The notes under the pieces: generated by a model | Database searches by the model: none | Told to the model about the DNA's origin: nothing | What the model saw: the letters and a program-made list of their open reading frames with translations, nothing else | NCBI GenBank assembly: GCA_000508305.1 | Contig: CP006977.1 | Location: 652,621-716,620 of the forward strand | Reading direction: 5' to 3' | Length of the DNA stretch: 64,000 nucleotides | Source: Sulfolobus acidocaldarius SUSAZ | Lineage (GTDB): Archaea > Thermoproteota > Thermoprotei_A > Sulfolobales > Sulfolobaceae | Shown: positions 1 through 64,000 of the stretch, piece by piece | Numbering within the stretch: position 1 is the stretch's first letter | Layout: the number at the start of each line of letters is the position of its first letter | Made by a program: the position numbers and the translations under genes

Positions 1-1247
1 TAACGCATAGACTTGTGAATATACTCCTTAACAGGCTACAAGATATTCACGATAAGAGACTACCAGTAATCATAATTGGCACCACTAATTTGCCACAGGA
101 GATAGACGAAGCATTACTTAGACCTGGAAGATTCGACGAAATAATTTATGTACCTTTACCAGATGAAAAGGCTAGAGAAGAGATATGGTTAGGTTACACC
201 AAGGGTTTGAGTGTTGATTGTAAGTTGTTAGCCAATAAGAGTAATAGACTATCTCCTGCAGATATAAAAGAGATAGTAGAGAGTGTGAGTATAGAATGTA
301 GCAAAGAGGGGAGAGAGCCAACCACGCAAGATTTCATAAGGTATTTGGATAATTTCAAGCCTTCTGTATCTATTCAGACTTTGATAAAATTCGAAAATTT
401 ATCTAAGAAATACTCAAGGCATAAATTGGGAGAAAAGCCCTATGGAGTAGCTAATATAAAATGGGACGACCTAGGAGATCTTGACGAGATAAAGAAAGTA
501 ATTAGAGAGTCAGTAGAATTGCCTATGAAAAACAAAGATATAGCAAATAAATTGGGAATTAAGCCTGTAAAAGGCATTTTGTTGTATGGTCCTCCCGGAA
601 CAGGTAAGACCAGTATTGCAAAGGCGCTTGCAAACGAGTTACAGGCATCTTTTATTGTCATTTCAGGAGACGAGATCTCTTCTGTGGGTCCTTTTAAAGC
701 AGGTGAACTTATAGCTGAAAAATTTCATATCGCTAAGGATAACACTCCTTCTATAATTTTTATTGATGAAATAGATATGATAGCTAGGACTAGAGGTGAG
801 AATGAGTGGCGAGGTGCATTGACCGAGCTCTTATCAGAAATGGACGGGATTAGGGAGAACGAGGATGTGATTGTTGTAGGTGCCACAAATAGACCATGGG
901 ATTTGGATCCCGCTTTACTTAGAGCAGGTAGATTTGATAGGATTATTTATGTGCCTCCACCTGACTATGAGGGGAGAGTGAAGGTACTTAAAGTTCTCAC
1001 TAAAGATTTGTCCGTTGATGAAGAAATACTTGAAAAAGTTTCAAAAATGACAAATAATTATACACCAGCAGATCTCAAGCTTCTAGTGGACGAGATTAGA
1101 AGGAATCTGTTAAAGGAAGCTACCTCCACAGGAAATATAAGGACAAGCCTAAACTTTGAGGATTTTGTAAGAGTCTTAGCATACATTAAACCTAGTGTAA
1201 ATGTAGAATTACTAAAGATGTATGAACAATTCAGAGTTGAAAGGTAA
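1..1247 (+). CDS. Tandem AAA ATPase (CDC48/VAT-like), 5' end outside window
   Basis: Only the C-terminal part is visible. The reading frame is open through the left edge, so the GTG at 15 is internal. The first AAA module is seen only from sensor 1 (GTTNLP) and the arginine-finger region (RPGRFD). A complete second module follows, with Walker A GPPGTGKT, Walker B FIDEID, sensor GATNRP and RAGRFD. The pore-loop region of the second module reads SSVGPFKAGE rather than the usual aromatic KWYGESE type. There is no peptidase domain, so an unfoldase or remodelling role is inferred. A second tandem AAA protein, with a membrane anchor, lies at 42481-44289. Confidence 0.9.
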   Translation, partial: THRLVNILLNRLQDIHDKRLPVIIIGTTNLPQEIDEALLRPGRFDEIIYVPLPDEKAREEIWLGYTKGLSVDCKLLANKSNRLSPADIKEIVESVSIECSKEGREPTTQDFIRYLDNFKPSVSIQTLIKFENLSKKYSRHKLGEKPYGVANIKWDDLGDLDEIKKVIRESVELPMKNKDIANKLGIKPVKGILLYGPPGTGKTSIAKALANELQASFIVISGDEISSVGPFKAGELIAEKFHIAKDNTPSIIFIDEIDMIARTRGENEWRGALTELLSEMDGIRENEDVIVVGATNRPWDLDPALLRAGRFDRIIYVPPPDYEGRVKVLKVLTKDLSVDEEILEKVSKMTNNYTPADLKLLVDEIRRNLLKEATSTGNIRTSLNFEDFVRVLAYIKPSVNVELLKMYEQFRVER

Positions 1248-1259
1248 TTTTTAAATTAT
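1248..1259 (+). promoter_or_regulatory. TATA-like box for the ECF S-component gene
   Basis: TTTTTAAATTAT lies about 26 nt before the ATG at 1279, which fits a leaderless Sulfolobus transcript. Confidence 0.45.
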
Positions 1260-1278
1260 CGGAAATTAATTTTTATGC

Positions 1279-1836
1279 ATGAAAACTGTATTTAATGATA
1301 GACGTGCAATAATATATGGTGTAGTGTTCTCTATAGCGTCATATGTGACCGCTGCAATATTAGCTGTGGGATCATCAGTTTATGCTTTAGGATCTTTCTT
1401 AGATCCCATAGTTACGCTGACTGTACCCTTAATACTTATATCAATTGGATTACAGGCTATGAATAAGAGATATAGTATTATACTTTTAGCATTGATAAAT
1501 TCTCTTCTTTATTATATTACTAGTCCTGCACTTCTGTTTATGGTTCCTACATTTCTAGTTTCAGGAGTAATAGATGAAGTAATCTCGTGGACTATAGGAT
1601 ACAGAGGATTAAGGGCTGTAATGATAAATACAACAGTAGTTGGTGGGCTTATAGGTGTTCTCAGTGTATTTTTTGGGAGTATACTTATAGGAATTTATGG
1701 TTCTGTACCATTTAGTAGCCTATTGTTAGCTTATGTAATATTTGGAGTGATATATTTCGTAGAAAGTGCAATTATGGGATATATATCTTATAAGATTGGT
1801 TCTTACTTAATAAATTCAGGAATAATGAAATCTTGA
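1279..1836 (+). CDS. ECF transporter substrate-binding (S) component, putative
   Basis: A 185-aa very hydrophobic protein with about five or six membrane segments and few charged residues, the size and style of vitamin S-components. The assignment rests mainly on context: the next gene looks like EcfT, and a double-ATPase EcfA-like gene converges on it from the other strand. The substrate cannot be read from the sequence. A thiamine precursor (YkoE/ThiW-type) is one possibility, because a fused double ATPase is also found in YkoEDC systems. The stop codon overlaps the next start (TGATG). Confidence 0.65.
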   Translation: MKTVFNDRRAIIYGVVFSIASYVTAAILAVGSSVYALGSFLDPIVTLTVPLILISIGLQAMNKRYSIILLALINSLLYYITSPALLFMVPTFLVSGVIDEVISWTIGYRGLRAVMINTTVVGGLIGVLSVFFGSILIGIYGSVPFSSLLLAYVIFGVIYFVESAIMGYISYKIGSYLINSGIMKS

Positions 1837-2495
1837 TGAATGATCTTGCTCCTGAGAAGATGAGGATAATGCAGGTCGCTGACAGTAAGTTATCTTTCTT
1901 TTATTCCATCTTCTCAGTATTTTTTATTTTTTATTCTGTTTCATTTTCAATTTCTATCATACCATTCCTATTTAGTGTTTTTCTTACATTAAAGAGAGGA
2001 AAATTATTATTAATTGAATTTTTAGTCATTATTGTCTCATATATCGTGTTATATGTAGTAGGTAAGGAAAATTTTCTAATATTTACGTTTAGAGTTTTAT
2101 CATATGTAAATATTTTTATTGGATTATCTGAAAAGATAGATTATAGTACAATAATTGATACACTAGGTAGTAAAGGAGTACCATTAGTTATCTCTATTGC
2201 TTACATTCCATTCTTCTACAGAGTAAGTAGAGAATTAATTTTTAACATGAGAGCACGAAAGGTTAGATTTTCCTTCTCAAACTATGTTCTTCCTTTAACT
2301 GTTCAGACTATAAAGGTTGCAGAAGATCTATACGTATCTTATAATTTAAAATTATATGGAAACTTGACAAGGAGGAGAAATTTTAAACCTAGAAAGATTG
2401 ATATTCTATTACTAATTGCATCAGTCTTTGTATTACTTCTTTCATGCGTATACAATCCTCATTTCCTCCAGATTTACAACTTTGTCGCACAATGA
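1836..2495 (+). CDS. ECF transporter transmembrane (T) component, EcfT/CbiQ-like
   Basis: The ATG at 1836 overlaps the stop of the preceding gene and is preferred over a TTG at 1833. The protein has an N-terminal block of membrane helices, a central cytoplasmic region with MRARKVRF resembling the Ala-Arg-X coupling motif of EcfT, and a C-terminal membrane helix. EcfT couples the ATPases to the S subunit. Its last 54 nt overlap the 3' end of the ATPase gene on the other strand, so all three transporter parts are adjacent but convergent. Confidence 0.7.
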   Translation: MNDLAPEKMRIMQVADSKLSFFYSIFSVFFIFYSVSFSISIIPFLFSVFLTLKRGKLLLIEFLVIIVSYIVLYVVGKENFLIFTFRVLSYVNIFIGLSEKIDYSTIIDTLGSKGVPLVISIAYIPFFYRVSRELIFNMRARKVRFSFSNYVLPLTVQTIKVAEDLYVSYNLKLYGNLTRRRNFKPRKIDILLLIASVFVLLLSCVYNPHFLQIYNFVAQ

Positions 2496-3560
2496 TAATA
2501 TATCCTCATCATGAGTTGCTATTATCATAGCTTTTCCCTCCTCCTTCAAGATTTTTACCATTTGATAAAAACTCAATAATGCTTCGCCGTCCATTCCAAC
2601 ACTAGGTTCATCAAAACCAATTACTTTAGAGCCTGATGCAAAAGCCGTAGCTATAAGTACTCTCATCTTTTGACCATAACTCAGTGTGAAAGGACTCTTT
2701 TCTGCAAGATCTTTTATCTTAAAAAGGTTCAAAGCTTCCTCATCTTTAACCTCATCAATTACTCTAGGTTTAAAAAATTGCAAGTCTGGGTTCTGAAATA
2801 TAATATAAACCTTATTTACTAATTTCTTTAATGTAGTTGTTTTTCCGACTCCGTTTCTTCCGATCAGACATAATATTTCTCCTTCTCTCAATTTAATCCA
2901 GGAATACTCGAATATTACTTTATCTTTAGGTTTAATGTTGATCTCAGGTAGCTTAAATCCTCTAAGTCCTTCCTCTCTAAGAAATTTCTCGTCATACAAT
3001 TTTTCCTTTTCAATTTCAACAATTCTATTTATTTCCTTTATTAGATAAACTTTAGATACTAGATCCCTTATTTCTTTTATTCTATGCTCAGCTATGAGAG
3101 AGCCTTTCGGTATTATTTCCTTCACCAATTTTGTTGAATATTTGTCTAGGTTGGCAAAAGGTTCATCTAGCAAGATATGTTTAGGATTTGAAGACAAAGC
3201 AGACGCAATTACAAACCTCTTTTTGTAGCCGTCAGATAGAGTGTAAAAATCCCTATTTATATAATTTTCCATTATTTTCTTTGCTATATTAAAATCAATA
3301 GTATGGAATAGTGATCTTAATTTAAGCTCTTCCTCGCAAGTTAAAGCCAGAATCTGTGTTGCTGGCTCTTGGAAAACGCCAGTTAATTTAGAGTATTCTC
3401 TGAGCTTGCAGAAATCATCCCCATCTAAAATAATCTTAAACCTATTTTGTCCAAGACACAAAGCATTCTTTATCAAGGTTGTTTTTCCACTTCCATTTTT
3501 ACCAACTAACCCTACTATGTCGTTATCATCAATAACTAATGTATCATTTATCGATAGCAC
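2442..3560 (-). CDS. Fused double ATP-binding protein of an ECF-type ABC transporter
   Basis: One 372-aa chain holds two ABC nucleotide-binding domains. The first has GKNGSGKT, the signature LSDGYKKR, Walker B ILLDEP and the H-loop AEHR. The second has GRNGVGKT, LSYGQKMR, GFDEP and ATHDED. Both sites look competent. The first domain is short: the GTG at 3560 leaves little of the usual first strand, and the frame runs eight codons further upstream without an ATG, GTG or TTG, so a non-canonical start is possible. The arrangement resembles the YkoD or fused EcfA type and should energise the S and T proteins at 1279-2495. Confidence 0.85.
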   Translation of the reverse strand: MLSINDTLVIDDNDIVGLVGKNGSGKTTLIKNALCLGQNRFKIILDGDDFCKLREYSKLTGVFQEPATQILALTCEEELKLRSLFHTIDFNIAKKIMENYINRDFYTLSDGYKKRFVIASALSSNPKHILLDEPFANLDKYSTKLVKEIIPKGSLIAEHRIKEIRDLVSKVYLIKEINRIVEIEKEKLYDEKFLREEGLRGFKLPEINIKPKDKVIFEYSWIKLREGEILCLIGRNGVGKTTTLKKLVNKVYIIFQNPDLQFFKPRVIDEVKDEEALNLFKIKDLAEKSPFTLSYGQKMRVLIATAFASGSKVIGFDEPSVGMDGEALLSFYQMVKILKEEGKAMIIATHDEDILSLCDKVVNLEEMRIVYA

Positions 3561-3822
3561 CGTAATTCTGCTTATTTTTAGTAGTTATAAACGTATATGA
3601 ATTTTGTTAATATCTATTAGCCTTTGACTGTTCTAGTAAATTAAATAGTATTTTTGATAAGTGAAGTTAGAATAATTACCTATTAGAATTCCTATGTAGA
3701 CTTGCCCAACTTATGATTAAACAAGAATTAAAAATACATTAAAAATAGTAGAGTTTTAAGAGGGGAGCACTTTTGAGTATAAAAATATGTATAGATACCA
3801 CAATCTCACAATCTCATAAAGT

Positions 3823-5028
3823 TCAGATTAGAAATTCTTTGAACCAGTTTACTGTAATGATCTTGTTCCAAAGGTTTACCTTATCACTTACTTCACATTC
3901 ATTACAAAGCTTTACGTCTTCTCCTCTGGTCTTATAATACCACATAGATATAGGGTCTATTATTTCTATCTTTTCTTTCGTAACACTTCTAACGCATTCT
4001 ACGTCATAGAGAAGATTCTCCAACTCAAATATGTCTTTAACATACTTACTCCCTATTCCTTTAGAAATAACGGTGTTTACGAAATTACTAAGTAATTTAT
4101 CAAAGCTCTGATAGTCAATACTAAAATTATACTGCGTGACAGTGAATGAGGAAAGCAAGTATTGATTTATGGTAAAAAGTCCTTTATCATGATATTCAAA
4201 TAGATTATATCCACCTATTCTGATGAACTTCTCGCCGTCATGAAGAAAATAGCCAATGTATAGTTCATTTTTACTGTTATCACTTAAATCCAGGAATTCT
4301 AATTGAATTGGTCTTAGGTTACCTTTATTATTGGTTGTGAAAAATTTTCCCATTCTTTTTCTCATTTTTCTTCCTAAAAACACGTCATGACCAATTTCTC
4401 CCATATCTATGAACATTGCTGTAAAGAAAGTGAAATTATCGACAGATGAAATAGGATTACCTTTTTGTAGATCGAATTTTATGGTAGATAGTACGTAATT
4501 AATGGCTTTTACATCTGCCGATAGATTACTTATTGTATCGTTTCTAATATGCGAAATTCCTTTTACGATCTTATCAATGTATATTAGGCATAAATTTTGA
4601 AGTACCAATGATACTAACTTACCCTCCTTAGTGAAGAGAGGAATTATATCATATTCAGGTGGTAATTCCTTCATTTTTACAATTAGATCTTCCACTCTCT
4701 CTTTGTGTTTGACTACCTTCTTTGGTGTCTCCTTCTTTGGCTGACATTCCTGTAATTCAAGATTATTACTTATTTCTAATTCATCAATGTTAATTTGTAG
4801 ATTATCTGAGATCTGTGATAGAAGGTCCAGGACAGCTCTGTGTACTGTTGCTTTATTATAAACCTCCTTAAATTTTCTCATATTGTTCTCTTTGCATATA
4901 GATGCTATCACTGTGTAATCGTCCTCTTTCTTAATTAATATTGTAAAATTATCCCTAGTCTTAACTGCTATTAGTGAACCTGGTTTTATGTGCTCGAATA
5001 GATAGATCAGTAAATCAAATGCCTTCAT
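3823..5028 (-). CDS. Hypothetical protein, unrecognised, about 400 aa
   Basis: I do not recognise this family. The ATG at 5028 (MKAFDLLIYLFEH) is preferred; the frame also allows a TTG at 5082 adding 18 residues. The protein is mixed hydrophilic with no clear membrane span or signal peptide. It has a lysine- and glutamate-rich linker near residues 95-120 and a CNEC pair near the C-terminus that might bind a metal. It stands alone, with about 260 bp downstream and 700 bp upstream without convincing genes. Confidence 0.6.
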   Translation of the reverse strand: MKAFDLLIYLFEHIKPGSLIAVKTRDNFTILIKKEDDYTVIASICKENNMRKFKEVYNKATVHRAVLDLLSQISDNLQINIDELEISNNLELQECQPKKETPKKVVKHKERVEDLIVKMKELPPEYDIIPLFTKEGKLVSLVLQNLCLIYIDKIVKGISHIRNDTISNLSADVKAINYVLSTIKFDLQKGNPISSVDNFTFFTAMFIDMGEIGHDVFLGRKMRKRMGKFFTTNNKGNLRPIQLEFLDLSDNSKNELYIGYFLHDGEKFIRIGGYNLFEYHDKGLFTINQYLLSSFTVTQYNFSIDYQSFDKLLSNFVNTVISKGIGSKYVKDIFELENLLYDVECVRSVTKEKIEIIDPISMWYYKTRGEDVKLCNECEVSDKVNLWNKIITVNWFKEFLI

Positions 5029-5725
5029 TATTACAAAAATCCAGTGAACTAGGTTTAATACATTTATTGCTCTATTTGGCAAGTAACTCTTGACTTAAAA
5101 TAAGTGAACATATGTGTAATATAGAGTTCACTTAGCTTAAACAGTTGTTCCACAATTTTCCCAAGAACAAACTCAGAGCGTCTTTTCATAAGCTGAGAGG
5201 TAAATAATTCTTGTTTATAAGTAACTCATTCTAAATGTGTAGGTTCTCGTTTCAAATAATAACAAAGTCACTACTCTTACTACCTTGAACTAATTGATTA
5301 TCTATTACGTAAATAATTAGTTTTATTCATTTATCTGTACGCTTTCCTAAACTTCATAAATAGTTTATATGAATATAGGAGATATAGTTTTAGATTATTA
5401 AGGAAGGAAGATTTTGATAGTTTTTAAAAGCTCGGAGTAATTAAATTCAAGATTTCAACATATTTTCATATATTAGATAAACATTATTCATCAAAATTTT
5501 TTAAAATCATATTAGTCCTTTCTCTATTGAGTGACATATAGTAATAAATATTACAAAGAGGATATAATTAGCATTAAGTCCAAAAGATGTCTGCTTTAAT
5601 TACTTCACAGTTCGATTTTGTATATAATGAATCGTAAAGTGAAAATGACATCAATCTTATTGTATTTGAAGGACATATACATTAGAAGTAAAATTTTTAA
5701 GTTTCTTATTGACTATTAGATATTG
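5029..5725. other. Long AT-rich intergenic region
   Basis: About 700 bp with no ORF longer than some 20 codons, no tRNA, and no C/D box pair that I could find. It is very AT-rich and presumably holds the promoters of the two flanking genes. The last part contains the TATA-like box of the Sso10a-like gene. No inverted repeats of note were seen. Confidence 0.5.
5692..5702 (+). promoter_or_regulatory. TATA-like box for the Sso10a-like gene
   Basis: AAATTTTTAAG is centred about 28 nt before the ATG at 5726, consistent with a leaderless mRNA. Confidence 0.45.
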
Positions 5726-6031
5726 ATGGCGGAAGTTACTACTGGAAGAAAAAAGAGGACTAGATATGAAATAATCCACGATATTCTTGCACAGTGCGAA
5801 AATGGTGCAAAGAAAACTTGGCTAATGTATAAAGCTAATTTAAGCTACGAATTAACAAACAATTACATTAACAAACTAGTAGAGAAACAATTGATATCTC
5901 AGAAAGACGGTCTTTACTACTTAACAGACAAGGGTAAAAAATTACTGGAATTGTTAAAAGAATATAAGGATAAGAAAACAGCTCTGGATCGTGTAACATC
6001 ACAAATTAAAGATATCTACGGCGAAGATTAA
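5726..6031 (+). CDS. Sso10a/Sac10a-family winged-helix DNA-binding protein
   Basis: A small basic protein with a winged helix (residues about 10-70, including KKTWLMYKANLSYELTNNYI) followed by a lysine-rich C-terminal helix suited to an antiparallel coiled-coil dimer. This matches my memory of Sso10a, whose sequence has the equivalent KTRIMYGANLSYALT segment. Family members are abundant chromatin proteins of Sulfolobales. The ATG at 5726 is preferred to the TTG at 5723. The gene is monocistronic with T-rich sequence downstream. Confidence 0.85.
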   Translation: MAEVTTGRKKRTRYEIIHDILAQCENGAKKTWLMYKANLSYELTNNYINKLVEKQLISQKDGLYYLTDKGKKLLELLKEYKDKKTALDRVTSQIKDIYGED

Positions 6032-6065
6032 ATTATAAACCTAATTTTTAAATAAAACGTTAAAG

Positions 6066-6079
6066 TTTTTTATTTTTTG
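6066..6079 (+). terminator. T-rich terminator after the Sso10a-like gene
   Basis: TTTTTTATTTTTTG lies 35 nt after the stop codon. Oligo-T tracts end transcripts in Sulfolobus. Confidence 0.5.
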
Positions 6080-6309
6080 TCTCCTTATATAAAACTTTTT
6101 GTTATGCTACAAATCTTTGTAGTTAGATAAAAAATAGCTCGTTCAAGGTTTATATTTTTAATGAAGCCACTTAAAACTGTTTAAAAATAAGCTAAAATTT
6201 ATAATTATTAAAACCTTGCTATGTTATTTCGTGTCTATGAATAGTTAAAAGATTTTAATACAGATTATGGAAATATTTAAATATAATTTAAACTTCATCT
6301 TAATAAGAA

Positions 6310-7791
<1,482 letters not shown>

Positions 7792-7797
7792 TAGTAA

Positions 7798-7838
7798 ATT
7801 TTTATTTTACACTAAAAGTATTCAAGTTTTTTTATTTA
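7798..7838 (+). terminator. T-tract terminator between convergent genes
   Basis: Two T-rich tracts (TTTTTATTTTA and GTTTTTTTATTT) fill the 50-bp gap between amt and the convergent phosphatase gene. They fit as the amt terminator. Confidence 0.5.
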
Positions 7839-7842
7839 ACTA

Positions 7843-8724
7843 CTACAGTATCTCTTCTATTAATTTATCATTTACCATTTTTATATATATACGAATGAAT
7901 TTGTTATTAGTATAATCATGATATAAAATACCAGATCTTTGACCATGATATACGCTAGAAAATACAGTGATAACTTTGCCGTTTATGTTAGTTCTAAATC
8001 CGTCTACTGCCTCATGGCCTCTGATTATTCCTTTAAAATTGTTATAGGAAAGGAATTCATTTGTCACTCTTTCCCCAAAATAGTATATTCCTTCACCTCT
8101 TATACTTGGTAGGAAATCTATGTCTAGTAGTCCATCTCTTGGATCGTTCCATAATATTTGTAAACCTATGGGATCATCTGGGTTTACATCTGGATATTTT
8201 AATCTTGCGATATCTTCAACTGACGTGATTCCTAGCCTGTCGCCCTCTAATGTTGCAGGTAAACCTCCATGCATACAAAGATATCCATTAACTAGTACCG
8301 AGTAAGGCATATATGAAAACAGGTCTCGGAATTTCTCATATGCACTTTCTGCGTCTTCAGTTTTAATCTTTAGTTCTTCAAAAAATCCATAATGAAAGTT
8401 TGTAAGTGGACTTTCATGATTCCCTCTAAGTACCACTATTTTAGTTTTGCCCTTATTTTCATCACTTTCTACTAATTTCTTTAATATTAAACTTAGGTTT
8501 TCTACGCCTGTCTGTGGTTCTCTATCAACATAATCTCCTAGAAACACAATCAAATCAACGTTATCGTAAAATTTTCTAAATACATATTCGGTCACATTAA
8601 TTGCACCATGAGTATCTCCAACGAAAACCACCTTATCCTCTTTATATTCTCCAATAAATGGTCCTTGCTGTCTAAATATATCCTTTGATTTTTCTAACAA
8701 CTCATACGTTTCTTCAATGTTCAC
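7843..8724 (-). CDS. pp2a: PP2A-type serine/threonine protein phosphatase (PPP family)
   Basis: All PPP metal-binding signatures are present: GDTHG, GDYVDRE and RGNHES, followed by MHGGLP and GHEAVDGF. The family removes phosphate from Ser and Thr using two metal ions. In S. acidocaldarius the PP2A homologue (Saci_0884, from memory) influences archaellum expression, and this 293-aa ORF fits it. The start is GTG at 8724, because upstream in-frame codons give no better start and a TATA-like box sits about 26 nt before it. A palindrome overlaps this start. Confidence 0.92.
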   Translation of the reverse strand: MNIEETYELLEKSKDIFRQQGPFIGEYKEDKVVFVGDTHGAINVTEYVFRKFYDNVDLIVFLGDYVDREPQTGVENLSLILKKLVESDENKGKTKIVVLRGNHESPLTNFHYGFFEELKIKTEDAESAYEKFRDLFSYMPYSVLVNGYLCMHGGLPATLEGDRLGITSVEDIARLKYPDVNPDDPIGLQILWNDPRDGLLDIDFLPSIRGEGIYYFGERVTNEFLSYNNFKGIIRGHEAVDGFRTNINGKVITVFSSVYHGQRSGILYHDYTNNKFIRIYIKMVNDKLIEEIL

Positions 8725-8743
8725 AATATTGTGGTATATTGTG
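8722..8743. promoter_or_regulatory. Palindrome and direct repeat at the PP2A start
   Basis: The perfect 12-bp palindrome CACAATATTGTG (8722-8733) covers the GTG start codon and presumed start site of the PP2A gene. The half-sequence ATATTGTG is repeated at 8736-8743. The position suits an operator or autoregulatory site; the binding protein is unknown. Confidence 0.4.
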
Positions 8744-8745
8744 TT

Positions 8746-8757
8746 CTATTTAAAAAT
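8746..8757 (-). promoter_or_regulatory. TATA-like box for the PP2A gene
   Basis: On the minus strand ATTTTTAAATAG is centred about 27 nt before the GTG at 8724, placing the start site at or next to the start codon. Confidence 0.5.
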
Positions 8758-8810
8758 TATATAGCCCTATTTGATGAAGGTATTTTAGGGTTATTTGTTA
8801 AAGATACTGT

Positions 8811-9998
8811 ATGACAAAAATCTCCCAGATAGAACCTATAGTCCTAGCACAAACTGAAAAAGGCAGTGCAACATGGGCATCAGTTATGATACTGGTAAGG
8901 GTAGTGACATCAAATGGTATGGTTGGATTCGGAGAAGCAGTGCCCACACTTAGGGTCATGAACGTCTACAATACGATCAAACAGGTATCTAAGGGTTATT
9001 TAGGAAAAGAGGCGGAAGAACCTGAAAAGAATTACTATGAATGGTACAGACAAGATTTCTACTTACCGAGATCCTTTGAATCTGCCACAGCGACTAGCGC
9101 AATAGATCAAGCATTATGGGACATATTAGGCAAGGAGTTAGGAGCACCAATATACAAATTACTAGGAGGCGAGGTAAGGGATAAGATTCCTGTTTATGCA
9201 AATGGATGGTATCAAGATGCAGTTTCACCAGAGGATTTTGCTGAAAAAGCTAAAAATGTTGTACGAATGGGTTATAAAGCTCTAAAATTTGATCCTTTTG
9301 GACCATATTTTAATTCGATTGACGAGAAAGGATTGCAAGAAGCTGAGGAAAGGGTAAAAGCAGTCAGAGAGGCAGTAGGCGAGAATGTGGATATTTTAAT
9401 TGAGCATCATGGTAGATTTAATGCAAATGCAGCTATATTAATAGCTAAGAGATTAGAGAATTATAATCCAGGTTTTATGGAGGAGCCTGTTCATCATGAA
9501 GATATAGAGGGTTTACGAAAATATAAATCGGCTACGGTGTTAAAAGTAGCTCTAGGCGAAAGGTTAATTGGAGTTAAGGAAGCTGCAAATTATATAGGAG
9601 ATAGTTTGGTTGATATTATTCAGCCCGATGTATGCAACATAGGTGGAATATCGGTAGGCAGGAAAGTCATACACTTATCAGAAGCTTTCGATGTTGACAT
9701 AGCATTTCATAATGCGTTCGGTTCAGTACAGAACGCTTACTCACTACAATTAGCAGCTATTGCCCCGAACCTTTATTTCCTAGAGAATTTCTATGACTGG
9801 TTCCCTAGGTGGAAAAGAGATGTAGTTTATGACGAAACCAAAGTTGAGGGTGGATACGTAAAAGTCCCTAATAAACCTGGAATTGGAGTTAGTGTAAATG
9901 AGAAAGCTATAGAGAATATGGAAGCAGAACCAAAAGAAATAGAGGTTTCAGAGGAACCTGTTTGGGTTGTAAAGGGAACATGGAAAAGATACAGTTAA
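8811..9998 (+). CDS. gad: Gluconate dehydratase (enolase superfamily)
   Basis: A 395-aa mandelate racemase/enolase-superfamily protein. Recognisable segments are [46 protein letters not shown] and AFHNAFGS. They match closely the S. solfataricus gluconate dehydratase as I remember it, including the C-terminal [12 protein letters not shown]. The enzyme dehydrates D-gluconate and galactonate to 2-keto-3-deoxy acids in the branched Entner-Doudoroff pathway. The gene is divergent from the PP2A gene and convergent with the MFS transporter. Confidence 0.9.
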
Positions 9999-10001
9999 TT
10001 T

Positions 10002-11492
10002 TTAATTATTTTCTTGTTCTTCTTGTACTGTTTCAATTTTCTCCTTTGCAACGTCTTCCAAGCTTTTCATCTTAGGTTCAGGTATTAATACAATAGTCAG
10101 GATAGCACCAATTATACTGACAGCAGCTAGTAATAGAAATATATTTCTAAATCCAATTGAGGCGACTAAGCTAGGAAACAGATAAGTTGTTATTGCAGCT
10201 CCCAATTTTCCACTAGCTGCAGATATTCCATGACCTGTACTTCTGAACTTGGTGGGATACACTTCAGATGGTATTACAAATGTTGTAGTATTTGCACCAA
10301 AGTCTATGAAGAAGAACGTTAATGAATATAATATAAATGCTACAGTCGCAGGTATTGTAAACGATATATTCTTACCAGTTTGTAATAATACTAATGAGAC
10401 TATACCATATAATATTCCCATGACTATAAAGCCTTGTACTTGTATCAATTTTCTTCCTAACTTATCGATTAAAGCTACAGCTGTGAAATATCCAGGGAAA
10501 CCGACTAAATATGGTATGCCTCCAATGAATAACTGCTTTGCCAATTCGCTCTGAAATTCAGAAATAGAAGTAATAGTTGAACTAAATGGTGACCCAAATA
10601 TTGGTGTAATAACAGAGGATGAATACACTCCTGTTCCATAAAATGCTATGTCAAGAATAAACCAGGTTCCAGCAGTTCCAATTAGTAACAAAGAGTAGTT
10701 ACTTAGGGAAGTCATTATGTTCAGCTTAGTTGAGGAATTAGGTGTCTTTAAATTATCTTTCACCTGTAGATTAGCTCCGACAAATTGAGCAGCCTTTTTT
10801 GCTTCTTCCACATCTCCTTTAGCTATTAATGAATACCTAGGCGTCTCTGGTACTTTTCTCCTTAGGTAAATAACCGTGGCTGCAGGTATTGCACCAAATC
10901 CCGCCATAACTCTCCATGCAATATCGGGAGGTAATGTTAAAGCTGCAACAACTCCAACTATCAGAGCCGCAATTGAACCTAGAGCTTGATTTGAGAACAC
11001 TAAAGCAACTAATTTTCCTCTATCTTTTACATTCGAATACTCACTCATAATTGTTGCTGAAATAGGATAATCTCCACCTATACCTAAACCCATTATTGAT
11101 CTGAAGAGAATTAGTAAAGGTAAATTTGGAGATAAAGCGCTTAATAGAGCTCCAGCTGTAAGTAAAGAAGCTTCAACACCATATACCTTTTTCCTCCCTA
11201 ACCTGTCACCGATGTAACCAAACACTAATTGACCAATTATTGCTGTCCATATAGCAGAGGATGCTAATAGACCAGTCCAGAAAGTACCTTGACTCCCTAT
11301 CAAATATTCAGTAAATCCTGCCATATTAAAACCGAAATATTTGTAAGCATCAATCATCACAGCCAAAATATATGAGATTATTAATAAGTCATAAGCGTCA
11401 GTGAAAAATCCCATACCTGCAGTGTACCATATTTTAATATGATTCCAATTCAGTTTAGTGTTGTCAATTCCCTTGAAAGGATTATTACTCAT
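10002..11492 (-). CDS. MFS transporter, phosphate/sugar symporter-like
   Basis: A 496-aa twelve-helix major facilitator. It has the GDRLGRKK loop between helices 2 and 3 and a GLGIGGDYPISATIMSE segment, which is typical of the phosphate:proton symporter and related metabolite:H+ families. The loop IDKLGRK marks the second half. The substrate cannot be assigned, and sugars or organic acids remain possible beside gluconate dehydratase. It follows the UspA gene on the same strand after 100 bp, with its own TATA-like sequence (CTAAATATATTAG, near 11518-11530). Confidence 0.8.
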   Translation of the reverse strand: MSNNPFKGIDNTKLNWNHIKIWYTAGMGFFTDAYDLLIISYILAVMIDAYKYFGFNMAGFTEYLIGSQGTFWTGLLASSAIWTAIIGQLVFGYIGDRLGRKKVYGVEASLLTAGALLSALSPNLPLLILFRSIMGLGIGGDYPISATIMSEYSNVKDRGKLVALVFSNQALGSIAALIVGVVAALTLPPDIAWRVMAGFGAIPAATVIYLRRKVPETPRYSLIAKGDVEEAKKAAQFVGANLQVKDNLKTPNSSTKLNIMTSLSNYSLLLIGTAGTWFILDIAFYGTGVYSSSVITPIFGSPFSSTITSISEFQSELAKQLFIGGIPYLVGFPGYFTAVALIDKLGRKLIQVQGFIVMGILYGIVSLVLLQTGKNISFTIPATVAFILYSLTFFFIDFGANTTTFVIPSEVYPTKFRSTGHGISAASGKLGAAITTYLFPSLVASIGFRNIFLLLAAVSIIGAILTIVLIPEPKMKSLEDVAKEKIETVQEEQENN

Positions 11493-11566
11493 ATCAAGCT
11501 GTATTTAGAGGGTCTACTAATATATTTAGCGTATTTAGACTATAGTTTAGGATGTAAACTATTTAT

Positions 11567-11578
11567 AACTATATAGTT
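11567..11578. promoter_or_regulatory. 12-bp palindrome between the UspA and MFS genes
   Basis: AACTATATAGTT is a perfect palindrome just after the UspA stop codon and overlaps a TATAAAT-like sequence. It may be an operator, but chance is plausible in such AT-rich DNA. Confidence 0.25.
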
Positions 11579-11592
11579 CATTTATTTTTAAA

Positions 11593-11979
11593 TTACTTTA
11601 CGACAAGTATAGGTACCTTAGCCTTTTCTATCAAAGCTGACGAAACACTGCCTATTACTACTTTTTTAATTCCTGTTAGACCTCTACTACCTGTGACTAT
11701 CATATCACAATTAACTCTCTCACAATAATCTATTATTGTGCTTACAACATCCCCGCTTTCAATTATAGCTGATTTAGCTGATGGAAATAACTCTAATACT
11801 TCTTTATGAAGATTTTCGGCTTTTTTCTCATCTTCAATAATTTTTTGATCTGGTGACCTGGGTGCCTCTTTTATAACTGTTATTACATATACTTCATCTT
11901 CTTTTTTTAGTATGCGAAGTAGAAATCTAACAGCCTTTTTTGACTGTTCTGACCCATCATAAGCTATTAAAAACTTCAT
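11593..11979 (-). CDS. Universal stress protein (UspA family)
   Basis: A single 128-aa Usp domain beginning FLIAYDGSEQS. It ends with the ATP-binding signature TGSRGLTGIKKVVIGSVS (G-x2-G-x9-G-S/T pattern) and PILVVK. It therefore belongs to the ATP-binding class. Usp genes often sit beside transporters, as here with the MFS gene just downstream, suggesting but not proving regulation of transport. Confidence 0.9.
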   Translation of the reverse strand: MKFLIAYDGSEQSKKAVRFLLRILKKEDEVYVITVIKEAPRSPDQKIIEDEKKAENLHKEVLELFPSAKSAIIESGDVVSTIIDYCERVNCDMIVTGSRGLTGIKKVVIGSVSSALIEKAKVPILVVK

Positions 11980-12293
11980 ATTAATATTTACTTAAGTGAA
12001 CGCTAATTAAGATTTTTATAATGACGGAAGTAAATTATGCTCTTTTTTATGCTAAGGAATGAGAGTAAGTTTATTATTTGCTATATAAAAGTCATGAAAA
12101 TATAGAGACTATATAGATAAACTAGAATCACTAAGGATACAAAATTTAAATTAAACATGTATACAAAGATCAAAAATCTCGTAAAATTCTTATTTTTAAA
12201 GTTTTATTCTGATAACTTTCATTTTGTTATGCATAAGTTGACCTGGATTAAGCATAATAATTAAAATTTACCAAAATATTCTATAGGTGCCTA
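11980..12293. other. Intergenic region, 314 bp
   Basis: AT-rich spacer between divergent genes, with no ORF over about 18 codons and no RNA gene seen. AATTAAAATTTACC lies about 30 nt before the ATG at 12294, and TAGGTGCC just before that ATG may be a weak ribosome binding site. Confidence 0.5.
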
Positions 12294-13517
12294 ATGAGAA
12301 GTAATAAAACATATACACTAGTGAGATGCAGGTTTATAATAGATTCAGAGAGTATAACTGAAAATTTGAACCTAATTGTACAAGGAAATACAATTAAGTC
12401 TATTGGTCATGAAATTGAAGGTGATGAAATTGATTGTTCAAAATACGTTGTTATTCCGGGCTTGATTAACGCTCATACCCATTCTGGGATGATGATATTC
12501 AGAGGATATTATGACGATAGTGAACTGACTGAGTGGTTATCTAGAATTTGGGACGAAGAACGAAAAATGACCCAGGAGGTTATGAATATTGGGTCAGAAC
12601 TATCCATCATTGAAATGTTATCTAAAGGTATCACAGGGTTTGTTGATATGTATTTTAATCCAGAAGGTGTTAAGGAACTAGCTGAAAAGTACGGTATTAG
12701 AATTGATGCTGGATATACTTTTTTAGATTCAATGTTGGATCCATATGAGGTAGATTCTAGACAAAGGAAGCTTAGTAAAAGTAACTACTTTAAACCTATA
12801 GTAAACGTTCATAGTATATATTCCACATCTATTAATACTCTGAAATTAGCAAAACAACTGGCTGAAGAGACGGAAACACGTATTCATATTCATGTGGCTG
12901 AAACTAGGAATGAAATTTTTCAGTCTAAGAAAAAATACGGCAAATTTCCTGTAGAGTTTCTACATGAATTAAATATAGTTGAAATTTCTCAATTGGTTCA
13001 TTTAGGATGGGTCGCAAATTGGGAATTGCAGTATATAAAAATGGCTACACATTGTCCTACATCTAATATGAAATTAGCCACTGCAGGTTTTTTCCCATTT
13101 ATAGATATGATCGAAAAGGGTAAGAACGTTACTATAGGTACTGACGGACCGTCTACAAATAATTCACTGGATATGTTTAGGGAAATGAAAAGTGCGGTAT
13201 TATTGCAGAGACACTCCTATTGGGACACTAGAATGAAAGCACTTCATGCTCTTAAATCTGCTACAGAAGAAGGATACAAATTGATGGGAATAAAGGGAGG
13301 AAAAATAAAAGAAGGATATGTGGCAGACCTGGTTCTTCTTGATACTGATGAATTATATCCCCTAAAGAAAGACCGTATAGTCTCAAATATAGTTTATAAT
13401 GCAGTGGGGGAAAACGTAAGTAAGGTAATAATTGATGGTAAAGTAGTATATGAAAGGGGAAAATTTTCTACGAGAAAGAAGGAACTTCTATCGCTCATTG
13501 ACGATATCGTAATGTAA
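12294..13517 (+). CDS. Amidohydrolase, MtaD/SAH deaminase-like
   Basis: A 407-aa amidohydrolase with the metal-binding HTHSG motif near residue 60, further histidines in HIHVAE and the HL segment, and the catalytic aspartate in GTDGPSTNNSLDMF. The THCPTSNMKL segment and overall pattern resemble 5-methylthioadenosine/S-adenosylhomocysteine deaminases and TrzA/AtzA-type enzymes. The true substrate may be another purine or pyrimidine. Reaction type (hydrolytic deamination) is known for the family; the specific call is inference. It is monocistronic. Confidence 0.8.
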   Translation: MRSNKTYTLVRCRFIIDSESITENLNLIVQGNTIKSIGHEIEGDEIDCSKYVVIPGLINAHTHSGMMIFRGYYDDSELTEWLSRIWDEERKMTQEVMNIGSELSIIEMLSKGITGFVDMYFNPEGVKELAEKYGIRIDAGYTFLDSMLDPYEVDSRQRKLSKSNYFKPIVNVHSIYSTSINTLKLAKQLAEETETRIHIHVAETRNEIFQSKKKYGKFPVEFLHELNIVEISQLVHLGWVANWELQYIKMATHCPTSNMKLATAGFFPFIDMIEKGKNVTIGTDGPSTNNSLDMFREMKSAVLLQRHSYWDTRMKALHALKSATEEGYKLMGIKGGKIKEGYVADLVLLDTDELYPLKKDRIVSNIVYNAVGENVSKVIIDGKVVYERGKFSTRKKELLSLIDDIVM

Positions 13518-13751
13518 GTAGTAGACTAAAAGCATAGGAGAGTTTGGTGATAAGCTTTTGTTATTACATTATATTGACCTGGAGCATCCATTACTAAGTA
13601 CAAATTTTCATGTGTTTTATGTGTCTTATAATTGCTAAATTCAAGTCTTAAAGTAGACTATTTTGAATAATCAAGTGTCTTTTTTGAGACTTTCTAAAGT
13701 ATTATATTTAAGCGGGTTATCTTAAAGAAGTATTTACACATACAATAGGAA

Positions 13752-13843
13752 TCCCGCCGCGGGGACTTGAACCCCGGACCACCCGGTAACTGCCCTCCTA
13801 ACCTACAGCCGGGCGCTCTAGAACCGGGCTGAGCTACGGCGGG
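13752..13843 (-). tRNA. tRNA-Tyr (GTA) with a 15-nt intron
   Basis: The minus strand folds as a full cloverleaf. The acceptor is CCCGCCG/CGGCGGG, the D-stem GCTC/GAGC, the anticodon stem CCCGG/CCGGG, and the T-arm CGGGG TTCAAGT CCCCG. The anticodon loop starts CTGTAG (anticodon GTA) and is interrupted by 15 extra nt after position 37, the canonical archaeal intron site cut by the splicing endonuclease. Mature length is 77 nt including discriminator A. CCA is not encoded. A TATA-like AATATAAAG lies upstream at 13873-13881. Confidence 0.95.
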
Positions 13844-13966
13844 TCTTCCATTATATACTGTAAAGTAGTTGCAATATAAAGTTTATTCCTTAGGTAACTT
13901 GAGCATAATTATGCCAATCATTTATCAAATTATATTACATCAAAATCTGCAAACTATGATCAAGAA

Positions 13967-14069
13967 TGCGGGGGGTGGGATTTGAACCCACGCAGGCCTA
14001 CACCATCGGGGATCTTACCCGTTTGGGGTCCTAAGCCCGACCCCTTTGACCTTGCTCGGGCACCCCCGC
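13967..14069 (-). tRNA. tRNA-Leu (TAG) with an 18-nt intron
   Basis: The minus strand gives acceptor GCGGGGG/CCCCCGC, anticodon stem TCGGG/CCCGA, a long variable arm (TGGTGTAGGCCTGC region) typical of class II tRNA-Leu, and T-arm GTGGG TTCAAAT CCCAC. The loop begins CTTAGG (anticodon TAG) and carries an 18-nt insertion after position 37. Mature length is about 85 nt. CCA is not encoded. CATAAAAATAG upstream at about 14085-14096 is the likely TATA box. Confidence 0.95.
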
Positions 14070-14101
14070 AAGACACAAATCTATTTTTATGGTAAAAAAC
14101 T

Positions 14102-14371
14102 TTAATCTTTAACTGTCTCTAGCATCGACACTACATTCCATATGGCTATTCTGGTATGCATGGGCATATTCGGGTCTTGGCTTATTTCCTCTAAAATCCC
14201 AATTGCGTTTGCTGCTCTTACTGCTGGACTCAAAGTTTGATCCTGAAGATTTCTAATAGCGTCTGTCGCTGCTCTTCTAATGTTTCTGGGAACACTAGTA
14301 TCATTCACTATTTTTTGTAGCATCCCCACAGCCTGTCTAATTTTTGCCTCATTGTCATAAAGAGCAGACAT
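14102..14371 (-). CDS. UPF0147 family protein
   Basis: An 89-aa all-helical protein ([50 protein letters not shown]) matching the archaeal UPF0147 family, whose function is unknown. The repeated helix pattern suggests a small HEAT-like or four-helix fold. It lies just downstream of the tRNA-Leu promoter region and is divergent from the Ssuh-type zinc-ribbon gene. Confidence 0.85.
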
Positions 14372-14428
14372 TGTAAATCACCCAAAGATATTTTACTATA
14401 GCACTTTTTTAGTTTATTGTGGGATTTC

Positions 14429-14788
14429 ATGAGTACCACAGACTCAGTAAAGAAAGCTGCGGAATTGCTTAGGCAAGGTGCTACAATGTTAGATATACCT
14501 TGCCCGGTTTGTAATATGCCATTGTTTAGGCTAAAAAGCGGAGAAGTTATTTGTCCTACTCATGGTAAGGTATATATAGTTAAGGATGAGGCTGAGCAGA
14601 AAAGGATTCAGACTAACTTTCTTATGGATAGCTTGGAGAATATACTTGTTAATAATGTAGAGAAAGTCGCAGAGAAAATAAAACAAGATCCTATGGATAC
14701 CGAGTCAATAACCCAAATAATTAGGTACCTCGAAGCTATAGAGAGAATCATGAGAATTAGAAATGGTTTAGAAAAGAATAAACAATAG
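14429..14788 (+). CDS. Sjogren's syndrome/scleroderma autoantigen 1 (p27)-like zinc ribbon protein
   Basis: A 119-aa protein. An N-terminal helix KKAAELLRQGATML is followed by a small zinc ribbon (CPVC then CPTHG) and a C-terminal helical region. This is the layout of the archaeal autoantigen p27 family, whose biochemical role is not established. The ATG at 14429 is preferred to a TTG at 14417. The 3' end overlaps the convergent thymidylate kinase gene by 32 nt. Confidence 0.8.
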   Translation: MSTTDSVKKAAELLRQGATMLDIPCPVCNMPLFRLKSGEVICPTHGKVYIVKDEAEQKRIQTNFLMDSLENILVNNVEKVAEKIKQDPMDTESITQIIRYLEAIERIMRIRNGLEKNKQ

Positions 14789-15341
14789 ACCACGTTTCCT
14801 CTACAATCTCGTCAATGGATTTCTCAGCATTCACTATTCTTATTTTATTATTTCTTTTAGCTAGTTCCAGATATTTCTCTCTAACCTTTGATAATGTAGA
14901 AATTTTTTCAGCAAAATTGAATTTGTCCACCTTATTTTTTATTCTCGCAATAGCAGTTTCAGGCTTTAGATCGAGTAGTATAGTTAAGTCAGGCTCTGGG
15001 AAATATTTGTTTAGGTTCCTTATCCAATTTTCATCGATTCCCAGAGAACTCTGATATGCTATTGTAGAATCAATATATCTATCCATGATAATAATTTCAG
15101 GACTTTGTTTAAACAGTAGATTTAGGTGATATGCTCTGTCTGCAGTAAACAACAATGTTAATGATATAGGATCTTTCCATCCTATTTCCTCAATCAACTT
15201 AATAATTTCCCGACTGAAAGGCTCTGAAGTTAATATGATTTTTCTATTACTTCCAATTTCTATTAAGAGTTTTTCATAGATTATTTTAGATATAGTTGTC
15301 TTTCCTGATCCATCTATTCCTTCAAATGATATTATAAACAT
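14757..15341 (-). CDS. tmk: Thymidylate kinase (dTMP kinase)
   Basis: A 194-aa P-loop kinase with FEGIDGSGKTT at the N-terminus, the DRY motif in MDRYIDSTIAYQSS, and DLTILLDLKPETAIARI. It phosphorylates dTMP to dTDP using ATP. Its start overlaps the end of the upstream Clp1-like gene by 10 nt, so tmk is the last gene of a three-gene minus-strand operon. Confidence 0.92.
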   Translation of the reverse strand: MFIISFEGIDGSGKTTISKIIYEKLLIEIGSNRKIILTSEPFSREIIKLIEEIGWKDPISLTLLFTADRAYHLNLLFKQSPEIIIMDRYIDSTIAYQSSLGIDENWIRNLNKYFPEPDLTILLDLKPETAIARIKNKVDKFNFAEKISTLSKVREKYLELAKRNNKIRIVNAEKSIDEIVEETWSIVYSFLNHF

Positions 15342-16423
15342 CTCTTTATCTTCACTCTTCTTTCATCATAGTCATTATTTAATGCTATACTTCCCAAAAT
15401 TACACCATCAAATACGGTAATAGGCGATTGAATGGTGACTTTTTGATTAACTTCATCAATCTGTTTTATTAAGCCTGCACCTGCAATTTTTCCCTTATGT
15501 GAGAGACCGACAATTAATCCTGTGATCTCCTCTCTCTCGACGTAGTAACCTTGGCAGGGTTGTTCATCTATTAATTGAACTTCCTCTCCCCAAGCAAACA
15601 ATAAATTCTCGGATAATGGTGAACCTAAAATTTCTCTTATGTCCACATCTACTAGGAGAGATTTCGAGAAATAACTCCTATATTTATTTTTTCTATATAT
15701 TTTCCGTGTTTTTATGTTTCTGTTTACATCCAGTGGAAATGGTTTGATTATTTTTACTTTTCTACTTATTTCTATAGGTAAATCGGTTAGTATCTTTTCA
15801 TTGAATACTAAAATGTAATCAGGATCCAATCTGTAGATCAGTTCAAGTTTATGTTTAAGGGCTAAAAATCCGTTTATCCATCCGTCAGCATCAACAACCA
15901 GGTTCTTTTCGTCTTTATTCATATTATATAATTTATCTATCAGTGATATGTGGAGCCTAGGATTAATTGATGGTGTTATATCGCCAAAAAATTCTATACT
16001 TTCATACGTTCTTTCCGATAGTTTCAATTTTTTGTCAACTTGTCTAGACGAGATAGACACAAATGTTGGCAAAAATAATGAAGATTGGCCTACATCTGCA
16101 TCTATTATTTTGCCTCCATGCATGTTGAGTAACATGTTAGAGAGATAGGTCTTCCCTGAGTTCTGCTTACCCAAAATAATTATCCTTCCTTCCAAGTCAT
16201 TGATAATTTTATGCCAGCCTAAGGTGGGATATTTTGATAATATTTCACAATTACTATCTAGAGAACTTACATCCATAGAAGTAAGGGTGAATGTATCATT
16301 CTCATGTATATCCAACTGTCCTTCCATCAGCACTATTCCATTTACAGATATCTTACCGCTGTTTATTCTAATTACACACGGACCTTTTATGACAAGATCG
16401 GTATCTCTGTCTAACTCAATCAT
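15332..16423 (-). CDS. Clp1/Grc3-type polynucleotide 5'-hydroxyl kinase
   Basis: A 363-aa protein with an N-terminal beta-rich domain (about 70 residues). A P-loop GKQNSGKTYLSN follows, then the Clp1-family DADVGQSS motif and a C-terminal beta domain (about residues 270-363). Archaeal members phosphorylate 5'-OH ends of RNA and DNA. The lysine and catalytic loop regions appear intact. It overlaps both neighbours by a few nt (4 upstream, 10 downstream), which indicates translational coupling with the RNase H-fold-like gene and tmk. Confidence 0.85.
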   Translation of the reverse strand: MIELDRDTDLVIKGPCVIRINSGKISVNGIVLMEGQLDIHENDTFTLTSMDVSSLDSNCEILSKYPTLGWHKIINDLEGRIIILGKQNSGKTYLSNMLLNMHGGKIIDADVGQSSLFLPTFVSISSRQVDKKLKLSERTYESIEFFGDITPSINPRLHISLIDKLYNMNKDEKNLVVDADGWINGFLALKHKLELIYRLDPDYILVFNEKILTDLPIEISRKVKIIKPFPLDVNRNIKTRKIYRKNKYRSYFSKSLLVDVDIREILGSPLSENLLFAWGEEVQLIDEQPCQGYYVEREEITGLIVGLSHKGKIAGAGLIKQIDEVNQKVTIQSPITVFDGVILGSIALNNDYDERRVKIKRCL

Positions 16424-16956
16424 ATTGCTGCCCTAAGTGCAATAATATATGCAGCTCGTATATCTCTGTCTTTCACGATAATGAAAGGATTTTTTAGACT
16501 ACTTCTGTTCTCGTCAACTAATTTCAGATTAGTATACTCTCCCCTTAAAGACTCATATAATTTTTTACCTACAAGATTCCCGTTTCCTATTCCTATCTTG
16601 AAGGTTTTATGAGGATAGATCCTGATTATTTCGTTTAAATAATTTTTTATATTTTTTAAGTCGATTGTATTTGATTCTACTAGTTCGCCATCACCGAGGA
16701 CAGCAACTGAAAGTTTATTTGGAACATTTGCGTCTATGCCAATCAGAAGTTCATTAAAGTATTCTTTGCCTCTAAGTTTACAGACTAAATATCCTATAGT
16801 TTTATCTATTCCTAAATTTCTAACTAACTCCTCTGTTATAATAATTTCGGCATTCTTTGGATTTTCTTCTAAGTTTATGTTTCTTTGCCTAAGGCGTAAA
16901 ATTAGCTTGTGGTACAATTTAAGATCGTTGACATCAATTGCTACTTTTTTTACCAC
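16420..16956 (-). CDS. Hypothetical protein, possible RNase H/RuvC-like fold
   Basis: About 178 aa from a GTG at 16956. An ATG at 17025 is in frame, but it would run into the divergent gene. A TATA-like TTTATA sits 26 nt before the GTG, so the shorter, leaderless form is favoured. The middle segment LLIGIDANVPNKLSVAVLGDG looks like the first two strands of an RNase H-like fold (IGIDPG...AVL in RuvC relatives). A C-terminal helix DIRAAYIIALRAA could carry a late acidic residue. This is fold-level inference only. It heads the operon with the Clp1-like kinase and tmk. Confidence 0.6.
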   Translation of the reverse strand: MVKKVAIDVNDLKLYHKLILRLRQRNINLEENPKNAEIIITEELVRNLGIDKTIGYLVCKLRGKEYFNELLIGIDANVPNKLSVAVLGDGELVESNTIDLKNIKNYLNEIIRIYPHKTFKIGIGNGNLVGKKLYESLRGEYTNLKLVDENRSSLKNPFIIVKDRDIRAAYIIALRAAI

Positions 16957-16978
16957 ATATTCAAATTTCTTTTTGAGG

Positions 16979-16987
16979 ATATAAAGA
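16979..16987 (-). promoter_or_regulatory. TATA-like box fixing the start of the RNase H-like gene
   Basis: GATATAAAG (TTTATA on the minus strand) is centred 26-27 nt upstream of the GTG at 16956. Confidence 0.45.
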
Positions 16988-16996
16988 TTGAGATTA

Positions 16997-17505
16997 ATGG
17001 AGTTTATTTTCGAGAAAGGGAACATTATTTCAATTTATGGAGCTTCAGGTACCGGAAAAACAAATATCGGGTTGGAATTGTGTCAAGAGATACAGCCCAG
17101 TTTATTTATATCTACTGAAGGTAAATCCTACTCCAGTAGGGTTGAGAAATTAAGGTTGAAGAAAGATATACTCTTCATAGAATCTTCCAATGTTTTTGAA
17201 TTGTTATATGCATTATCAAAAACAACTGATTTACATATAAAACTGATAGTTGTAGATACAGTAAATAAATTCTACAAATTATATAGAAATAAAAAAGATA
17301 TTGAACTCACCTTAATCCTTCTAAAATCTATTGCAGATGCGGGAGTAAAAGTGGTTATGTTGTGGCAAATGTCAGGAAATAATAGAGTTAGTGGCGAAAA
17401 ATTTATGAGAAATTTTTCGGACGATATAATGAGATTAAGCAAAGGAATAATAATAGGGTACTCGAGATATTGCAAGTTCAAGATAAATGATAATGGCGTG
17501 ATAGG

Positions 17506-17515
<10 letters not shown>
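16997..17515 (+). CDS. RecA/RadA-superfamily ATPase, short (RadB/KaiC-like)
   Basis: A 172-aa protein with Walker [10 protein letters not shown] near the N-terminus and a Walker B-like [11 protein letters not shown]. Its core is a RecA-like fold, but it lacks the N-terminal HhH domain of RadA and is shorter than typical paralogs. It may belong to the Sulfolobus RadC-type RecA paralogs with a role in repair or recombination. The ATG at 16997 is preferred over TTG 16988. It overlaps the start of carS by about 10 nt. Confidence 0.65.
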
Positions 17516-18004
<489 letters not shown>

Positions 18005-18011
18005 ATATTAT

Positions 18012-18365
18012 ATGCCAAAAAGGAAAGGCGATGAAGTAAGAAAAACTTATAGCGTCGTCAATAATGTTTACGTTATTATAATATTAGTTTTGGTAATGGG
18101 TATAACTATATTAGGCGCTATAGCATTTCCATATTATATATCACCAATAACCTATTCTAATGGGGGAACAGCTCAAGCTGGTGGTGTAGCTGTCCTTGCA
18201 GCTCTCATAATATTAGGGTTAATATTGGGGGTTTACTTTGTCGAGAATAAAAATTACGATATAGGAACCCCAATTCTTATCCTAATGCTTGTTATCATTG
18301 TCATTTATGTTTGGTTAGCTTATGGTTCAGAGGCGATTAAATTTATATTTAATATGTCGGGGTAA
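18012..18365 (+). CDS. Small membrane protein, unknown function
   Basis: About 117 aa with three predicted membrane helices (VYVIIILVLVMGITILGAI, AVLAALIILGLILGV, ILILMLVIIVIYVWLAY). The N-terminus is basic and there is a short TYSNGGTAQAGG loop. I do not recognise the family. The ATG at 18012 (MPKRKGDE) is chosen; an ATG at 17997, overlapping the carS stop, would add five residues. It is probably cotranscribed with carS. Confidence 0.6.
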   Translation: MPKRKGDEVRKTYSVVNNVYVIIILVLVMGITILGAIAFPYYISPITYSNGGTAQAGGVAVLAALIILGLILGVYFVENKNYDIGTPILILMLVIIVIYVWLAYGSEAIKFIFNMSG

Positions 18366-18370
18366 TAAGT

Positions 18371-18592
18371 ATGGAACCTATTAGGGTAAAATTATCCACA
18401 GGTAGGGAAGTAATTGTTGATGAAAATGCAATAAGGGTATTAAATGAGTACGTGAGAACTCAAATGACATTGGAGCAACTCGCAAGGAGACTAGGTTTAA
18501 CAAGCTGGGAAGAAGCTTATGAGCTAGTAAAACAAATTCCCTCATATGTGATGTGGACTCCAGTATCTATATATAGTAAGCAGGTACAATGA
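18371..18592 (+). CDS. Small conserved protein with a helix-turn-helix-like region
   Basis: A 73-aa protein. A beta hairpin-like start (IRVKLSTGREVIVDE) precedes the segment MTLEQLARRLGLTSWEEAYELVKQIP, which reads like a helix-turn-helix. It begins 5 nt after the preceding gene and is probably the last gene of the carS operon. A small regulator is possible but unproven. Confidence 0.6.
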   Translation: MEPIRVKLSTGREVIVDENAIRVLNEYVRTQMTLEQLARRLGLTSWEEAYELVKQIPSYVMWTPVSIYSKQVQ

Positions 18593-18613
18593 GAAAAGCT
18601 ACTTAGATAATTT

Positions 18614-20689
18614 CTATACTTTCCTATAGCAATCGGGTCTAGATTCATATATGAGACCTTGTTTTCTCATATCGCTTATAAGTTTATCAAAAGAGGATTT
18701 TTCTATACCAGCGTTTTCAGCCTCTTTTGCAAGATCCTTGATTTTTACACATCCCTCAGAAGAGGTTATGGTATCTATTATCTCCAATATCTTTGACATT
18801 TTTTCTCTGGCACTCTTCGGTTTACCTGTCATTATTGTATCAATATCTATTTTACCTGATTCCACATCTATTCCTACTCTCTCTAGAAATATTCTCATTA
18901 TATTTATTGCCCTTTCTGCATCTTCTCTTGAAACTTCCTCTTTTAGAGCCATTCTTGCATATGCTTCTGATATTCTTATTAATGCCTCTAGCTGTCTTGG
19001 TGTAATAATTATTGGCGAATCTGGACTCTCTGAACTTTTTTTTCTCATTTCTACGAAGAAATCTAGAAGCAATTTTTTGGCTTCATCCCCAAGTTTTGGG
19101 CTCACATTTTTTCTTGAGTAAGCAATATATTTCTTAAGTAATTCGGTATCTACAGTATTTTGCTGGACAATGTTTTTAGATGCATGAACATTCAAAATAT
19201 GTGAGGCGAGTAATTCATCTTCTTTTCCTGGTTTATCTACCAGTATGAATATCAAGTCAAAACGCGATAATATCGTAGGTGGTAGGTTGATGTTCTCAAT
19301 AAGTGTCCTCTCTGCGATGTATCTGCCTAGCTTGGGATTTCCCGCAGCTATGACAGTAGCCCTAGCGTTTAGTTTTGCGACTATTCCAGCTTTTGCAATA
19401 GATACAGTCTGCTGTTCCATTGCCTCATGAATTGCAACTCTATCCTCCTCTCTCATCTTATCAATCTCATCTATTACTGCAATTCCACCATCGGCTAATA
19501 CTAATGCTCCTGCTTCTAGGTAATAATCACCACTATTTTTATCTCTAGTTACAGTTGCAGTGAGTCCTGCTGCAGTAGAACCTTTTCCTGTTGTATACAC
19601 TGCTCTTGGTGCAACTCTGGCTGCAAATTGTAACATTTGTGATTTTGCTGTTCCTGGATCGCCTATTATGAGGATGTGAATATCTCCTCTAACTCGTGTT
19701 CCATCAGGTAGTAGTTTAGGAGAGCCTCCGAACAAGGATAACGCTATTGCTTCTTTAATTTCCCAGTGTCCATAAATCGACGGTGCTATTGAGGAAATTA
19801 TTTTTTCTCTTATGAAGGAATCTTTTGAAAGTTCCCTGATTTTTTTCTCATCCTCCTCAGATATATTTACCTCATCAAGTACTTTTTGAGATATCTCAAT
19901 ACTATTAACCTTTAAATAAATATCAAATATTGCTTTACTGCCTCTTCTTATGTACGTATCTTTCTTTATCTCCAAAATTCCGACTACCTTAACTCTATCT
20001 CCTGGTCTCGAGATATCAACTAGATCATCTTCAAATACAATCTCCACTTGACGAGGAAGCTGACCTGGAGGAATTTCTTCAGGTCTCTCTTGTATTACAG
20101 CTTTTTGCCAATCGATAAACTCTGACTTATCCTCTATGAATTTGAATTGTCCAGGTTTGTTACATGCAGGACATACAGATGGTGCTTCAATGACCTCCCC
20201 CATATCTCCTTCTGGAGGCCATACAAACTCATGCATACAATCAGGGTTCATATGTTGAAATATGGCCTTTCTTAATCTTTCTTTAGGAGGAGTTGCTTTT
20301 ACCAATATTCCTTCAACGGAAATTAGCCTTCCGGCATAGTTAGTTCTCAGTTTTCTAAGTTCTACAACTCTAGGTACATTTAATATTCTTACATGTAATT
20401 CTCGTATTTCATCTTGGTATGATGGATCTCTCTCAGTGACATAATCATAAAGTTTCTTTTCGATTAATGGAATGATTTCTTTAGGCGAATCTATAAGTTT
20501 GGTCGCAAATTTCTGGTTGAATGAATATAAATCAGAGAAGTCAACGTAAATGCTTTTCTTTCTATAAGCTATCATCTCATTTATAAGATTTTGATACACT
20601 AATCTTCCTTTATCATCATGAAAAGTTGATATAAACTCTAGAAATAATTCACCATAATCAAGCTGAGAAGGGGTTTCCAACAATATCAC
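18614..20689 (-). CDS. mcm: Replicative DNA helicase MCM
   Basis: A 691-aa protein matching Sulfolobus MCM throughout as I recall it. An N-terminal domain carries a zinc site (H146, C151, C173, C176 approximately) and an OB fold. The AAA+ core has Walker A GDPGTAKSQ, Walker B VIDEIDKM and the arginine-finger LSRFD. A C-terminal winged helix ends the protein. It forms the ring helicase of the CMG-like replisome. The start is GTG, overlapping the gins23 gene by 32 nt, so the two subunits of the same complex are translationally coupled. Confidence 0.97.
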   Translation of the reverse strand: MILLETPSQLDYGELFLEFISTFHDDKGRLVYQNLINEMIAYRKKSIYVDFSDLYSFNQKFATKLIDSPKEIIPLIEKKLYDYVTERDPSYQDEIRELHVRILNVPRVVELRKLRTNYAGRLISVEGILVKATPPKERLRKAIFQHMNPDCMHEFVWPPEGDMGEVIEAPSVCPACNKPGQFKFIEDKSEFIDWQKAVIQERPEEIPPGQLPRQVEIVFEDDLVDISRPGDRVKVVGILEIKKDTYIRRGSKAIFDIYLKVNSIEISQKVLDEVNISEEDEKKIRELSKDSFIREKIISSIAPSIYGHWEIKEAIALSLFGGSPKLLPDGTRVRGDIHILIIGDPGTAKSQMLQFAARVAPRAVYTTGKGSTAAGLTATVTRDKNSGDYYLEAGALVLADGGIAVIDEIDKMREEDRVAIHEAMEQQTVSIAKAGIVAKLNARATVIAAGNPKLGRYIAERTLIENINLPPTILSRFDLIFILVDKPGKEDELLASHILNVHASKNIVQQNTVDTELLKKYIAYSRKNVSPKLGDEAKKLLLDFFVEMRKKSSESPDSPIIITPRQLEALIRISEAYARMALKEEVSREDAERAINIMRIFLERVGIDVESGKIDIDTIMTGKPKSAREKMSKILEIIDTITSSEGCVKIKDLAKEAENAGIEKSSFDKLISDMRKQGLIYESRPDCYRKV

Positions 20690-21209
20690 CTGGACCTTTT
20701 TCTATAGCATATTTTATGTTTTTGTATAATAGTATTTCCTCAGTAGTCATTCTGTCCATTAGATTTTCATCTTCTACGTTAAGATAAGCTAACTGTATAA
20801 TTTTTCTTATTCTAATGGACATTATTTCACTTAACATTTGGTAAGCTTTCTTTATATTTTCATATGTTGCAACATCATTCTTCTTTTTAAGCTCATTAAA
20901 TAGAGTTCTGACTTTAAAGTAAAAATCTTTGGGAAGCTTAATTAAAGATGCAGGAACACTTGCAGTCTGCTTTTCCTGGAACAGTATTTTACCCAGTTCA
21001 TCTATTGTCACCATATCTATCATTTTAACTATCCCTCTATCTTGCAGGATGTTGGCTAGCCACAATTCTATTTCATCTTCAGTACCTTTATTCAGGATAG
21101 ATTCTTTTGTCCCGTTATCAAATGGTCCCCAATCTTCTAAAACCATAACCTTCCTTTTGGACGTTTTATTCAAAATGGTAAGAGCCTTAATTTTAAGGGA
21201 TATCGACAT
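20658..21209 (-). CDS. gins23: GINS complex subunit Gins23
   Basis: A 183-aa mostly helical protein. The segment SVPASLIKLPKDFYFKVRTLF matches the GINS A-domain region, and its place directly before mcm is the same as in S. solfataricus, where that neighbour is Gins23. GINS binds MCM and the Cdc45/RecJ-like protein at the fork. The partner Gins15 is not in this window. It is divergent from the THUMP protein gene. Confidence 0.85.
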   Translation of the reverse strand: MSISLKIKALTILNKTSKRKVMVLEDWGPFDNGTKESILNKGTEDEIELWLANILQDRGIVKMIDMVTIDELGKILFQEKQTASVPASLIKLPKDFYFKVRTLFNELKKKNDVATYENIKKAYQMLSEIMSIRIRKIIQLAYLNVEDENLMDRMTTEEILLYKNIKYAIEKGPGDIVGNPFSA

Positions 21210-21258
21210 GACTGTTTATATAAGCTTTTAAGGTAAAAGTATAAATACGACATTACTC

Positions 21259-21768
21259 ATGGAAAGACCAACACTTCTCCTAACTGCTAAAAAGAACAAA
21301 GACAACATCTGCTTGATAGAAATACTTAACAGGATCCTGATAAAGGATATGAACGCTACAGCTGTCGAGATAGTGAAGAACGTGATTATTCTATATTCTA
21401 ATTTAAATCCAATGGAAGCTTATGGATTATTAATATCCGGACCTCCATCATGTGTTGCTAAAATATTTCCTATACATGGCATTATAGATAGCATTTCTGA
21501 GGCTGAAGTGATTAGGAAATCTGTTGATCTGTGTAAAAATGTGCTAAAGAATACTTTTTATGTTCAATGTTACTCAAGGGGAGTAAAGGTTAATTGCAGA
21601 GAAATTGAAATAGGTATAGGTATAGGTCTTAAGGGAATTACTAAGGTTGATTTCAAATCACCTGAGTTAATAGTTTTTGTGAATGTGGTAAGGGACAAGT
21701 CTTACATCTCGTTGTTAAAAAAGGGTGGAGAGAAAGTTTCGGTCAAGTCTCTGGGTCAAAATATATAG
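21259..21768 (+). CDS. THUMP-domain protein
   Basis: A 169-aa protein. Its C-terminal half (KNTFYVQCYSRGVKVNCREIEIGIG...LIVFVNVVRDKSYISLL) has the strand and residue pattern of a THUMP domain, an RNA-binding unit of tRNA-modifying enzymes. No catalytic domain is fused, so it may act as an adaptor like Tan1. A TATA-like AGTATAAATAC lies at 21238-21248. It is upstream of orc1-2 by 24 nt and probably cotranscribed. Confidence 0.7.
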   Translation: MERPTLLLTAKKNKDNICLIEILNRILIKDMNATAVEIVKNVIILYSNLNPMEAYGLLISGPPSCVAKIFPIHGIIDSISEAEVIRKSVDLCKNVLKNTFYVQCYSRGVKVNCREIEIGIGIGLKGITKVDFKSPELIVFVNVVRDKSYISLLKKGGEKVSVKSLGQNI

Positions 21769-21792
21769 TATTACATCTAAAAATAGGATTAG

Positions 21793-23049
21793 GTGAAAGT
21801 TTTGGATGACATAAAGAATCTCATTGAAGATCTATTAGGAGGTGACACAGTATTTAACAATACTAAAATTTTAAATCCAGAATATATACCTTCAAATCTT
21901 CCTCATAGGGAAAATCAGATTAAAGAGATGACAGTTTCCTTTAGAGATCTTATATTGAATCCTGGAAGTTCGTCCATAAGATTGGTAATAATAGGAAGAA
22001 CAGGAACAGGCAAATCTGTAACAACAAAGAAGTTCGGATTAAAACTCAGAGAAATAGCTCATGAGAGAAATTTAAGGTTAGAATACGTTCATGTGAATTG
22101 TCATAGACAGCGAACCTTATACCTTATTTTACAAGAGATTTCTCAAGGGCTACGGTTACAATTGCCTAATAGAGGTTTATCTTCACAGGAAACATTTAGA
22201 ATAATATATGATTATTTAGAGAAAAGGAACATTCATCTTGTTATTACTCTTGACGAATTTGACTATTTTGTAAGTACAGCACCACTGGAAGATATATATT
22301 TCTTAGTAAGAGTTTACGACGAGCTAAATGTCACTACTAAGAGACTACATTATATTTTCATTGTTAGGGAAATAACTAGTCTTTCAGGTTTAGATAAGAG
22401 TATTAAAGATCATATAATCAAGAACATTATAGATTTTCCACCTTATAAATCAGCAGAACTATATGATATTCTTGCAGATAGAGTCTATAACGAGAAGGCA
22501 TTTAAGGAGAATTCTGTATCGGAAGAGGTATTGAGGTTTATAGCTGAAGTTCATGGATTTGATAAAGGGGGTAGTGGAAATGCAAGAATATCAATAGAAA
22601 CTCTTGAACTTGCAGGAAAAATTGCAGATAGCGAGAATTCACCAATCGTTACGTTAGAACATGCGAAGAAAGCTAACTCAAAAATTAACCCTGAATTAAG
22701 TGCATTAATTGATAGTATTAAAGAACTTGATCTTCATCAACTAATATTTCTAAAGGCTCTCGTATTATTACATGATCAAGAAGGGATAGACTTCTTTCCA
22801 ATAGGTAAAATAGAACAAAGATATGTTGAATTAAGTAAGAATTTTGGTGAAGAGCCTAGGAGACATACTCAAATATTTGAATACGTTAGGCGGATGAAGC
22901 TAATGGGTCTTATAAACACAAGGCAAAGTGGTAGAGGGATGAGAGGAAGAACAACGCTAGTATCTTTACCTATACCTATTTCTATGGAATTTAAAGACTT
23001 AATAAATACAGAAATTAGAAAGAGGTTAGAACAATCGAGGATCTCATAA
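21793..23049 (+). CDS. orc1-2: Orc1/Cdc6 family protein, probably Orc1-2 (Cdc6-2)
   Basis: A 418-aa AAA+ protein with Walker A GRTGTGKS, Walker B ITLDEFDYF, sensor IVREITS and a C-terminal winged helix (QIFEYVRRMKLMGLINT...GRGMRG). Its place next to mcm and gins23 matches the Cdc6-2 locus of S. solfataricus. In Sulfolobales, Orc1-2 is not tied to an origin and acts as a DNA-damage-response transcription regulator in S. islandicus. The start is GTG 21793. A TTG at 21802 with GGTGA 5 nt before it is also credible. Confidence 0.88.
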   Translation: MKVLDDIKNLIEDLLGGDTVFNNTKILNPEYIPSNLPHRENQIKEMTVSFRDLILNPGSSSIRLVIIGRTGTGKSVTTKKFGLKLREIAHERNLRLEYVHVNCHRQRTLYLILQEISQGLRLQLPNRGLSSQETFRIIYDYLEKRNIHLVITLDEFDYFVSTAPLEDIYFLVRVYDELNVTTKRLHYIFIVREITSLSGLDKSIKDHIIKNIIDFPPYKSAELYDILADRVYNEKAFKENSVSEEVLRFIAEVHGFDKGGSGNARISIETLELAGKIADSENSPIVTLEHAKKANSKINPELSALIDSIKELDLHQLIFLKALVLLHDQEGIDFFPIGKIEQRYVELSKNFGEEPRRHTQIFEYVRRMKLMGLINTRQSGRGMRGRTTLVSLPIPISMEFKDLINTEIRKRLEQSRIS

Positions 23050-23081
23050 ACTCCGTTATTTTAAAAGTACTTAGAATTCTC

Positions 23082-23288
23082 TTGAGAGAAGGAGAGATAA
23101 ATATAACCAGACTGGCTAGAGAGTCTCATGTTAATTACAAAAAGCTAGAAAAAGCTTTAGAGACGCTAGAGAGGAAAAATATAATAGAGATCTATGAGGG
23201 AGATAAGACTAAACTAATAAGAATCAATTATTCTAACCCTAAAGTAATAATACTAAAAAACCTGTTTGATGAACTTGAGAGTATATGA
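23082..23288 (+). CDS. Winged-helix protein after orc1-2, start uncertain
   Basis: The only canonical start is TTG at 23082, giving 68 aa. However, the frame stays open back to 23019, and the upstream codons read IEDLINSVILKVLRILLREG. That supplies the first helix of a winged helix completed by ITRLARESHVNYKKLEKALETLERKNIIEI. The true protein probably starts near 23034 with a non-AUG codon such as ATC, overlapping the end of orc1-2. The 3' end overlaps moaC (ATGA). A transcription-regulator fold is seen; the target is unknown. Confidence 0.6.
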   Translation: MREGEINITRLARESHVNYKKLEKALETLERKNIIEIYEGDKTKLIRINYSNPKVIILKNLFDELESI

Positions 23289-23731
23289 CTGAAATTCGAA
23301 TGATTGATATTTCAGGAAAAGATATAGTGCTAAGAGAAGCAATAGCTGAAGGATTTATAAAACTTAAGAAAGATACCATAGAAAAAATAACAAAGAGAGA
23401 AATAGAAAAAGGAGATGTGATCGCTACAGCGAAAGTTGCTGGAATTTTAGCTGCAAAGAAGACTCATGAGTTATTACCAATGTGTCATCCAATTCCCTTA
23501 GAATATATCAATGTAGAAATCGAGATTCAAAATGATGGGTTAAAAGTAGTCTCGACAATAAGAGCTCATTACAGAACTGGAGTCGAAATGGAGGCTCTGA
23601 CTGCTACTAGTATAGCCCTTTTGACTATTTGGGATATGGTAAAGAAGTACGAAAAAGATGAAAAAGGACAATATCCATTGACAGAGATCAGTAAAATTAG
23701 AGTTGTTAGTAAAATTAAGTCTTACGACTAG
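23285..23731 (+). CDS. moaC: Cyclic pyranopterin monophosphate synthase MoaC
   Basis: A 148-aa MoaC protein with the characteristic [10 protein letters not shown] motif and the later [22 protein letters not shown] segment. It acts after MoaA to form cPMP in molybdenum (tungsten) cofactor synthesis. Other Moco genes in the window are mocA-like (33170) and moaD-moaE (58697). It converges with rfcL, overlapping its 3' end by 17 nt. Confidence 0.95.
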
Positions 23732-25028
23732 AAGATCTCTTAGGATAGTATTTTTTACTTTTTTGTTCCTTTTCTTCACTAGTTGGCTTATTACCCTGTG
23801 TAAAAACGTTTAAAATTTCTTTCTCCCCTTCGGTTAGTTGGAGATAATTTTCTACTGCTTCTGCATGCCTAGTATAATAAGACGCAAGGAATGGTAAAGT
23901 GTCATTTAATACCTTTCTTTTTGAGGTATGAGTTTTTTCACCTATTTTTTTAAGAAGGGTCTCGATACTATCACGTTTTTCTTTAGTCCTAGCTAAGGCT
24001 TGAATATATTGTGGAAACTGATACTTTACCCATCTTGCCTTATAACCTGGTTTCTTTTTCTCTAGTGACGCAAATGCAATACCTGGTCCCATCAAATCAA
24101 ACATATATGATAATAAATCCCATCCTACTTGTTTAGCTCTTGTCAGAAAAACAGAAGCTCTAGATAGAGCCTCGTAAGCTCTCCAAACATCTTCCATGGA
24201 CGTGTATTGTAATGGGATATTCTCATCAAACCATCTCATTAACAACTCATAATCAACCTGACTATTTGTGACTGCATTTTTCGCCTGCCAATAATACTTA
24301 GCCCAAAATACGTCTCTAAGGGTTTCGAAGGGATCTAATTCCCTATCCTTTCTCCTTACTAGTTCTTTTACGTTATCTAATGTGACCTTCCCATATCCCT
24401 CCGCTATACCCTGAAGCATATTTATACAATATCGTGCATCACCTTCACTTTGCTCTATAATATGGTCTAATGCCTCATCAATGCAAACTATTTTCTCCTT
24501 CTCACATATCCTCTTTAATAATCTCCTCAACGGATATTTTCCTAATCTTTTTAACTCTATCATTTTCACTGCGTTTCTTAAGCTTCTTAGAGACGGATCC
24601 CATGGATCATTAGCAGTGAGAATTACTGGATATTTTGTTTTTTCTATTAACTCTAAGATTGCAGGTATAGCACCAGCATCAGCCCTTGAATAAATTCCGT
24701 CTATTTCATCTAGTAATATTATTTTCCCCTTAATTCCAAATAAAGAGCCTGAAATAGATGCCCTTTCAGCAACATCCTTTATGTCCCTTAAATTTCTTGA
24801 ATCACTAGCATTCATCTCTAATAATTCTAACTTATAGTTTCTAGCTAATGCTTCAGCTAGAGTTGTTTTACCTACACCTGGTGGACCATATAATAGTACA
24901 GCTTTAGCTGTTGGCTCTCCATTAAGCCAACTTTCTATCCATTTTTTAAGTTCTTCTTTGACTTCATCTTGGTTTTCAACCTCTTGTAGACTTTTTGGTC
25001 TATACTTCAGGAACCATTGTAATGGCAA
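23715..25028 (-). CDS. rfcL: Replication factor C large subunit
   Basis: A 437-aa clamp-loader subunit beginning [19 protein letters not shown]. It has Walker [10 protein letters not shown], Walker B ILLDEIDG, a sensor TANDPW and a C-terminal collar domain with a lysine- and serine-rich tail. With four RfcS subunits it loads PCNA. The ATG directly follows the rfcS stop, so the pair is tightly coupled. Confidence 0.95.
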
Positions 25029-26006
<978 letters not shown>

Positions 26007-26009
26007 TTT

Positions 26010-26462
26010 TCAACCCTTTCTTTTATACTTACCCATAATGAATCCTTTGTCAATCATATATCCTTCCATCATTCTCTTGAGCTCCTCTGCGGTAACGCCA
26101 GATTTTACTGGTAACTCTGAGCTCAAGGCATATACATAAAAGAAGTATCTATGAGCCTGGTGACTTCTAGGTGGGCACGGTCCATTATAACCAACCCTTC
26201 CAAAATCATTTACACCTTGAATGCCTACCCCAGCTTTCTCTATCTTCTTCACATTTTCCTCTAGTTTGTTCTGCTTTATATTATAAATAACCCAGTGTAT
26301 AAAAGTACCTCCAGGTGCATCAGGGTCCTCAACAATTATTGCATATGATTTTACATTTGGAATTTGATCCCATTCAAGTTCAGGAGAAATATCAGAACCA
26401 TCACATGTATATTTATCCGGTATATAGTCTTCATTTTTAAAGGAGTTAGATCTTACGTTCAC
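26010..26462 (-). CDS. YbhB/YbcL family PEBP-like protein
   Basis: A 150-aa phosphatidylethanolamine-binding-protein fold. It has CDGSDISPELEW, the DPDAPGG anion-pocket motif, HWVIYNI and GYNGPCPPRSHQAHRYFF. Bacterial and archaeal members have no settled function; a protease-inhibitor or ligand-binding role is suggested by homology. It sits 4 nt upstream of rfcS in the psmB-rfc operon. Confidence 0.92.
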   Translation of the reverse strand: MNVRSNSFKNEDYIPDKYTCDGSDISPELEWDQIPNVKSYAIIVEDPDAPGGTFIHWVIYNIKQNKLEENVKKIEKAGVGIQGVNDFGRVGYNGPCPPRSHQAHRYFFYVYALSSELPVKSGVTAEELKRMMEGYMIDKGFIMGKYKRKG

Positions 26463-26492
26463 AAGAAAAAGATGTAAGGCTCAATAAAAAAC

Positions 26493-27104
26493 CTATCTCT
26501 TAGTGATATAATACTCTTTTTCTTCATGCCCATTCTTGGTAATTTTAGTGACTATCACTCCTGTGCCTGTAAAAGAGTCTCTCTTTATAGAGGAGAATAT
26601 AGCTCTTTTAGCTAATTCTGCAGCATCATCTAGTGACATTTCTGGCTTATAGTTATCCTCAAGTACTCCAAGAGCTTCCGGTGATCCTGAACCTGTTGCA
26701 GTATACTCCTCCTCAGTGATATCCCCCAGGTAATCTAAATTGTAGAGTTGTGGCTGATCATCTACTCCACCTATTAGTATTTGGACTAGATATGGGAAGT
26801 ATTTAGATGAAGAAAGTACATTAGCTAGCCATGTGGCTATGCCTTTAACAGTTATGGGACCTTCGCCAGTTATAGAATTACGATGATATATATATTTTAA
26901 AGCTTCATATATAAATTGTAAATCAGCAACGCTACCTGCAGTCGTAATCCCTATATTATCAGTGACGTATAAGACCTTTCTAACATACTTATGAGCAACA
27001 TAATAACCTGCGCTGGCTCTTCTATCAGCAGCTAATACTACTCCATCCTTGACCTTAATCCCTACAGTCGTTGTTCCCTTCAGAATTTTATTTTGAAGAT
27101 TCAT
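26493..27104 (-). CDS. psmB: Proteasome beta subunit
   Basis: A 203-aa beta subunit with a short propeptide (about ten residues ending KG). The catalytic N-terminal threonine follows in GTTTVGIK, with the lysine-containing region [13 protein letters not shown] and [15 protein letters not shown]. Removal of the propeptide exposes the Thr nucleophile. Crenarchaea carry two beta genes, and this could be either the active or the regulatory one; the motifs look catalytically complete. Confidence 0.93.
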
Positions 27105-27126
27105 TAGAAATCAAGATACATGTATT

Positions 27127-28314
27127 TTACTTACTAATAAATCCAACAATATCTAATATCCTTTTAGCTATATCTAATACAGTCCCATCCTGATATAACT
27201 CTCCGCTCACCATTAGACCCACCGGTAGTCCGTTTAACTGTGTAACTGGAATAGAAATTGAGGGTGCTCCTGTTACATTAAATATCTCGGTGTTGGACAC
27301 TAATTTTTCCCTAAATGTTAGCTCATTACCTATAACTTCGGAAATTTTAGGCGCTACAACTTTTGTAGTAGGTGATATTAGAACATCGACATCACTAAAT
27401 ATTTTCATATACTCTCTAATTAACACGTGTCTTAATCTCAATGCATCAACGTACTCATATCCCAATATTTTAGATCCATTTTCAAGCAATCTTCTAACAT
27501 CTGGGAAATAATCATCTTTCCTCTCGTTGAACCACTTCTTATGGTAGCTATATGCTTCAGGTAAAACTATCTTCCTTCTTACATCACCTGAATATTTCTC
27601 AAGAATTTCATTGTGAATTTCTTTAATATCGAAATAATTATTGAGTGTGTCAACTATAGGTTTCAGAACCCTAGATACCTCGTCATCACCAAATAAAAAT
27701 AGACCTACTCTGGGTTTTCTCCTAATCTGTGACACTAAAACAGTTTTATCAGTTAATGTCACTTCAAGGACTCTGTTTAAAGTTTGCATATCCTTAACTA
27801 GAAACCCAACTGTATCTATACTCCAACTGAAAGGAATGATTCCATCTGTTGGGATCAATCCTATGCTAGGTTTAAATCCTATAACACCACATAGTGCTGC
27901 TGGTATTCTTACAGAACCACCGGTATCTGTACCTACACCCACGTCAACTAAACCTAATGCTACTGAAACAGCTGCACCACCACTAGAGCCCCCTGAGATC
28001 CTTTCAACATCATAGGGATTCTTCACAGGACCAAAAATTGATGACGTATTAGTTGCGCCCATTGCAAACTCATGCGTATTTGTCTTTCCGATAATTTCTC
28101 CGCCCTCTTCAAGTATCTTTTCCACTACATACGCATTACTGTCAGGTATATAGTTATTAAGGATTCTAGATCCTGCAGTTGTTGGTACGCCTTTAATGTC
28201 TATAATATCTTTAATCGAAAATTTCAGATTTGAAAGTCTACCTTTATCCCTCTTTTTTATATTCACCAGTCTGGTGAATATATTGTACCTCGAATTTAAT
28301 TCTTCTAATGACAT
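27127..28314 (-). CDS. Amidase-signature enzyme (GatA-like), possibly N-terminally truncated
   Basis: A 395-aa amidase-signature protein with an intact Ser-cisSer-Lys triad: the lysine in SIKDIID, the cis-Ser in GGSSGG, and the nucleophile region GTDTGGSVRIPA. Only about 33 residues precede the lysine motif, against roughly 60-70 in most relatives. An out-of-frame ORF just upstream looks like the missing N-terminal helix. It may be a general amidase; a GatA role is unlikely without a GatB or GatC neighbour. It is the first gene before psmB, 23 nt away. Confidence 0.85.
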   Translation of the reverse strand: MSLEELNSRYNIFTRLVNIKKRDKGRLSNLKFSIKDIIDIKGVPTTAGSRILNNYIPDSNAYVVEKILEEGGEIIGKTNTHEFAMGATNTSSIFGPVKNPYDVERISGGSSGGAAVSVALGLVDVGVGTDTGGSVRIPAALCGVIGFKPSIGLIPTDGIIPFSWSIDTVGFLVKDMQTLNRVLEVTLTDKTVLVSQIRRKPRVGLFLFGDDEVSRVLKPIVDTLNNYFDIKEIHNEILEKYSGDVRRKIVLPEAYSYHKKWFNERKDDYFPDVRRLLENGSKILGYEYVDALRLRHVLIREYMKIFSDVDVLISPTTKVVAPKISEVIGNELTFREKLVSNTEIFNVTGAPSISIPVTQLNGLPVGLMVSGELYQDGTVLDIAKRILDIVGFISK

Positions 28315-28375
28315 CCTTATTCACACAAAAGAGTGGTTTAACTTTCTTTTCCGCTACTAACTCTTCTAAACTCAT
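28244..28375 (-). pseudogene. Possible frameshifted N-terminal fragment of the amidase
   Basis: A 43-codon ORF starting at ATG 28375 reads MSLEELVAEKKVKPLF, which resembles the usual amidase opening helix (LxEL...KxVxP). It is in a different frame from the amidase that starts at 28314. A one- or two-base indel between them would join the frames. It could equally be a chance ORF. Confidence 0.3.
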
Positions 28376-28665
28376 CTTATTATTTGTTATGCTCATAAAA
28401 TATATTAAAGTTAATACTTTAAACTGACTATTATCTAGTAAGATTGTATATATATGAGAATATTCCTATTGACTATAATCAAGTAGAATTTTAAAAACTC
28501 TTTAAGAACTTTATTGTAGCTCAACTTATTATATTTATAATTGATTGATTTAAACTTTATAACTATATCTTGCATAAATTTTATTCATATGTATTTTGAG
28601 CTAATCTAATGTTTCATTTCGAGTGATAAATTTTTATTTATGAGTATTAATATATATTGAATAAA
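28376..28665. other. Divergent intergenic region, AT-rich
   Basis: About 290 bp (350 bp counted from the amidase start) with no RNA gene or clear ORF besides the fragment noted above. It holds the divergent promoters of the amidase operon and of the acryloyl-CoA reductase-like gene. A TATA-like AATTTTTATTTATG lies about 30-40 nt before 28666. Confidence 0.45.
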
Positions 28666-29670
28666 ATGAAAGCTATAGTGGTTCCTGCTCCCAAACAAAA
28701 TTACTCATTGCAACAGGTTAAAGATCCTAAACCAAACAGTGATGAAGTTGTTATAAGAGTAGTTAGAGCTGGACTATGCTATAGAGATTTGTTACAACTC
28801 CAGGGTTATTATCCCAGAATGAAATATCCGGTAGTTTTAGGACATGAGGTTGTAGGAGAAATAGAGGAAGTAGGGGATAACGTTAGTGACTTTAAGATAG
28901 GAGATCGAGTGATTTCCCTACTTTATGCACCAGACGGAAGTTGTGAATATTGTAAAGTAGGCGAGGAGGCTTACTGCAAAAGAAGACTAGGCTATTCAGA
29001 GGAGCTGGATGGCTTTTTTGCTGAAAGAGCTAAAGTTAAGGTTACAAGTATTGTGAAGGTTCCACAATCTGTGAGTGATGATGCAGCGGTGATTGTTCCA
29101 TGTGTCACTGGCATGATATATAGGGGTATAAGGAGAGCTGGAGGAATCAATAAGAATGAATACGCTTTAGTTACAGGAGCAAGTGGAGGTGTTGGTATTC
29201 ACGCAATACAGGTCGCAAAAGCATTAGGGGCAAGAACAATAGGTGTTACTACCTCTGAAGATAAAGCTAAAGTAATTAGAAAATATGCAGATCGCGTAAT
29301 AGTGGGAAGTAAGTTTTCAGATGAGGCAAGAAAGATCGGAGATATAAGTTTAGTAATAGACACTGTTGGGACGCCTACTATCGAGGAGAGTCTTAGATCG
29401 CTGAGAATGGGAGGTAAACTTGTTCAAATTGGCAATGTAGATCCTTCTCAGATATATAGTTTAAGGTTAGGTTATTTGATTTTAAAGGATATTTTATTAG
29501 TAGGACATGCATCAGCTACTAAATACGATGCTGAACAGACCCTTAAACTTACTGAAGGAGGAAACATAAGTGCAGTGGTAGCAGGTTATGTGAACTTAGA
29601 GAATATTGATGAAGGCTATAGGATGATTAAAGATCGTAATAAGATAGGTAAAGTTCTGCTGAAACCATAA
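28666..29670 (+). CDS. Zinc-type medium-chain dehydrogenase, probable acryloyl-CoA reductase
   Basis: A 334-aa MDR enzyme with GHEVVGEIEEVG, a cysteine cluster CEYCKVGEEAYC, and a nucleotide-binding GASGGVGIHAIQVAKALGA. The segments LQLQGYYPRMKYPVVLGHE and QIGNVDPSQIY match my memory of the Sulfolobus tokodaii acryloyl-CoA reductase of the 3-hydroxypropionate/4-hydroxybutyrate cycle. That enzyme reduces acryloyl-CoA to propionyl-CoA with NADPH. An alcohol dehydrogenase role is the alternative. The ATG at 28666 is preferred over a TTG at 28657. Confidence 0.8.
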   Translation: MKAIVVPAPKQNYSLQQVKDPKPNSDEVVIRVVRAGLCYRDLLQLQGYYPRMKYPVVLGHEVVGEIEEVGDNVSDFKIGDRVISLLYAPDGSCEYCKVGEEAYCKRRLGYSEELDGFFAERAKVKVTSIVKVPQSVSDDAAVIVPCVTGMIYRGIRRAGGINKNEYALVTGASGGVGIHAIQVAKALGARTIGVTTSEDKAKVIRKYADRVIVGSKFSDEARKIGDISLVIDTVGTPTIEESLRSLRMGGKLVQIGNVDPSQIYSLRLGYLILKDILLVGHASATKYDAEQTLKLTEGGNISAVVAGYVNLENIDEGYRMIKDRNKIGKVLLKP

Positions 29671-29695
29671 ATTCTTGAAGTTAATATTTTTCTAT

Positions 29696-30307
29696 GTGGA
29701 GATTAAGTTTAATGTATTAAAGATACCCTCTGATTTACTACCTCATTCAGAAGACGAGATTGATCAATTTAATGAAATTGCTGGATATATTTATGAAAGC
29801 ATATTACACTCACAACCATCAAAAGTGAATTTAGATGAAAAGATAATTCCACTTTCTTCTTTCTTACAAAGCAAAATGGTAGAGGGATTGCTGGAAAATA
29901 TTTATCACTATATGCAAATGCTAAAAGGAGCTAAATATTTGTCTGGAGATATTTCTATATCAATTAGTGAAGCCATAACATACACTACACTCCATACGAT
30001 ATATAGTGTTAAGTTACGTAATATAATTCCTTTCAGAACAGTAAAATATCTAGGGATAATAGCTGATGCCGTCGTTGACCTGTCTAGGGAGGAGAAATTG
30101 GCTAAAGAAGTTGGAAGTGATTCTGGACTTCTATTTATCAATATAAGATCATCAATGAATCCTAAGAGTTATCAAATCATAGATAAAATAAGAAGAAGTC
30201 TCATAAACATAGAAACTGTCAGATATCCGGATAGCTTCGGACTAATATCTATAGTTACGTTAGACAAGGGGGAATTAACTAATTCCTTTGTATTTATTAT
30301 ACCTTAA
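29696..30307 (+). CDS. Hypothetical protein, unrecognised
   Basis: About 203 aa from GTG 29696 (MEIKFNVLKIPSDLLPHSEDEID); a TTG at 29675 is an alternative. It is soluble, mixed alpha/beta, with no cysteine motif or membrane span. I recognise no family. It follows the dehydrogenase by 25 nt and is followed 7 nt later by another unknown gene, suggesting one operon. Confidence 0.55.
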   Translation: MEIKFNVLKIPSDLLPHSEDEIDQFNEIAGYIYESILHSQPSKVNLDEKIIPLSSFLQSKMVEGLLENIYHYMQMLKGAKYLSGDISISISEAITYTTLHTIYSVKLRNIIPFRTVKYLGIIADAVVDLSREEKLAKEVGSDSGLLFINIRSSMNPKSYQIIDKIRRSLINIETVRYPDSFGLISIVTLDKGELTNSFVFIIP

Positions 30308-30314
30308 GGTGGTA

Positions 30315-30809
30315 ATGATGGATTGTAATAATATCTATAAAATACTAATTGACCTATGGGTCGGAGACTCAAAAGAAGCTGAAGATATGGCTAAGGAGTG
30401 CCTAAGTTCTCTAAGGGGCGATGTTGATAAGATCAGGAAAAATATTAAAGAGATCAAGCAACAAGTACAGGCTGATTTTCTTCTTCCTAAGGCTCTAAGA
30501 GATAAGGGTGTGAGTACGGAGGATATACTAAAAATCTCGATGTATGAACTTGCAAGGAGAGCTACTATATTCTCAGGTTCAAGTAAGGTAAAAAAGAACG
30601 AAATTCTGAAATATAGCCTCATAAATATGGAGGAAAAACTAATTCTTAAGGGAACATGTGAAAGATGTAAAGGTTATAGATATTCTGAACTCACGAACGG
30701 ATTTCTAGTAGTTATGGACGATTTAATTTACGCTGAGTCACGATCTAAAGATGAGGACAGAATTGTAGGTGAGATAACTAAGATTTTATATAGCTTAAGT
30801 GAAAAATGA
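30315..30809 (+). CDS. Hypothetical protein with a C-terminal CxxC
   Basis: About 164 aa starting at ATG 30315, just after AAGGTGGT, a plausible ribosome binding site; the upstream TTG-type start at 30288 is less likely. It is strongly helical and charged in the first half. A CERCKG motif near residue 120 may bind a metal or be redox-active. The family was not recognised. Confidence 0.6.
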   Translation: MMDCNNIYKILIDLWVGDSKEAEDMAKECLSSLRGDVDKIRKNIKEIKQQVQADFLLPKALRDKGVSTEDILKISMYELARRATIFSGSSKVKKNEILKYSLINMEEKLILKGTCERCKGYRYSELTNGFLVVMDDLIYAESRSKDEDRIVGEITKILYSLSEK

Positions 30810-30850
30810 TAAAAATTCAAAATCTTCAAAAAATTTTGTTCACACGAAAA

Positions 30851-30951
30851 GATTTCACTATGGTGTGTCCTTATAACATTTTTTAGTATACATTCAATAC
30901 TTTACACTAAAATTGATTGAATTAAAATAGTGAACATACTATAGTGAAATC
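30851..30951. repeat. 11-bp perfect inverted repeat flanking the SUMT promoter
   Basis: GATTTCACTAT (30851-30861) and its exact reverse complement ATAGTGAAATC (30941-30951) are 79 bp apart. The second arm ends 2 nt before the SUMT ATG and covers the presumed start site. A third partial copy, AATAGTGAA, lies at 30927-30935. These may be operator half-sites. Confidence 0.45.
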
Positions 30952-30953
30952 CT

Positions 30954-31670
30954 ATGAATGGGAGAGTGTATATAGTTGGTGCTGGTCCTGGAGACCCAGA
31001 GCTCATAACTATAAAGGCATTAAACATACTGAAAAGTGCAGATGTTGTGCTATATGATAGGTTAGTTCCTGAATCGATACTGACTGGTTTGAAGTGTGAG
31101 TTAATATATGTTGGTAAAGAAATAGGAGACGCATACTTACAGGAAAAGATAAATCGTCTCCTTGTCGAGAAAGCCAAAGAAGGTAAAACCGTGGTTAGGT
31201 TGAAGGGAGGAGATCCTACAATTTTTGGTCGCGGAGAAGAGGAATGTATATATGTAGTGGAGAACGGGATAGAATGTGAAATAATTCCTGGAGTTACTAG
31301 TGCAATTGCAGTTCCAGAGACTGCAAAAATTCCAGTAACATCTAGATTAGCTTCACCATCCGTGAGTATTATAACCGCTACCAGATCTAACGGCGAGCTC
31401 ATTACTTCTGATTATATTCCAAAAAAGGGAACTTTAGTTATATTGATGGGTATACATGTGATAGAGGAGCTATACGGAATACTGTTGTCGGTCAGAAATA
31501 AAGATGAACCTGTGGCAGTTATTGAAAAGGGAACACTGAAAGATCAACGAACCTTTTTAGGAAAACTGGAAGATCTGATAAATATTGTTAAGCAAAATGA
31601 AGTCAAAGCTCCCGCAATTATAGTTATAGGAGATGTAGTTTTGTTGAGAAATAAACTTCAAAAATGTTGA
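30954..31670 (+). CDS. cobA: Uroporphyrinogen-III C-methyltransferase (SUMT)
   Basis: A 238-aa SAM-dependent methyltransferase with VGAGPGDPELIT, the YDRLV motif, the KGGDPTIFGRG loop and PGVTSAIAVPETAKIP. It converts uroporphyrinogen III to precorrin-2 for sirohaem, haem d1-type or cobamide synthesis. It stands alone behind a promoter framed by an inverted repeat. Confidence 0.95.
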   Translation: MNGRVYIVGAGPGDPELITIKALNILKSADVVLYDRLVPESILTGLKCELIYVGKEIGDAYLQEKINRLLVEKAKEGKTVVRLKGGDPTIFGRGEEECIYVVENGIECEIIPGVTSAIAVPETAKIPVTSRLASPSVSIITATRSNGELITSDYIPKKGTLVILMGIHVIEELYGILLSVRNKDEPVAVIEKGTLKDQRTFLGKLEDLINIVKQNEVKAPAIIVIGDVVLLRNKLQKC

Positions 31671-31685
31671 AATCGAAATTTAATT

Positions 31686-31829
31686 ATGCAAAATGATCCA
31701 GTGTGTGGGATGGAAGTTAATGAAGATACTAAATATAAATTAAGTTACAAGGGAAAGACGTACTATTTTTGTAGCCCCTTATGTATGGCTGAATTTAAGA
31801 AAAGGCCAGAAAAATATATTCAGCATTAA
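31686..31829 (+). CDS. YHS-domain miniprotein, 47 aa
   Basis: A short gene (below usual ORF cut-offs) encoding [11 protein letters not shown]...[19 protein letters not shown]. The DPVCGM opening and the FCSxxC pair are the complete YHS metal-binding domain. Such domains occur in copper ATPases and monooxygenases and as free metal-binding proteins. It lies 15 nt after SUMT, just before the molybdenum hydroxylase subunit genes, and may handle a metal for either. Confidence 0.9.
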
Positions 31830-31844
31830 CAATTTCACGTAAAG

Positions 31845-31851
31845 TATTTAA
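31845..31851 (+). promoter_or_regulatory. TATA-like box for the FAD-subunit gene
   Basis: TATTTAAG-type sequence lies about 26 nt before the ATG at 31874, consistent with a leaderless mRNA. Confidence 0.5.
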
Positions 31852-31873
31852 GTCACTAAGGGTATTCAAATCT

Positions 31874-32716
31874 ATGTATCCGCCTAAAATAGGTTATGTA
31901 ATTCCAGAAAATATTGACGAAACATTTGACTTTCTAGAGGATCATGAAGACGCTCGACCATTAGCAGGAGGTCATAGTCTTATACCGGCATTGAAATTAA
32001 GGATAATTCGTCCGTCCTATTTAGTGGAAATCCGACGTTTTAAGGAGCTAAATTATGTTAAATTTGAAGGTGGTAAGTACAGAATAGGTGCACTTACAAC
32101 CCACTATGATATTTCTAAAGCCGGCGTTCCTTTACTTAGTCAGGCAGCAACTAAGATAGCAGATCCACAGGTAAGAAATATGGGAACAATAGGGGGGAGT
32201 ATATCTCACCTTGACCCTGCAGCTGATTATCCAGCCTCATTAATTGCAGCAGATGCAGAGGTTAAAATTAAAAGTAAGAAGGGAGAGAGGACTGTGAGTT
32301 TTAAGGATTTTGCAAAAGATATGTTTACGCCAGATTTGAATCCTGGAGAATTGGTTGTAGAAATACAATTGCCTGATCTAAGAAATTACAAGTATTCTTA
32401 TGAGAAGTTAGAGAGAAGGGCTGGGGATTTTGCCATAGTGGGCGTAGCAGTTCTACTGAAGTTAAGTGGAGATGTTGTTGACGATGTTAGAATAGGCCTA
32501 ACTGCTGTAAACAATGTAGCTGTAAGAGCTAAAGAAGCTGAAGATGAGCTTATTGGTAAGAGGCTATCTCAAGAGTTAATTGAGAAAGCCTCTAGTAGGG
32601 CAGTGGAGCGTGCAAACCCGAGCTCAGACATAAGAGGATCAGCTGAATATAAAAAGAAGATGGTTAAAGTTATGACAAAGAGAGCAATTATAAATGCATT
32701 AGGTGGTAAGATATGA
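31874..32716 (+). CDS. cutB: Molybdenum hydroxylase FAD-binding (medium) subunit
   Basis: A 280-aa CoxM/CutB-type subunit. It has the FAD loop [13 protein letters not shown], the second motif [19 protein letters not shown] and a C-terminal domain with RAVERANP. It passes electrons from the 2Fe-2S subunit to an acceptor in CO/xanthine-dehydrogenase-type enzymes, including Sulfolobus aldehyde oxidoreductase. Its stop overlaps the next gene (ATGA). No large molybdopterin subunit gene is adjacent, which is unusual. Confidence 0.92.
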
Positions 32717-33219
32717 TCATAGTTGATAAAGATCAAAAAGCTAAAATAACTTTAAGGATAAATGGAGAAACCCATGAAGTAGAGGTAGAACCAAGGAGAT
32801 TACTAGTTCATGTCCTAAGAGAATTGGGATATACTAGTGTTCATGTTGGATGTGACACGTCTAATTGCGGTGCCTGTACTGTAATAATGAATGGTAGATC
32901 AGTAAAATCATGTACAGTTCTTGGAATAGAAGCAAATGGAAGCGAAATAACTACTGTAGAAGGTCTAAGTAAAGATGGTAAGCTTCATCCAATACAAGAA
33001 GCCTTCTGGGAAAACCATGCTCTACAATGTGGTTATTGTACCCCTGGAATGATAATGGAATCTTACTGGTTACTTAAGGAGAAACCTAATCCTTCGGAAG
33101 AAGAAATAAGAGAAGGTATATCTGGTAATTTATGCAGATGCACGGGTTATCAAAACATCATAAAAGCAATTAAGGATGCTGCAGCAAGGTTAAATCAGCA
33201 GGCGTATCAACGTCTATAA
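32713..33219 (+). CDS. cutC: Molybdenum hydroxylase 2Fe-2S (small) subunit
   Basis: A 168-aa CoxS/CutC-type protein with two iron-sulfur sites. The plant-ferredoxin-type motif [11 protein letters not shown] is N-terminal, and the helical-domain motif is CGYCTPGM with CRCTGYQ. It mediates electron flow from the molybdenum centre to FAD. It is translationally coupled to the FAD subunit. The 3' end overlaps the convergent mocA-like gene by 50 nt. Confidence 0.93.
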
Positions 33220-33733
33220 GCACTTCTCTTCCACACTCAACCTCGCATATATTCTCCTTTTTTAACTCTCCTAAAATCATGCGAGCTCCGACATCTCCCT
33301 TTAAATTCATTATTTTCTCATAAAGCACCCTACTAAGTAGAACTGGATTCCCTCTAGTTCCTTTATGAACAGGAATTACGGCATAGCAGTTTTCCTTGAA
33401 CTCTGATACTATCTTTTTAACTGTATTTTCTGTAATCAGTGGCATGTCACCCAATAGTACTAAAACTCCGTCGAAATCGAAAAAGAATCTCACACCGAGC
33501 TTAATTGATGACGATATTCCCTCTCTCCAATTAGGGTTATAAATCACAATTTCATTTGATAACACATCTAGTAGTTCCTTGTAATACTTACCCACTATAA
33601 TTACTCTATCGAGAAACTTTACCGAATCAATTGTCTTTATTATTATTGGAGTATTATCGATTGTTGCTAATAATTTATTTCCTCCGAATCTCTTCCCCTC
33701 TCCTGCGGCTAGGATGATAGCACCGATTTTCAT
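33170..33733 (-). CDS. MocA/MobA-like molybdenum cofactor nucleotidyltransferase
   Basis: A 187-aa nucleotidyltransferase with the N-terminal [13 protein letters not shown] motif and the LLGDMPL metal-binding motif, then RGNPVLLS and the final DVDTPADL. MocA adds CMP to Moco for xanthine-oxidase-type enzymes, which fits its position beside their subunits. GlmU-type or MobA-type GTP use cannot be excluded. Confidence 0.88.
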
Positions 33734-33761
33734 ATATACTAGTACTTAGTATATCATTCTT

Positions 33762-34196
33762 ATGAAGTTTGAAGGCGAACTTCAAGTTCCATTCCCATCA
33801 GATAAGTTATGGAGTTTTATTACAGACGTAGAGAAAGTAGCATCTTGCTTTCCTGGTCTAAAAAGCATTACAAAGACTGGCGAAAATACCTATGCAGTAG
33901 TAGGGACAGCCGGTATAGGTTTTATTAAGGGTGAGTATAAGGCTAATGTACAACTATCAAACATAGATCAGAATTCGAAGAGCCTGAATTTACTTGCAAA
34001 AGGTACTGGACTTAATAGTAACCTAGATATTACTGCATTAGTCCAGCTTTTAGAGTCTCCTGTAAGGCTAAAGTACTCTGCTGATGTAAAAGTTAGTGGA
34101 GTACTAGCATCAATAGGAGCTAGGCTAATGGATTCAGCATTAAATAAGCTCCTTAATGAGCTTTTTGAGTGTATAAAACTGAAGGCAGCAAATTAA
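33762..34196 (+). CDS. coxG: CoxG-like SRPBCC-fold protein
   Basis: A 144-aa protein opening FEGELQVPFPSDKLWSFITDVEKVASCFPG, the standard start of the carbon monoxide dehydrogenase subunit G family. CoxG proteins bind membranes or quinones and help anchor or mature molybdenum hydroxylases. The gene is divergent from mocA and completes the accessory set. Confidence 0.9.
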   Translation: MKFEGELQVPFPSDKLWSFITDVEKVASCFPGLKSITKTGENTYAVVGTAGIGFIKGEYKANVQLSNIDQNSKSLNLLAKGTGLNSNLDITALVQLLESPVRLKYSADVKVSGVLASIGARLMDSALNKLLNELFECIKLKAAN

Positions 34197-34203
34197 AAAA
34201 TCT

Positions 34204-35784
34204 TTAATCAAGTAAATCAATTACTATCCCAAGTCCTCTAGTTCTACCCTCTCTAAATACAAATATTTGGTCTTTTTCTATATATTCTGGTCTGTATAAG
34301 AAGGATAAAGTAACTTCTGCAGCATCACCACTCCTTAAGTATTTGGTAGAGATATTTTCAAATCTAATCGCTTGTCGTATTGTGTATAAATGCAGAGTTG
34401 CAACATAACCCTCTTTTATGGTCGTGGGATGATGTAACACCATAACTTTAGCCTTAAACTTCCTTGAAGATCTTACTTTACTATTATGATTAGTGAGAAC
34501 CATGCCTTTTCTAAGTATATCCTTATCCAGTCCCTGTATAGCGAATGTTGCTATCGTTCCAGAAGATACGTTGTCCACGAATATTTTGTTCACCTGAATA
34601 CTCTTGACTTTAACTTCCTTAAAGTCTCCTAGCCTTGTTGGACCTATGTAATAATTTCTATTTGTGGCAATCATTCCTCTTACAACAGATCCCAATACTA
34701 CTGTACCTACTCCAGATACGTTATATATTTCATCTATATATACAAGTGGCTCTTCATTTTCATCCCTCTTATCGATCTTTTTGGGTGGCAACATGTTTAA
34801 GAACTTCATAAGTAGGTCAAGTCCTTCTCCTGTTACGTTAGAAACTTTAAATATAGGTACTACTCTTTTAGTTTTCATTGCTAGTATAGAATTTAATAAG
34901 TCCTCTTCATTCTCTACCTCTATTACTAATCTGTTTATTCCAGGTATCTTTAGGATACTTTTGATATCATTTACTATTCCATTAGTCTTCTCTTTGCTAT
35001 ATTTATCAACCTTCGTGACTACTATAAATATTGGAAATTTTAAAATCGAAGCTACTGCCAGATGTTCTTTTCCCATTGCAGATAGTCCGTCATCAGCACC
35101 TACAACGAGCATAACATAATCAACCTCATATCCTAAAAGTCCTTTTAATGTAGTTCTCAAATATCTTTCGTGCCCCCCTAGATCTATAAGCCTTATTATT
35201 TTGGAACTTTTGAGAGTTATCTCAGCCTCATCTAAAGGATCCCTCAAGGTCCAATTTATTATATTACCATTACTATCGAGACCTAACAATCTTAGTGTTA
35301 CTGAAGAGGTTCGCCCAGAGAGAATTTCATGCATATGACGTGCTATTAAAGCTCTTAGGGTACCATTTCCGTCATCCAGTTTTCCTAGGATTAATGCACC
35401 TGTGAGTGTGCTCTTACCTGCATTTACATGTCCCATTACAGCTATGTTAACTTGAACTGGCATTCTTTCTTTAAATATCCTTATTAATAGTTCCGCAATG
35501 AATTTCCTGCTTTTTACTTCAACTATCCTCTTATGAACAATCTTAGCGTTTATTGTAGATGCTATTTTCTCTATTGTGACTATACTTTTGTCTAACTGAT
35601 CCTTTTCGATACCTATAATCTCTCCATTATCTCCTACACCTATTATGTAGAATGCCTCTCCCCCACCTTCCTCTAATCTATATTTCATTTGAGTTGCTAG
35701 ACTCTGTAGTCTTGTTTCATCATCATTTATTATCAACAGTTTGTATTCTATCTTTCCAGTTTCACTCTCCTTAGGATATTTCAT
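34204..35784 (-). CDS. GTPBP1-like translational GTPase
   Basis: A 526-aa protein with an N-terminal extra domain (about 110 residues). The EF-Tu-type G domain follows: G1 GHVNAGKST, G3 DLGGHE and G4 TKVDK. Two beta-barrel domains complete it. The layout and the KEHLAVASIL segment fit the archaeal GTPBP1/GTPBP2 group, which is linked to mRNA or ribosome quality control in eukaryotes. The archaeal role is not known to me. It is divergent from the ZPR1 gene. Confidence 0.85.
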   Translation of the reverse strand: MKYPKESETGKIEYKLLIINDDETRLQSLATQMKYRLEEGGGEAFYIIGVGDNGEIIGIEKDQLDKSIVTIEKIASTINAKIVHKRIVEVKSRKFIAELLIRIFKERMPVQVNIAVMGHVNAGKSTLTGALILGKLDDGNGTLRALIARHMHEILSGRTSSVTLRLLGLDSNGNIINWTLRDPLDEAEITLKSSKIIRLIDLGGHERYLRTTLKGLLGYEVDYVMLVVGADDGLSAMGKEHLAVASILKFPIFIVVTKVDKYSKEKTNGIVNDIKSILKIPGINRLVIEVENEEDLLNSILAMKTKRVVPIFKVSNVTGEGLDLLMKFLNMLPPKKIDKRDENEEPLVYIDEIYNVSGVGTVVLGSVVRGMIATNRNYYIGPTRLGDFKEVKVKSIQVNKIFVDNVSSGTIATFAIQGLDKDILRKGMVLTNHNSKVRSSRKFKAKVMVLHHPTTIKEGYVATLHLYTIRQAIRFENISTKYLRSGDAAEVTLSFLYRPEYIEKDQIFVFREGRTRGLGIVIDLLD

Positions 35785-35836
35785 TTCACCACTATTTCCA
35801 AATAATTATTTTTTCTTGACCGTTATATTTTTACAT

Positions 35837-36337
35837 GTGACTTCAGATCTTAAACTATTATACGAAGGCAAGCACATATGCCCTGTATGTTCCAATAACT
35901 CAATGTGGATAAGACAATACTCATATGAAGCTCCAAGGGCTGGAGTATTATTGCTCATGATCTTTGAGTGCGAGAGTTGTGGATATAGAATTAGAGATGT
36001 GAAACCATTTGAGGACGGTAAGCCTATTAAGATTATATTAAAGGTAGAAACTGAAGAAGATTTAAGGTCTATTCTATACCGTTCACCTTATGCAAATGTA
36101 ATAATTCCTGAACTGGGAGTAGAGGCTCTTTCTAAAGAAGCATATCAAGGTGTAATAACTACAGTGGAAGGATTACTTGAAATATTACTTGACAATATGG
36201 GGGAATTATGTGAAAATAATGGTTGTCAGGATATTGAAAAGGCTAAAAAAGGTGAGCTTCCTTTCACTTTAATCATAGAAGATCAGAGCGGACTAAGTTA
36301 TGTGGAATCTAAAAAAGCTAATGTCATTCAACTTTAA
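35837..36337 (+). CDS. ZPR1-type zinc finger protein
   Basis: About 166 aa from GTG 35837 (MTSDLKLLYEGKHICPVC). The longer frame to 35741 would overlap the divergent gene and adds a hydrophobic stretch unlike the family. It has the zinc finger CPVC...CESCGYR and one ZPR1 beta domain, against two copies in eukaryotes. Eukaryotic ZPR1 binds EF-1A; the archaeal role is inferred to be translation-related. The 3' end overlaps hsp20. Confidence 0.85.
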   Translation: MTSDLKLLYEGKHICPVCSNNSMWIRQYSYEAPRAGVLLLMIFECESCGYRIRDVKPFEDGKPIKIILKVETEEDLRSILYRSPYANVIIPELGVEALSKEAYQGVITTVEGLLEILLDNMGELCENNGCQDIEKAKKGELPFTLIIEDQSGLSYVESKKANVIQL

Positions 36338-36845
36338 TTTCTGTACCCTTCTCCTCTTTACCTTTAAGTTTCTTGAGTACTACTTGAAGTACCCCATTAT
36401 TGTACGAGGCTTTTGCACTTTTATCATCCACTTCGGTAGGTAAATCTATCTCTTTGTAGTATTTTCTATCTTCCCCACTGGCTTGTATGATCAGTTTCTT
36501 TCCTCCTTCTATTATTTTTATCTTTATATTGTTCTTATCAACTCCTGGTAGCTCGGCTATAACTCTAACTTCCTCGCCTCTCTCTATAACGTCAATTAAC
36601 GGTTCCCTTTCCTCGCTTATAAGTGGTTTTCCCTTATAGGACTTCACATTTCCGAATTGCTCTATTATTGGTTTTCCATCAGGACCTACAGTTACTCTAA
36701 ATCCGTAAATATAAGGTCCAAATCTCTTTCCTCCTTCTTCAGTTCCATACCTTTCAAATTCTCTTTCAAATCTCTCGAATTCTTCCTCGATTTCTTTTAT
36801 TAGTTCATCAAAAAGGTCAAATGGATCTCTATATCTTCTTGACAT
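36324..36845 (-). CDS. hsp20: Small heat shock protein Hsp20
   Basis: A 173-aa alpha-crystallin protein. It has a charged N-terminal helix (DELIKEIEEEFERFEREFERYG), a crystallin core with PLIDVIERGEEVRVIAELPGV, and the conserved YNNGVLQVVLKK. A usual IXI tail is only weakly present (GTEIKVE). It forms oligomeric holdase chaperones. GGTGA at 36853-36857 is a well-spaced ribosome binding site, 7 nt before ATG 36845. Confidence 0.93.
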   Translation of the reverse strand: MSRRYRDPFDLFDELIKEIEEEFERFEREFERYGTEEGGKRFGPYIYGFRVTVGPDGKPIIEQFGNVKSYKGKPLISEEREPLIDVIERGEEVRVIAELPGVDKNNIKIKIIEGGKKLIIQASGEDRKYYKEIDLPTEVDDKSAKASYNNGVLQVVLKKLKGKEEKGTEIKVE

Positions 36846-36887
36846 TAGTTGGTCACCGGTAAGATTTTTGCATTCAAAAATAAAAAA

Positions 36888-37313
36888 TCAACTATCTTTA
36901 ACTTGAACTAATTCTATTAAAACCCCAATTGTACTTTTAGGATGAACAAAGGCAACCAAATGTCCTCTAGCACCTATTCTTGGTGTCTTATCCACTAACT
37001 GAATACCAAGGATATTTAATTCGCTTAGAGACTGCCTTATGTCGCTTACTTTTATGGCTAAATGATGAAGTCCAGGACCTCTGTTTTTTAAAAACTTAAC
37101 AACTGTATTAGTCTCGTCATCATGATTTATTGGTTCAATTAACTCTACAGTCGTCTCTCCACTACTTCCAGCTAGAAAGACTACTTTTATACCCCTGTCT
37201 GGTAGTGTTTCTCTGTGAACAACTCTAAATCCCAGTTTATTTGTATAGAGATCTACTGCATTATCTAAATTTTCCACTGCTATACCGATATGGTCTATTG
37301 TATCTGTTATCAT
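36888..37313 (-). CDS. mce: Methylmalonyl-CoA epimerase
   Basis: A vicinal-oxygen-chelate protein with DTIDHIGIAVENLDNAVDLY, GPGLHHLAIKV and the final LIELV. It interconverts (S)- and (R)-methylmalonyl-CoA in the 3-hydroxypropionate/4-hydroxybutyrate cycle. The ATG at 37313 is favoured over that at 37331, because TTTATAAG at 37336-37343 sits 26 nt before it. The mutase gene is transcribed divergently from the same 80-bp gap. Confidence 0.92.
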   Translation of the reverse strand: MITDTIDHIGIAVENLDNAVDLYTNKLGFRVVHRETLPDRGIKVVFLAGSSGETTVELIEPINHDDETNTVVKFLKNRGPGLHHLAIKVSDIRQSLSELNILGIQLVDKTPRIGARGHLVAFVHPKSTIGVLIELVQVKDS

Positions 37314-37335
37314 TAAGTATATTTTTTCCATTTAG

Positions 37336-37343
37336 TTTATAAG
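37336..37343 (-). promoter_or_regulatory. TATA-like box for methylmalonyl-CoA epimerase
   Basis: On the minus strand CTTATAAA is centred about 26 nt before the ATG at 37313, supporting the shorter start. Confidence 0.5.
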
Positions 37344-37362
37344 TTTGATTAAAAAGAAAGGA

Positions 37363-37369
37363 TTTTAAA
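37363..37369 (+). promoter_or_regulatory. TATA-like box for methylmalonyl-CoA mutase
   Basis: TTTTAAA is centred about 27 nt before the ATG at 37393 and lies within the shared divergent promoter region. Confidence 0.5.
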
Positions 37370-37392
37370 CTGTTTAAGCAAATATATATCAG

Positions 37393-39072
37393 ATGACAAT
37401 GGACACTGATGATAAGATTTTGGAGAAATCAAGGGAATGGGAAGAGAAGATCCTTAAGCCATGGATTAGTAAAAGGCCAGAAAGGAAGAGCAATTTTCTC
37501 ACACCATCTGGTATATTAGTTAAAAGACTTTACACCCCTTTAGATCAAAAGGGAGACTATTTAAGTAAATTAGGCTTTCCAGGAGAGTATCCATATACTC
37601 GCGGTATATATCCTAACATGTATAGGGGAAGACTGTGGACTATACGGCAATATGCCGGATACGGTTCTGCTGAAGATACTAATTATAGGTTCAGAAAACT
37701 TCTAGAAGCTGGTCAAACAGGATTAAGCATGGCATTTGACTTGCCAACTCAATTAGGTCTTGACCCTGATCACAAGTTAGCTTTTACCGAAGTGGGAGTT
37801 GTTGGTGTATCTCTTTTTCATTGGAAGGAAATGGATTTGGTAATGTCAGATATACCAATTCAGAAAGTGACCACATCGATGACTATAAACGCTACAGCCA
37901 TTGAATTACTTTCCATGTACATCGCCACTGCTGAGTCACGTGGTATATCTACCTCAGAGTTAGATGGTACTGTGCAAAATGATATATTAAAAGAGTATAT
38001 AGCTAGAAAAAATTACATTTATCCACCAGAATTTGGAATAAAATATGCAGTTGATCTAATTGAATATTCGTCTAAAAACATTCCAAATTGGCATCCAATT
38101 AGCATTAGTGGTTATCACATACGAGAGGCTGGAGCTGATGCAATCTTAGAGGTGGCTTTTACCCTAGCTGACGGCATCGAGTATGTTAGGAAAACTATTG
38201 AGAGAGGTATATCAGTTGACGATTTTGCACCCAAATTATCCTTCTTCTTCGCAGCTTACACCAACATATTCGAGGAAATAGCAAAATTTAGAGCGGCGAG
38301 AAGAATGTGGGCAAAGATTATGAAAGAAATGTTCAATGCTAAAAAGCCTGAGTCGATGATGCTTAGGTTTCATACCCAAACTGGTGGGGCTGAACTTACT
38401 GCCCAACAACCTGAAATAAATATCATAAGAACTACGTTACAAGCTTTAGCTGCAATATTAGGCGGTACTCAAAGTCTTCATGTAAATTCTTATGATGAAG
38501 CATTAGGTTTACCTACTGAGAAAGCAGCTAAAATAGCCATCAGGGTTCAACAGGTTATTGCCCATGAAAGTGGAGCTACTGATACAATAGACCCAATTGC
38601 AGGTTCATATTATGTTGAGTGGTTGACTGACGAGATTGAGGAACATGCTTGGAAAATTCTTTATGACGTTGAAAGAATGGGCGGAATGATGAAAGCAATA
38701 GAGGTAGGATATCCACAGGCACAGATTGCAGAGAGTTCGTATAGAATTCAAAAGAGATTAGAACAAAATGATTTAGTGAGAGTGGGCGTAAACATGTATT
38801 ATGAGCCTGACTGGATAGGCACAACAGAGGTTTTTAAGGTTAATCCGCTGGTTAGGGATAGGATATTGCAAAGGCTTGCAAAATACAAAAAGGAGAGAGA
38901 TAACTCTAAGGTTGAGGGTTCCCTTTCAAGATTAAGAAATGCTGCAGATAAGGAGAAAGTAAATATATTTCCTTATATTCTCGATGCAATAAAGTCAGGA
39001 GCTACTGTAGGAGAAGTGAGCTCAGTTTTGAGAGAATTATGGGGAGAATATAAAGAACCTTCCTTATTTTAA
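37393..39072 (+). CDS. mcmA1: Methylmalonyl-CoA mutase, large catalytic subunit
   Basis: A 559-aa TIM-barrel subunit. It has YTRGIYPNMYRGRLWTIRQYAGYG, DLPTQLGLDPDH and the RFHTQTGGAELTAQQPE region that lines the substrate site. The C-terminal cobalamin-binding domain is absent, as usual in archaea, where it is a separate small subunit (not in this window). It converts (R)-methylmalonyl-CoA to succinyl-CoA in carbon fixation. It is paired divergently with the epimerase. Confidence 0.95.
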   Translation: MTMDTDDKILEKSREWEEKILKPWISKRPERKSNFLTPSGILVKRLYTPLDQKGDYLSKLGFPGEYPYTRGIYPNMYRGRLWTIRQYAGYGSAEDTNYRFRKLLEAGQTGLSMAFDLPTQLGLDPDHKLAFTEVGVVGVSLFHWKEMDLVMSDIPIQKVTTSMTINATAIELLSMYIATAESRGISTSELDGTVQNDILKEYIARKNYIYPPEFGIKYAVDLIEYSSKNIPNWHPISISGYHIREAGADAILEVAFTLADGIEYVRKTIERGISVDDFAPKLSFFFAAYTNIFEEIAKFRAARRMWAKIMKEMFNAKKPESMMLRFHTQTGGAELTAQQPEINIIRTTLQALAAILGGTQSLHVNSYDEALGLPTEKAAKIAIRVQQVIAHESGATDTIDPIAGSYYVEWLTDEIEEHAWKILYDVERMGGMMKAIEVGYPQAQIAESSYRIQKRLEQNDLVRVGVNMYYEPDWIGTTEVFKVNPLVRDRILQRLAKYKKERDNSKVEGSLSRLRNAADKEKVNIFPYILDAIKSGATVGEVSSVLRELWGEYKEPSLF

Positions 39073-39611
39073 TCTTGTTTTTGCACCTTTAATTTCTTCA
39101 ATATTTCCAAAAATCTCTCTTTTTTCTCAACTTCAACTTCATTATTTTCTCTAACTATCTCCCACTTATCCCATGGGAATATAATCCATTTATCAATTAT
39201 CTTGTAGTAATAATCTGGATATTTTCTGGACCAAGGTTTAACAAACAATGTGGCAGTTCTTACAACTGATGGATTAAACATTGCAATAATATTACCTGCA
39301 AAATCTAATGTTTCTCCAGTGTCTGATACGTCGTCTATTACCAACACCTTCTTAGCCTCTACGTCGTTCACATAAATAGCTCTTACTATAGGTTTGTTCT
39401 CCCTATCCTTTACTCCCTTATAAAACCTAATATCTACGTACTTCAGATTCTTTATCCCCAAAGCATCTGATATGAGTTTTGCTGGTATCACGCCTCCAGT
39501 TAAAATACTCACTATCATATCAGGAACAAAATTATCGTCTAACATTTTTTCTGCTATCGTTAGTACGCCTTCTTCTATCTCATTCCAACTCGGCACATAG
39601 TATTCAACCAT
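39069..39611 (-). CDS. gpt: Purine (xanthine/guanine-type) phosphoribosyltransferase
   Basis: A 180-aa type I PRTase with the PRPP-binding signature VLVIDDVSDTGETL and an upstream SILTGGVIPAKLISDALG. The sequence WIIFPWDKWE near the end is typical of Gpt-like archaeal salvage enzymes. Base preference (guanine, hypoxanthine or xanthine) is not readable. It overlaps the upstream gene by 8 nt. Confidence 0.88.
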   Translation of the reverse strand: MVEYYVPSWNEIEEGVLTIAEKMLDDNFVPDMIVSILTGGVIPAKLISDALGIKNLKYVDIRFYKGVKDRENKPIVRAIYVNDVEAKKVLVIDDVSDTGETLDFAGNIIAMFNPSVVRTATLFVKPWSRKYPDYYYKIIDKWIIFPWDKWEIVRENNEVEVEKKERFLEILKKLKVQKQD

Positions 39612-40698
39612 TCCAGATCACCAAAGGTACTTTCATCTCATTAACTGATAAGCCTCCGTGATGACCTTTAAGTTTATTGTATTCGTTTCCCTCTTCCTTA
39701 AATAAATATACATACGCATTGGAGTCTGTAGGAACGGCTATATAGTCTGCATAAGAGGTATTACCACCTATTAATTTTTCAAACTCATTTCTACCAAACA
39801 CTTCGAGGTTGGGATATTTTGTTTTTATATATGTCTTTACGTCATATCTACTGTGTAAGAATACAGCCCTAGAGTCTCCATAAGGAACAACATCTAGAAG
39901 TTTTAATAAGTCTGAATCATGGTTGAGGGCAATATGTTCATTAACCTCAACATGTCCGTGATCTGCTGTAACCACAAAAGTGTAATCCTTGAATCTCTCA
40001 GCCAGTTTCATTAGACTGTTGTAAAGATCTCGTATACATTCTTTTACAACTGGGTGATTTGGACCATGTTTGTGTGCCAAACTATCGACATCAGGAATGT
40101 AGACATATACGAAATCATACTCTTTCATCTGAAGGACATTTGAAGCTTCTGTGAAAGCATCCCAATAATTTATATAAGTCTTTGTGATGTTTGTCCTACC
40201 GTGTGTTAACTTAGTAAACTGTGTATTTTCTAATCCCTTGGGAGTCACTTCTGCTGTCTTTTTGTCCTTAACTTCTTTTAGATAATTTCTTACATTTGGA
40301 AACGCATTCTCATATTGAATACCTTCCTCTGAAATAATGTCTCTAGTGTCCACTAAAGGGTAAGTGTACTTGAGAGTGTTGATTATTCCTCCAAGTCTTT
40401 TCGAATAAGTAGTATAACCTAATATACCATGTTCAGCTGGTAATTGAGCAGTAAATAAGGTGGTTAAAGTAGTAGCTGTAGTAGAAGGAAAAACTGTTGT
40501 TATAGTTCTATCTACAGTGAAGCCTGCATTACTTAGCATTGTGTAGCCAAGACCATCCAGGAGTGTTAAAGCAATCCTCCTACCACTTATCTCTAGTTTC
40601 TTGCCTTTGCATTCCCTATTTACTCCTAAAAAATCAGCAATCGCACAGGCTAAATTATAAACACTATTTGAGTAGTAATCGGGATATACAAATTCCAT
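39604..40698 (-). CDS. Alkaline phosphatase superfamily phosphodiesterase/nucleotide pyrophosphatase
   Basis: A 364-aa protein with the metal-site residues LLDGLG, the nucleophile threonine in FPSTTATTLTTLFT, YIPDVDSLAHKHGP and VTADHGHVEV, in the order expected for the type I phosphodiesterase/NPP group. There is no signal peptide, so it is cytoplasmic. A role near the phosphoribosyltransferase in nucleotide turnover is inferred from the overlapping genes. Confidence 0.85.
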   Translation of the reverse strand: MEFVYPDYYSNSVYNLACAIADFLGVNRECKGKKLEISGRRIALTLLDGLGYTMLSNAGFTVDRTITTVFPSTTATTLTTLFTAQLPAEHGILGYTTYSKRLGGIINTLKYTYPLVDTRDIISEEGIQYENAFPNVRNYLKEVKDKKTAEVTPKGLENTQFTKLTHGRTNITKTYINYWDAFTEASNVLQMKEYDFVYVYIPDVDSLAHKHGPNHPVVKECIRDLYNSLMKLAERFKDYTFVVTADHGHVEVNEHIALNHDSDLLKLLDVVPYGDSRAVFLHSRYDVKTYIKTKYPNLEVFGRNEFEKLIGGNTSYADYIAVPTDSNAYVYLFKEEGNEYNKLKGHHGGLSVNEMKVPLVIWNG

Positions 40699-40710
40699 AC
40701 CAATAAAGTT

Positions 40711-40719
40711 TTATTTAAG
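40711..40719 (+). promoter_or_regulatory. TATA-like box for the 51-aa membrane peptide gene
   Basis: TTATTTAAG is centred about 24-26 nt before the ATG at 40738, supporting expression of the small ORF. Confidence 0.45.
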
Positions 40720-40737
40720 TTAATAAGAAGAGATGGT

Positions 40738-40893
40738 ATGATTTTAGATCTAATTGTATATGCAGCAACGGCTGGAGCTTTCGGAAATCCGGAATCTTAT
40801 AGTAGTTTAGTTTCAATGCTAGTTTATGTCGGTATCGGTCTGTCTGCACTAGGAGCTGTCTTAGCTTTAATATTTAGGTTAAGAAAAACTTAG
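40738..40893 (+). CDS. Small single-span membrane protein, 51 aa
   Basis: A short ORF (ATG to TAG) encoding MILDLIVYAATAG...SLVSMLVYVGIGLSALGAVLALIFRLRKT. It has a glycine-rich membrane helix followed by a basic end, the mark of a positive-inside anchor. It begins at the expected distance from a TATA-like box and ends 2 nt before the PYROXD2-like gene, so it probably leads that operon. The family was not recognised. Confidence 0.65.
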   Translation: MILDLIVYAATAGAFGNPESYSSLVSMLVYVGIGLSALGAVLALIFRLRKT

Positions 40894-40895
40894 TA

Positions 40896-42446
40896 ATGTA
40901 TGACGTTGTAATCATAGGCGGAGGACATAATGGCTTAGTTACCGCCTCCTATTTGGCTAAATATGGTCTTAAAGTAGCAGTACTTGAGAGAAGGAGTATT
41001 ATAGGTGGTGCTGCAGCTACCGAAGAACTATGGCCAGGTATAAGGGTCTCGACTGGTTCTTACGTTTTGAGTTTATTAAGGAAGAAAATCATTAAAGATC
41101 TAGAGTTAGAACGATATGGACTGAAAGTCTATCTGAAAGATCCTGGTTTATTTGTACCATTTGAAAACGGAAAGAGTATAACAATATGGCTAAGCTTAAA
41201 GAGAACAATGAAAGAAATAGAAAAATTTTCTAAGAAAGATTCTATAAATTATGAGAAGTTCGTTAAACTCCTAGACAATATGAGTGAAATTATAGATCTT
41301 GTAATGCTCAGTCCACCTCCTGAAATGACAGAAATAGAAGATCTGTTCAAACTTGTGAAGTCATTTAACATCAACGAAAATGATGCCTTAACAATAGCCA
41401 GGATGTTTTTCCAAGACGGAAAGTCTTTCTTGGATGAGTTTTTCGAAAGTGAGGAGTTGAAAGCTGCTCTTATCGAAGATGCTGTTGTAGGTACTTTTGC
41501 ATCTCCTTCAACCCCAGGAACAGCATATGTCCTTCTGCATCATAATATAGGGGAAGTTAATGGTGTAAAGGGGGCATGGGGATATGTTGAAGGAGGAATG
41601 GGAGCTATAAGTACAGCCATAGCAAAATACGCAATAGATCATGGAGTCGAAATTTACATGAACTCTCAGGTCGATAAAATACTTGTTAAGGATGGTGTTG
41701 CAGCTGGCATTGAGCTGAAAGATGGTAAAATTATTAATTCTAAGATTGTAGTCTCTAATGCAGATCCTAAAACTACTTTTCTTAAACTACTAAGGGATGC
41801 TGAATTGGACGAAAATTTTCTGCGTAAGATAAAGGCGCTAAAATCAACGGGGGTCTCGTTCAAGATAAACGGGTACACAGAAGAGCTTCCAGATTACGGA
41901 TCTGGAAAGGATTTTAAACCTATACATGTCGCGTCTCAATTGATTATGCCGTCCATTGACTATATCGAAAAAGCATATACTGATGCAAGATCTATGGGCT
42001 ATTCCAAAAGACCATGGCTATCCCTTAACATTCCTTCAACCTTAGACCCAACATTAGCTCCTTCTGGAAAATATGTCTTTAACATATTTGGGCAATACAT
42101 TGTTTATGGCTATGACGATGAAGGTAAAAAACAGGAACTATTGCAGAATGTCTTAGATACTCTAAAAGAATTTGCACCTAACTTTAAGCCTATAGAACTA
42201 GAGTTTTTAACACCTAAGGACATAGAAGCCAGATTTGGGATGATGGGTGGCAATATATTTCATATAGATATGACACCTGATCAATTATACGTTTTTAGAC
42301 CTGCTATAGGTTACTCCAGGTATAAGACGCCAATAAAGAACCTATACCTTTGTGGCTCTGGTACTCATCCAGGTGGTGGCGTAACCGGAGCTCCTGGATA
42401 TAATTCTGCGGTTCAGATTCTCAAGGACATTGGTGTATTACAATGA
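40896..42446 (+). CDS. FAD-dependent oxidoreductase, PYROXD2/phytoene-desaturase-like
   Basis: A 516-aa protein with the dinucleotide-binding IIGGGHNGLVTASYLAKYG at the N-terminus, VVSNADP in the middle, and a C-terminal FAD motif LYLCGSGTHPGGGVTGAPG. It fits the PYROXD2 branch of amine-oxidase-fold enzymes rather than a true phytoene desaturase. The substrate is unknown; saturation of isoprenoid chains (archaeal lipids, quinones) is only a guess. Confidence 0.85.
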   Translation: MYDVVIIGGGHNGLVTASYLAKYGLKVAVLERRSIIGGAAATEELWPGIRVSTGSYVLSLLRKKIIKDLELERYGLKVYLKDPGLFVPFENGKSITIWLSLKRTMKEIEKFSKKDSINYEKFVKLLDNMSEIIDLVMLSPPPEMTEIEDLFKLVKSFNINENDALTIARMFFQDGKSFLDEFFESEELKAALIEDAVVGTFASPSTPGTAYVLLHHNIGEVNGVKGAWGYVEGGMGAISTAIAKYAIDHGVEIYMNSQVDKILVKDGVAAGIELKDGKIINSKIVVSNADPKTTFLKLLRDAELDENFLRKIKALKSTGVSFKINGYTEELPDYGSGKDFKPIHVASQLIMPSIDYIEKAYTDARSMGYSKRPWLSLNIPSTLDPTLAPSGKYVFNIFGQYIVYGYDDEGKKQELLQNVLDTLKEFAPNFKPIELEFLTPKDIEARFGMMGGNIFHIDMTPDQLYVFRPAIGYSRYKTPIKNLYLCGSGTHPGGGVTGAPGYNSAVQILKDIGVLQ

Positions 42447-42480
42447 CTTAAATATCGGGAAATAGATATTCAGATTAGTT

Positions 42481-44289
42481 ATGACCATTGATGAAGTACC
42501 GATAATCATATCACTCTTGGGGGTAATCATATTTATAGTAGTGATCTTATCCCTATTGTTTAAAAAACAGACACAAAAATTCATTGTCTCAGATAAAGCG
42601 ACACAAATTCAACAAAAAAATCAACGTAAAAATGACATCCTTGATAGGATTAATTGGGAAATGATAGGTGGATATGAGGATGTTAAGAAGGAAATTAAGG
42701 AGTACATAGAATTCCCGCTAAAGTATAAAGAGTTATCAAGGAAATATGGTATTAAACCTCCAAAAGGTATTCTATTATTTGGACCACCGGGATGTGGAAA
42801 AACACTAATGATGAGAGCATTAGCAAATGAAGCTAAAATTAACTTCATTTATGTGAACGTAAGCGATATTATGAGTAAATGGTACGGTGAAAGCGAGGCT
42901 AGACTTAGAGAACTTTTCGCAAATGCAAGGAAGAATTCCCCATGTATACTTTTCTTTGATGAAATTGATACAATAGGGGTTAGAAGGGAAAGTCATACGG
43001 GAGATTCTGTTACTCCTAGACTACTATCCCTCATGTTATCTGAAATAGATGGCTTGCAAGGAAATGATGGTATAATTTTAGTAGGTTCCACAAACGTACC
43101 CCATTTATTAGATAAAGCTTTATTAAGAGCAGGAAGATTCGATAAATTGATTTACATAGGGTTACCTGACAAGAGATCAAGAAGAGAAATACTGGAAATA
43201 CATTGTAAAGCTAAACCATTAGAGAGTGATGTAGATTTTGATAAACTTGCCGAAATGACTGAAAGGTTTACCGGTGCAGATTTGGCTAACTTGTGTCAGG
43301 AAGTAGCAAGAAGGGCAGCAATAGAAGCTTTAGAAAGAAATGTAGAGAGAAAAATAGGTATGCAAGATTTTAACGATGTTATAAAGAGATATAAGCCGAG
43401 CGTAACACTTCAAATGTTGGAAGAATATGAAAAGTTTAGGTTAGATTATGAGAGGAAGTTCAGGGGTCCAGAAATTACAAGTTCTGATAATGAAAAAATA
43501 ACCTTAGATGACATAGGTGGGTATAATTCAATAAAGAAGGAGTTATATGAGCTATTAGAAATACAACTTCGATATTCCAAGCTGATGGAGCAGATGAGGA
43601 TACCCCCAATAAGGGGAATTCTATTACATGGTCCACCAGGTGTAGGGAAGACTATGATGGCAAAAGCATTGTCTAAGACACTAGGTGTTAAGTTTATAAT
43701 GATTAGTGGGGCAGAGATCCTATACAAGGGATATGAAGGTGCAGTTAGCACAATCAAAGAAGTCTTTAACAGGGCAAGGGAGAATAAGCCTGCTATCGTT
43801 TTACTGGATGAGATAGATGCAATAGCACCTAGAAGAGAAAATCAAAAAACCGACTCCTCTAAGGTGGTAAATCAGTTGTTAACAGAAATGGATGGTATAA
43901 GGAGCTTAAAGGAGGTAGTAGTTATTGCAACGACAAACAGAATGGAGGATGTAGATCCTGCACTAAAAAGACCTGGTAGATTTGATAGAATAGTGTACAT
44001 GCCCCTACCTAATTCTGAGGAGAGGGAAGATATTCTTCAAAAGTATATTGGACTTGAGGAGTGTAAAATGGTTAAATGTGATCAGATTGCGAAAGTCACT
44101 GAAGGTTATAGCGGCGCTGATCTTGCAGCTATAGCTAGAGAGGCTAAGTTAAAGGTTCTAAGGGAGATAATAAGAGGGAATGTGGATAGAAAGTTGAGCT
44201 ATGAGGATTTAATTGAGGCAGCTAGTAAGATTAAGCCGTCTGTAAAGCAAGAGAGAAAGATCTTAGAAGACTTTCGTCAAGACTTATAA
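42481..44289 (+). CDS. Membrane-anchored tandem AAA ATPase (CDC48-like)
   Basis: A 602-aa protein with an N-terminal transmembrane helix ([21 protein letters not shown]) and a short linker. Two AAA modules follow: [20 protein letters not shown] in the first, and [20 protein letters not shown] in the second. The first module has the aromatic pore loop KWYGESE; the second reads YKGYEGA. It lacks the CDC48 N-domain and any FtsH-type protease, so a membrane-bound unfoldase is inferred. A TATA-like CTTAAATATC at 42447-42456 suits a leaderless start. Confidence 0.9.
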
Positions 44290-45034
44290 CTAAATCTTTT
44301 ACAACACTCACTTCTGTCAAACTACTTTTTATTTTTCTTAAACCTACGTCATATGGGATTACCCCTAATCTGGAACAGAAGTTAGATGAGGCTGCAATAT
44401 CTACATTTCTCAGTTTTCCCCTTATATCAAAAAACATTGTTGCCCTGCCTGTACATACTAATATCATATCTAGGGATGCACTTCCTAAACTTCTTATTTT
44501 ATAACCTTGACCAATTTTCTCAAAAAATGATTTCAGATTAGGTAGTTTTGACCTGGAGAAATAGGCTAATAATAGTATTTTTTCAGGCTTTTTTATCTGT
44601 GCTGTCTTTACGCCATTTATGTAAGCACTTTCTTCATCGTAAGAAAATGTGTAAGGAGTGAAAATACTGCTTACAGCACCTACATTTGAACTGAGTATAT
44701 CTTCTTCCTCCCTATTGTATATAGCAATAGATACTGAAGACCATGGTATTCCTGATACAAAATTAGTACTTCCATCTAGAGGATCTACAATTGCAATGTA
44801 ATCGTAATTTTTCCCATAAATGTCAATTACACCTGATTCTTCTGTAACTATGAGCATATTATATCCTAGACTTTTTAACCTGTCCACAATAAAGTCTTCA
44901 GATTTCTTATCTATAATTCTGGTTACGTCATTACCATGTACATTAATTACTCTGTCGACATCCTTGTTTTCTCTTTCTTCATAAATGTATTTAGAAGCCT
45001 CACTAGCTACCTTCTCTACGTCTTCTTTTTTCAT
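44231..45034 (-). CDS. Inositol monophosphatase/archaeal FBPase family protein
   Basis: A 267-aa protein with VTEESG, the DPLDGSTNF metal motif and the late [11 protein letters not shown] region. The family hydrolyses inositol-1-phosphate or fructose-1,6-bisphosphate using Mg2+. Crenarchaeal FBPase activity mostly resides in a different enzyme, so IMPase activity is favoured. Its start overlaps the stop of trxB (ATGA), and its last 59 nt overlap the convergent AAA gene. Confidence 0.88.
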
Positions 45035-46002
45035 TTTTTCTTCTTCCTCTGGTTTAAATAATTAAATGCTGCATGAGCAGCAACTGCACCCTGAGCTGTC
45101 GCGGTAATAATTTGTCTAAAGCCAAGCCACATTCCTGTACAATCTCCTGCTGCAAATACTCCTTCTACGTTAGTTCTCATCCACTCGTCGACTTTAATAT
45201 ATCCGTTGTTATCTACTTCTATTCCATGTGCTCTGGCGAACTCGGTAGGCGGTTCAAAGCCTATTTCCACGAAAACACCATTAGTTTGTATCTCTCTAGT
45301 CTCTCCAGTGTTTATATTCTGTATTATAACCGATTTTACTAATTTCTCTCCCTTGATTTCCTTTACTACGGAGTTTAGAATTATTTCAACGTTCGGTTTT
45401 TTCTTAACCAATTCAACATAAATAGGTTGTGCTTTAAATTGATCTCTCCTATGGACTAGATAAACCTTATTGGAGTATCTTGAAAGTATTTCAGCGCCCT
45501 CAAGCGCAGAATCTCCTCCACCCACAATTACAGTAGTCCTATTTTTAAACAACGGTGCGTCACATATTGAGCAATAAGACACTCCTCTGCCTGCAAATTC
45601 ATTTTCTCCAGGCACATTTAATTTTCTTCTCTTGACTCCTATTGCTAAAATTAAAGTATCTGCTTTATATTCTCCTTTTCTCTTTGTCTTAACCACAAAT
45701 TCGTCTCCTTCTCTCTTAAAACCTTCCACAATATCTAAAAGTACTGGTACCTCGTATTTCTCAATATGCTTGTTGAATACTTTTATCATATCTTGTGCGT
45801 TTATTCCTATCAAGCCTAGATAATCGTCTACCTCACCAGCTTCTGTTAATTGTCCACCTGGAGTTTCTCCTATAACAAGTGTTTTTAACATAAATCTAGC
45901 AGCATATAATGCAGCACTATAAGCAGCAGGTCCTAGACCAATAATTATAGTATCGTACTTTTCGCCTTCTTTAACGTTAAATACCTTTGGTAATAGACTC
46001 AT
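45031..46002 (-). CDS. trxB: Thioredoxin reductase-like flavoprotein
   Basis: A 323-aa protein with an N-terminal FAD motif ([18 protein letters not shown]), the redox-active disulfide CSIC, a NAD(P) motif [15 protein letters not shown] and a C-terminal FAD motif [10 protein letters not shown]. It transfers electrons from NAD(P)H to thioredoxin-like proteins. It is cotranscribed with the IMPase-like gene. Confidence 0.92.
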
Positions 46003-46077
46003 ATGTATAATCTACTTCTAATGAATTTTAAGTTTTCCTAGATTTGATTTTTATTCTACCTGCAAGATTAAGAATCA

Positions 46078-47586
46078 ATGCGAGTATTATTGATAACCGC
46101 TAAATTAGCCTATAACAATGTAAAAAAAGTATCCTCCTCATTAGGAGTAGACACGGATATACTAATGCTCAATTATCCAATAGCTTCATTAATGACAGTT
46201 GATTATATTGTAGAAAATTTAAAGGGTCTCAAGCTAGACAAATATGATTGTATAATTATTCCCGGACTTGTAAACGGAGACGCTAAAAAAATAGAGGAAG
46301 TTACGGGCATAAAGACCTATAAGGGTACTGAAGACATTAACGATTTACCTCTTATGATTAAAGCCCTAAAAAATGGTCTTAGTTTTTCTACAACTATTCC
46401 AGCAGACAAACTAATCAGTATAGAAAGAGAGAAAGAGGTCTCTTTGGAATTAAAAAGACTAGAGGAGAATGGTGATTACGCATTTGAGGTAAATGGATTG
46501 AAGATTCCCAGGAGACCACCACCATTTAGGATATTTCTCGAGGTGGATGGGACGAAACCCCTAGAATTATTAGAAAATGAGATAGAGAGGGTGGATAAAC
46601 TAGTGGATGTCATAGTCATCGGGTTCCCATCTGGTCATGAGGATATAAGTGAAGTAAAAAATAAGGTAAGTAAGCTTTCATCTATGAAGCTTACTGGAAT
46701 TGATTCTGGCTCCCCTAAAGAGTTAATAGAGGGAGTAAAGGCTGGAGCAAGTTTTGTATTCAATCTAAATGAGGAAAATATATCTGATCTTTCTGACATC
46801 AAGAGGGATGCAGTATTTATCGTAGCTCCTTTTAGCGTGGAAAATAAAGCTACTACAACATTGAAAATTAGAGATAAGGCAAAGCAACTAGGATTTGATA
46901 AGTTAATCCTTGATCCTATCCTCTCTCCTCCCATAACTGGATTAGTGGAAAGTCTATGCGAATATAAAACGGTAAGAGAAAACTCCAATGAGCCTATGCT
47001 TATGGGGTTACTTAATGTTACAGAACTTATAGATGTTGATAGTGTTGGAATAAATGGGATTTTAACATCGATTGCAGGAGAATTAGGTGTCGCTAATCTT
47101 CTAACGATGGAGAGAGGAAAAACTAGAGGGTCTTCGTATGAAATTAACACTGCTACCAAAATGATATCTATAGCACTTAATAAACGTAAAAATCCTAAAG
47201 ACTTGGGGTTAGATTTACTAATTTTAAAGGACAAGAAAAAAATATCTACAAGTTTGAATGAGAATTCTGTGGAAATCATTAGAGTTTATGAATATTTAGA
47301 ACCAAAGAATATGGATAAAGGATATGTAAAGATAGATAAGAATGATGAAGAGATAGTACTAACCTATTATGGCAAAGAAAAATTCAGCGTAGTGGGAACT
47401 AGTGGCTTAAGTATAGGAAGAAAATTTATTGAAAAAGCTAATGTCAACACTGAGCACGCCCTATATATAGGCTATGAGCTAGCTAAAGCGGAGATAGCCT
47501 TGAACCTAGGTAAAAATTATATTCAGGATAAACCCTTATTTAAACATGCTTATATCAATGCCTACAGTAATAAAAAGAAACACTGA
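46078..47586 (+). CDS. Dihydropteroate synthase-like protein (MJ0107 type)
   Basis: A 502-aa protein. An N-terminal domain (about 170 residues) precedes a TIM-barrel part with the pterin-site-like ILDPILSPP and MGLLNVTELIDVDSVGINGIL, as in archaeal dihydropteroate synthase-like proteins. In methanogens the related MJ0107 protein makes the methanopterin precursor. Sulfolobales use a related C1 carrier, so joining a pterin to an aryl group is inferred. PTPS-like and MptE-like genes nearby support this. Confidence 0.8.
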   Translation: MRVLLITAKLAYNNVKKVSSSLGVDTDILMLNYPIASLMTVDYIVENLKGLKLDKYDCIIIPGLVNGDAKKIEEVTGIKTYKGTEDINDLPLMIKALKNGLSFSTTIPADKLISIEREKEVSLELKRLEENGDYAFEVNGLKIPRRPPPFRIFLEVDGTKPLELLENEIERVDKLVDVIVIGFPSGHEDISEVKNKVSKLSSMKLTGIDSGSPKELIEGVKAGASFVFNLNEENISDLSDIKRDAVFIVAPFSVENKATTTLKIRDKAKQLGFDKLILDPILSPPITGLVESLCEYKTVRENSNEPMLMGLLNVTELIDVDSVGINGILTSIAGELGVANLLTMERGKTRGSSYEINTATKMISIALNKRKNPKDLGLDLLILKDKKKISTSLNENSVEIIRVYEYLEPKNMDKGYVKIDKNDEEIVLTYYGKEKFSVVGTSGLSIGRKFIEKANVNTEHALYIGYELAKAEIALNLGKNYIQDKPLFKHAYINAYSNKKKH

Positions 47587-47947
47587 CAATTATGTTGTGT
47601 ATATTGCGGTCATTCCCCCTTTAATCACTCATGGGGAGATTATTCAAAAACTAAGTAGTTCAATGGATATTCAAGATGCATGTAAGGGCTATTCTAAAGC
47701 AATGTGTTATTGTATGCTATATGGTGGTATTGTTGTTGAGTTTAAGAACGGAGAATTTACTCACATCACAGTTGAGGGTTTTGTTAGCAATGGTAGTAAT
47801 GGGGATGTCTTTACTTTGAATAAGTTTTTGGAGAATCCATACTCATGCTACGCCTTTAACGAGGATGTGTTGTGTTTCTCCTCATCTAAGCCATTTGGTT
47901 CCTCTAAGTTTATAGATAATATTGGTTTAAGATATATTATTGATTAG
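47558..47947 (+). CDS. Hypothetical protein in the pterin cluster
   Basis: About 129 aa from ATG 47558 (MPTVIKRNTDN); an ATG at 47546 would add four residues. It overlaps the DHPS-like gene, so coupling is likely. It contains several cysteines (KAMCYCML, CYAF, VLCFSSS) without a clear motif. I do not recognise the family. The end overlaps the convergent PTPS-like gene by 4 nt. Confidence 0.6.
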   Translation: MPTVIKRNTDNYVVYIAVIPPLITHGEIIQKLSSSMDIQDACKGYSKAMCYCMLYGGIVVEFKNGEFTHITVEGFVSNGSNGDVFTLNKFLENPYSCYAFNEDVLCFSSSKPFGSSKFIDNIGLRYIID

Positions 47948-48363
47948 GGGTATTCTATTAGTGCATAGCTATTTTCTCCCTCGTAAATCTTTACTCTTAC
48001 TTTGAATTTTCTCTCTAATTTCTCATAAATATCTTTAGCGATTTCTGAGCCAATATATTCCACTGTGGGGAAATCCTCTTCTATGATCTTGTATTCCACT
48101 TTAAAGGGTCCCTTTAACTCTATCTTCTTAGCATCTCTAGAAGGGATAATGAGTTTATGATCCCATTCCTTAATTACTTCATGAATTAGGTTACTTAGAA
48201 TCATAAAATCAATAACGAATCCTGAACTTTTATCTACGTCCTGTCCTTCAATCTCCACTGACAATTTATATGTATGCCCGTGAATTTGATCATTACCTTT
48301 GGATGAAAGTGTATAATGTGCCGAGTCAAATGAAAAGCCTTCAACTCCTATTATTACTTTCAT
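47944..48363 (-). CDS. 6-pyruvoyl-tetrahydropterin synthase-like protein
   Basis: A 139-aa PTPS/QueD-fold protein. The three zinc histidines are visible in FDSAHYT and IHGHTYKL, and the conserved GFVIDFMILSNLI and EWDHKLI are present. The usual catalytic cysteine just before HGH is missing (the segment is GNDQI). Variants lacking the cysteine can release 6-hydroxymethyl-dihydropterin instead, which would replace an aldolase in the pathway feeding the MptE-like kinase. QueD activity is the alternative. Confidence 0.85.
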   Translation of the reverse strand: MKVIIGVEGFSFDSAHYTLSSKGNDQIHGHTYKLSVEIEGQDVDKSSGFVIDFMILSNLIHEVIKEWDHKLIIPSRDAKKIELKGPFKVEYKIIEEDFPTVEYIGSEIAKDIYEKLERKFKVRVKIYEGENSYALIEYP

Positions 48364-48850
48364 TTAAAACCCTCCTGATGTTTTTATTAAAATGTTCCCA
48401 TAAAGACTCACTTAAATATCTGATCTCGTCGCATAAAGATATTATGTTCCTATCTTTCTTTATACTATCTATAACCTGAGAAAGTGAAATAATTTCTTGA
48501 AACTTTCCTCTTGCTAAAACTTTATCTTCAAATTTTAATGAATCTTGACCAATAATATAATCTTTACCATTTTGCATAGATTCATATATTGAATAAGTTA
48601 ATTCTTCTATGTTAACATTAAAGCCATTTACCTTATCATGTATCTCCCTTTCTAATGTATCGATTTTCTCTTCAATTAGGGACTTAAGCGAATCAAGTAT
48701 TTCTATCTGTTCTTTGAAAGATTCTATGTTCAGAAGATTACTGTATTTGGAGTTTTTAAGGCACTCAGTTCCACAAGGTATATCTATTTCTACTATTTTT
48801 AACTTCTCTTTTGGTTGAGCATTAAGATAGTCGCTAATTATATTATTCAT
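48341..48850 (-). CDS. Hypothetical helical protein upstream of the PTPS-like gene
   Basis: About 169 aa from ATG 48850; a TTG at 48871 is also in frame. It is predominantly helical with a likely coiled-coil (EQIEILDSLKSLIEEKIDTLEREIHDK) and CGTEC near residue 35. It overlaps the PTPS-like gene by 23 nt and must be cotranscribed. The function was not recognised. Confidence 0.6.
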   Translation of the reverse strand: MNNIISDYLNAQPKEKLKIVEIDIPCGTECLKNSKYSNLLNIESFKEQIEILDSLKSLIEEKIDTLEREIHDKVNGFNVNIEELTYSIYESMQNGKDYIIGQDSLKFEDKVLARGKFQEIISLSQVIDSIKKDRNIISLCDEIRYLSESLWEHFNKNIRRVLNESNNRS

Positions 48851-48865
48851 ATGTAATAATAATTC

Positions 48866-49339
48866 ATGCAAGTAATAAGTATGAATTCACTCTTAAGTCT
48901 GGTTAGAGATCTTTGTTCAAGTATAATTGACCATTATGGAAAGGATGTCAAGGGCATACTTATCGCAGGAGACGCATTAGAAAAGATGGATGAGGATTTG
49001 GAGATTTACATTATAGCGGTGATAAGTAAATTGAGAAGAGTATCGTTTTTGGCTAGGCAAGAGATAATAGAGTATTTTATAAACAAGTTGAAAAATAATC
49101 CGCTATATAAAGAGTATATACTATCTTATGGTCATAGACCATTGATCTACTCAATACTTATTGATCCTGATGAGCTAGACTATAATATGTCTATAGTATT
49201 GTATGCTATAACAAGAGGTAAGATATTATTAGATACAGATAATAAGATAAAGAATTTACTTCCTGAAAAAATTAGTATAATTGGAAAGAGTGTAATGAAA
49301 GTTGAAGACATAGATAAGGGTAAGGTGGTTGATCTATGA
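48866..49339 (+). CDS. Nucleotidyltransferase-fold (MNT-like) protein, degenerate
   Basis: A 157-aa protein. GILIAGDALEKMDEDLEIYIIAV parallels the minimal nucleotidyltransferase motif GSxARG...SDIDLLV, but the glycine-serine pair reads GD and the acidic pair is altered. A TATA-like AATTATATTA about 26 nt before ATG 48866 supports that start; ATG 48881 is possible. Its stop overlaps the next gene by 4 nt. The following HEPN-like gene suggests an MNT-HEPN-style pair. Fold-level inference only. Confidence 0.5.
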   Translation: MQVISMNSLLSLVRDLCSSIIDHYGKDVKGILIAGDALEKMDEDLEIYIIAVISKLRRVSFLARQEIIEYFINKLKNNPLYKEYILSYGHRPLIYSILIDPDELDYNMSIVLYAITRGKILLDTDNKIKNLLPEKISIIGKSVMKVEDIDKGKVVDL

Positions 49340-49746
49340 ACAACAGTTCGTTAGCATCGGAATTTCTTACCAGGTCATTTAGGGATCTATCAGATTGTAA
49401 GAAGGCTTTTGAAGAAGGAGATCTATTAGGTTCTTTAAGACGGATGTATGAATTAATAGAAAATATTAGCTTCAGCATGTTAGTATTATATGGCTTTTAT
49501 TACAGAGGACCACATAAGGCTCAATTTCTTGAGCTTTTAAGGAGTAAAGCAAGTGAAAAGGAGAATAAACTAATTGATGAGTTAGAATTATTGGAGCAAA
49601 GACTTTATGCCCTTCTCTTGGTAGAAGAGTCCTCACTGAAAATGTACTCTATATTAGCAAGAAACATAGATGTAAAAGCACTCATTAAAAAAGTTGAAGA
49701 TTTATTTGAGCTGGCTAATACAGTTTTTGATGAGTTCCATAGTTGA
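49336..49746 (+). CDS. HEPN-like helical protein
   Basis: A 136-aa all-helical protein (LTRSFRDLSDCKKAFEEGDLLGSLRRMYELIENISFSMLVLYG) with the pattern of HEPN domains. The usual R-x4-6-H RNase motif is not visible; only RGPH occurs in the loop. It overlaps genes on both sides (ATGA junctions). It could form a complex with the MNT-like protein, or act as a scaffold in the pterin cluster. Confidence 0.5.
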   Translation: MNNSSLASEFLTRSFRDLSDCKKAFEEGDLLGSLRRMYELIENISFSMLVLYGFYYRGPHKAQFLELLRSKASEKENKLIDELELLEQRLYALLLVEESSLKMYSILARNIDVKALIKKVEDLFELANTVFDEFHS

Positions 49747-49927
49747 TCTTGACAATGCAACATGTAGTAGTGATATAATAGAGGCACTAGGATATTACTC
49801 ATTGGATATAATCTATAGAATAAGTAGAAAAAACCCGTATTTCAAGTCGGTTATGGAAAAGTATAAGATCGAGATAATAAGAGAAGAGGGGAATAAAATA
49901 TACTTCAGAATACGTTCTACTGGTTAA
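49730..49927 (+). CDS. Hypothetical small protein, 65 aa
   Basis: From ATG 49730 ([24 protein letters not shown]), overlapping the HEPN-like gene end; an upstream ATG at 49694 is possible. The strand-helix-strand pattern with one early cysteine loosely recalls TusA-like folds, but I cannot support that. It is followed 14 nt later by the MptE-like gene. Confidence 0.5.
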
Positions 49928-49941
49928 ACTTTTACTCGGTA

Positions 49942-50550
49942 TTGAGAAGGATCTTCGGTTTTAGTGAGAGAGACGATTATGTTTCTGCAAGTATATTAAA
50001 TATCATGATTAACAGTGATGACTATATCGAGGAACTAAATAGTTTAATAAGAGGTAAAAAAGTTGCTGTTGTCGGAGCAGGACCAAACTTAGAAGAAGTC
50101 ACAGAGATCGAGGAAGATGTCATTATTAGTGCTGATGGTGCCACAAACTATCTAGTGAGTAAAGGCATAACCCCTGATATAGTAGTAACAGACTTAGATG
50201 GCATTACAGTGTTCCCTGATTCTCTATATGTGGTTTTGGCTCATGGTGACAACTTAAAACTATTAGATAAAGCCAAAAGGATGAAAAGACTAATTGGCAC
50301 CTGTCAAGTTATGCCTTTTGGAAGACTAAGATTATTCGGCGGATTTACTGATGGTGATAGAGCAGTAGTCCTAGCTAGGCTTTTCAATGCAAAATCTGTT
50401 ACTCTATACGGTATGGACTTCGATTCAGGTATTGTAGGAAAGTATTCTAAGCCCTATTATAAAAACAATATATATTCTAGTTGGGTTAAACAAAAAAAAT
50501 TAAAAATAGCTAAGTGGATAATCGAAAAATTTTTAAGTAAAGATTTTTAA
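49942..50550 (+). CDS. MptE-like 6-hydroxymethyl-7,8-dihydropterin pyrophosphokinase
   Basis: About 202 aa from TTG 49942. [39 protein letters not shown] and [12 protein letters not shown] match the archaeal MptE/DUF115 family, which pyrophosphorylates 6-hydroxymethyl-dihydropterin. The open frame runs back to 49897, and its upstream residues ([16 protein letters not shown]) look like the family N-terminus, so a non-canonical start is possible. It supplies the substrate expected by the DHPS-like protein. Confidence 0.85.
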
Positions 50551-50551
50551 G
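50544..50551 (+). promoter_or_regulatory. TATA-like box for the LeuA-like gene
   Basis: TTTTTAAG is centred about 23-26 nt before the GTG at 50570 and supports that start. Confidence 0.45.
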
Positions 50552-50569
50552 TTCTCAGTTAACTTTATT

Positions 50570-51730
50570 GTGGGATGTCTATTCTCGGTTAATTCGAAAA
50601 AAGTCAGGATATTTGATACAACTCTAAGAGATGGAGAGCAGGCTCCAGGAATAGACCTGACAGTTGATCAAAAAATAAGGGTGGCAAAGAGATTAGCTGA
50701 GCTAGGAGTTGATGTCATAGAGGCTGGTTTTCCAGCATCTTCTGACGGAGAATTCGAAGCAACTAAAAAAATCTTGTCTGAGGTAGGAGATCAAGTAGAA
50801 GTAACTGGGTTATCAAGGTCTGTAAAACAGGATATAGATAGAACAATTGATACAGGATTATCAAGTATTCATATCTTCATAGCTACATCAGATATCCATC
50901 TGAAATATAAATTAAAAATGACAAGAGAAGAGGTCTTAAATAGAATTTATGAGTCAGTAAGGTACGCTAAGGATCACGGATTAATAGTTGAATATTCACC
51001 TGAAGATGCAACTAGAAGTGATGAAGAGTTCTTATTGAAGGCAGTTAAAACGGCAATAGAGGCAGGAGCAGATAGGATTAACATTCCCGATACAGTAGGT
51101 GTAATGCACCCCTTCAAGTTTTATGATCTGATAAGTAAGATAGTTAAGGTAACTGGAGATAAGATAGTCAGTGTTCATTGTCATAACGATTTCGGTTTGG
51201 CTACTGCGAATTCTATAGCAGGTGTTATGGCTGGAGCTCGGCAAGTCCATGTTACAGTAAACGGAATTGGTGAAAGAGCAGGAAATGCCTCGTTGGAAGA
51301 AGTCGTAATGTCACTAAAGAAACTATTAGGTTATGATGTGGGCGTAAGAACTTACTTACTATACGAAGTGAGCAGATATGTTGCAGAGCTTACCGGTGTT
51401 CCAGTGCCTTACTTTAAGGCTATAGTAGGCGAGAATGCATTTGGACATGAGGCAGGAATACATGTTCATGGAGTTATTGAAAATCCTATGACATATGAGC
51501 CAATCTCCCCAGAAGAGGTAGGAAACTTTAGAAGGATCGCTTTAGGAAAGCATAGTGGAATACATGGATTAAAGAGATTACTGGAGGAACAAGGGATATT
51601 TCTAGATGATACTCAATTGAGAGAGGTTCTAAAAGAGATAAAAAGTTTAGCAGAAGCTGGTAACAAAGTAACATCAGCTGATGCCAAAGCGATAGCTATT
51701 AAAGTAATTAATAAAAAGATAACCGCATGA
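50570..51730 (+). CDS. 2-isopropylmalate synthase-family enzyme
   Basis: A 386-aa HMG-CoA-lyase-like TIM barrel. It has the [12 protein letters not shown] substrate motif, the HCHNDFGLA metal motif, and [16 protein letters not shown]. It lacks the full-length C-terminal LeuA regulatory domain. It could be isopropylmalate, citramalate or homocitrate synthase; I favour isopropylmalate synthase but the sequence read here does not settle it. The start is GTG. Its stop overlaps the next gene (ATGA). Confidence 0.85.
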
Positions 51731-52347
51731 TTAGATTTTTCTTACATTCGTGTTTTCTTATAGATAGGTTAATTCTAATAGATCCACATGATGGTGCAAG
51801 TATTGGTCTACCTAAACCTGAGACCAAAGCCCCTTTAGTACTTGTCACTCATGATCATTATGATCACAATGCATATGAGATAATACCCCATGACACAGTT
51901 AAGCTAAAGGAATATGGAGAATTTACCTTCAGAAACTATACTATAAAGGGCTTTAAAGTTTATCACGATAAAGAAAAAGGCAGGAGAAGAGGAGAAACTG
52001 CGATATATAAAATTGTAACTCCAAATGGCTGCTCCATAGTTCATTTGGGAGATATTGGTCATATACCAGAGAATATTGAGGAAATAGAGAATTCAGATGT
52101 TTTATTATTACCAGTAGGAGGCGTCATAACTGTAAATGCTAAAGAGGCTAACGATATAGTAAACATTTTACGTCCTAGAATTGTTATCCCTATGCATTAT
52201 TGGATTAAGGGTCATTACATGCCTCTTAATCCGCTAGAGGAATTTCTTGGGATCATAAAAGATAACAGAAAAATAGTGGAATTAGATGAAAAAGAATTTG
52301 ACGAAAATACATTACAAGAAAACACTGTAATTATCTTTAAAGTTTAA
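51727..52347 (+). CDS. Metallo-beta-lactamase-fold hydrolase, UPF0173-like
   Basis: A 206-aa protein with the zinc-binding [11 protein letters not shown] motif, HLGDIGH and a terminal PMHY. This is the UPF0173 layout of simple metal-dependent hydrolases with no established substrate. It overlaps the LeuA-like gene by 4 nt and so is cotranscribed. The 3' end overlaps the small antiparallel RHH gene by 11 nt. Confidence 0.88.
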
Positions 52348-52513
52348 CTTTTTCTACCCTTGCAACCGGTACTGTCTCCTTGCTTATCTCATCCCTCACT
52401 AATTTCTCAATTGCTTTCCTTATTGCTTCTGATCTGTTTAAACCTGTTTTTATTGCATATCTATCTAACAATTCCAACAAATCTTCTTCCACCTTAAATG
52501 TAACTACTCTCAT
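52337..52513 (-). CDS. Ribbon-helix-helix (CopG-type) protein, 58 aa
   Basis: A short minus-strand gene encoding [38 protein letters not shown]. It has the strand VVTFKV followed by two helices with the NRSEAIR turn, the full ribbon-helix-helix DNA-binding fold. A TATA-like AGTATAATATC lies about 25-30 nt upstream. It is divergent from a second RHH-like gene. It may be an autorepressor or an antitoxin-type regulator; no toxin gene is adjacent. Confidence 0.88.
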
Positions 52514-52661
52514 CTTTGTTATCCCGATATTATACTTCTCATTTGTATGGTTTAAGTATTTTCTGGAGTGGTATTTCAGTCTCTTATTTTAAAGAGGAAT
52601 CCATTATGATAAAGATTAATATATTCCCGTTCATATATTTTTATCATGAGGAGAATACATA

Positions 52662-52973
52662 TTGCCCACTATACACTTATCACTACCGGAGTGGATATAT
52701 GAGGAGCTTAAGAGGAAAGCTGATGATATGGGTGTCCAGATTACTGACCTTGTAAAATTCTTTATAAAGATGGGTATAGAGGGATCTTTTGAGAGTAAAC
52801 AGGGTGAAGAAGAGAAGAAAGATGATAAGTATGCTAAACTGGAGGAAAATATTATTTATTTGGAAGCGAGAATGGCACAGCTGGAAACTTTAGTGGGCGA
52901 GCTGATCAAAAAATTTGAAGAAGAGGACGAAGAAGAGGAAGTGGAAATTATAAATAGGGACATTAAGAAATAA
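52662..52973 (+). CDS. RHH-like protein with a coiled-coil, acidic tail
   Basis: A 103-aa protein starting with TTG. The N-terminus PTIHLSLPEWIYEELKRKADDMGVQITDLVKFFIKMG is RHH/Arc-like. A coiled-coil (KYAKLEENIIYLEARMAQLETLVGEL) follows, then a strongly acidic stretch. GAGGAG lies 8 nt upstream, and CATATATTTTTATC about 26 nt upstream. Similar Sulfolobales proteins are probable DNA-binding oligomers. The 3' end contains a TATA-like box for a downstream RNA candidate. Confidence 0.75.
   Translation: MPTIHLSLPEWIYEELKRKADDMGVQITDLVKFFIKMGIEGSFESKQGEEEKKDDKYAKLEENIIYLEARMAQLETLVGELIKKFEEEDEEEEVEIINRDIKK
52948..52956 (+). promoter_or_regulatory. TATA box inside the RHH-coiled-coil gene, probably for the RNA at 52981
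   Basis: TTATAAATA is a near-perfect Sulfolobus TATA box. It is centred 28 nt before the GC-rich block starting at 52981, and no ORF begins at that distance. Confidence 0.45.
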
Positions 52974-52980
52974 TTATATT

Positions 52981-53044
52981 GGGCCTGCGTGAAATGTCCT
53001 CGTGTTCCGAGGGCTTATGAGCGCAGGAGGGTCCTAATTTTAGG
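52981..53044 (+). ncRNA. Candidate structured RNA, family unknown
   Basis: A GC-rich block in AT-rich DNA. It can fold as an outer stem CCTGCG (52984-52989)/CGCAGG (53022-53027) and an apical stem CCTCG (52998-53002)/CGAGG (53008-53012). The asymmetric internal loop between them is TGAAATG and CTTATGAG. A second small hairpin (TCCTA/TAGGA) follows. A consensus TATA box sits at the right distance upstream. There is no clear ACA box, C/D box or tRNA feature. The strand is inferred from the TATA box. Confidence 0.5.
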
Positions 53045-53055
53045 AAAAATTGATT

Positions 53056-53126
53056 ATTATAATGATGTTACAGGGACGAACTGAAAAACTATATTATGAT
53101 GACTTGATTCCTCGTACTGAATTACA
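53056..53126 (+). ncRNA. C/D box sRNA (2'-O-methylation guide)
   Basis: The boxes occur in correct order and spacing. C is ATGATGT (53062-53068), then a 12-nt guide, D' CTGA (53081-53084), an 11-nt spacer, C' ATGATGA (53096-53102), a 14-nt guide and D CTGA (53117-53120). The guides before D' and D would direct fibrillarin with L7Ae and Nop5. The predicted targets (complements of TACAGGGACGAA and CTTGATTCCTCGTA) could not be placed from memory. The terminal stem is weak. It ends at the stop codon of the RAM-domain gene on the other strand. Confidence 0.75.
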
Positions 53127-53349
53127 TAACAATTAAAGTTACAGTTCTCAAAATAGAGGTATTCCTTCTTACCTGAAATATTACTTTATTTAATTCATCT
53201 AGATTATCTGCTACAATTTCAGCAACTACATCATACTCTCCGTATACCGGGTTTGCTTCTTTTACTCCGTTTATTTTTCTTAGTTCATTAGAGACATCCA
53301 CTTCTTTTCCTACAGCGGTTACGAGAAGAACATACGCCTTTACTGGCAT
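53122..53349 (-). CDS. Stand-alone RAM (Lrp/AsnC C-terminal) domain protein
   Basis: A 75-aa protein consisting only of the ligand-binding alpha/beta domain of Lrp/AsnC regulators: [49 protein letters not shown]. No helix-turn-helix is fused. Such proteins oligomerise and bind amino acids, or partner with full-length Lrp proteins. The ligand is unknown. Confidence 0.88.
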
Positions 53350-53385
53350 AGTATAATTTTATATCATAAGAATATAAAATCTTTT

Positions 53386-54573
53386 TTATTTCAAGAGAAG
53401 TCTCTCTGAATCGAAAGATCTAATAACAAGTATTATTAGAACTACAGATATAATTGTTGTTACTAATAAAGAGAATATGGATTCTTGTATTGATCCGAAT
53501 ACATATGAGAGAAACCCAAGACTCAATTGAACATAAGGTATGATATATATTAGAGATAGAGGAAAGGACAGTTGTGCAGTGTTTATAAATAATGATATGA
53601 AGGAGGAAGCCATTCCAAAAGACAATATTAAGAAGTTAATTATTTGAATATTTCGTATAGATCCACCGAATATATAAAGAAGAGCTAAACTTAATGATCC
53701 AGTTAAAAGTATAGAAATTAAATAGGTTATGACTATAAGGGATAATAGTTGGATCATCTCTGTAAGATTTATAGCCAAACCAATACCGCTTACAGAAACA
53801 AAGATAATAGTTCCTAAAACATCACCAATGGAAGACAAAAAGCCCAGTAACGAGGCAGTCAGAAGTTTAGATATTATGAAAGAACGTACAGTTAGAGGTG
53901 TGGATAGTAAAGCCTCTAAGGTTCTTCTCTCTCTTTCTCCTGTTATTCCCTCTAGCAAGTAGAAGACTACTGGTGTCACGCTGGGAAACAATATCAAAGC
54001 TACTAGTCTACTTAATTGGGCTAATTGATTTGCTGATGATGTTGTAGTTGAACCAGATGACGTCTTATAACCTAATACTAAGTATATTGGATTCCTTATA
54101 TCGTCTACTGAAACCGATGTGTTGGCAAGTTTCTCAAGTTGAGCTATCCTTTGACTTGAAATATTGACTAGAAGATTATATAGAGCATTATTCACAATAT
54201 TAATTGCCTGTTGGTTTGAGGATATTATAACGTACAGTACTACATATGCTTGCCTACTTATGTTGGTCACATTATCGTAGAAGTCCTTAGGGAAAACTAT
54301 TATTGCATTAGGAGTAGTCCCAGGACTCGAATTCATTATAACAATTGCACCACTAGATTCAATATTCTTCTGCACGAAATTTACGTAAGGAATATTTTTC
54401 GGATTTTGATTTATTATTTCGATAACAGGTTGTTGAGCATTCAATGTGGCAAATAAAATCAAACCAATTATTGGCAAGAGGATAAATGGTAATATTATGA
54501 TCGAAACCAGTAACCTCTTGTCCCTTCTGATTTCCATTAATTCCTTTCTAAGAAACACTCTTATCATTCCCAA
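53386..54573 (-). CDS. ABC-2 type transporter permease
   Basis: A 395-aa permease with an N-terminal anchor helix ([20 protein letters not shown]), a large extracellular domain of about 150 residues, and five or six C-terminal helices with the motif [19 protein letters not shown] typical of NatB/ABC-2 exporters. It pairs with the ATPase upstream, overlapping it by 26 nt. The exported substrate is unknown; Na+, drugs or lipids are family options. Confidence 0.88.
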
Positions 54574-55294
54574 TCGCCTTCAGAAAAGCCTCCTCTAAGT
54601 TTTTTGAGTTATACTTCTCTGTTATTTGCTTAGGCATTCCAATCTCCACAATCTTTCCTTTGTTTATTAAGGCTATTCTATCACACATAAAATCTACCTC
54701 CAACATATTATGTGAGGAAAAGAGTATTGTGGTGTTGATTGAGCGGGGAAGTTCTCTTATAATTCTCCTTATTCTAACTGTGGACTCGACATCAAGCCCA
54801 GTTGTTGGCTCATCGAGAATAGCTAATTTTGGTTTCACCATAAGAGCTCTTGCTATCATGAGCCTCCTTTTCATTCCTCTACTGTAAATTGAGGTCTGTT
54901 CATATATCTTATTTCCTAGATCAGCTATTTTCGCTCCTAACTCTAAGAATTCTTTCTCCAGTTCCTTATCTCCTTTTGCATATATCTGTGCAAATACCTC
55001 TAAATTTTCTATTCCTGATAACTTCTCATATGGAAATGCATCCTCGGGCATATAAGAAATATATCCTAGTTTTTTAGCTTCCTCGGGAGTGTATCCGAAT
55101 ATAGTTATGTCACCTTCGTATTTTTTCAGAATTCCTGAAATAGCTCTTAAGGTAGTTGTCTTTCCTGCCCCGTTGGGTCCAATTAACCCAAACACTTCTC
55201 CTTTGTACACCTGCAGAGAGATCCCATTTAGAACTTCTACGTTTTTATACTTCTTAACAAGGTTAGTAACACTGACAGCTATTTCGTCAGTCAT
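54548..55294 (-). CDS. ABC exporter ATP-binding protein
   Basis: A 248-aa ABC ATPase with Walker [10 protein letters not shown], a signature region written [13 protein letters not shown] (in place of LSGGQ, as in CcmA/NatA-like proteins), Walker B LAILDEP and H-loop SSHNM. It drives the ABC-2 permease encoded immediately downstream. Confidence 0.92.
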
Positions 55295-55348
55295 TATACC
55301 ATGATTCTTTTTGGGATGTTATATTAAATAGTTTTCAGATATACAGTT

Positions 55349-56041
55349 GTGGTAACAGGGAGTGTTAGAGATAGAACTATCGAGTTCCTACTGAAGTTTG
55401 CTGACAAGGGCAGATTAGTAATCTCAAATGCGATAGAGATAACGGAAGAGAACGAGAATTTAGAGCTTGGTGATTTCAGCTATAAAGCTCTAGTGGAGAG
55501 GCTACAATCTAAGGGGTTTTACTTTGATCCAAAGATGATTCTAAGAAGCTTAGAAAAGGAGTACGGTATTATTGAAACTAGTTACAAAAGTACCAATCAA
55601 CATTGGTGGAGATTTATTGATAAAGATCAGGTTTTAGAAGTAGTGAAGGATCAAGAGGAGGTAGAGGATCCAAAAATTAGACTTATATTTCTTAAATTTT
55701 ATTCCTTGGATCCTAAAGAAATAGAAAAGAAACTAGAGTTCATTAATCGGAAAGTTAAGCTCAGTGATATAGATAAGAAAATGTTCAGGACATTGATATT
55801 TGACCAAATTTCACAACTAACCGAGTTATATGAGGACGCTCTACAGTATGAAGAGACTCAAGAGGTTGCTAAACGTATTCAAAAAATATTAACTTTGGCA
55901 TATACTATCGGTAGAAAAATATATGTCAGCAGGGAAAATATCAATAAGGGACTTTCTGAAAAAGAAGGGGAAAGAGAAAATAACTATGCTTACAGCCTAC
56001 GATTACCCAACGGCAAAAATAATGTCGACGACGAATCTTGA
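55349..56041 (+). CDS. Hypothetical protein, probably archaeal-specific
   Basis: A 230-aa protein starting with GTG. A TATA-like TATTAAATA at 55322-55330 supports the start. The N-terminal part ([33 protein letters not shown]) resembles a winged helix, while the rest is helical with a [18 protein letters not shown] stretch. The function was not recognised. The last 119 nt overlap panB in another frame, an unusually long same-strand overlap. Confidence 0.65.
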
Positions 56042-56729
56042 TGGAATCCTGGTTGGCGATTCCTTATCGATGGTCGTTTTAGGATATGAAAATACTCTAA
56101 AAGTTTCTATGAAAGAAATGCTAGTTCACTTAGATTCTGTGGTTAGGGCGAAACCTAGACAGTTAGTAGTCGCTGATATGCCATTTCTGTCTTATGAGGT
56201 TTCGGTCAATAGAGCAGTTAAGAATGCGGGATTATTTGTAAGACATGGGGCGGATTCTGTAAAACTTGAGGGAGGCGAAGAGATGGCAGATGTAGTGAGA
56301 AAGATTGTGAGGGCGGGGATCCCAGTCATGGGGCATATAGGGCTTACTCCTCAAAGGTTTTTGAGGATCGGGGGATTTAGGGTTTTAGGAAAAAGTAAAC
56401 ATGAGGAAGAGCAACTCTTGAGGGATGCTGAGGTACTGGAGGAGGCAGGTATCTTTTCTTTAGTCATAGAGAACACTTACGCAGATGTAGCAAAGAAGAT
56501 TACTGAAAAGCTTAAAGTACCAACTATTTGCATTGGAGCAGGTTCCTATTGTGATGGTCAGATATTAGTTATTCATGACGTTCTGGGACTGAGCGAGTTT
56601 ACCCCATATTTTGCTAAAGCATATACTAATTTGAAAGAGGAAATTCAAAAGGCTGTTAATAAATATGTTGAAGAAGTAAGGGAGAGTAAGTTCCCTCTGA
56701 AAGAAAATTATAAGGAGAGGGAAAGTTGA
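55923..56729 (+). CDS. panB: 3-methyl-2-oxobutanoate hydroxymethyltransferase
   Basis: A 268-aa PanB with [12 protein letters not shown], the metal-binding [28 protein letters not shown] and GHIGLTPQ. It makes ketopantoate from 2-oxoisovalerate for CoA. The ATG at 55923 overlaps the upstream gene by 119 nt; a later start near 55989 would remove the [10 protein letters not shown] segment. It is convergent with the phosphopantothenate synthetase gene, forming a CoA-synthesis cluster. Confidence 0.93.
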
Positions 56730-57466
56730 TTCATTCTATCCGATATGAATCTTAAGGATTCTTTTAAAATTTCCTTGTTATTGTACTGGTTTACTATCTT
56801 TTGCAGTTCATCTCTATCGCTCTTTTTCATCTCTTTAGCTAAACTAATCATTTTAGGAAAGACTCTGATTATATTGTCTACTATTGTCAATGACGCCATT
56901 TGTGAGGTTCTTGAGAGCGGATTAATATCTATAGCTATAACTTTCTTTCCCATCTTAACTAACGCTTCAGTTCTATCCCCATCCTCTAGCCCAACTAAAA
57001 CAACGTCTGCTATATAAATTCCCTTTTTGCTCACCCTTCTCCTTTCACTGAATAGTTCAGGAATAACTGCAGAAGCGTCATCTCCTACTCCCAATACTTC
57101 CTTAGCCCCTGCTCTCTTTAAAACTTCCTCGATTTTCTTCTCCCTATCTAATGTTCTATAGAATAGATTTACCTCGATTTTGGCGTTTATCTCTTCTGCT
57201 AATCTCACTATATCATCTGGTACCAATGCTGCCATATTTCCGTTCACGGATATAACTGGATTCTTAGCAAGTAAGAGCATGGCGACTGCTGCTTTCATAG
57301 CCTTTAAAGCAAATTCTTGGGTTCTCTCTCCAATTAAGTAGTCAAAACACTCTCCTCGTCCGTGTGCTATTAGACCCTGCGGTGCTAGGTAACCGTCTTC
57401 TAATGCTTTTACAACTTTCTCTCTGATAATAAGTGACTCTCTTCTGGGATGATTCTCTGGTATCAA
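56708..57466 (-). CDS. pps: 4-phosphopantoate--beta-alanine ligase (phosphopantothenate synthetase)
   Basis: About 252 aa with [29 protein letters not shown] and [13 protein letters not shown], the archaeal PPS family. It joins phosphopantoate and beta-alanine with ATP. The TTG at 57466 overlaps the stop of the pantoate kinase gene (TTGA), and its product starts MIPENHPR, like known PPS proteins. The longer frame to 57508 would overlap the kinase by 46 nt and is less likely. Confidence 0.9.
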
Positions 57467-58212
57467 TGAATTAACACTCCATTTGTCGCTGGAGTGTGTT
57501 GTATCCATTCCTTGTTACAATCACCATGCTTGATTATTAAGCCTTTCTTCTTAAATGAGTTCGGTATGTTTGAAATGAAACCTAATTCTTCTGTAAACTT
57601 CCTAGAGACTTCGAAAAACTTAGCTAGATCAGGATTCTTAAGAAATTCCTGAATGTATGTTAATGCGTTCTCATTTTTCCTCAACAAAACTGTAGTAGGT
57701 AATGCCATCTCTGGTTTACTACACACTTGTTCACTCCACGATACGTTGATTTTTTCTGCTTTACCTATCCCTGGTGCTCCTGGAACTTTCCTATACACTA
57801 TCCCTCCTCCAATGTATTCGGCAATTACATCTCCTAGACCATTCTTGTTGATAACCTCACTTTCATGGGCGGTGTAAAGTGCTTCTTTCAAACTTGTTAG
57901 TCCTAGTTCATATGCCAGGTAAGAATAGCCTAAACTGATCGAACCACTTAGACCATATCCGAAGCCCAATGGAACTTGACTCTGAACTGAAATTTTTAGT
58001 TCACCAAGTCTCTTGAGAATTGCTAGATTTGGGAATTCAATTATTTTTCCGTTAAATTCCACCTCAGGTTTGTTTGATCTCTTTCCTCTAACAACTATCC
58101 TAGGTTCAACTACTAATCCTATACCTATAGAACCTGTAGTTAAAGGATTATTAGTGTACACTGGATACCAGACACCAGAGATGTTTAGCGGGACCAATAC
58201 CTCTACATCCAC
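57463..58212 (-). CDS. pok: Pantoate kinase (GHMP family)
   Basis: A 249-aa GHMP kinase with the ATP-loop-like [18 protein letters not shown] and an N-terminal [10 protein letters not shown] substrate region. It phosphorylates pantoate in the archaeal route to CoA. It is translationally coupled to pps. With panB, three steps of the pathway are encoded within 2.3 kb. Confidence 0.9.
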
Positions 58213-58234
58213 GCTATAAAAAGGATTTGGTATA

Positions 58235-58660
58235 TTATATTAATTTATACATCATGTCCTCATGATCGAGGTATATTAGACCATTTTTCTTGAGGAAGGA
58301 GTAAATGTTCAGTAACCTTTTAGGAAGTTTATTGTCCACCTCGTTCTTGTACAATCTAAAGTATACCAAGAGTAAATCCATCGTGTCCTTAAACGTAATA
58401 AGGGAACTATTGTCGCCCACTGGAAGGATGAATAGCTGAGGATGAGTAGTTGATCTAATATGCTCGTCTGTCACTATATAACCTTTCTCAAGAATTTGTT
58501 CGCAAAGACTCTGTTTTTGAGGTGATTTCGACATATTTAAGCCTCTGATTAGTCTTTCAATTTCGTCTAATCGTTTCAGGATTAAATCATCGTTCGTAGC
58601 GTATCTTCTTACTACCTTATTTTCACCTGCTAGTAAATAACTTAAAAAGTCATCATCCAT
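58235..58660 (-). CDS. Hypothetical protein, unrecognised
   Basis: A 141-aa soluble protein starting MDDDFLSYLLAGE. It is helical at the N-terminus (LKRLDEIERLIRGL) and mixed afterwards, with one cysteine. The family is not recognised. It lies 22 nt upstream of the pantoate kinase gene on the same strand, so it may be cotranscribed with pok-pps, and it is divergent from moaD-moaE. Confidence 0.6.
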   Translation of the reverse strand: MDDDFLSYLLAGENKVVRRYATNDDLILKRLDEIERLIRGLNMSKSPQKQSLCEQILEKGYIVTDEHIRSTTHPQLFILPVGDNSSLITFKDTMDLLLVYFRLYKNEVDNKLPKRLLNIYSFLKKNGLIYLDHEDMMYKLI

Positions 58661-58696
58661 ATTACTTTTATTGAGTTATAACGGAGGAAGAGGTAA

Positions 58697-59404
58697 ATGA
58701 AAATTAAAGTGAGGTACTTTGCTCTCCTGAGAGACTACACCAAAAAGAATGAAGAAATTATTGAAACTGAGTGTAAAGATGTTGCATGCCTTGTAAGCCA
58801 GCTTGAAAAAGTATATGGAAAAGAGTTTGGCAGGGTGGTTAGAGAGGGTTTTGGTCCAGTTAGGATTGTCATATTAGTTAATGGTAAGGTCAATAATGAA
58901 ATAAGAGAGGGTGATGAAGTTGCTCTTTTGCCACCTCCAGCGGGAGGCGAATTATTTGTGAATTCCCGCTTTAATCTATTAGAGGAGATTAGAAAATTTA
59001 GGGCAGAGGCAACAGAGGAAGTGGGATCTATGGTTATATATCTAGGAATAGTTAAAGGGGCAATTGAGGGGCATAAGGTTTATGAGCTAAGATATGAGGC
59101 ATATAAAGAGTATACAGAAAAGAGGTTAAATGAAATAATAGAGAATTTGCAAACCAAATATAAGGATTTAGTCAAGATGAAGATTCTACATGTTGTAGAT
59201 GATCTTAAGCCAGGTGACGATGTTTTCTTGGTTATGGCATTAGGACGTGGGAGAGGAGACACACTTAAAGCAGTTGAAGAGGCTGTAGAGCTAGTTAAAC
59301 ATACAACAGGTATTTGGAAGCTAGAAATCAGAGATGATGGAGAATATTGGGTGGTTGCAGGAAATACTAGGGTGAAAAGGGATGAGAAAGCCAGTAGCTC
59401 TTAG
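58697..59404 (+). CDS. MoaD-MoaE fusion (molybdopterin synthase)
   Basis: A 235-aa fusion. Residues 1-84 are MoaD, a ubiquitin-like fold ending LLPPPAGG. Residues about 88-235 are MoaE, with the [10 protein letters not shown] active-site segment and RGRGD. MoaD must carry a thiocarboxylate on its terminal glycine, but here the Gly-Gly pair is at residues 83-84 and is followed directly by ELFVNS. Processing after Gly84 would free it. GGAGG and GAGGT just upstream support ATG 58697. It overlaps the thiD-thiN gene by 23 nt. Confidence 0.92.
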
Positions 59405-60725
59405 TATTGCAGGGATTGATACTGGTAATGGAGCTGGCGCTGAAAGTGATCTAAAAGTATATGAAATTTTAGGGGTTCACGGAGTTATTGCAGTTACAGC
59501 GTTAACTGCTCAATCAACTACAGGAATAAGAGCTGTGTTACCCACTCCACCTGAATTCCTGAAAACACAATTAGACACTCTATTTGATGATTTTGAAATA
59601 AAAGATGTAAAGATAGGTATGATTTACAATAAGGACCAGTTTGCTATAGTTAGAGATTATTTAAGGGATAAAAGAGTAGTTACTGATCCTGTACTCTTTG
59701 CTAAAGATGGAACTCAGCTTATAAAGGATTTAGAAGAGTATAAGAGAAATATTCTCCGTAATACGACTGTACTGACACCTAACATTCCAGAGGCTTCATA
59801 TCTCTCTAGTATGAAAATATCATCTATAGAAGAAGTAAAATTGGCATGTAAGACAATATCTAAGGACTTTAACATACCATATGTTGTAATAAAGGGCGGT
59901 CATGCTGAGGACGATTACAGTATTGATGTATTATATGATTCTAACAGGGATTTATACTACGGTATCGGATATAAGAGATTAAACCAGAAGCATACGCATG
60001 GTACAGGAAGCGTATTTGCTACTGCAGTCTCAGCAGAATTATCAAAAGGTAACGATATTCTTACCGCATTGAGGCAGGCTAGATCATTATTACAAGACTC
60101 GATATATTACGGTCTTGAAATCGGTCATGGTATAGGTCCGATAGATCCCATGGTTCCTATTGTAAAGAAGAGTATGAAGTTTGATGTTATTCAAGAGATG
60201 ACTAGGTTTTCGCAGGAAGTAGAGTCAGTTGATGGCTTCTACAAATTAATTCCTGAAGTCCAGTCTAATTTGGCTCACTCCATACCTTCACAATATGTAC
60301 GTGGATTAGAGGATATTGCAACATTTAGGGATAGAATTGTTAAGAATTGGGATAACCGAGTTAAAGTTGGCTTGCCTGCAGTTTTTGGAAAACCTACGCA
60401 TACTGCTAGGTTATTGCTATCAATTTTACCTTATGAGACCAAGGCATCAGTTTTAATGAACATAAGATTTGAAGATAAGATAGTAAATCTTCTCAAAGAG
60501 GTAGGGTACAATACGTTGGAGATAAACAGAGAATTAGAGCCAATGAGTAATGTAGAGGGAAAAAGCATGCAGTGGATTGCATCTTATATCCACGAAAATT
60601 ATGGGAGAATACCAAACGTAATTTTCGATAGAGGTGTTAAGGGTAAGGAGGCAATGATTAGATTTTGGACATCATCGATTGATGAGATGATTGATACATT
60701 AAAATATCTCGCCAAAAATTTATGA
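59382..60725 (+). CDS. thiDN: HMP-P kinase/thiamine-phosphate synthase fusion (ThiD-ThiN)
   Basis: A 447-aa fusion. Residues about 1-265 are ThiD ([18 protein letters not shown], then KGGH and [21 protein letters not shown]). Residues about 275-447 are ThiN ([25 protein letters not shown]). The first half phosphorylates HMP and HMP-P, and the second couples HMP-PP with thiazole phosphate. A vitamin transporter at 1279-3560 could deliver a precursor, but the link is only suggestive. Confidence 0.93.
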
Positions 60726-60728
60726 GAT

Positions 60729-61262
60729 ATGGATTTAGAGAGAGTTCTTTCAGGAGGAAAGAATCTAGTGAGAACTGGTTGGATGCAAAGGGGAGTTCCT
60801 GGGGGAGTTGGCGAGACTATATCCCAACACAGTTGGGAGGCAGGTGTACTAGCATACTACATTGCCTCCAAACTTAAGGAAAATGGAGTGTATGTGAATG
60901 CCGAAAAAGCAGTAACTATAGCTGTATTTCATGATATTGGTGAAACCTTGCTTGGAGATCTGCCAAAATGGGCTACTGAAAAAATAGGAAATAAGAAAGA
61001 GTTGGAAAGTGAAGCTATCAGAATCCTTGGAATAGGTGAGGAACTCTTTAATGAATATAATTCTAACACAGTAGAAGGTAGGTTAGCTAAATTGTGTGAT
61101 AAGCTTTCCACTTATCTTCAAGCCCTAAGATACTCTAAGCAGGGATATAATGTCAAAGAAATCGTAGAAAATTACAAGACTGAGCTAGAGAGAATAGTTA
61201 ATGAGGAACCATTCAAAATTGTTAAAGATCATATTTACGCTATAGTAAATAATTTAATTTAG
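60729..61262 (+). CDS. HD-domain phosphohydrolase (YfbR-like)
   Basis: A 177-aa HD protein with [15 protein letters not shown] and the catalytic [18 protein letters not shown] further aspartate is in [12 protein letters not shown]. Family members cleave 5'-deoxynucleotides or other nucleoside monophosphates. It follows thiD-thiN by 3 nt and is probably cotranscribed. Confidence 0.88.
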
Positions 61263-61288
61263 CGTTAGTCATATTAAATGCGATAATT

Positions 61289-61810
61289 ATGAAGCTTTCA
61301 CCAGGTAAAAATGCACCAGATGTGGTTAACGTTCTAGTTGAAATTCCTCAGGGTTCCAATATAAAGTACGAATACGACGATGAGGAAGGAGTTATAAAAG
61401 TTGATAGAGTACTGTACACTTCCATGAATTATCCTTTCAATTACGGATTTATCCCAGGTACGCTAGAGGAAGATGGCGATCCATTAGACGTATTAGTGAT
61501 AACAAACTATCAGTTATATCCAGGAAGCGTAATCGAGGTAAGACCCATAGGTATTTTATACATGAAGGATGAAGAGGGAGAGGACGCTAAGATTGTTGCA
61601 GTGCCTAAAGATAAGACAGACCCAAGCTTTTCAAACATTAAGGATATTAATGACCTACCACAGGCTACGAAGAATAAGATTGTCCACTTCTTCGAGCATT
61701 ATAAAGAACTTGAACCCGGAAAGTACGTTAAGATATCTGGGTGGGGATCGGCTACCGAGGCTAAGAATCGTATACAATTAGCAATAAAGAGAGTTTCAGG
61801 AGGACAATGA
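61289..61810 (+). CDS. ppa: Inorganic pyrophosphatase
   Basis: A 173-aa class I soluble PPase with YNYGFIPGT-type NYGFIPGTL, the catalytic [12 protein letters not shown] and [14 protein letters not shown]. The sequence agrees with the S. acidocaldarius enzyme as I remember it, a hexameric thermostable PPase, and this is the best species clue in the window. It overlaps the glycosyltransferase gene by 4 nt. Confidence 0.97.
61799..61804 (+). promoter_or_regulatory. Ribosome binding site for the GT2 gene
   Basis: GGAGGA, inside the last codons of ppa, lies 2 nt before the ATG at 61807, marking translational coupling. Confidence 0.5.
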
Positions 61811-63084
61811 ATACATTTTTTTTACTTATCCCTGGGTTAGTAATTGTAGGGATATTATCCTTATGGAATTTTTTGCAAGGTATATACTATTTATTGGGCA
61901 AATCGCAGAAGGATGACCATAAAACAACCTTTAATAAACATAAAAAAACGTTTAGTATCATAGTTGCTATAAAGGATGAAAGTAAACAAGTTATAGAGTC
62001 ATTAGTGGAAAATTTAAAGAGAATTAAATATGAAAGATATGAGGTTATAATAGTTTCTGATGATGATGAGTCAAAATTCAGGGAGTATCTTGAGATTAAG
62101 TTTCCAGAAAATTTTAGATTAATAAGGAGAGAGAGTAATAGCGGAGGTAAAGCTGGAGCACTTAATTTTGCCTCAAGAATATCTAAAGGAGATTACCTAG
62201 TGTTTATGGACGCAGATGCGAGAGTTAAGGAAGATTTTCTTGAGCGTTTAAACAATAAAGACTATGTTGCATGTTCATTAAAAATAATAATTTATGATAT
62301 CTCAACCAGTATCCAGTCATATTATGCGGAATTTACAGAGAAGGTTATGGATATGATGTTTAAAGGGCGTAGTAAATTAGGTCTACCTATATTTCCAAAT
62401 GGCTCAGCCTTCTCTATCAGAAGGGACACTCTATTGAGTATAGGAGGATGGAAGGAAAACGCGATAGCTGAAGATCTTGAACTTGGAATAAGAATGTATT
62501 TGAACAACCTTAGGAACCTATTTTGTGACGATATTGTCGTATTTTTGAAATCGCCCTATACACTAATGGATCTTTATAATCAAATACAGAGGTGGTCATA
62601 TGGTTCCTCACAACTTCTCAAATCATCATTGAAACTTCTGACAAAAGGTATCAAAGGATTTGAAGGCTTACTATATTCCCAACAATGGGTCATTTATCCT
62701 CTGTTTTTCACAGTTCTTGGTGTTTACGGAATACTTACACCCGTGTTTAATATAACTCAAACATACCTCCTGCTCCTCATCCTTATATATGGTATCTCTG
62801 TTGTTTTTTACTCTCAGGTACTAAACCAGAAAAGGGTTGATATTAAAATATTGAAGACTATACTAGACGCCTCCATGACTGGATATCTTAAAGGACTATT
62901 CGGTTTAAAGTATAAGTGGAGAGTAACTCCAAAAATATTAGATAAAGGGGGTAGATTAATCGAAGATAACAGTATTCCGTTAATAAGCATACCGTTTTAT
63001 TTAATATCCTTTTTCGATGCATCTATGGGTTTTGTACTTTCAAGTATAGTAATTCTATTAGTTGCACTCATTGAATCTTTCTAG
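61807..63084 (+). CDS. Membrane glycosyltransferase, GT2 family
   Basis: A 425-aa protein with an N-terminal membrane helix and a GT-A domain: [16 protein letters not shown] (DxD), and [10 protein letters not shown] with QIQRWSYG (QxxRW, as in processive GT2 enzymes). Four or so C-terminal helices follow. It is likely to add or polymerise sugars at the cytoplasmic face, perhaps for lipids, exopolysaccharide or N-glycans. It is convergent with the TGS gene with no gap. Confidence 0.87.
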
Positions 63085-64000
63085 TCATGCTGAATGAATT
63101 TCAACTATATCTCCGTCTTCCAAAACGTGATCCGCACCTACTTTCTGACCAGGGAATTTCACCGATTTCCCCCAAACTCTTGCATACCCAAATCCTTCAG
63201 CTAATTCATTATGCAGTTTTCTAGCAACCTCAACAACTGTGGTTCCCCTCTTTACTATTAAGGGTTCCATGGAGGGTTTATCCTTTGGTTCTTTAGTGTA
63301 AACCCTTATTACATCAAGTATTTTGAATATTGCCTCTCTTAATCTATCTGTATCGTTTATTCTTATTACGAGTATCCCCTCTTCTGTGGTAAATTCTTCG
63401 TTGGATACTATTATTGCAGGTTTATATAGGCTAGTGCCGAAAACTTCTCTTTCAATATCATCAAGAGTTACCTCGCCTATTATTTTCACTAAAGCATTTC
63501 TAATACCAAAGCCCTCTAAATACCTTCTTACGTCGTCCTCATTAGTGTTAACTAATTTACCCATATTAACTATTCTTATCCCTAATCTCCCATACCTAGT
63601 TCTATCTATGATTACCTTCCCCTTTGGTTTTCTAAGAAAAATACCGTTGTTTTCTAGGTTGTCTCTTATTGATTTATATTCTTCCTTGTCCTTAACAACT
63701 ATTAATATTCCATCGCTATTTTTTGTCAGTCCTAGAACTCTTCCTATTAGACTTTTTGCCTCAAATATTAGCGGAGGGGTATTTAGCAATTGAATCTGCA
63801 CATCAAGGTACTTCATCATACCCGGTACTGGTAAATCCCGAGGATCTATTTTTACATTTGTGAGTTCTCTCATTAACCTATTTTTAAGCTCGTAGTCTCC
63901 CAATAACACAACCTGTCCAGCTCCCTCTTTTTCAATGAAGAATTGGAGACCCCTTTTTACTGAGGAGCTCTTCCTCCTCTCTAATTCAGCCTCGTCCTTG
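63085..64000 (-). CDS. DRG/Obg-type TGS protein with degenerate GTPase motifs, 5' end outside window
   Basis: Reads to the right edge, so the N-terminus is missing. The visible part ends in a TGS domain (KFPGQKVGADHVLEDGDIVEIH). The core aligns by eye with DRG-type proteins (FFIEKEGAGQVVLLG, PVPGMMKYLDVQIQL), but the motifs differ. G1 is GDYELKNRL with no GK(S/T), the G3 DTPP is NTPP, and the G4 NKxD is replaced by SNEEF. It therefore probably does not hydrolyse GTP, yet remains full length with no frame damage. A GTG at 63909 is internal. Confidence 0.85.
   Translation of the reverse strand, partial: KDEAELERRKSSSVKRGLQFFIEKEGAGQVVLLGDYELKNRLMRELTNVKIDPRDLPVPGMMKYLDVQIQLLNTPPLIFEAKSLIGRVLGLTKNSDGILIVVKDKEEYKSIRDNLENNGIFLRKPKGKVIIDRTRYGRLGIRIVNMGKLVNTNEDDVRRYLEGFGIRNALVKIIGEVTLDDIEREVFGTSLYKPAIIVSNEEFTTEEGILVIRINDTDRLREAIFKILDVIRVYTKEPKDKPSMEPLIVKRGTTVVEVARKLHNELAEGFGYARVWGKSVKFPGQKVGADHVLEDGDIVEIHSA

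Follow-up and report, generated by a model that had tools for sequence, protein, structure and literature searches.

Our analysis has shown that the only DRG protein of the Sulfolobaceae is, on good evidence, a pseudo-GTPase: its GTPase fold is predicted to be kept, its GTPase motifs are gone and its gene is under purifying selection. DRG proteins are conserved GTPases of eukaryotes and archaea, present as a single copy in archaea, and the purpose of their GTPase activity is unsettled (PMC8629797, PMC9256742). A limited search of the open-access literature returned no prior description of a pseudo-GTPase DRG from the Sulfolobaceae. The gene lies at the end of the window, i.e. the whole stretch of 64,000 nucleotides of Sulfolobus acidocaldarius SUSAZ DNA that was analysed. 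An open frame on the minus strand (63085-63999) encodes the 304 C-terminal residues of a protein of 360 amino acids, while the ATG lies 167 bases past the edge, at window position 64167 (G000:C1:716787), and the start of the gene overlaps the end of rnhB. The complete N-terminus includes a helical HTH region, and the architecture of the whole protein is HTH–G–S5D2L–G–TGS. The preliminary description of this DNA had left room for a proper G1 motif in the off-window part of the protein; a P-loop was looked for there (MVTNLPAEAKAKWIKYMDAKTPEEKIRALQEFLSAIPKHKGTENLVYWAKRRLAEL, from the same genome's sequence) and is absent. The features are as follows.

63085..64000, minus strand: pseudo-GTPase DRG gene, the last 304 of its 360 codons and the stop; homologues have the common start MVTNLPAEA
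63694..63969, minus strand: first half of the pseudo-G domain (residues 67-158), from the alignment and AlphaFold model
63880..63900, minus strand: former G1/P-loop, GDYELKN, one residue short of GxxxxGK[ST], from the alignment
63832..63837, minus strand: junction D111-L112, with about six residues of switch I/G2 deleted relative to intact orthologues, from the alignment
63772..63783, minus strand: former G3, NTPP, from the alignment
63427..63693, minus strand: S5D2L-like insert inside the G domain (residues 159-247), from PF16897 and alignment to Rbg1/Rbg2
63322..63426, minus strand: second half of the pseudo-G domain (residues 248-282), which holds the former G4 and has lost most of G5; conservation is lowest here, from alignment and conservation
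63391..63405, minus strand: former G4 (NKxD) position, SNEEF, from the alignment
63088..63321, minus strand: TGS domain (residues 283-360), strongly conserved, from PF02824 and conservation

By sequence, its closest solved relatives are yeast Rbg1 and Rbg2, with homology along nearly the entire protein (E about 1e-50 with the family profile). In Pfam, the TGS domain (PF02824) scored 61 bits against a cut-off of 22.2, the S5D2L insert (PF16897) fell a little short of its cut-off (31.2 against 35.2 bits), and the G domain left a sub-threshold trace only. Membership in the YchF family was rejected, with a score of 29.8 bits against a cut-off of 387 that came from the C-terminal (TGS) part only.

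Relative to intact orthologues, the window's protein has GDYELKN in place of GPPNTGKS, NTPP in place of DTPP and SNEEF at the NKxD position. The preliminary description had read these as replacements of the P-loop, DTPP and NKxD in an otherwise intact DRG frame. Alignment with homologues from the Sulfolobales and other archaea, which it had proposed, bore this out, with the altered motifs kept in 31/31 Sulfolobaceae genomes. For G3, the substitution itself was confirmed, but DTPP is already an altered motif, since canonical DRGs have DLPG. At E<=0.001, a search across the whole order hit 191 of 197 genomes, and the weakest hits resemble TGS-only matches. The alignment set comprised 27 sequences from Sulfolobaceae and 34 spread over ten further families of the order. 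GxxxxGK[ST] was found in 0/27 of the former versus 34/34 of the latter, whose G4 is NKxD in 31 and NKAE, SKKD or TKKD in the remaining three. The Sulfolobaceae proteins have no GK(S/T) at G1, N[PT]P at G3 and no NKxD, and they have lost about six residues of switch I/G2 and most of G5. The preliminary description had missed three of these lesions, namely the switch I/G2 deletion, the loss of most of the G5/SAK region and the shortening of G1; G1 is one residue shorter in nearly all Sulfolobaceae, with L020 of full length but without the motif.

Motif absence was established in 30 loci from the family-wide search and in one further genome from the alignment (L039 in G119). The single NKxD string of L259 sits elsewhere, away from G4. 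The named motif-less loci belong to Sulfolobaceae (Metallosphaera, Aramenus, Sulfolobus sp.). In the contig scan for orthologues, an alignment query gave loci and a single-protein query gave none. A contig labelled 'Euryarchaeota archaeon' (L086, JAFMDM010000034.1) also carries a Sulfolobaceae-type pseudo-DRG, and its label is probably wrong. Chance or a local sequencing error as the cause of motif loss is ruled out by its presence in all 31 Sulfolobaceae genomes. When the family was searched with an intact orthologue, one DRG per genome was recovered in each of the 31, and no second, intact DRG was found; other matches reached at most 49 bits over short stretches. The pseudo-GTPase is thus the sole DRG of the Sulfolobaceae. 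This excludes the suggestion that the protein serves as a scaffold for a true DRG partner, given that neither the window's genome nor the 30 others hold a second DRG.

Selection was estimated as dN/dS by NG86; many dS values were saturated, and close pairs with unsaturated dS were used. In these pairs, whole-gene dN/dS was about 0.01-0.08. dN was lower than dS in all domains, and the C-terminal half of the pseudo-G domain was the least constrained. Within the family, pairwise identity was highest in the HTH region (82%) and TGS (72%); the first G half and S5D2L stood at 57-58% and the G4/G5 part at 32%. The low dN/dS indicates a maintained pseudo-GTPase rather than a pseudogene; a broken frame or relaxed selection was rejected on this basis and because the frame is intact in 31/31 Sulfolobaceae genomes. 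The AlphaFold models reached a pLDDT of 92.9 (L080, a full-length homologue) and 93.1 (the 304 residues encoded in the window). Foldseek with the L080 model placed Rbg1 and the ribosome-bound Rbg1/Rbg2 at the top and YchF below; sequence identity in the fold matches was 22-26%. Against Rbg1, the global TM-score was only about 0.6, which counts against the functional reading given below but may be an effect of domain placement.

A maximum-likelihood tree was built from 88 sequences, with canonical DRGs as the root. The Sulfolobaceae proteins form one clade in it (100/100), which is nested in the order's own clade (99/95) with intact archaeal DRG orthologues around it. The simplest account is that the gene descended vertically and that the motifs were lost on the Sulfolobaceae stem. 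The nesting and the domain architecture contradict the idea that the family is unrelated to DRG GTPases. On these grounds, the protein is a DRG orthologue by descent and architecture and is not classed as a DRG GTPase.

Two types of DRG occur across the phylum, a canonical type with DLPG in family f13 and an NLPAEA type in most other sampled families (names for f13, f15, f18, f26, f29 and f33 are not firm; f13 appears to be Nitrosopumilaceae-like and f18 Thermoproteaceae-like). The G3 of the NLPAEA type generally lacks the DxxG glycine, even where the P-loop is intact, and motif erosion is seen in several lineages besides Sulfolobaceae. The DRG of f15 (L233 in G207, L234 in G200) has lost all G motifs and lies on a very long branch, outside the operon context of the Sulfolobaceae gene; possibly, this was an independent conversion. 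Two sister sequences of f29 have apparently been caught midway through loss: one has GSLGSGKT and TKVD without the switch I segment and the other has neither G1 nor G4 (L209 in G250, L238 in G280). In f18 (L194-L197, L214), the P-loop is intact, the G3 Asp is replaced by Lys and G4/G5 are degraded, which would possibly leave a protein that binds nucleotide with altered specificity or without hydrolysis. Lys at G3 is also found in Vulcanisaeta and its f26 relatives, whose sequences adjoin Vulcanisaeta in the tree. The P-loop Lys is changed to Arg (GRS), with NKxD kept, in f33 (L181, L187) and several Bathyarchaeota (L141, L148-L150, L152-L154). No DRG orthologue was detected in G007 (f8, 99% complete) or G234 (f21, 97% complete), whose relatives have one; the sole match in each was a short TGS stretch of another protein.

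The losses in f15 and f29 are taken as independent because of the tree, the position of both families outside the order and the GSLGSGKT kept by one f29 sister. Trees that join the Sulfolobaceae to f29 or to f15 were not formally rejected by AU tests (p 0.077 and 0.124, respectively), so the number of complete losses that were independent is well inferred rather than proven. The proposal of a crenarchaeal-specific subfamily did not hold: NLPAEA-type DRGs occur through much of the phylum, most of them with their P-loop intact, and it is in Sulfolobaceae that complete loss has become fixed. The preliminary observation was right but understated; the idea of a crenarchaeal-specific subfamily gives way to that of a phylum-wide subfamily prone to losing its GTPase, in which the only DRG was converted throughout the Sulfolobaceae.

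With regard to function, the strong selection on the altered DRG suggests that its job in Sulfolobaceae does not need GTP. Yeast members of the DRG/Rbg family bind ribosomes and consume GTP. On the ribosome, yeast Rbg2 touches the small subunit with its TGS domain and the A-site tRNA with S5D2L, and its G and HTH domains meet the stalk base and sarcin-ricin loop of the large subunit (PMC8040806). Based on these contacts, and since HTH and TGS are the best-kept regions, we consider it fairly probable that the single DRG turned into a scaffold that works without nucleotide and occupies the usual DRG place at the ribosome's factor-binding site, with the absence of nucleotide binding, the ribosome binding and the step of action all inferred. 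A conserved DRG relative with its GTPase motifs lost, as first described, is supported and would be consistent with a scaffold role. An ancestral DRG with HTH, a G domain with inserted S5D2L, and TGS would have lost nucleotide binding and switching on the Sulfolobaceae stem while retaining the fold and the HTH and TGS domains. The protein would most likely still sit on the ribosome near the factor-binding/A site, like Rbg1 and Rbg2, with TGS bound to the small subunit, both HTH and pseudo-G to the large one, and S5D2L lying against the A-site tRNA. There it could act as a constitutive scaffold, independent of nucleotide, that stabilises a translation or assembly intermediate and is released through competition or an altered ribosome state, not GTP hydrolysis.

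Previous research bears on the ribosome scaffold in both directions. The G1 mutant of yeast Rbg1 (GKS to GKN) is inactive in vivo (PMC3510508), which indicates that the GTPase is needed in the yeast lineage and counts against this reading, whereas microtubule functions of DRG1 are reported to be independent of its GTPase (review PMC8629797), which favours GTP-independent DRG activity in principle. The DFRP_C partner domain (PF16543) was not found in the window's genome, nor over the cut-off in 14 control genomes. In yeast, Tma46 is thought to bring Rbg1 to polysomes. With this role in mind, the lack of a DFRP partner domain counts against the ribosome scaffold; however, the test is uninformative among archaea since 14/14 controls had no match. 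A broader proposal, tentative and on balance somewhat doubtful, is that DRG, in much of the Thermoproteota, has a core function that does not depend on nucleotide: it would be a structural clamp at the ribosomal A site/factor site, to which GTP hydrolysis would add a dispensable regulatory layer. Its basis would be repeated GTPase loss as read from the motifs, complete in Sulfolobaceae, f15 and one f29 genome and partial in Thermoproteaceae-like families.

The DRG gene is the last of an operon, aIF2β–DUF424–NMD3–rnhB–DRG, in 6/6 Sulfolobaceae loci that were looked at, one of them the window's own; apart from rnhB and DRG, the genes were named by reading their translated sequences. At one locus (L005:2428-10492; window 61807 to beyond the window end), DRG, rnhB, NMD3, DUF424 and aIF2beta are densely packed, and aIF1A and a RIO kinase follow past a MiaB-like gene and a thiolase; judged from these translations, the neighbourhood is a translation/ribosome-biogenesis cluster. 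The operon suggests that a role on translating ribosomes may have been left and that the protein may have become a scaffold for ribosome assembly or for the operon partners aIF2beta, NMD3 and RNase HII. We regard this as unlikely, since intact DRGs in families f9 and f10 likewise have rnhB in front of them, so that the neighbourhood did not originate with motif loss, and conservation of HTH and TGS favours the keeping of old binding surfaces.

Some pseudo-GTPases retain nucleotide binding. Septins are an example (PMC10731463), and they count in favour of a nucleotide or other phosphate ligand still being bound non-canonically, with a ligand-controlled switch remaining. The pocket retains some fixed residues, including N129 at the G3 Asp position, which is invariant in 26/26 Sulfolobaceae compared and is D or E in the order's intact orthologues. 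Nevertheless, the Lys-Ser/Thr of the P-loop, the switch I segment and the guanine-reading G4 and G5 are gone, no part of the protein is less conserved than the G4/G5 segment, and such a switch seems to us decidedly improbable. It is more improbable still, to the point of being hardly credible, that the gene is decaying towards loss because DRG function is dispensable. Motif erosion in several lineages and the apparent absence of an orthologue from the nearly complete genomes G007 and G234 would fit such decay, but the intact frames, the low dN/dS and the kept operon argue against it. The Sulfolobaceae, a whole archaeal family that includes genetically tractable Sulfolobus, have a sole DRG that lacks the GTPase; this separates binding from switching, and the difference between the two becomes testable.

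Compared with known systems, the protein resembles yeast Rbg1 and Rbg2 (PDB 4a9a, 7rr5, 7nrc) in its HTH-G-S5D2L-G-TGS order, near-full-length homology and top fold match. It differs in that G1-G5 are all lost or altered and no DFRP_C domain was found in its genome. With the NLPAEA-type archaeal DRGs (Desulfurococcales and related families, Bathyarchaeota, Vulcanisaeta), it shares the common start, an rnhB neighbour in two families and, within the order, about 43-57% identity; in contrast, these retain GxxxxGK[ST] (GRS in several Bathyarchaeota) and generally NKxD. The sole other TGS protein of the window's genome is a YchF/YGR210-like GTPase (G000:C1:463518-464720), which has the TGS domain and belongs to the Obg-related superfamily, but it is intact, of another family and similar in the TGS region only. 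The closest parallels in kind are the septin and p190RhoGAP pseudo-GTPases (PMC10731463, PMC5593906), conserved GTPase folds with lost motifs, and in septins the loss arose independently several times (PMC10731463). Those are cytoskeletal and signalling proteins of eukaryotes, whereas in Sulfolobaceae a sole, presumed translation factor has been converted family-wide.
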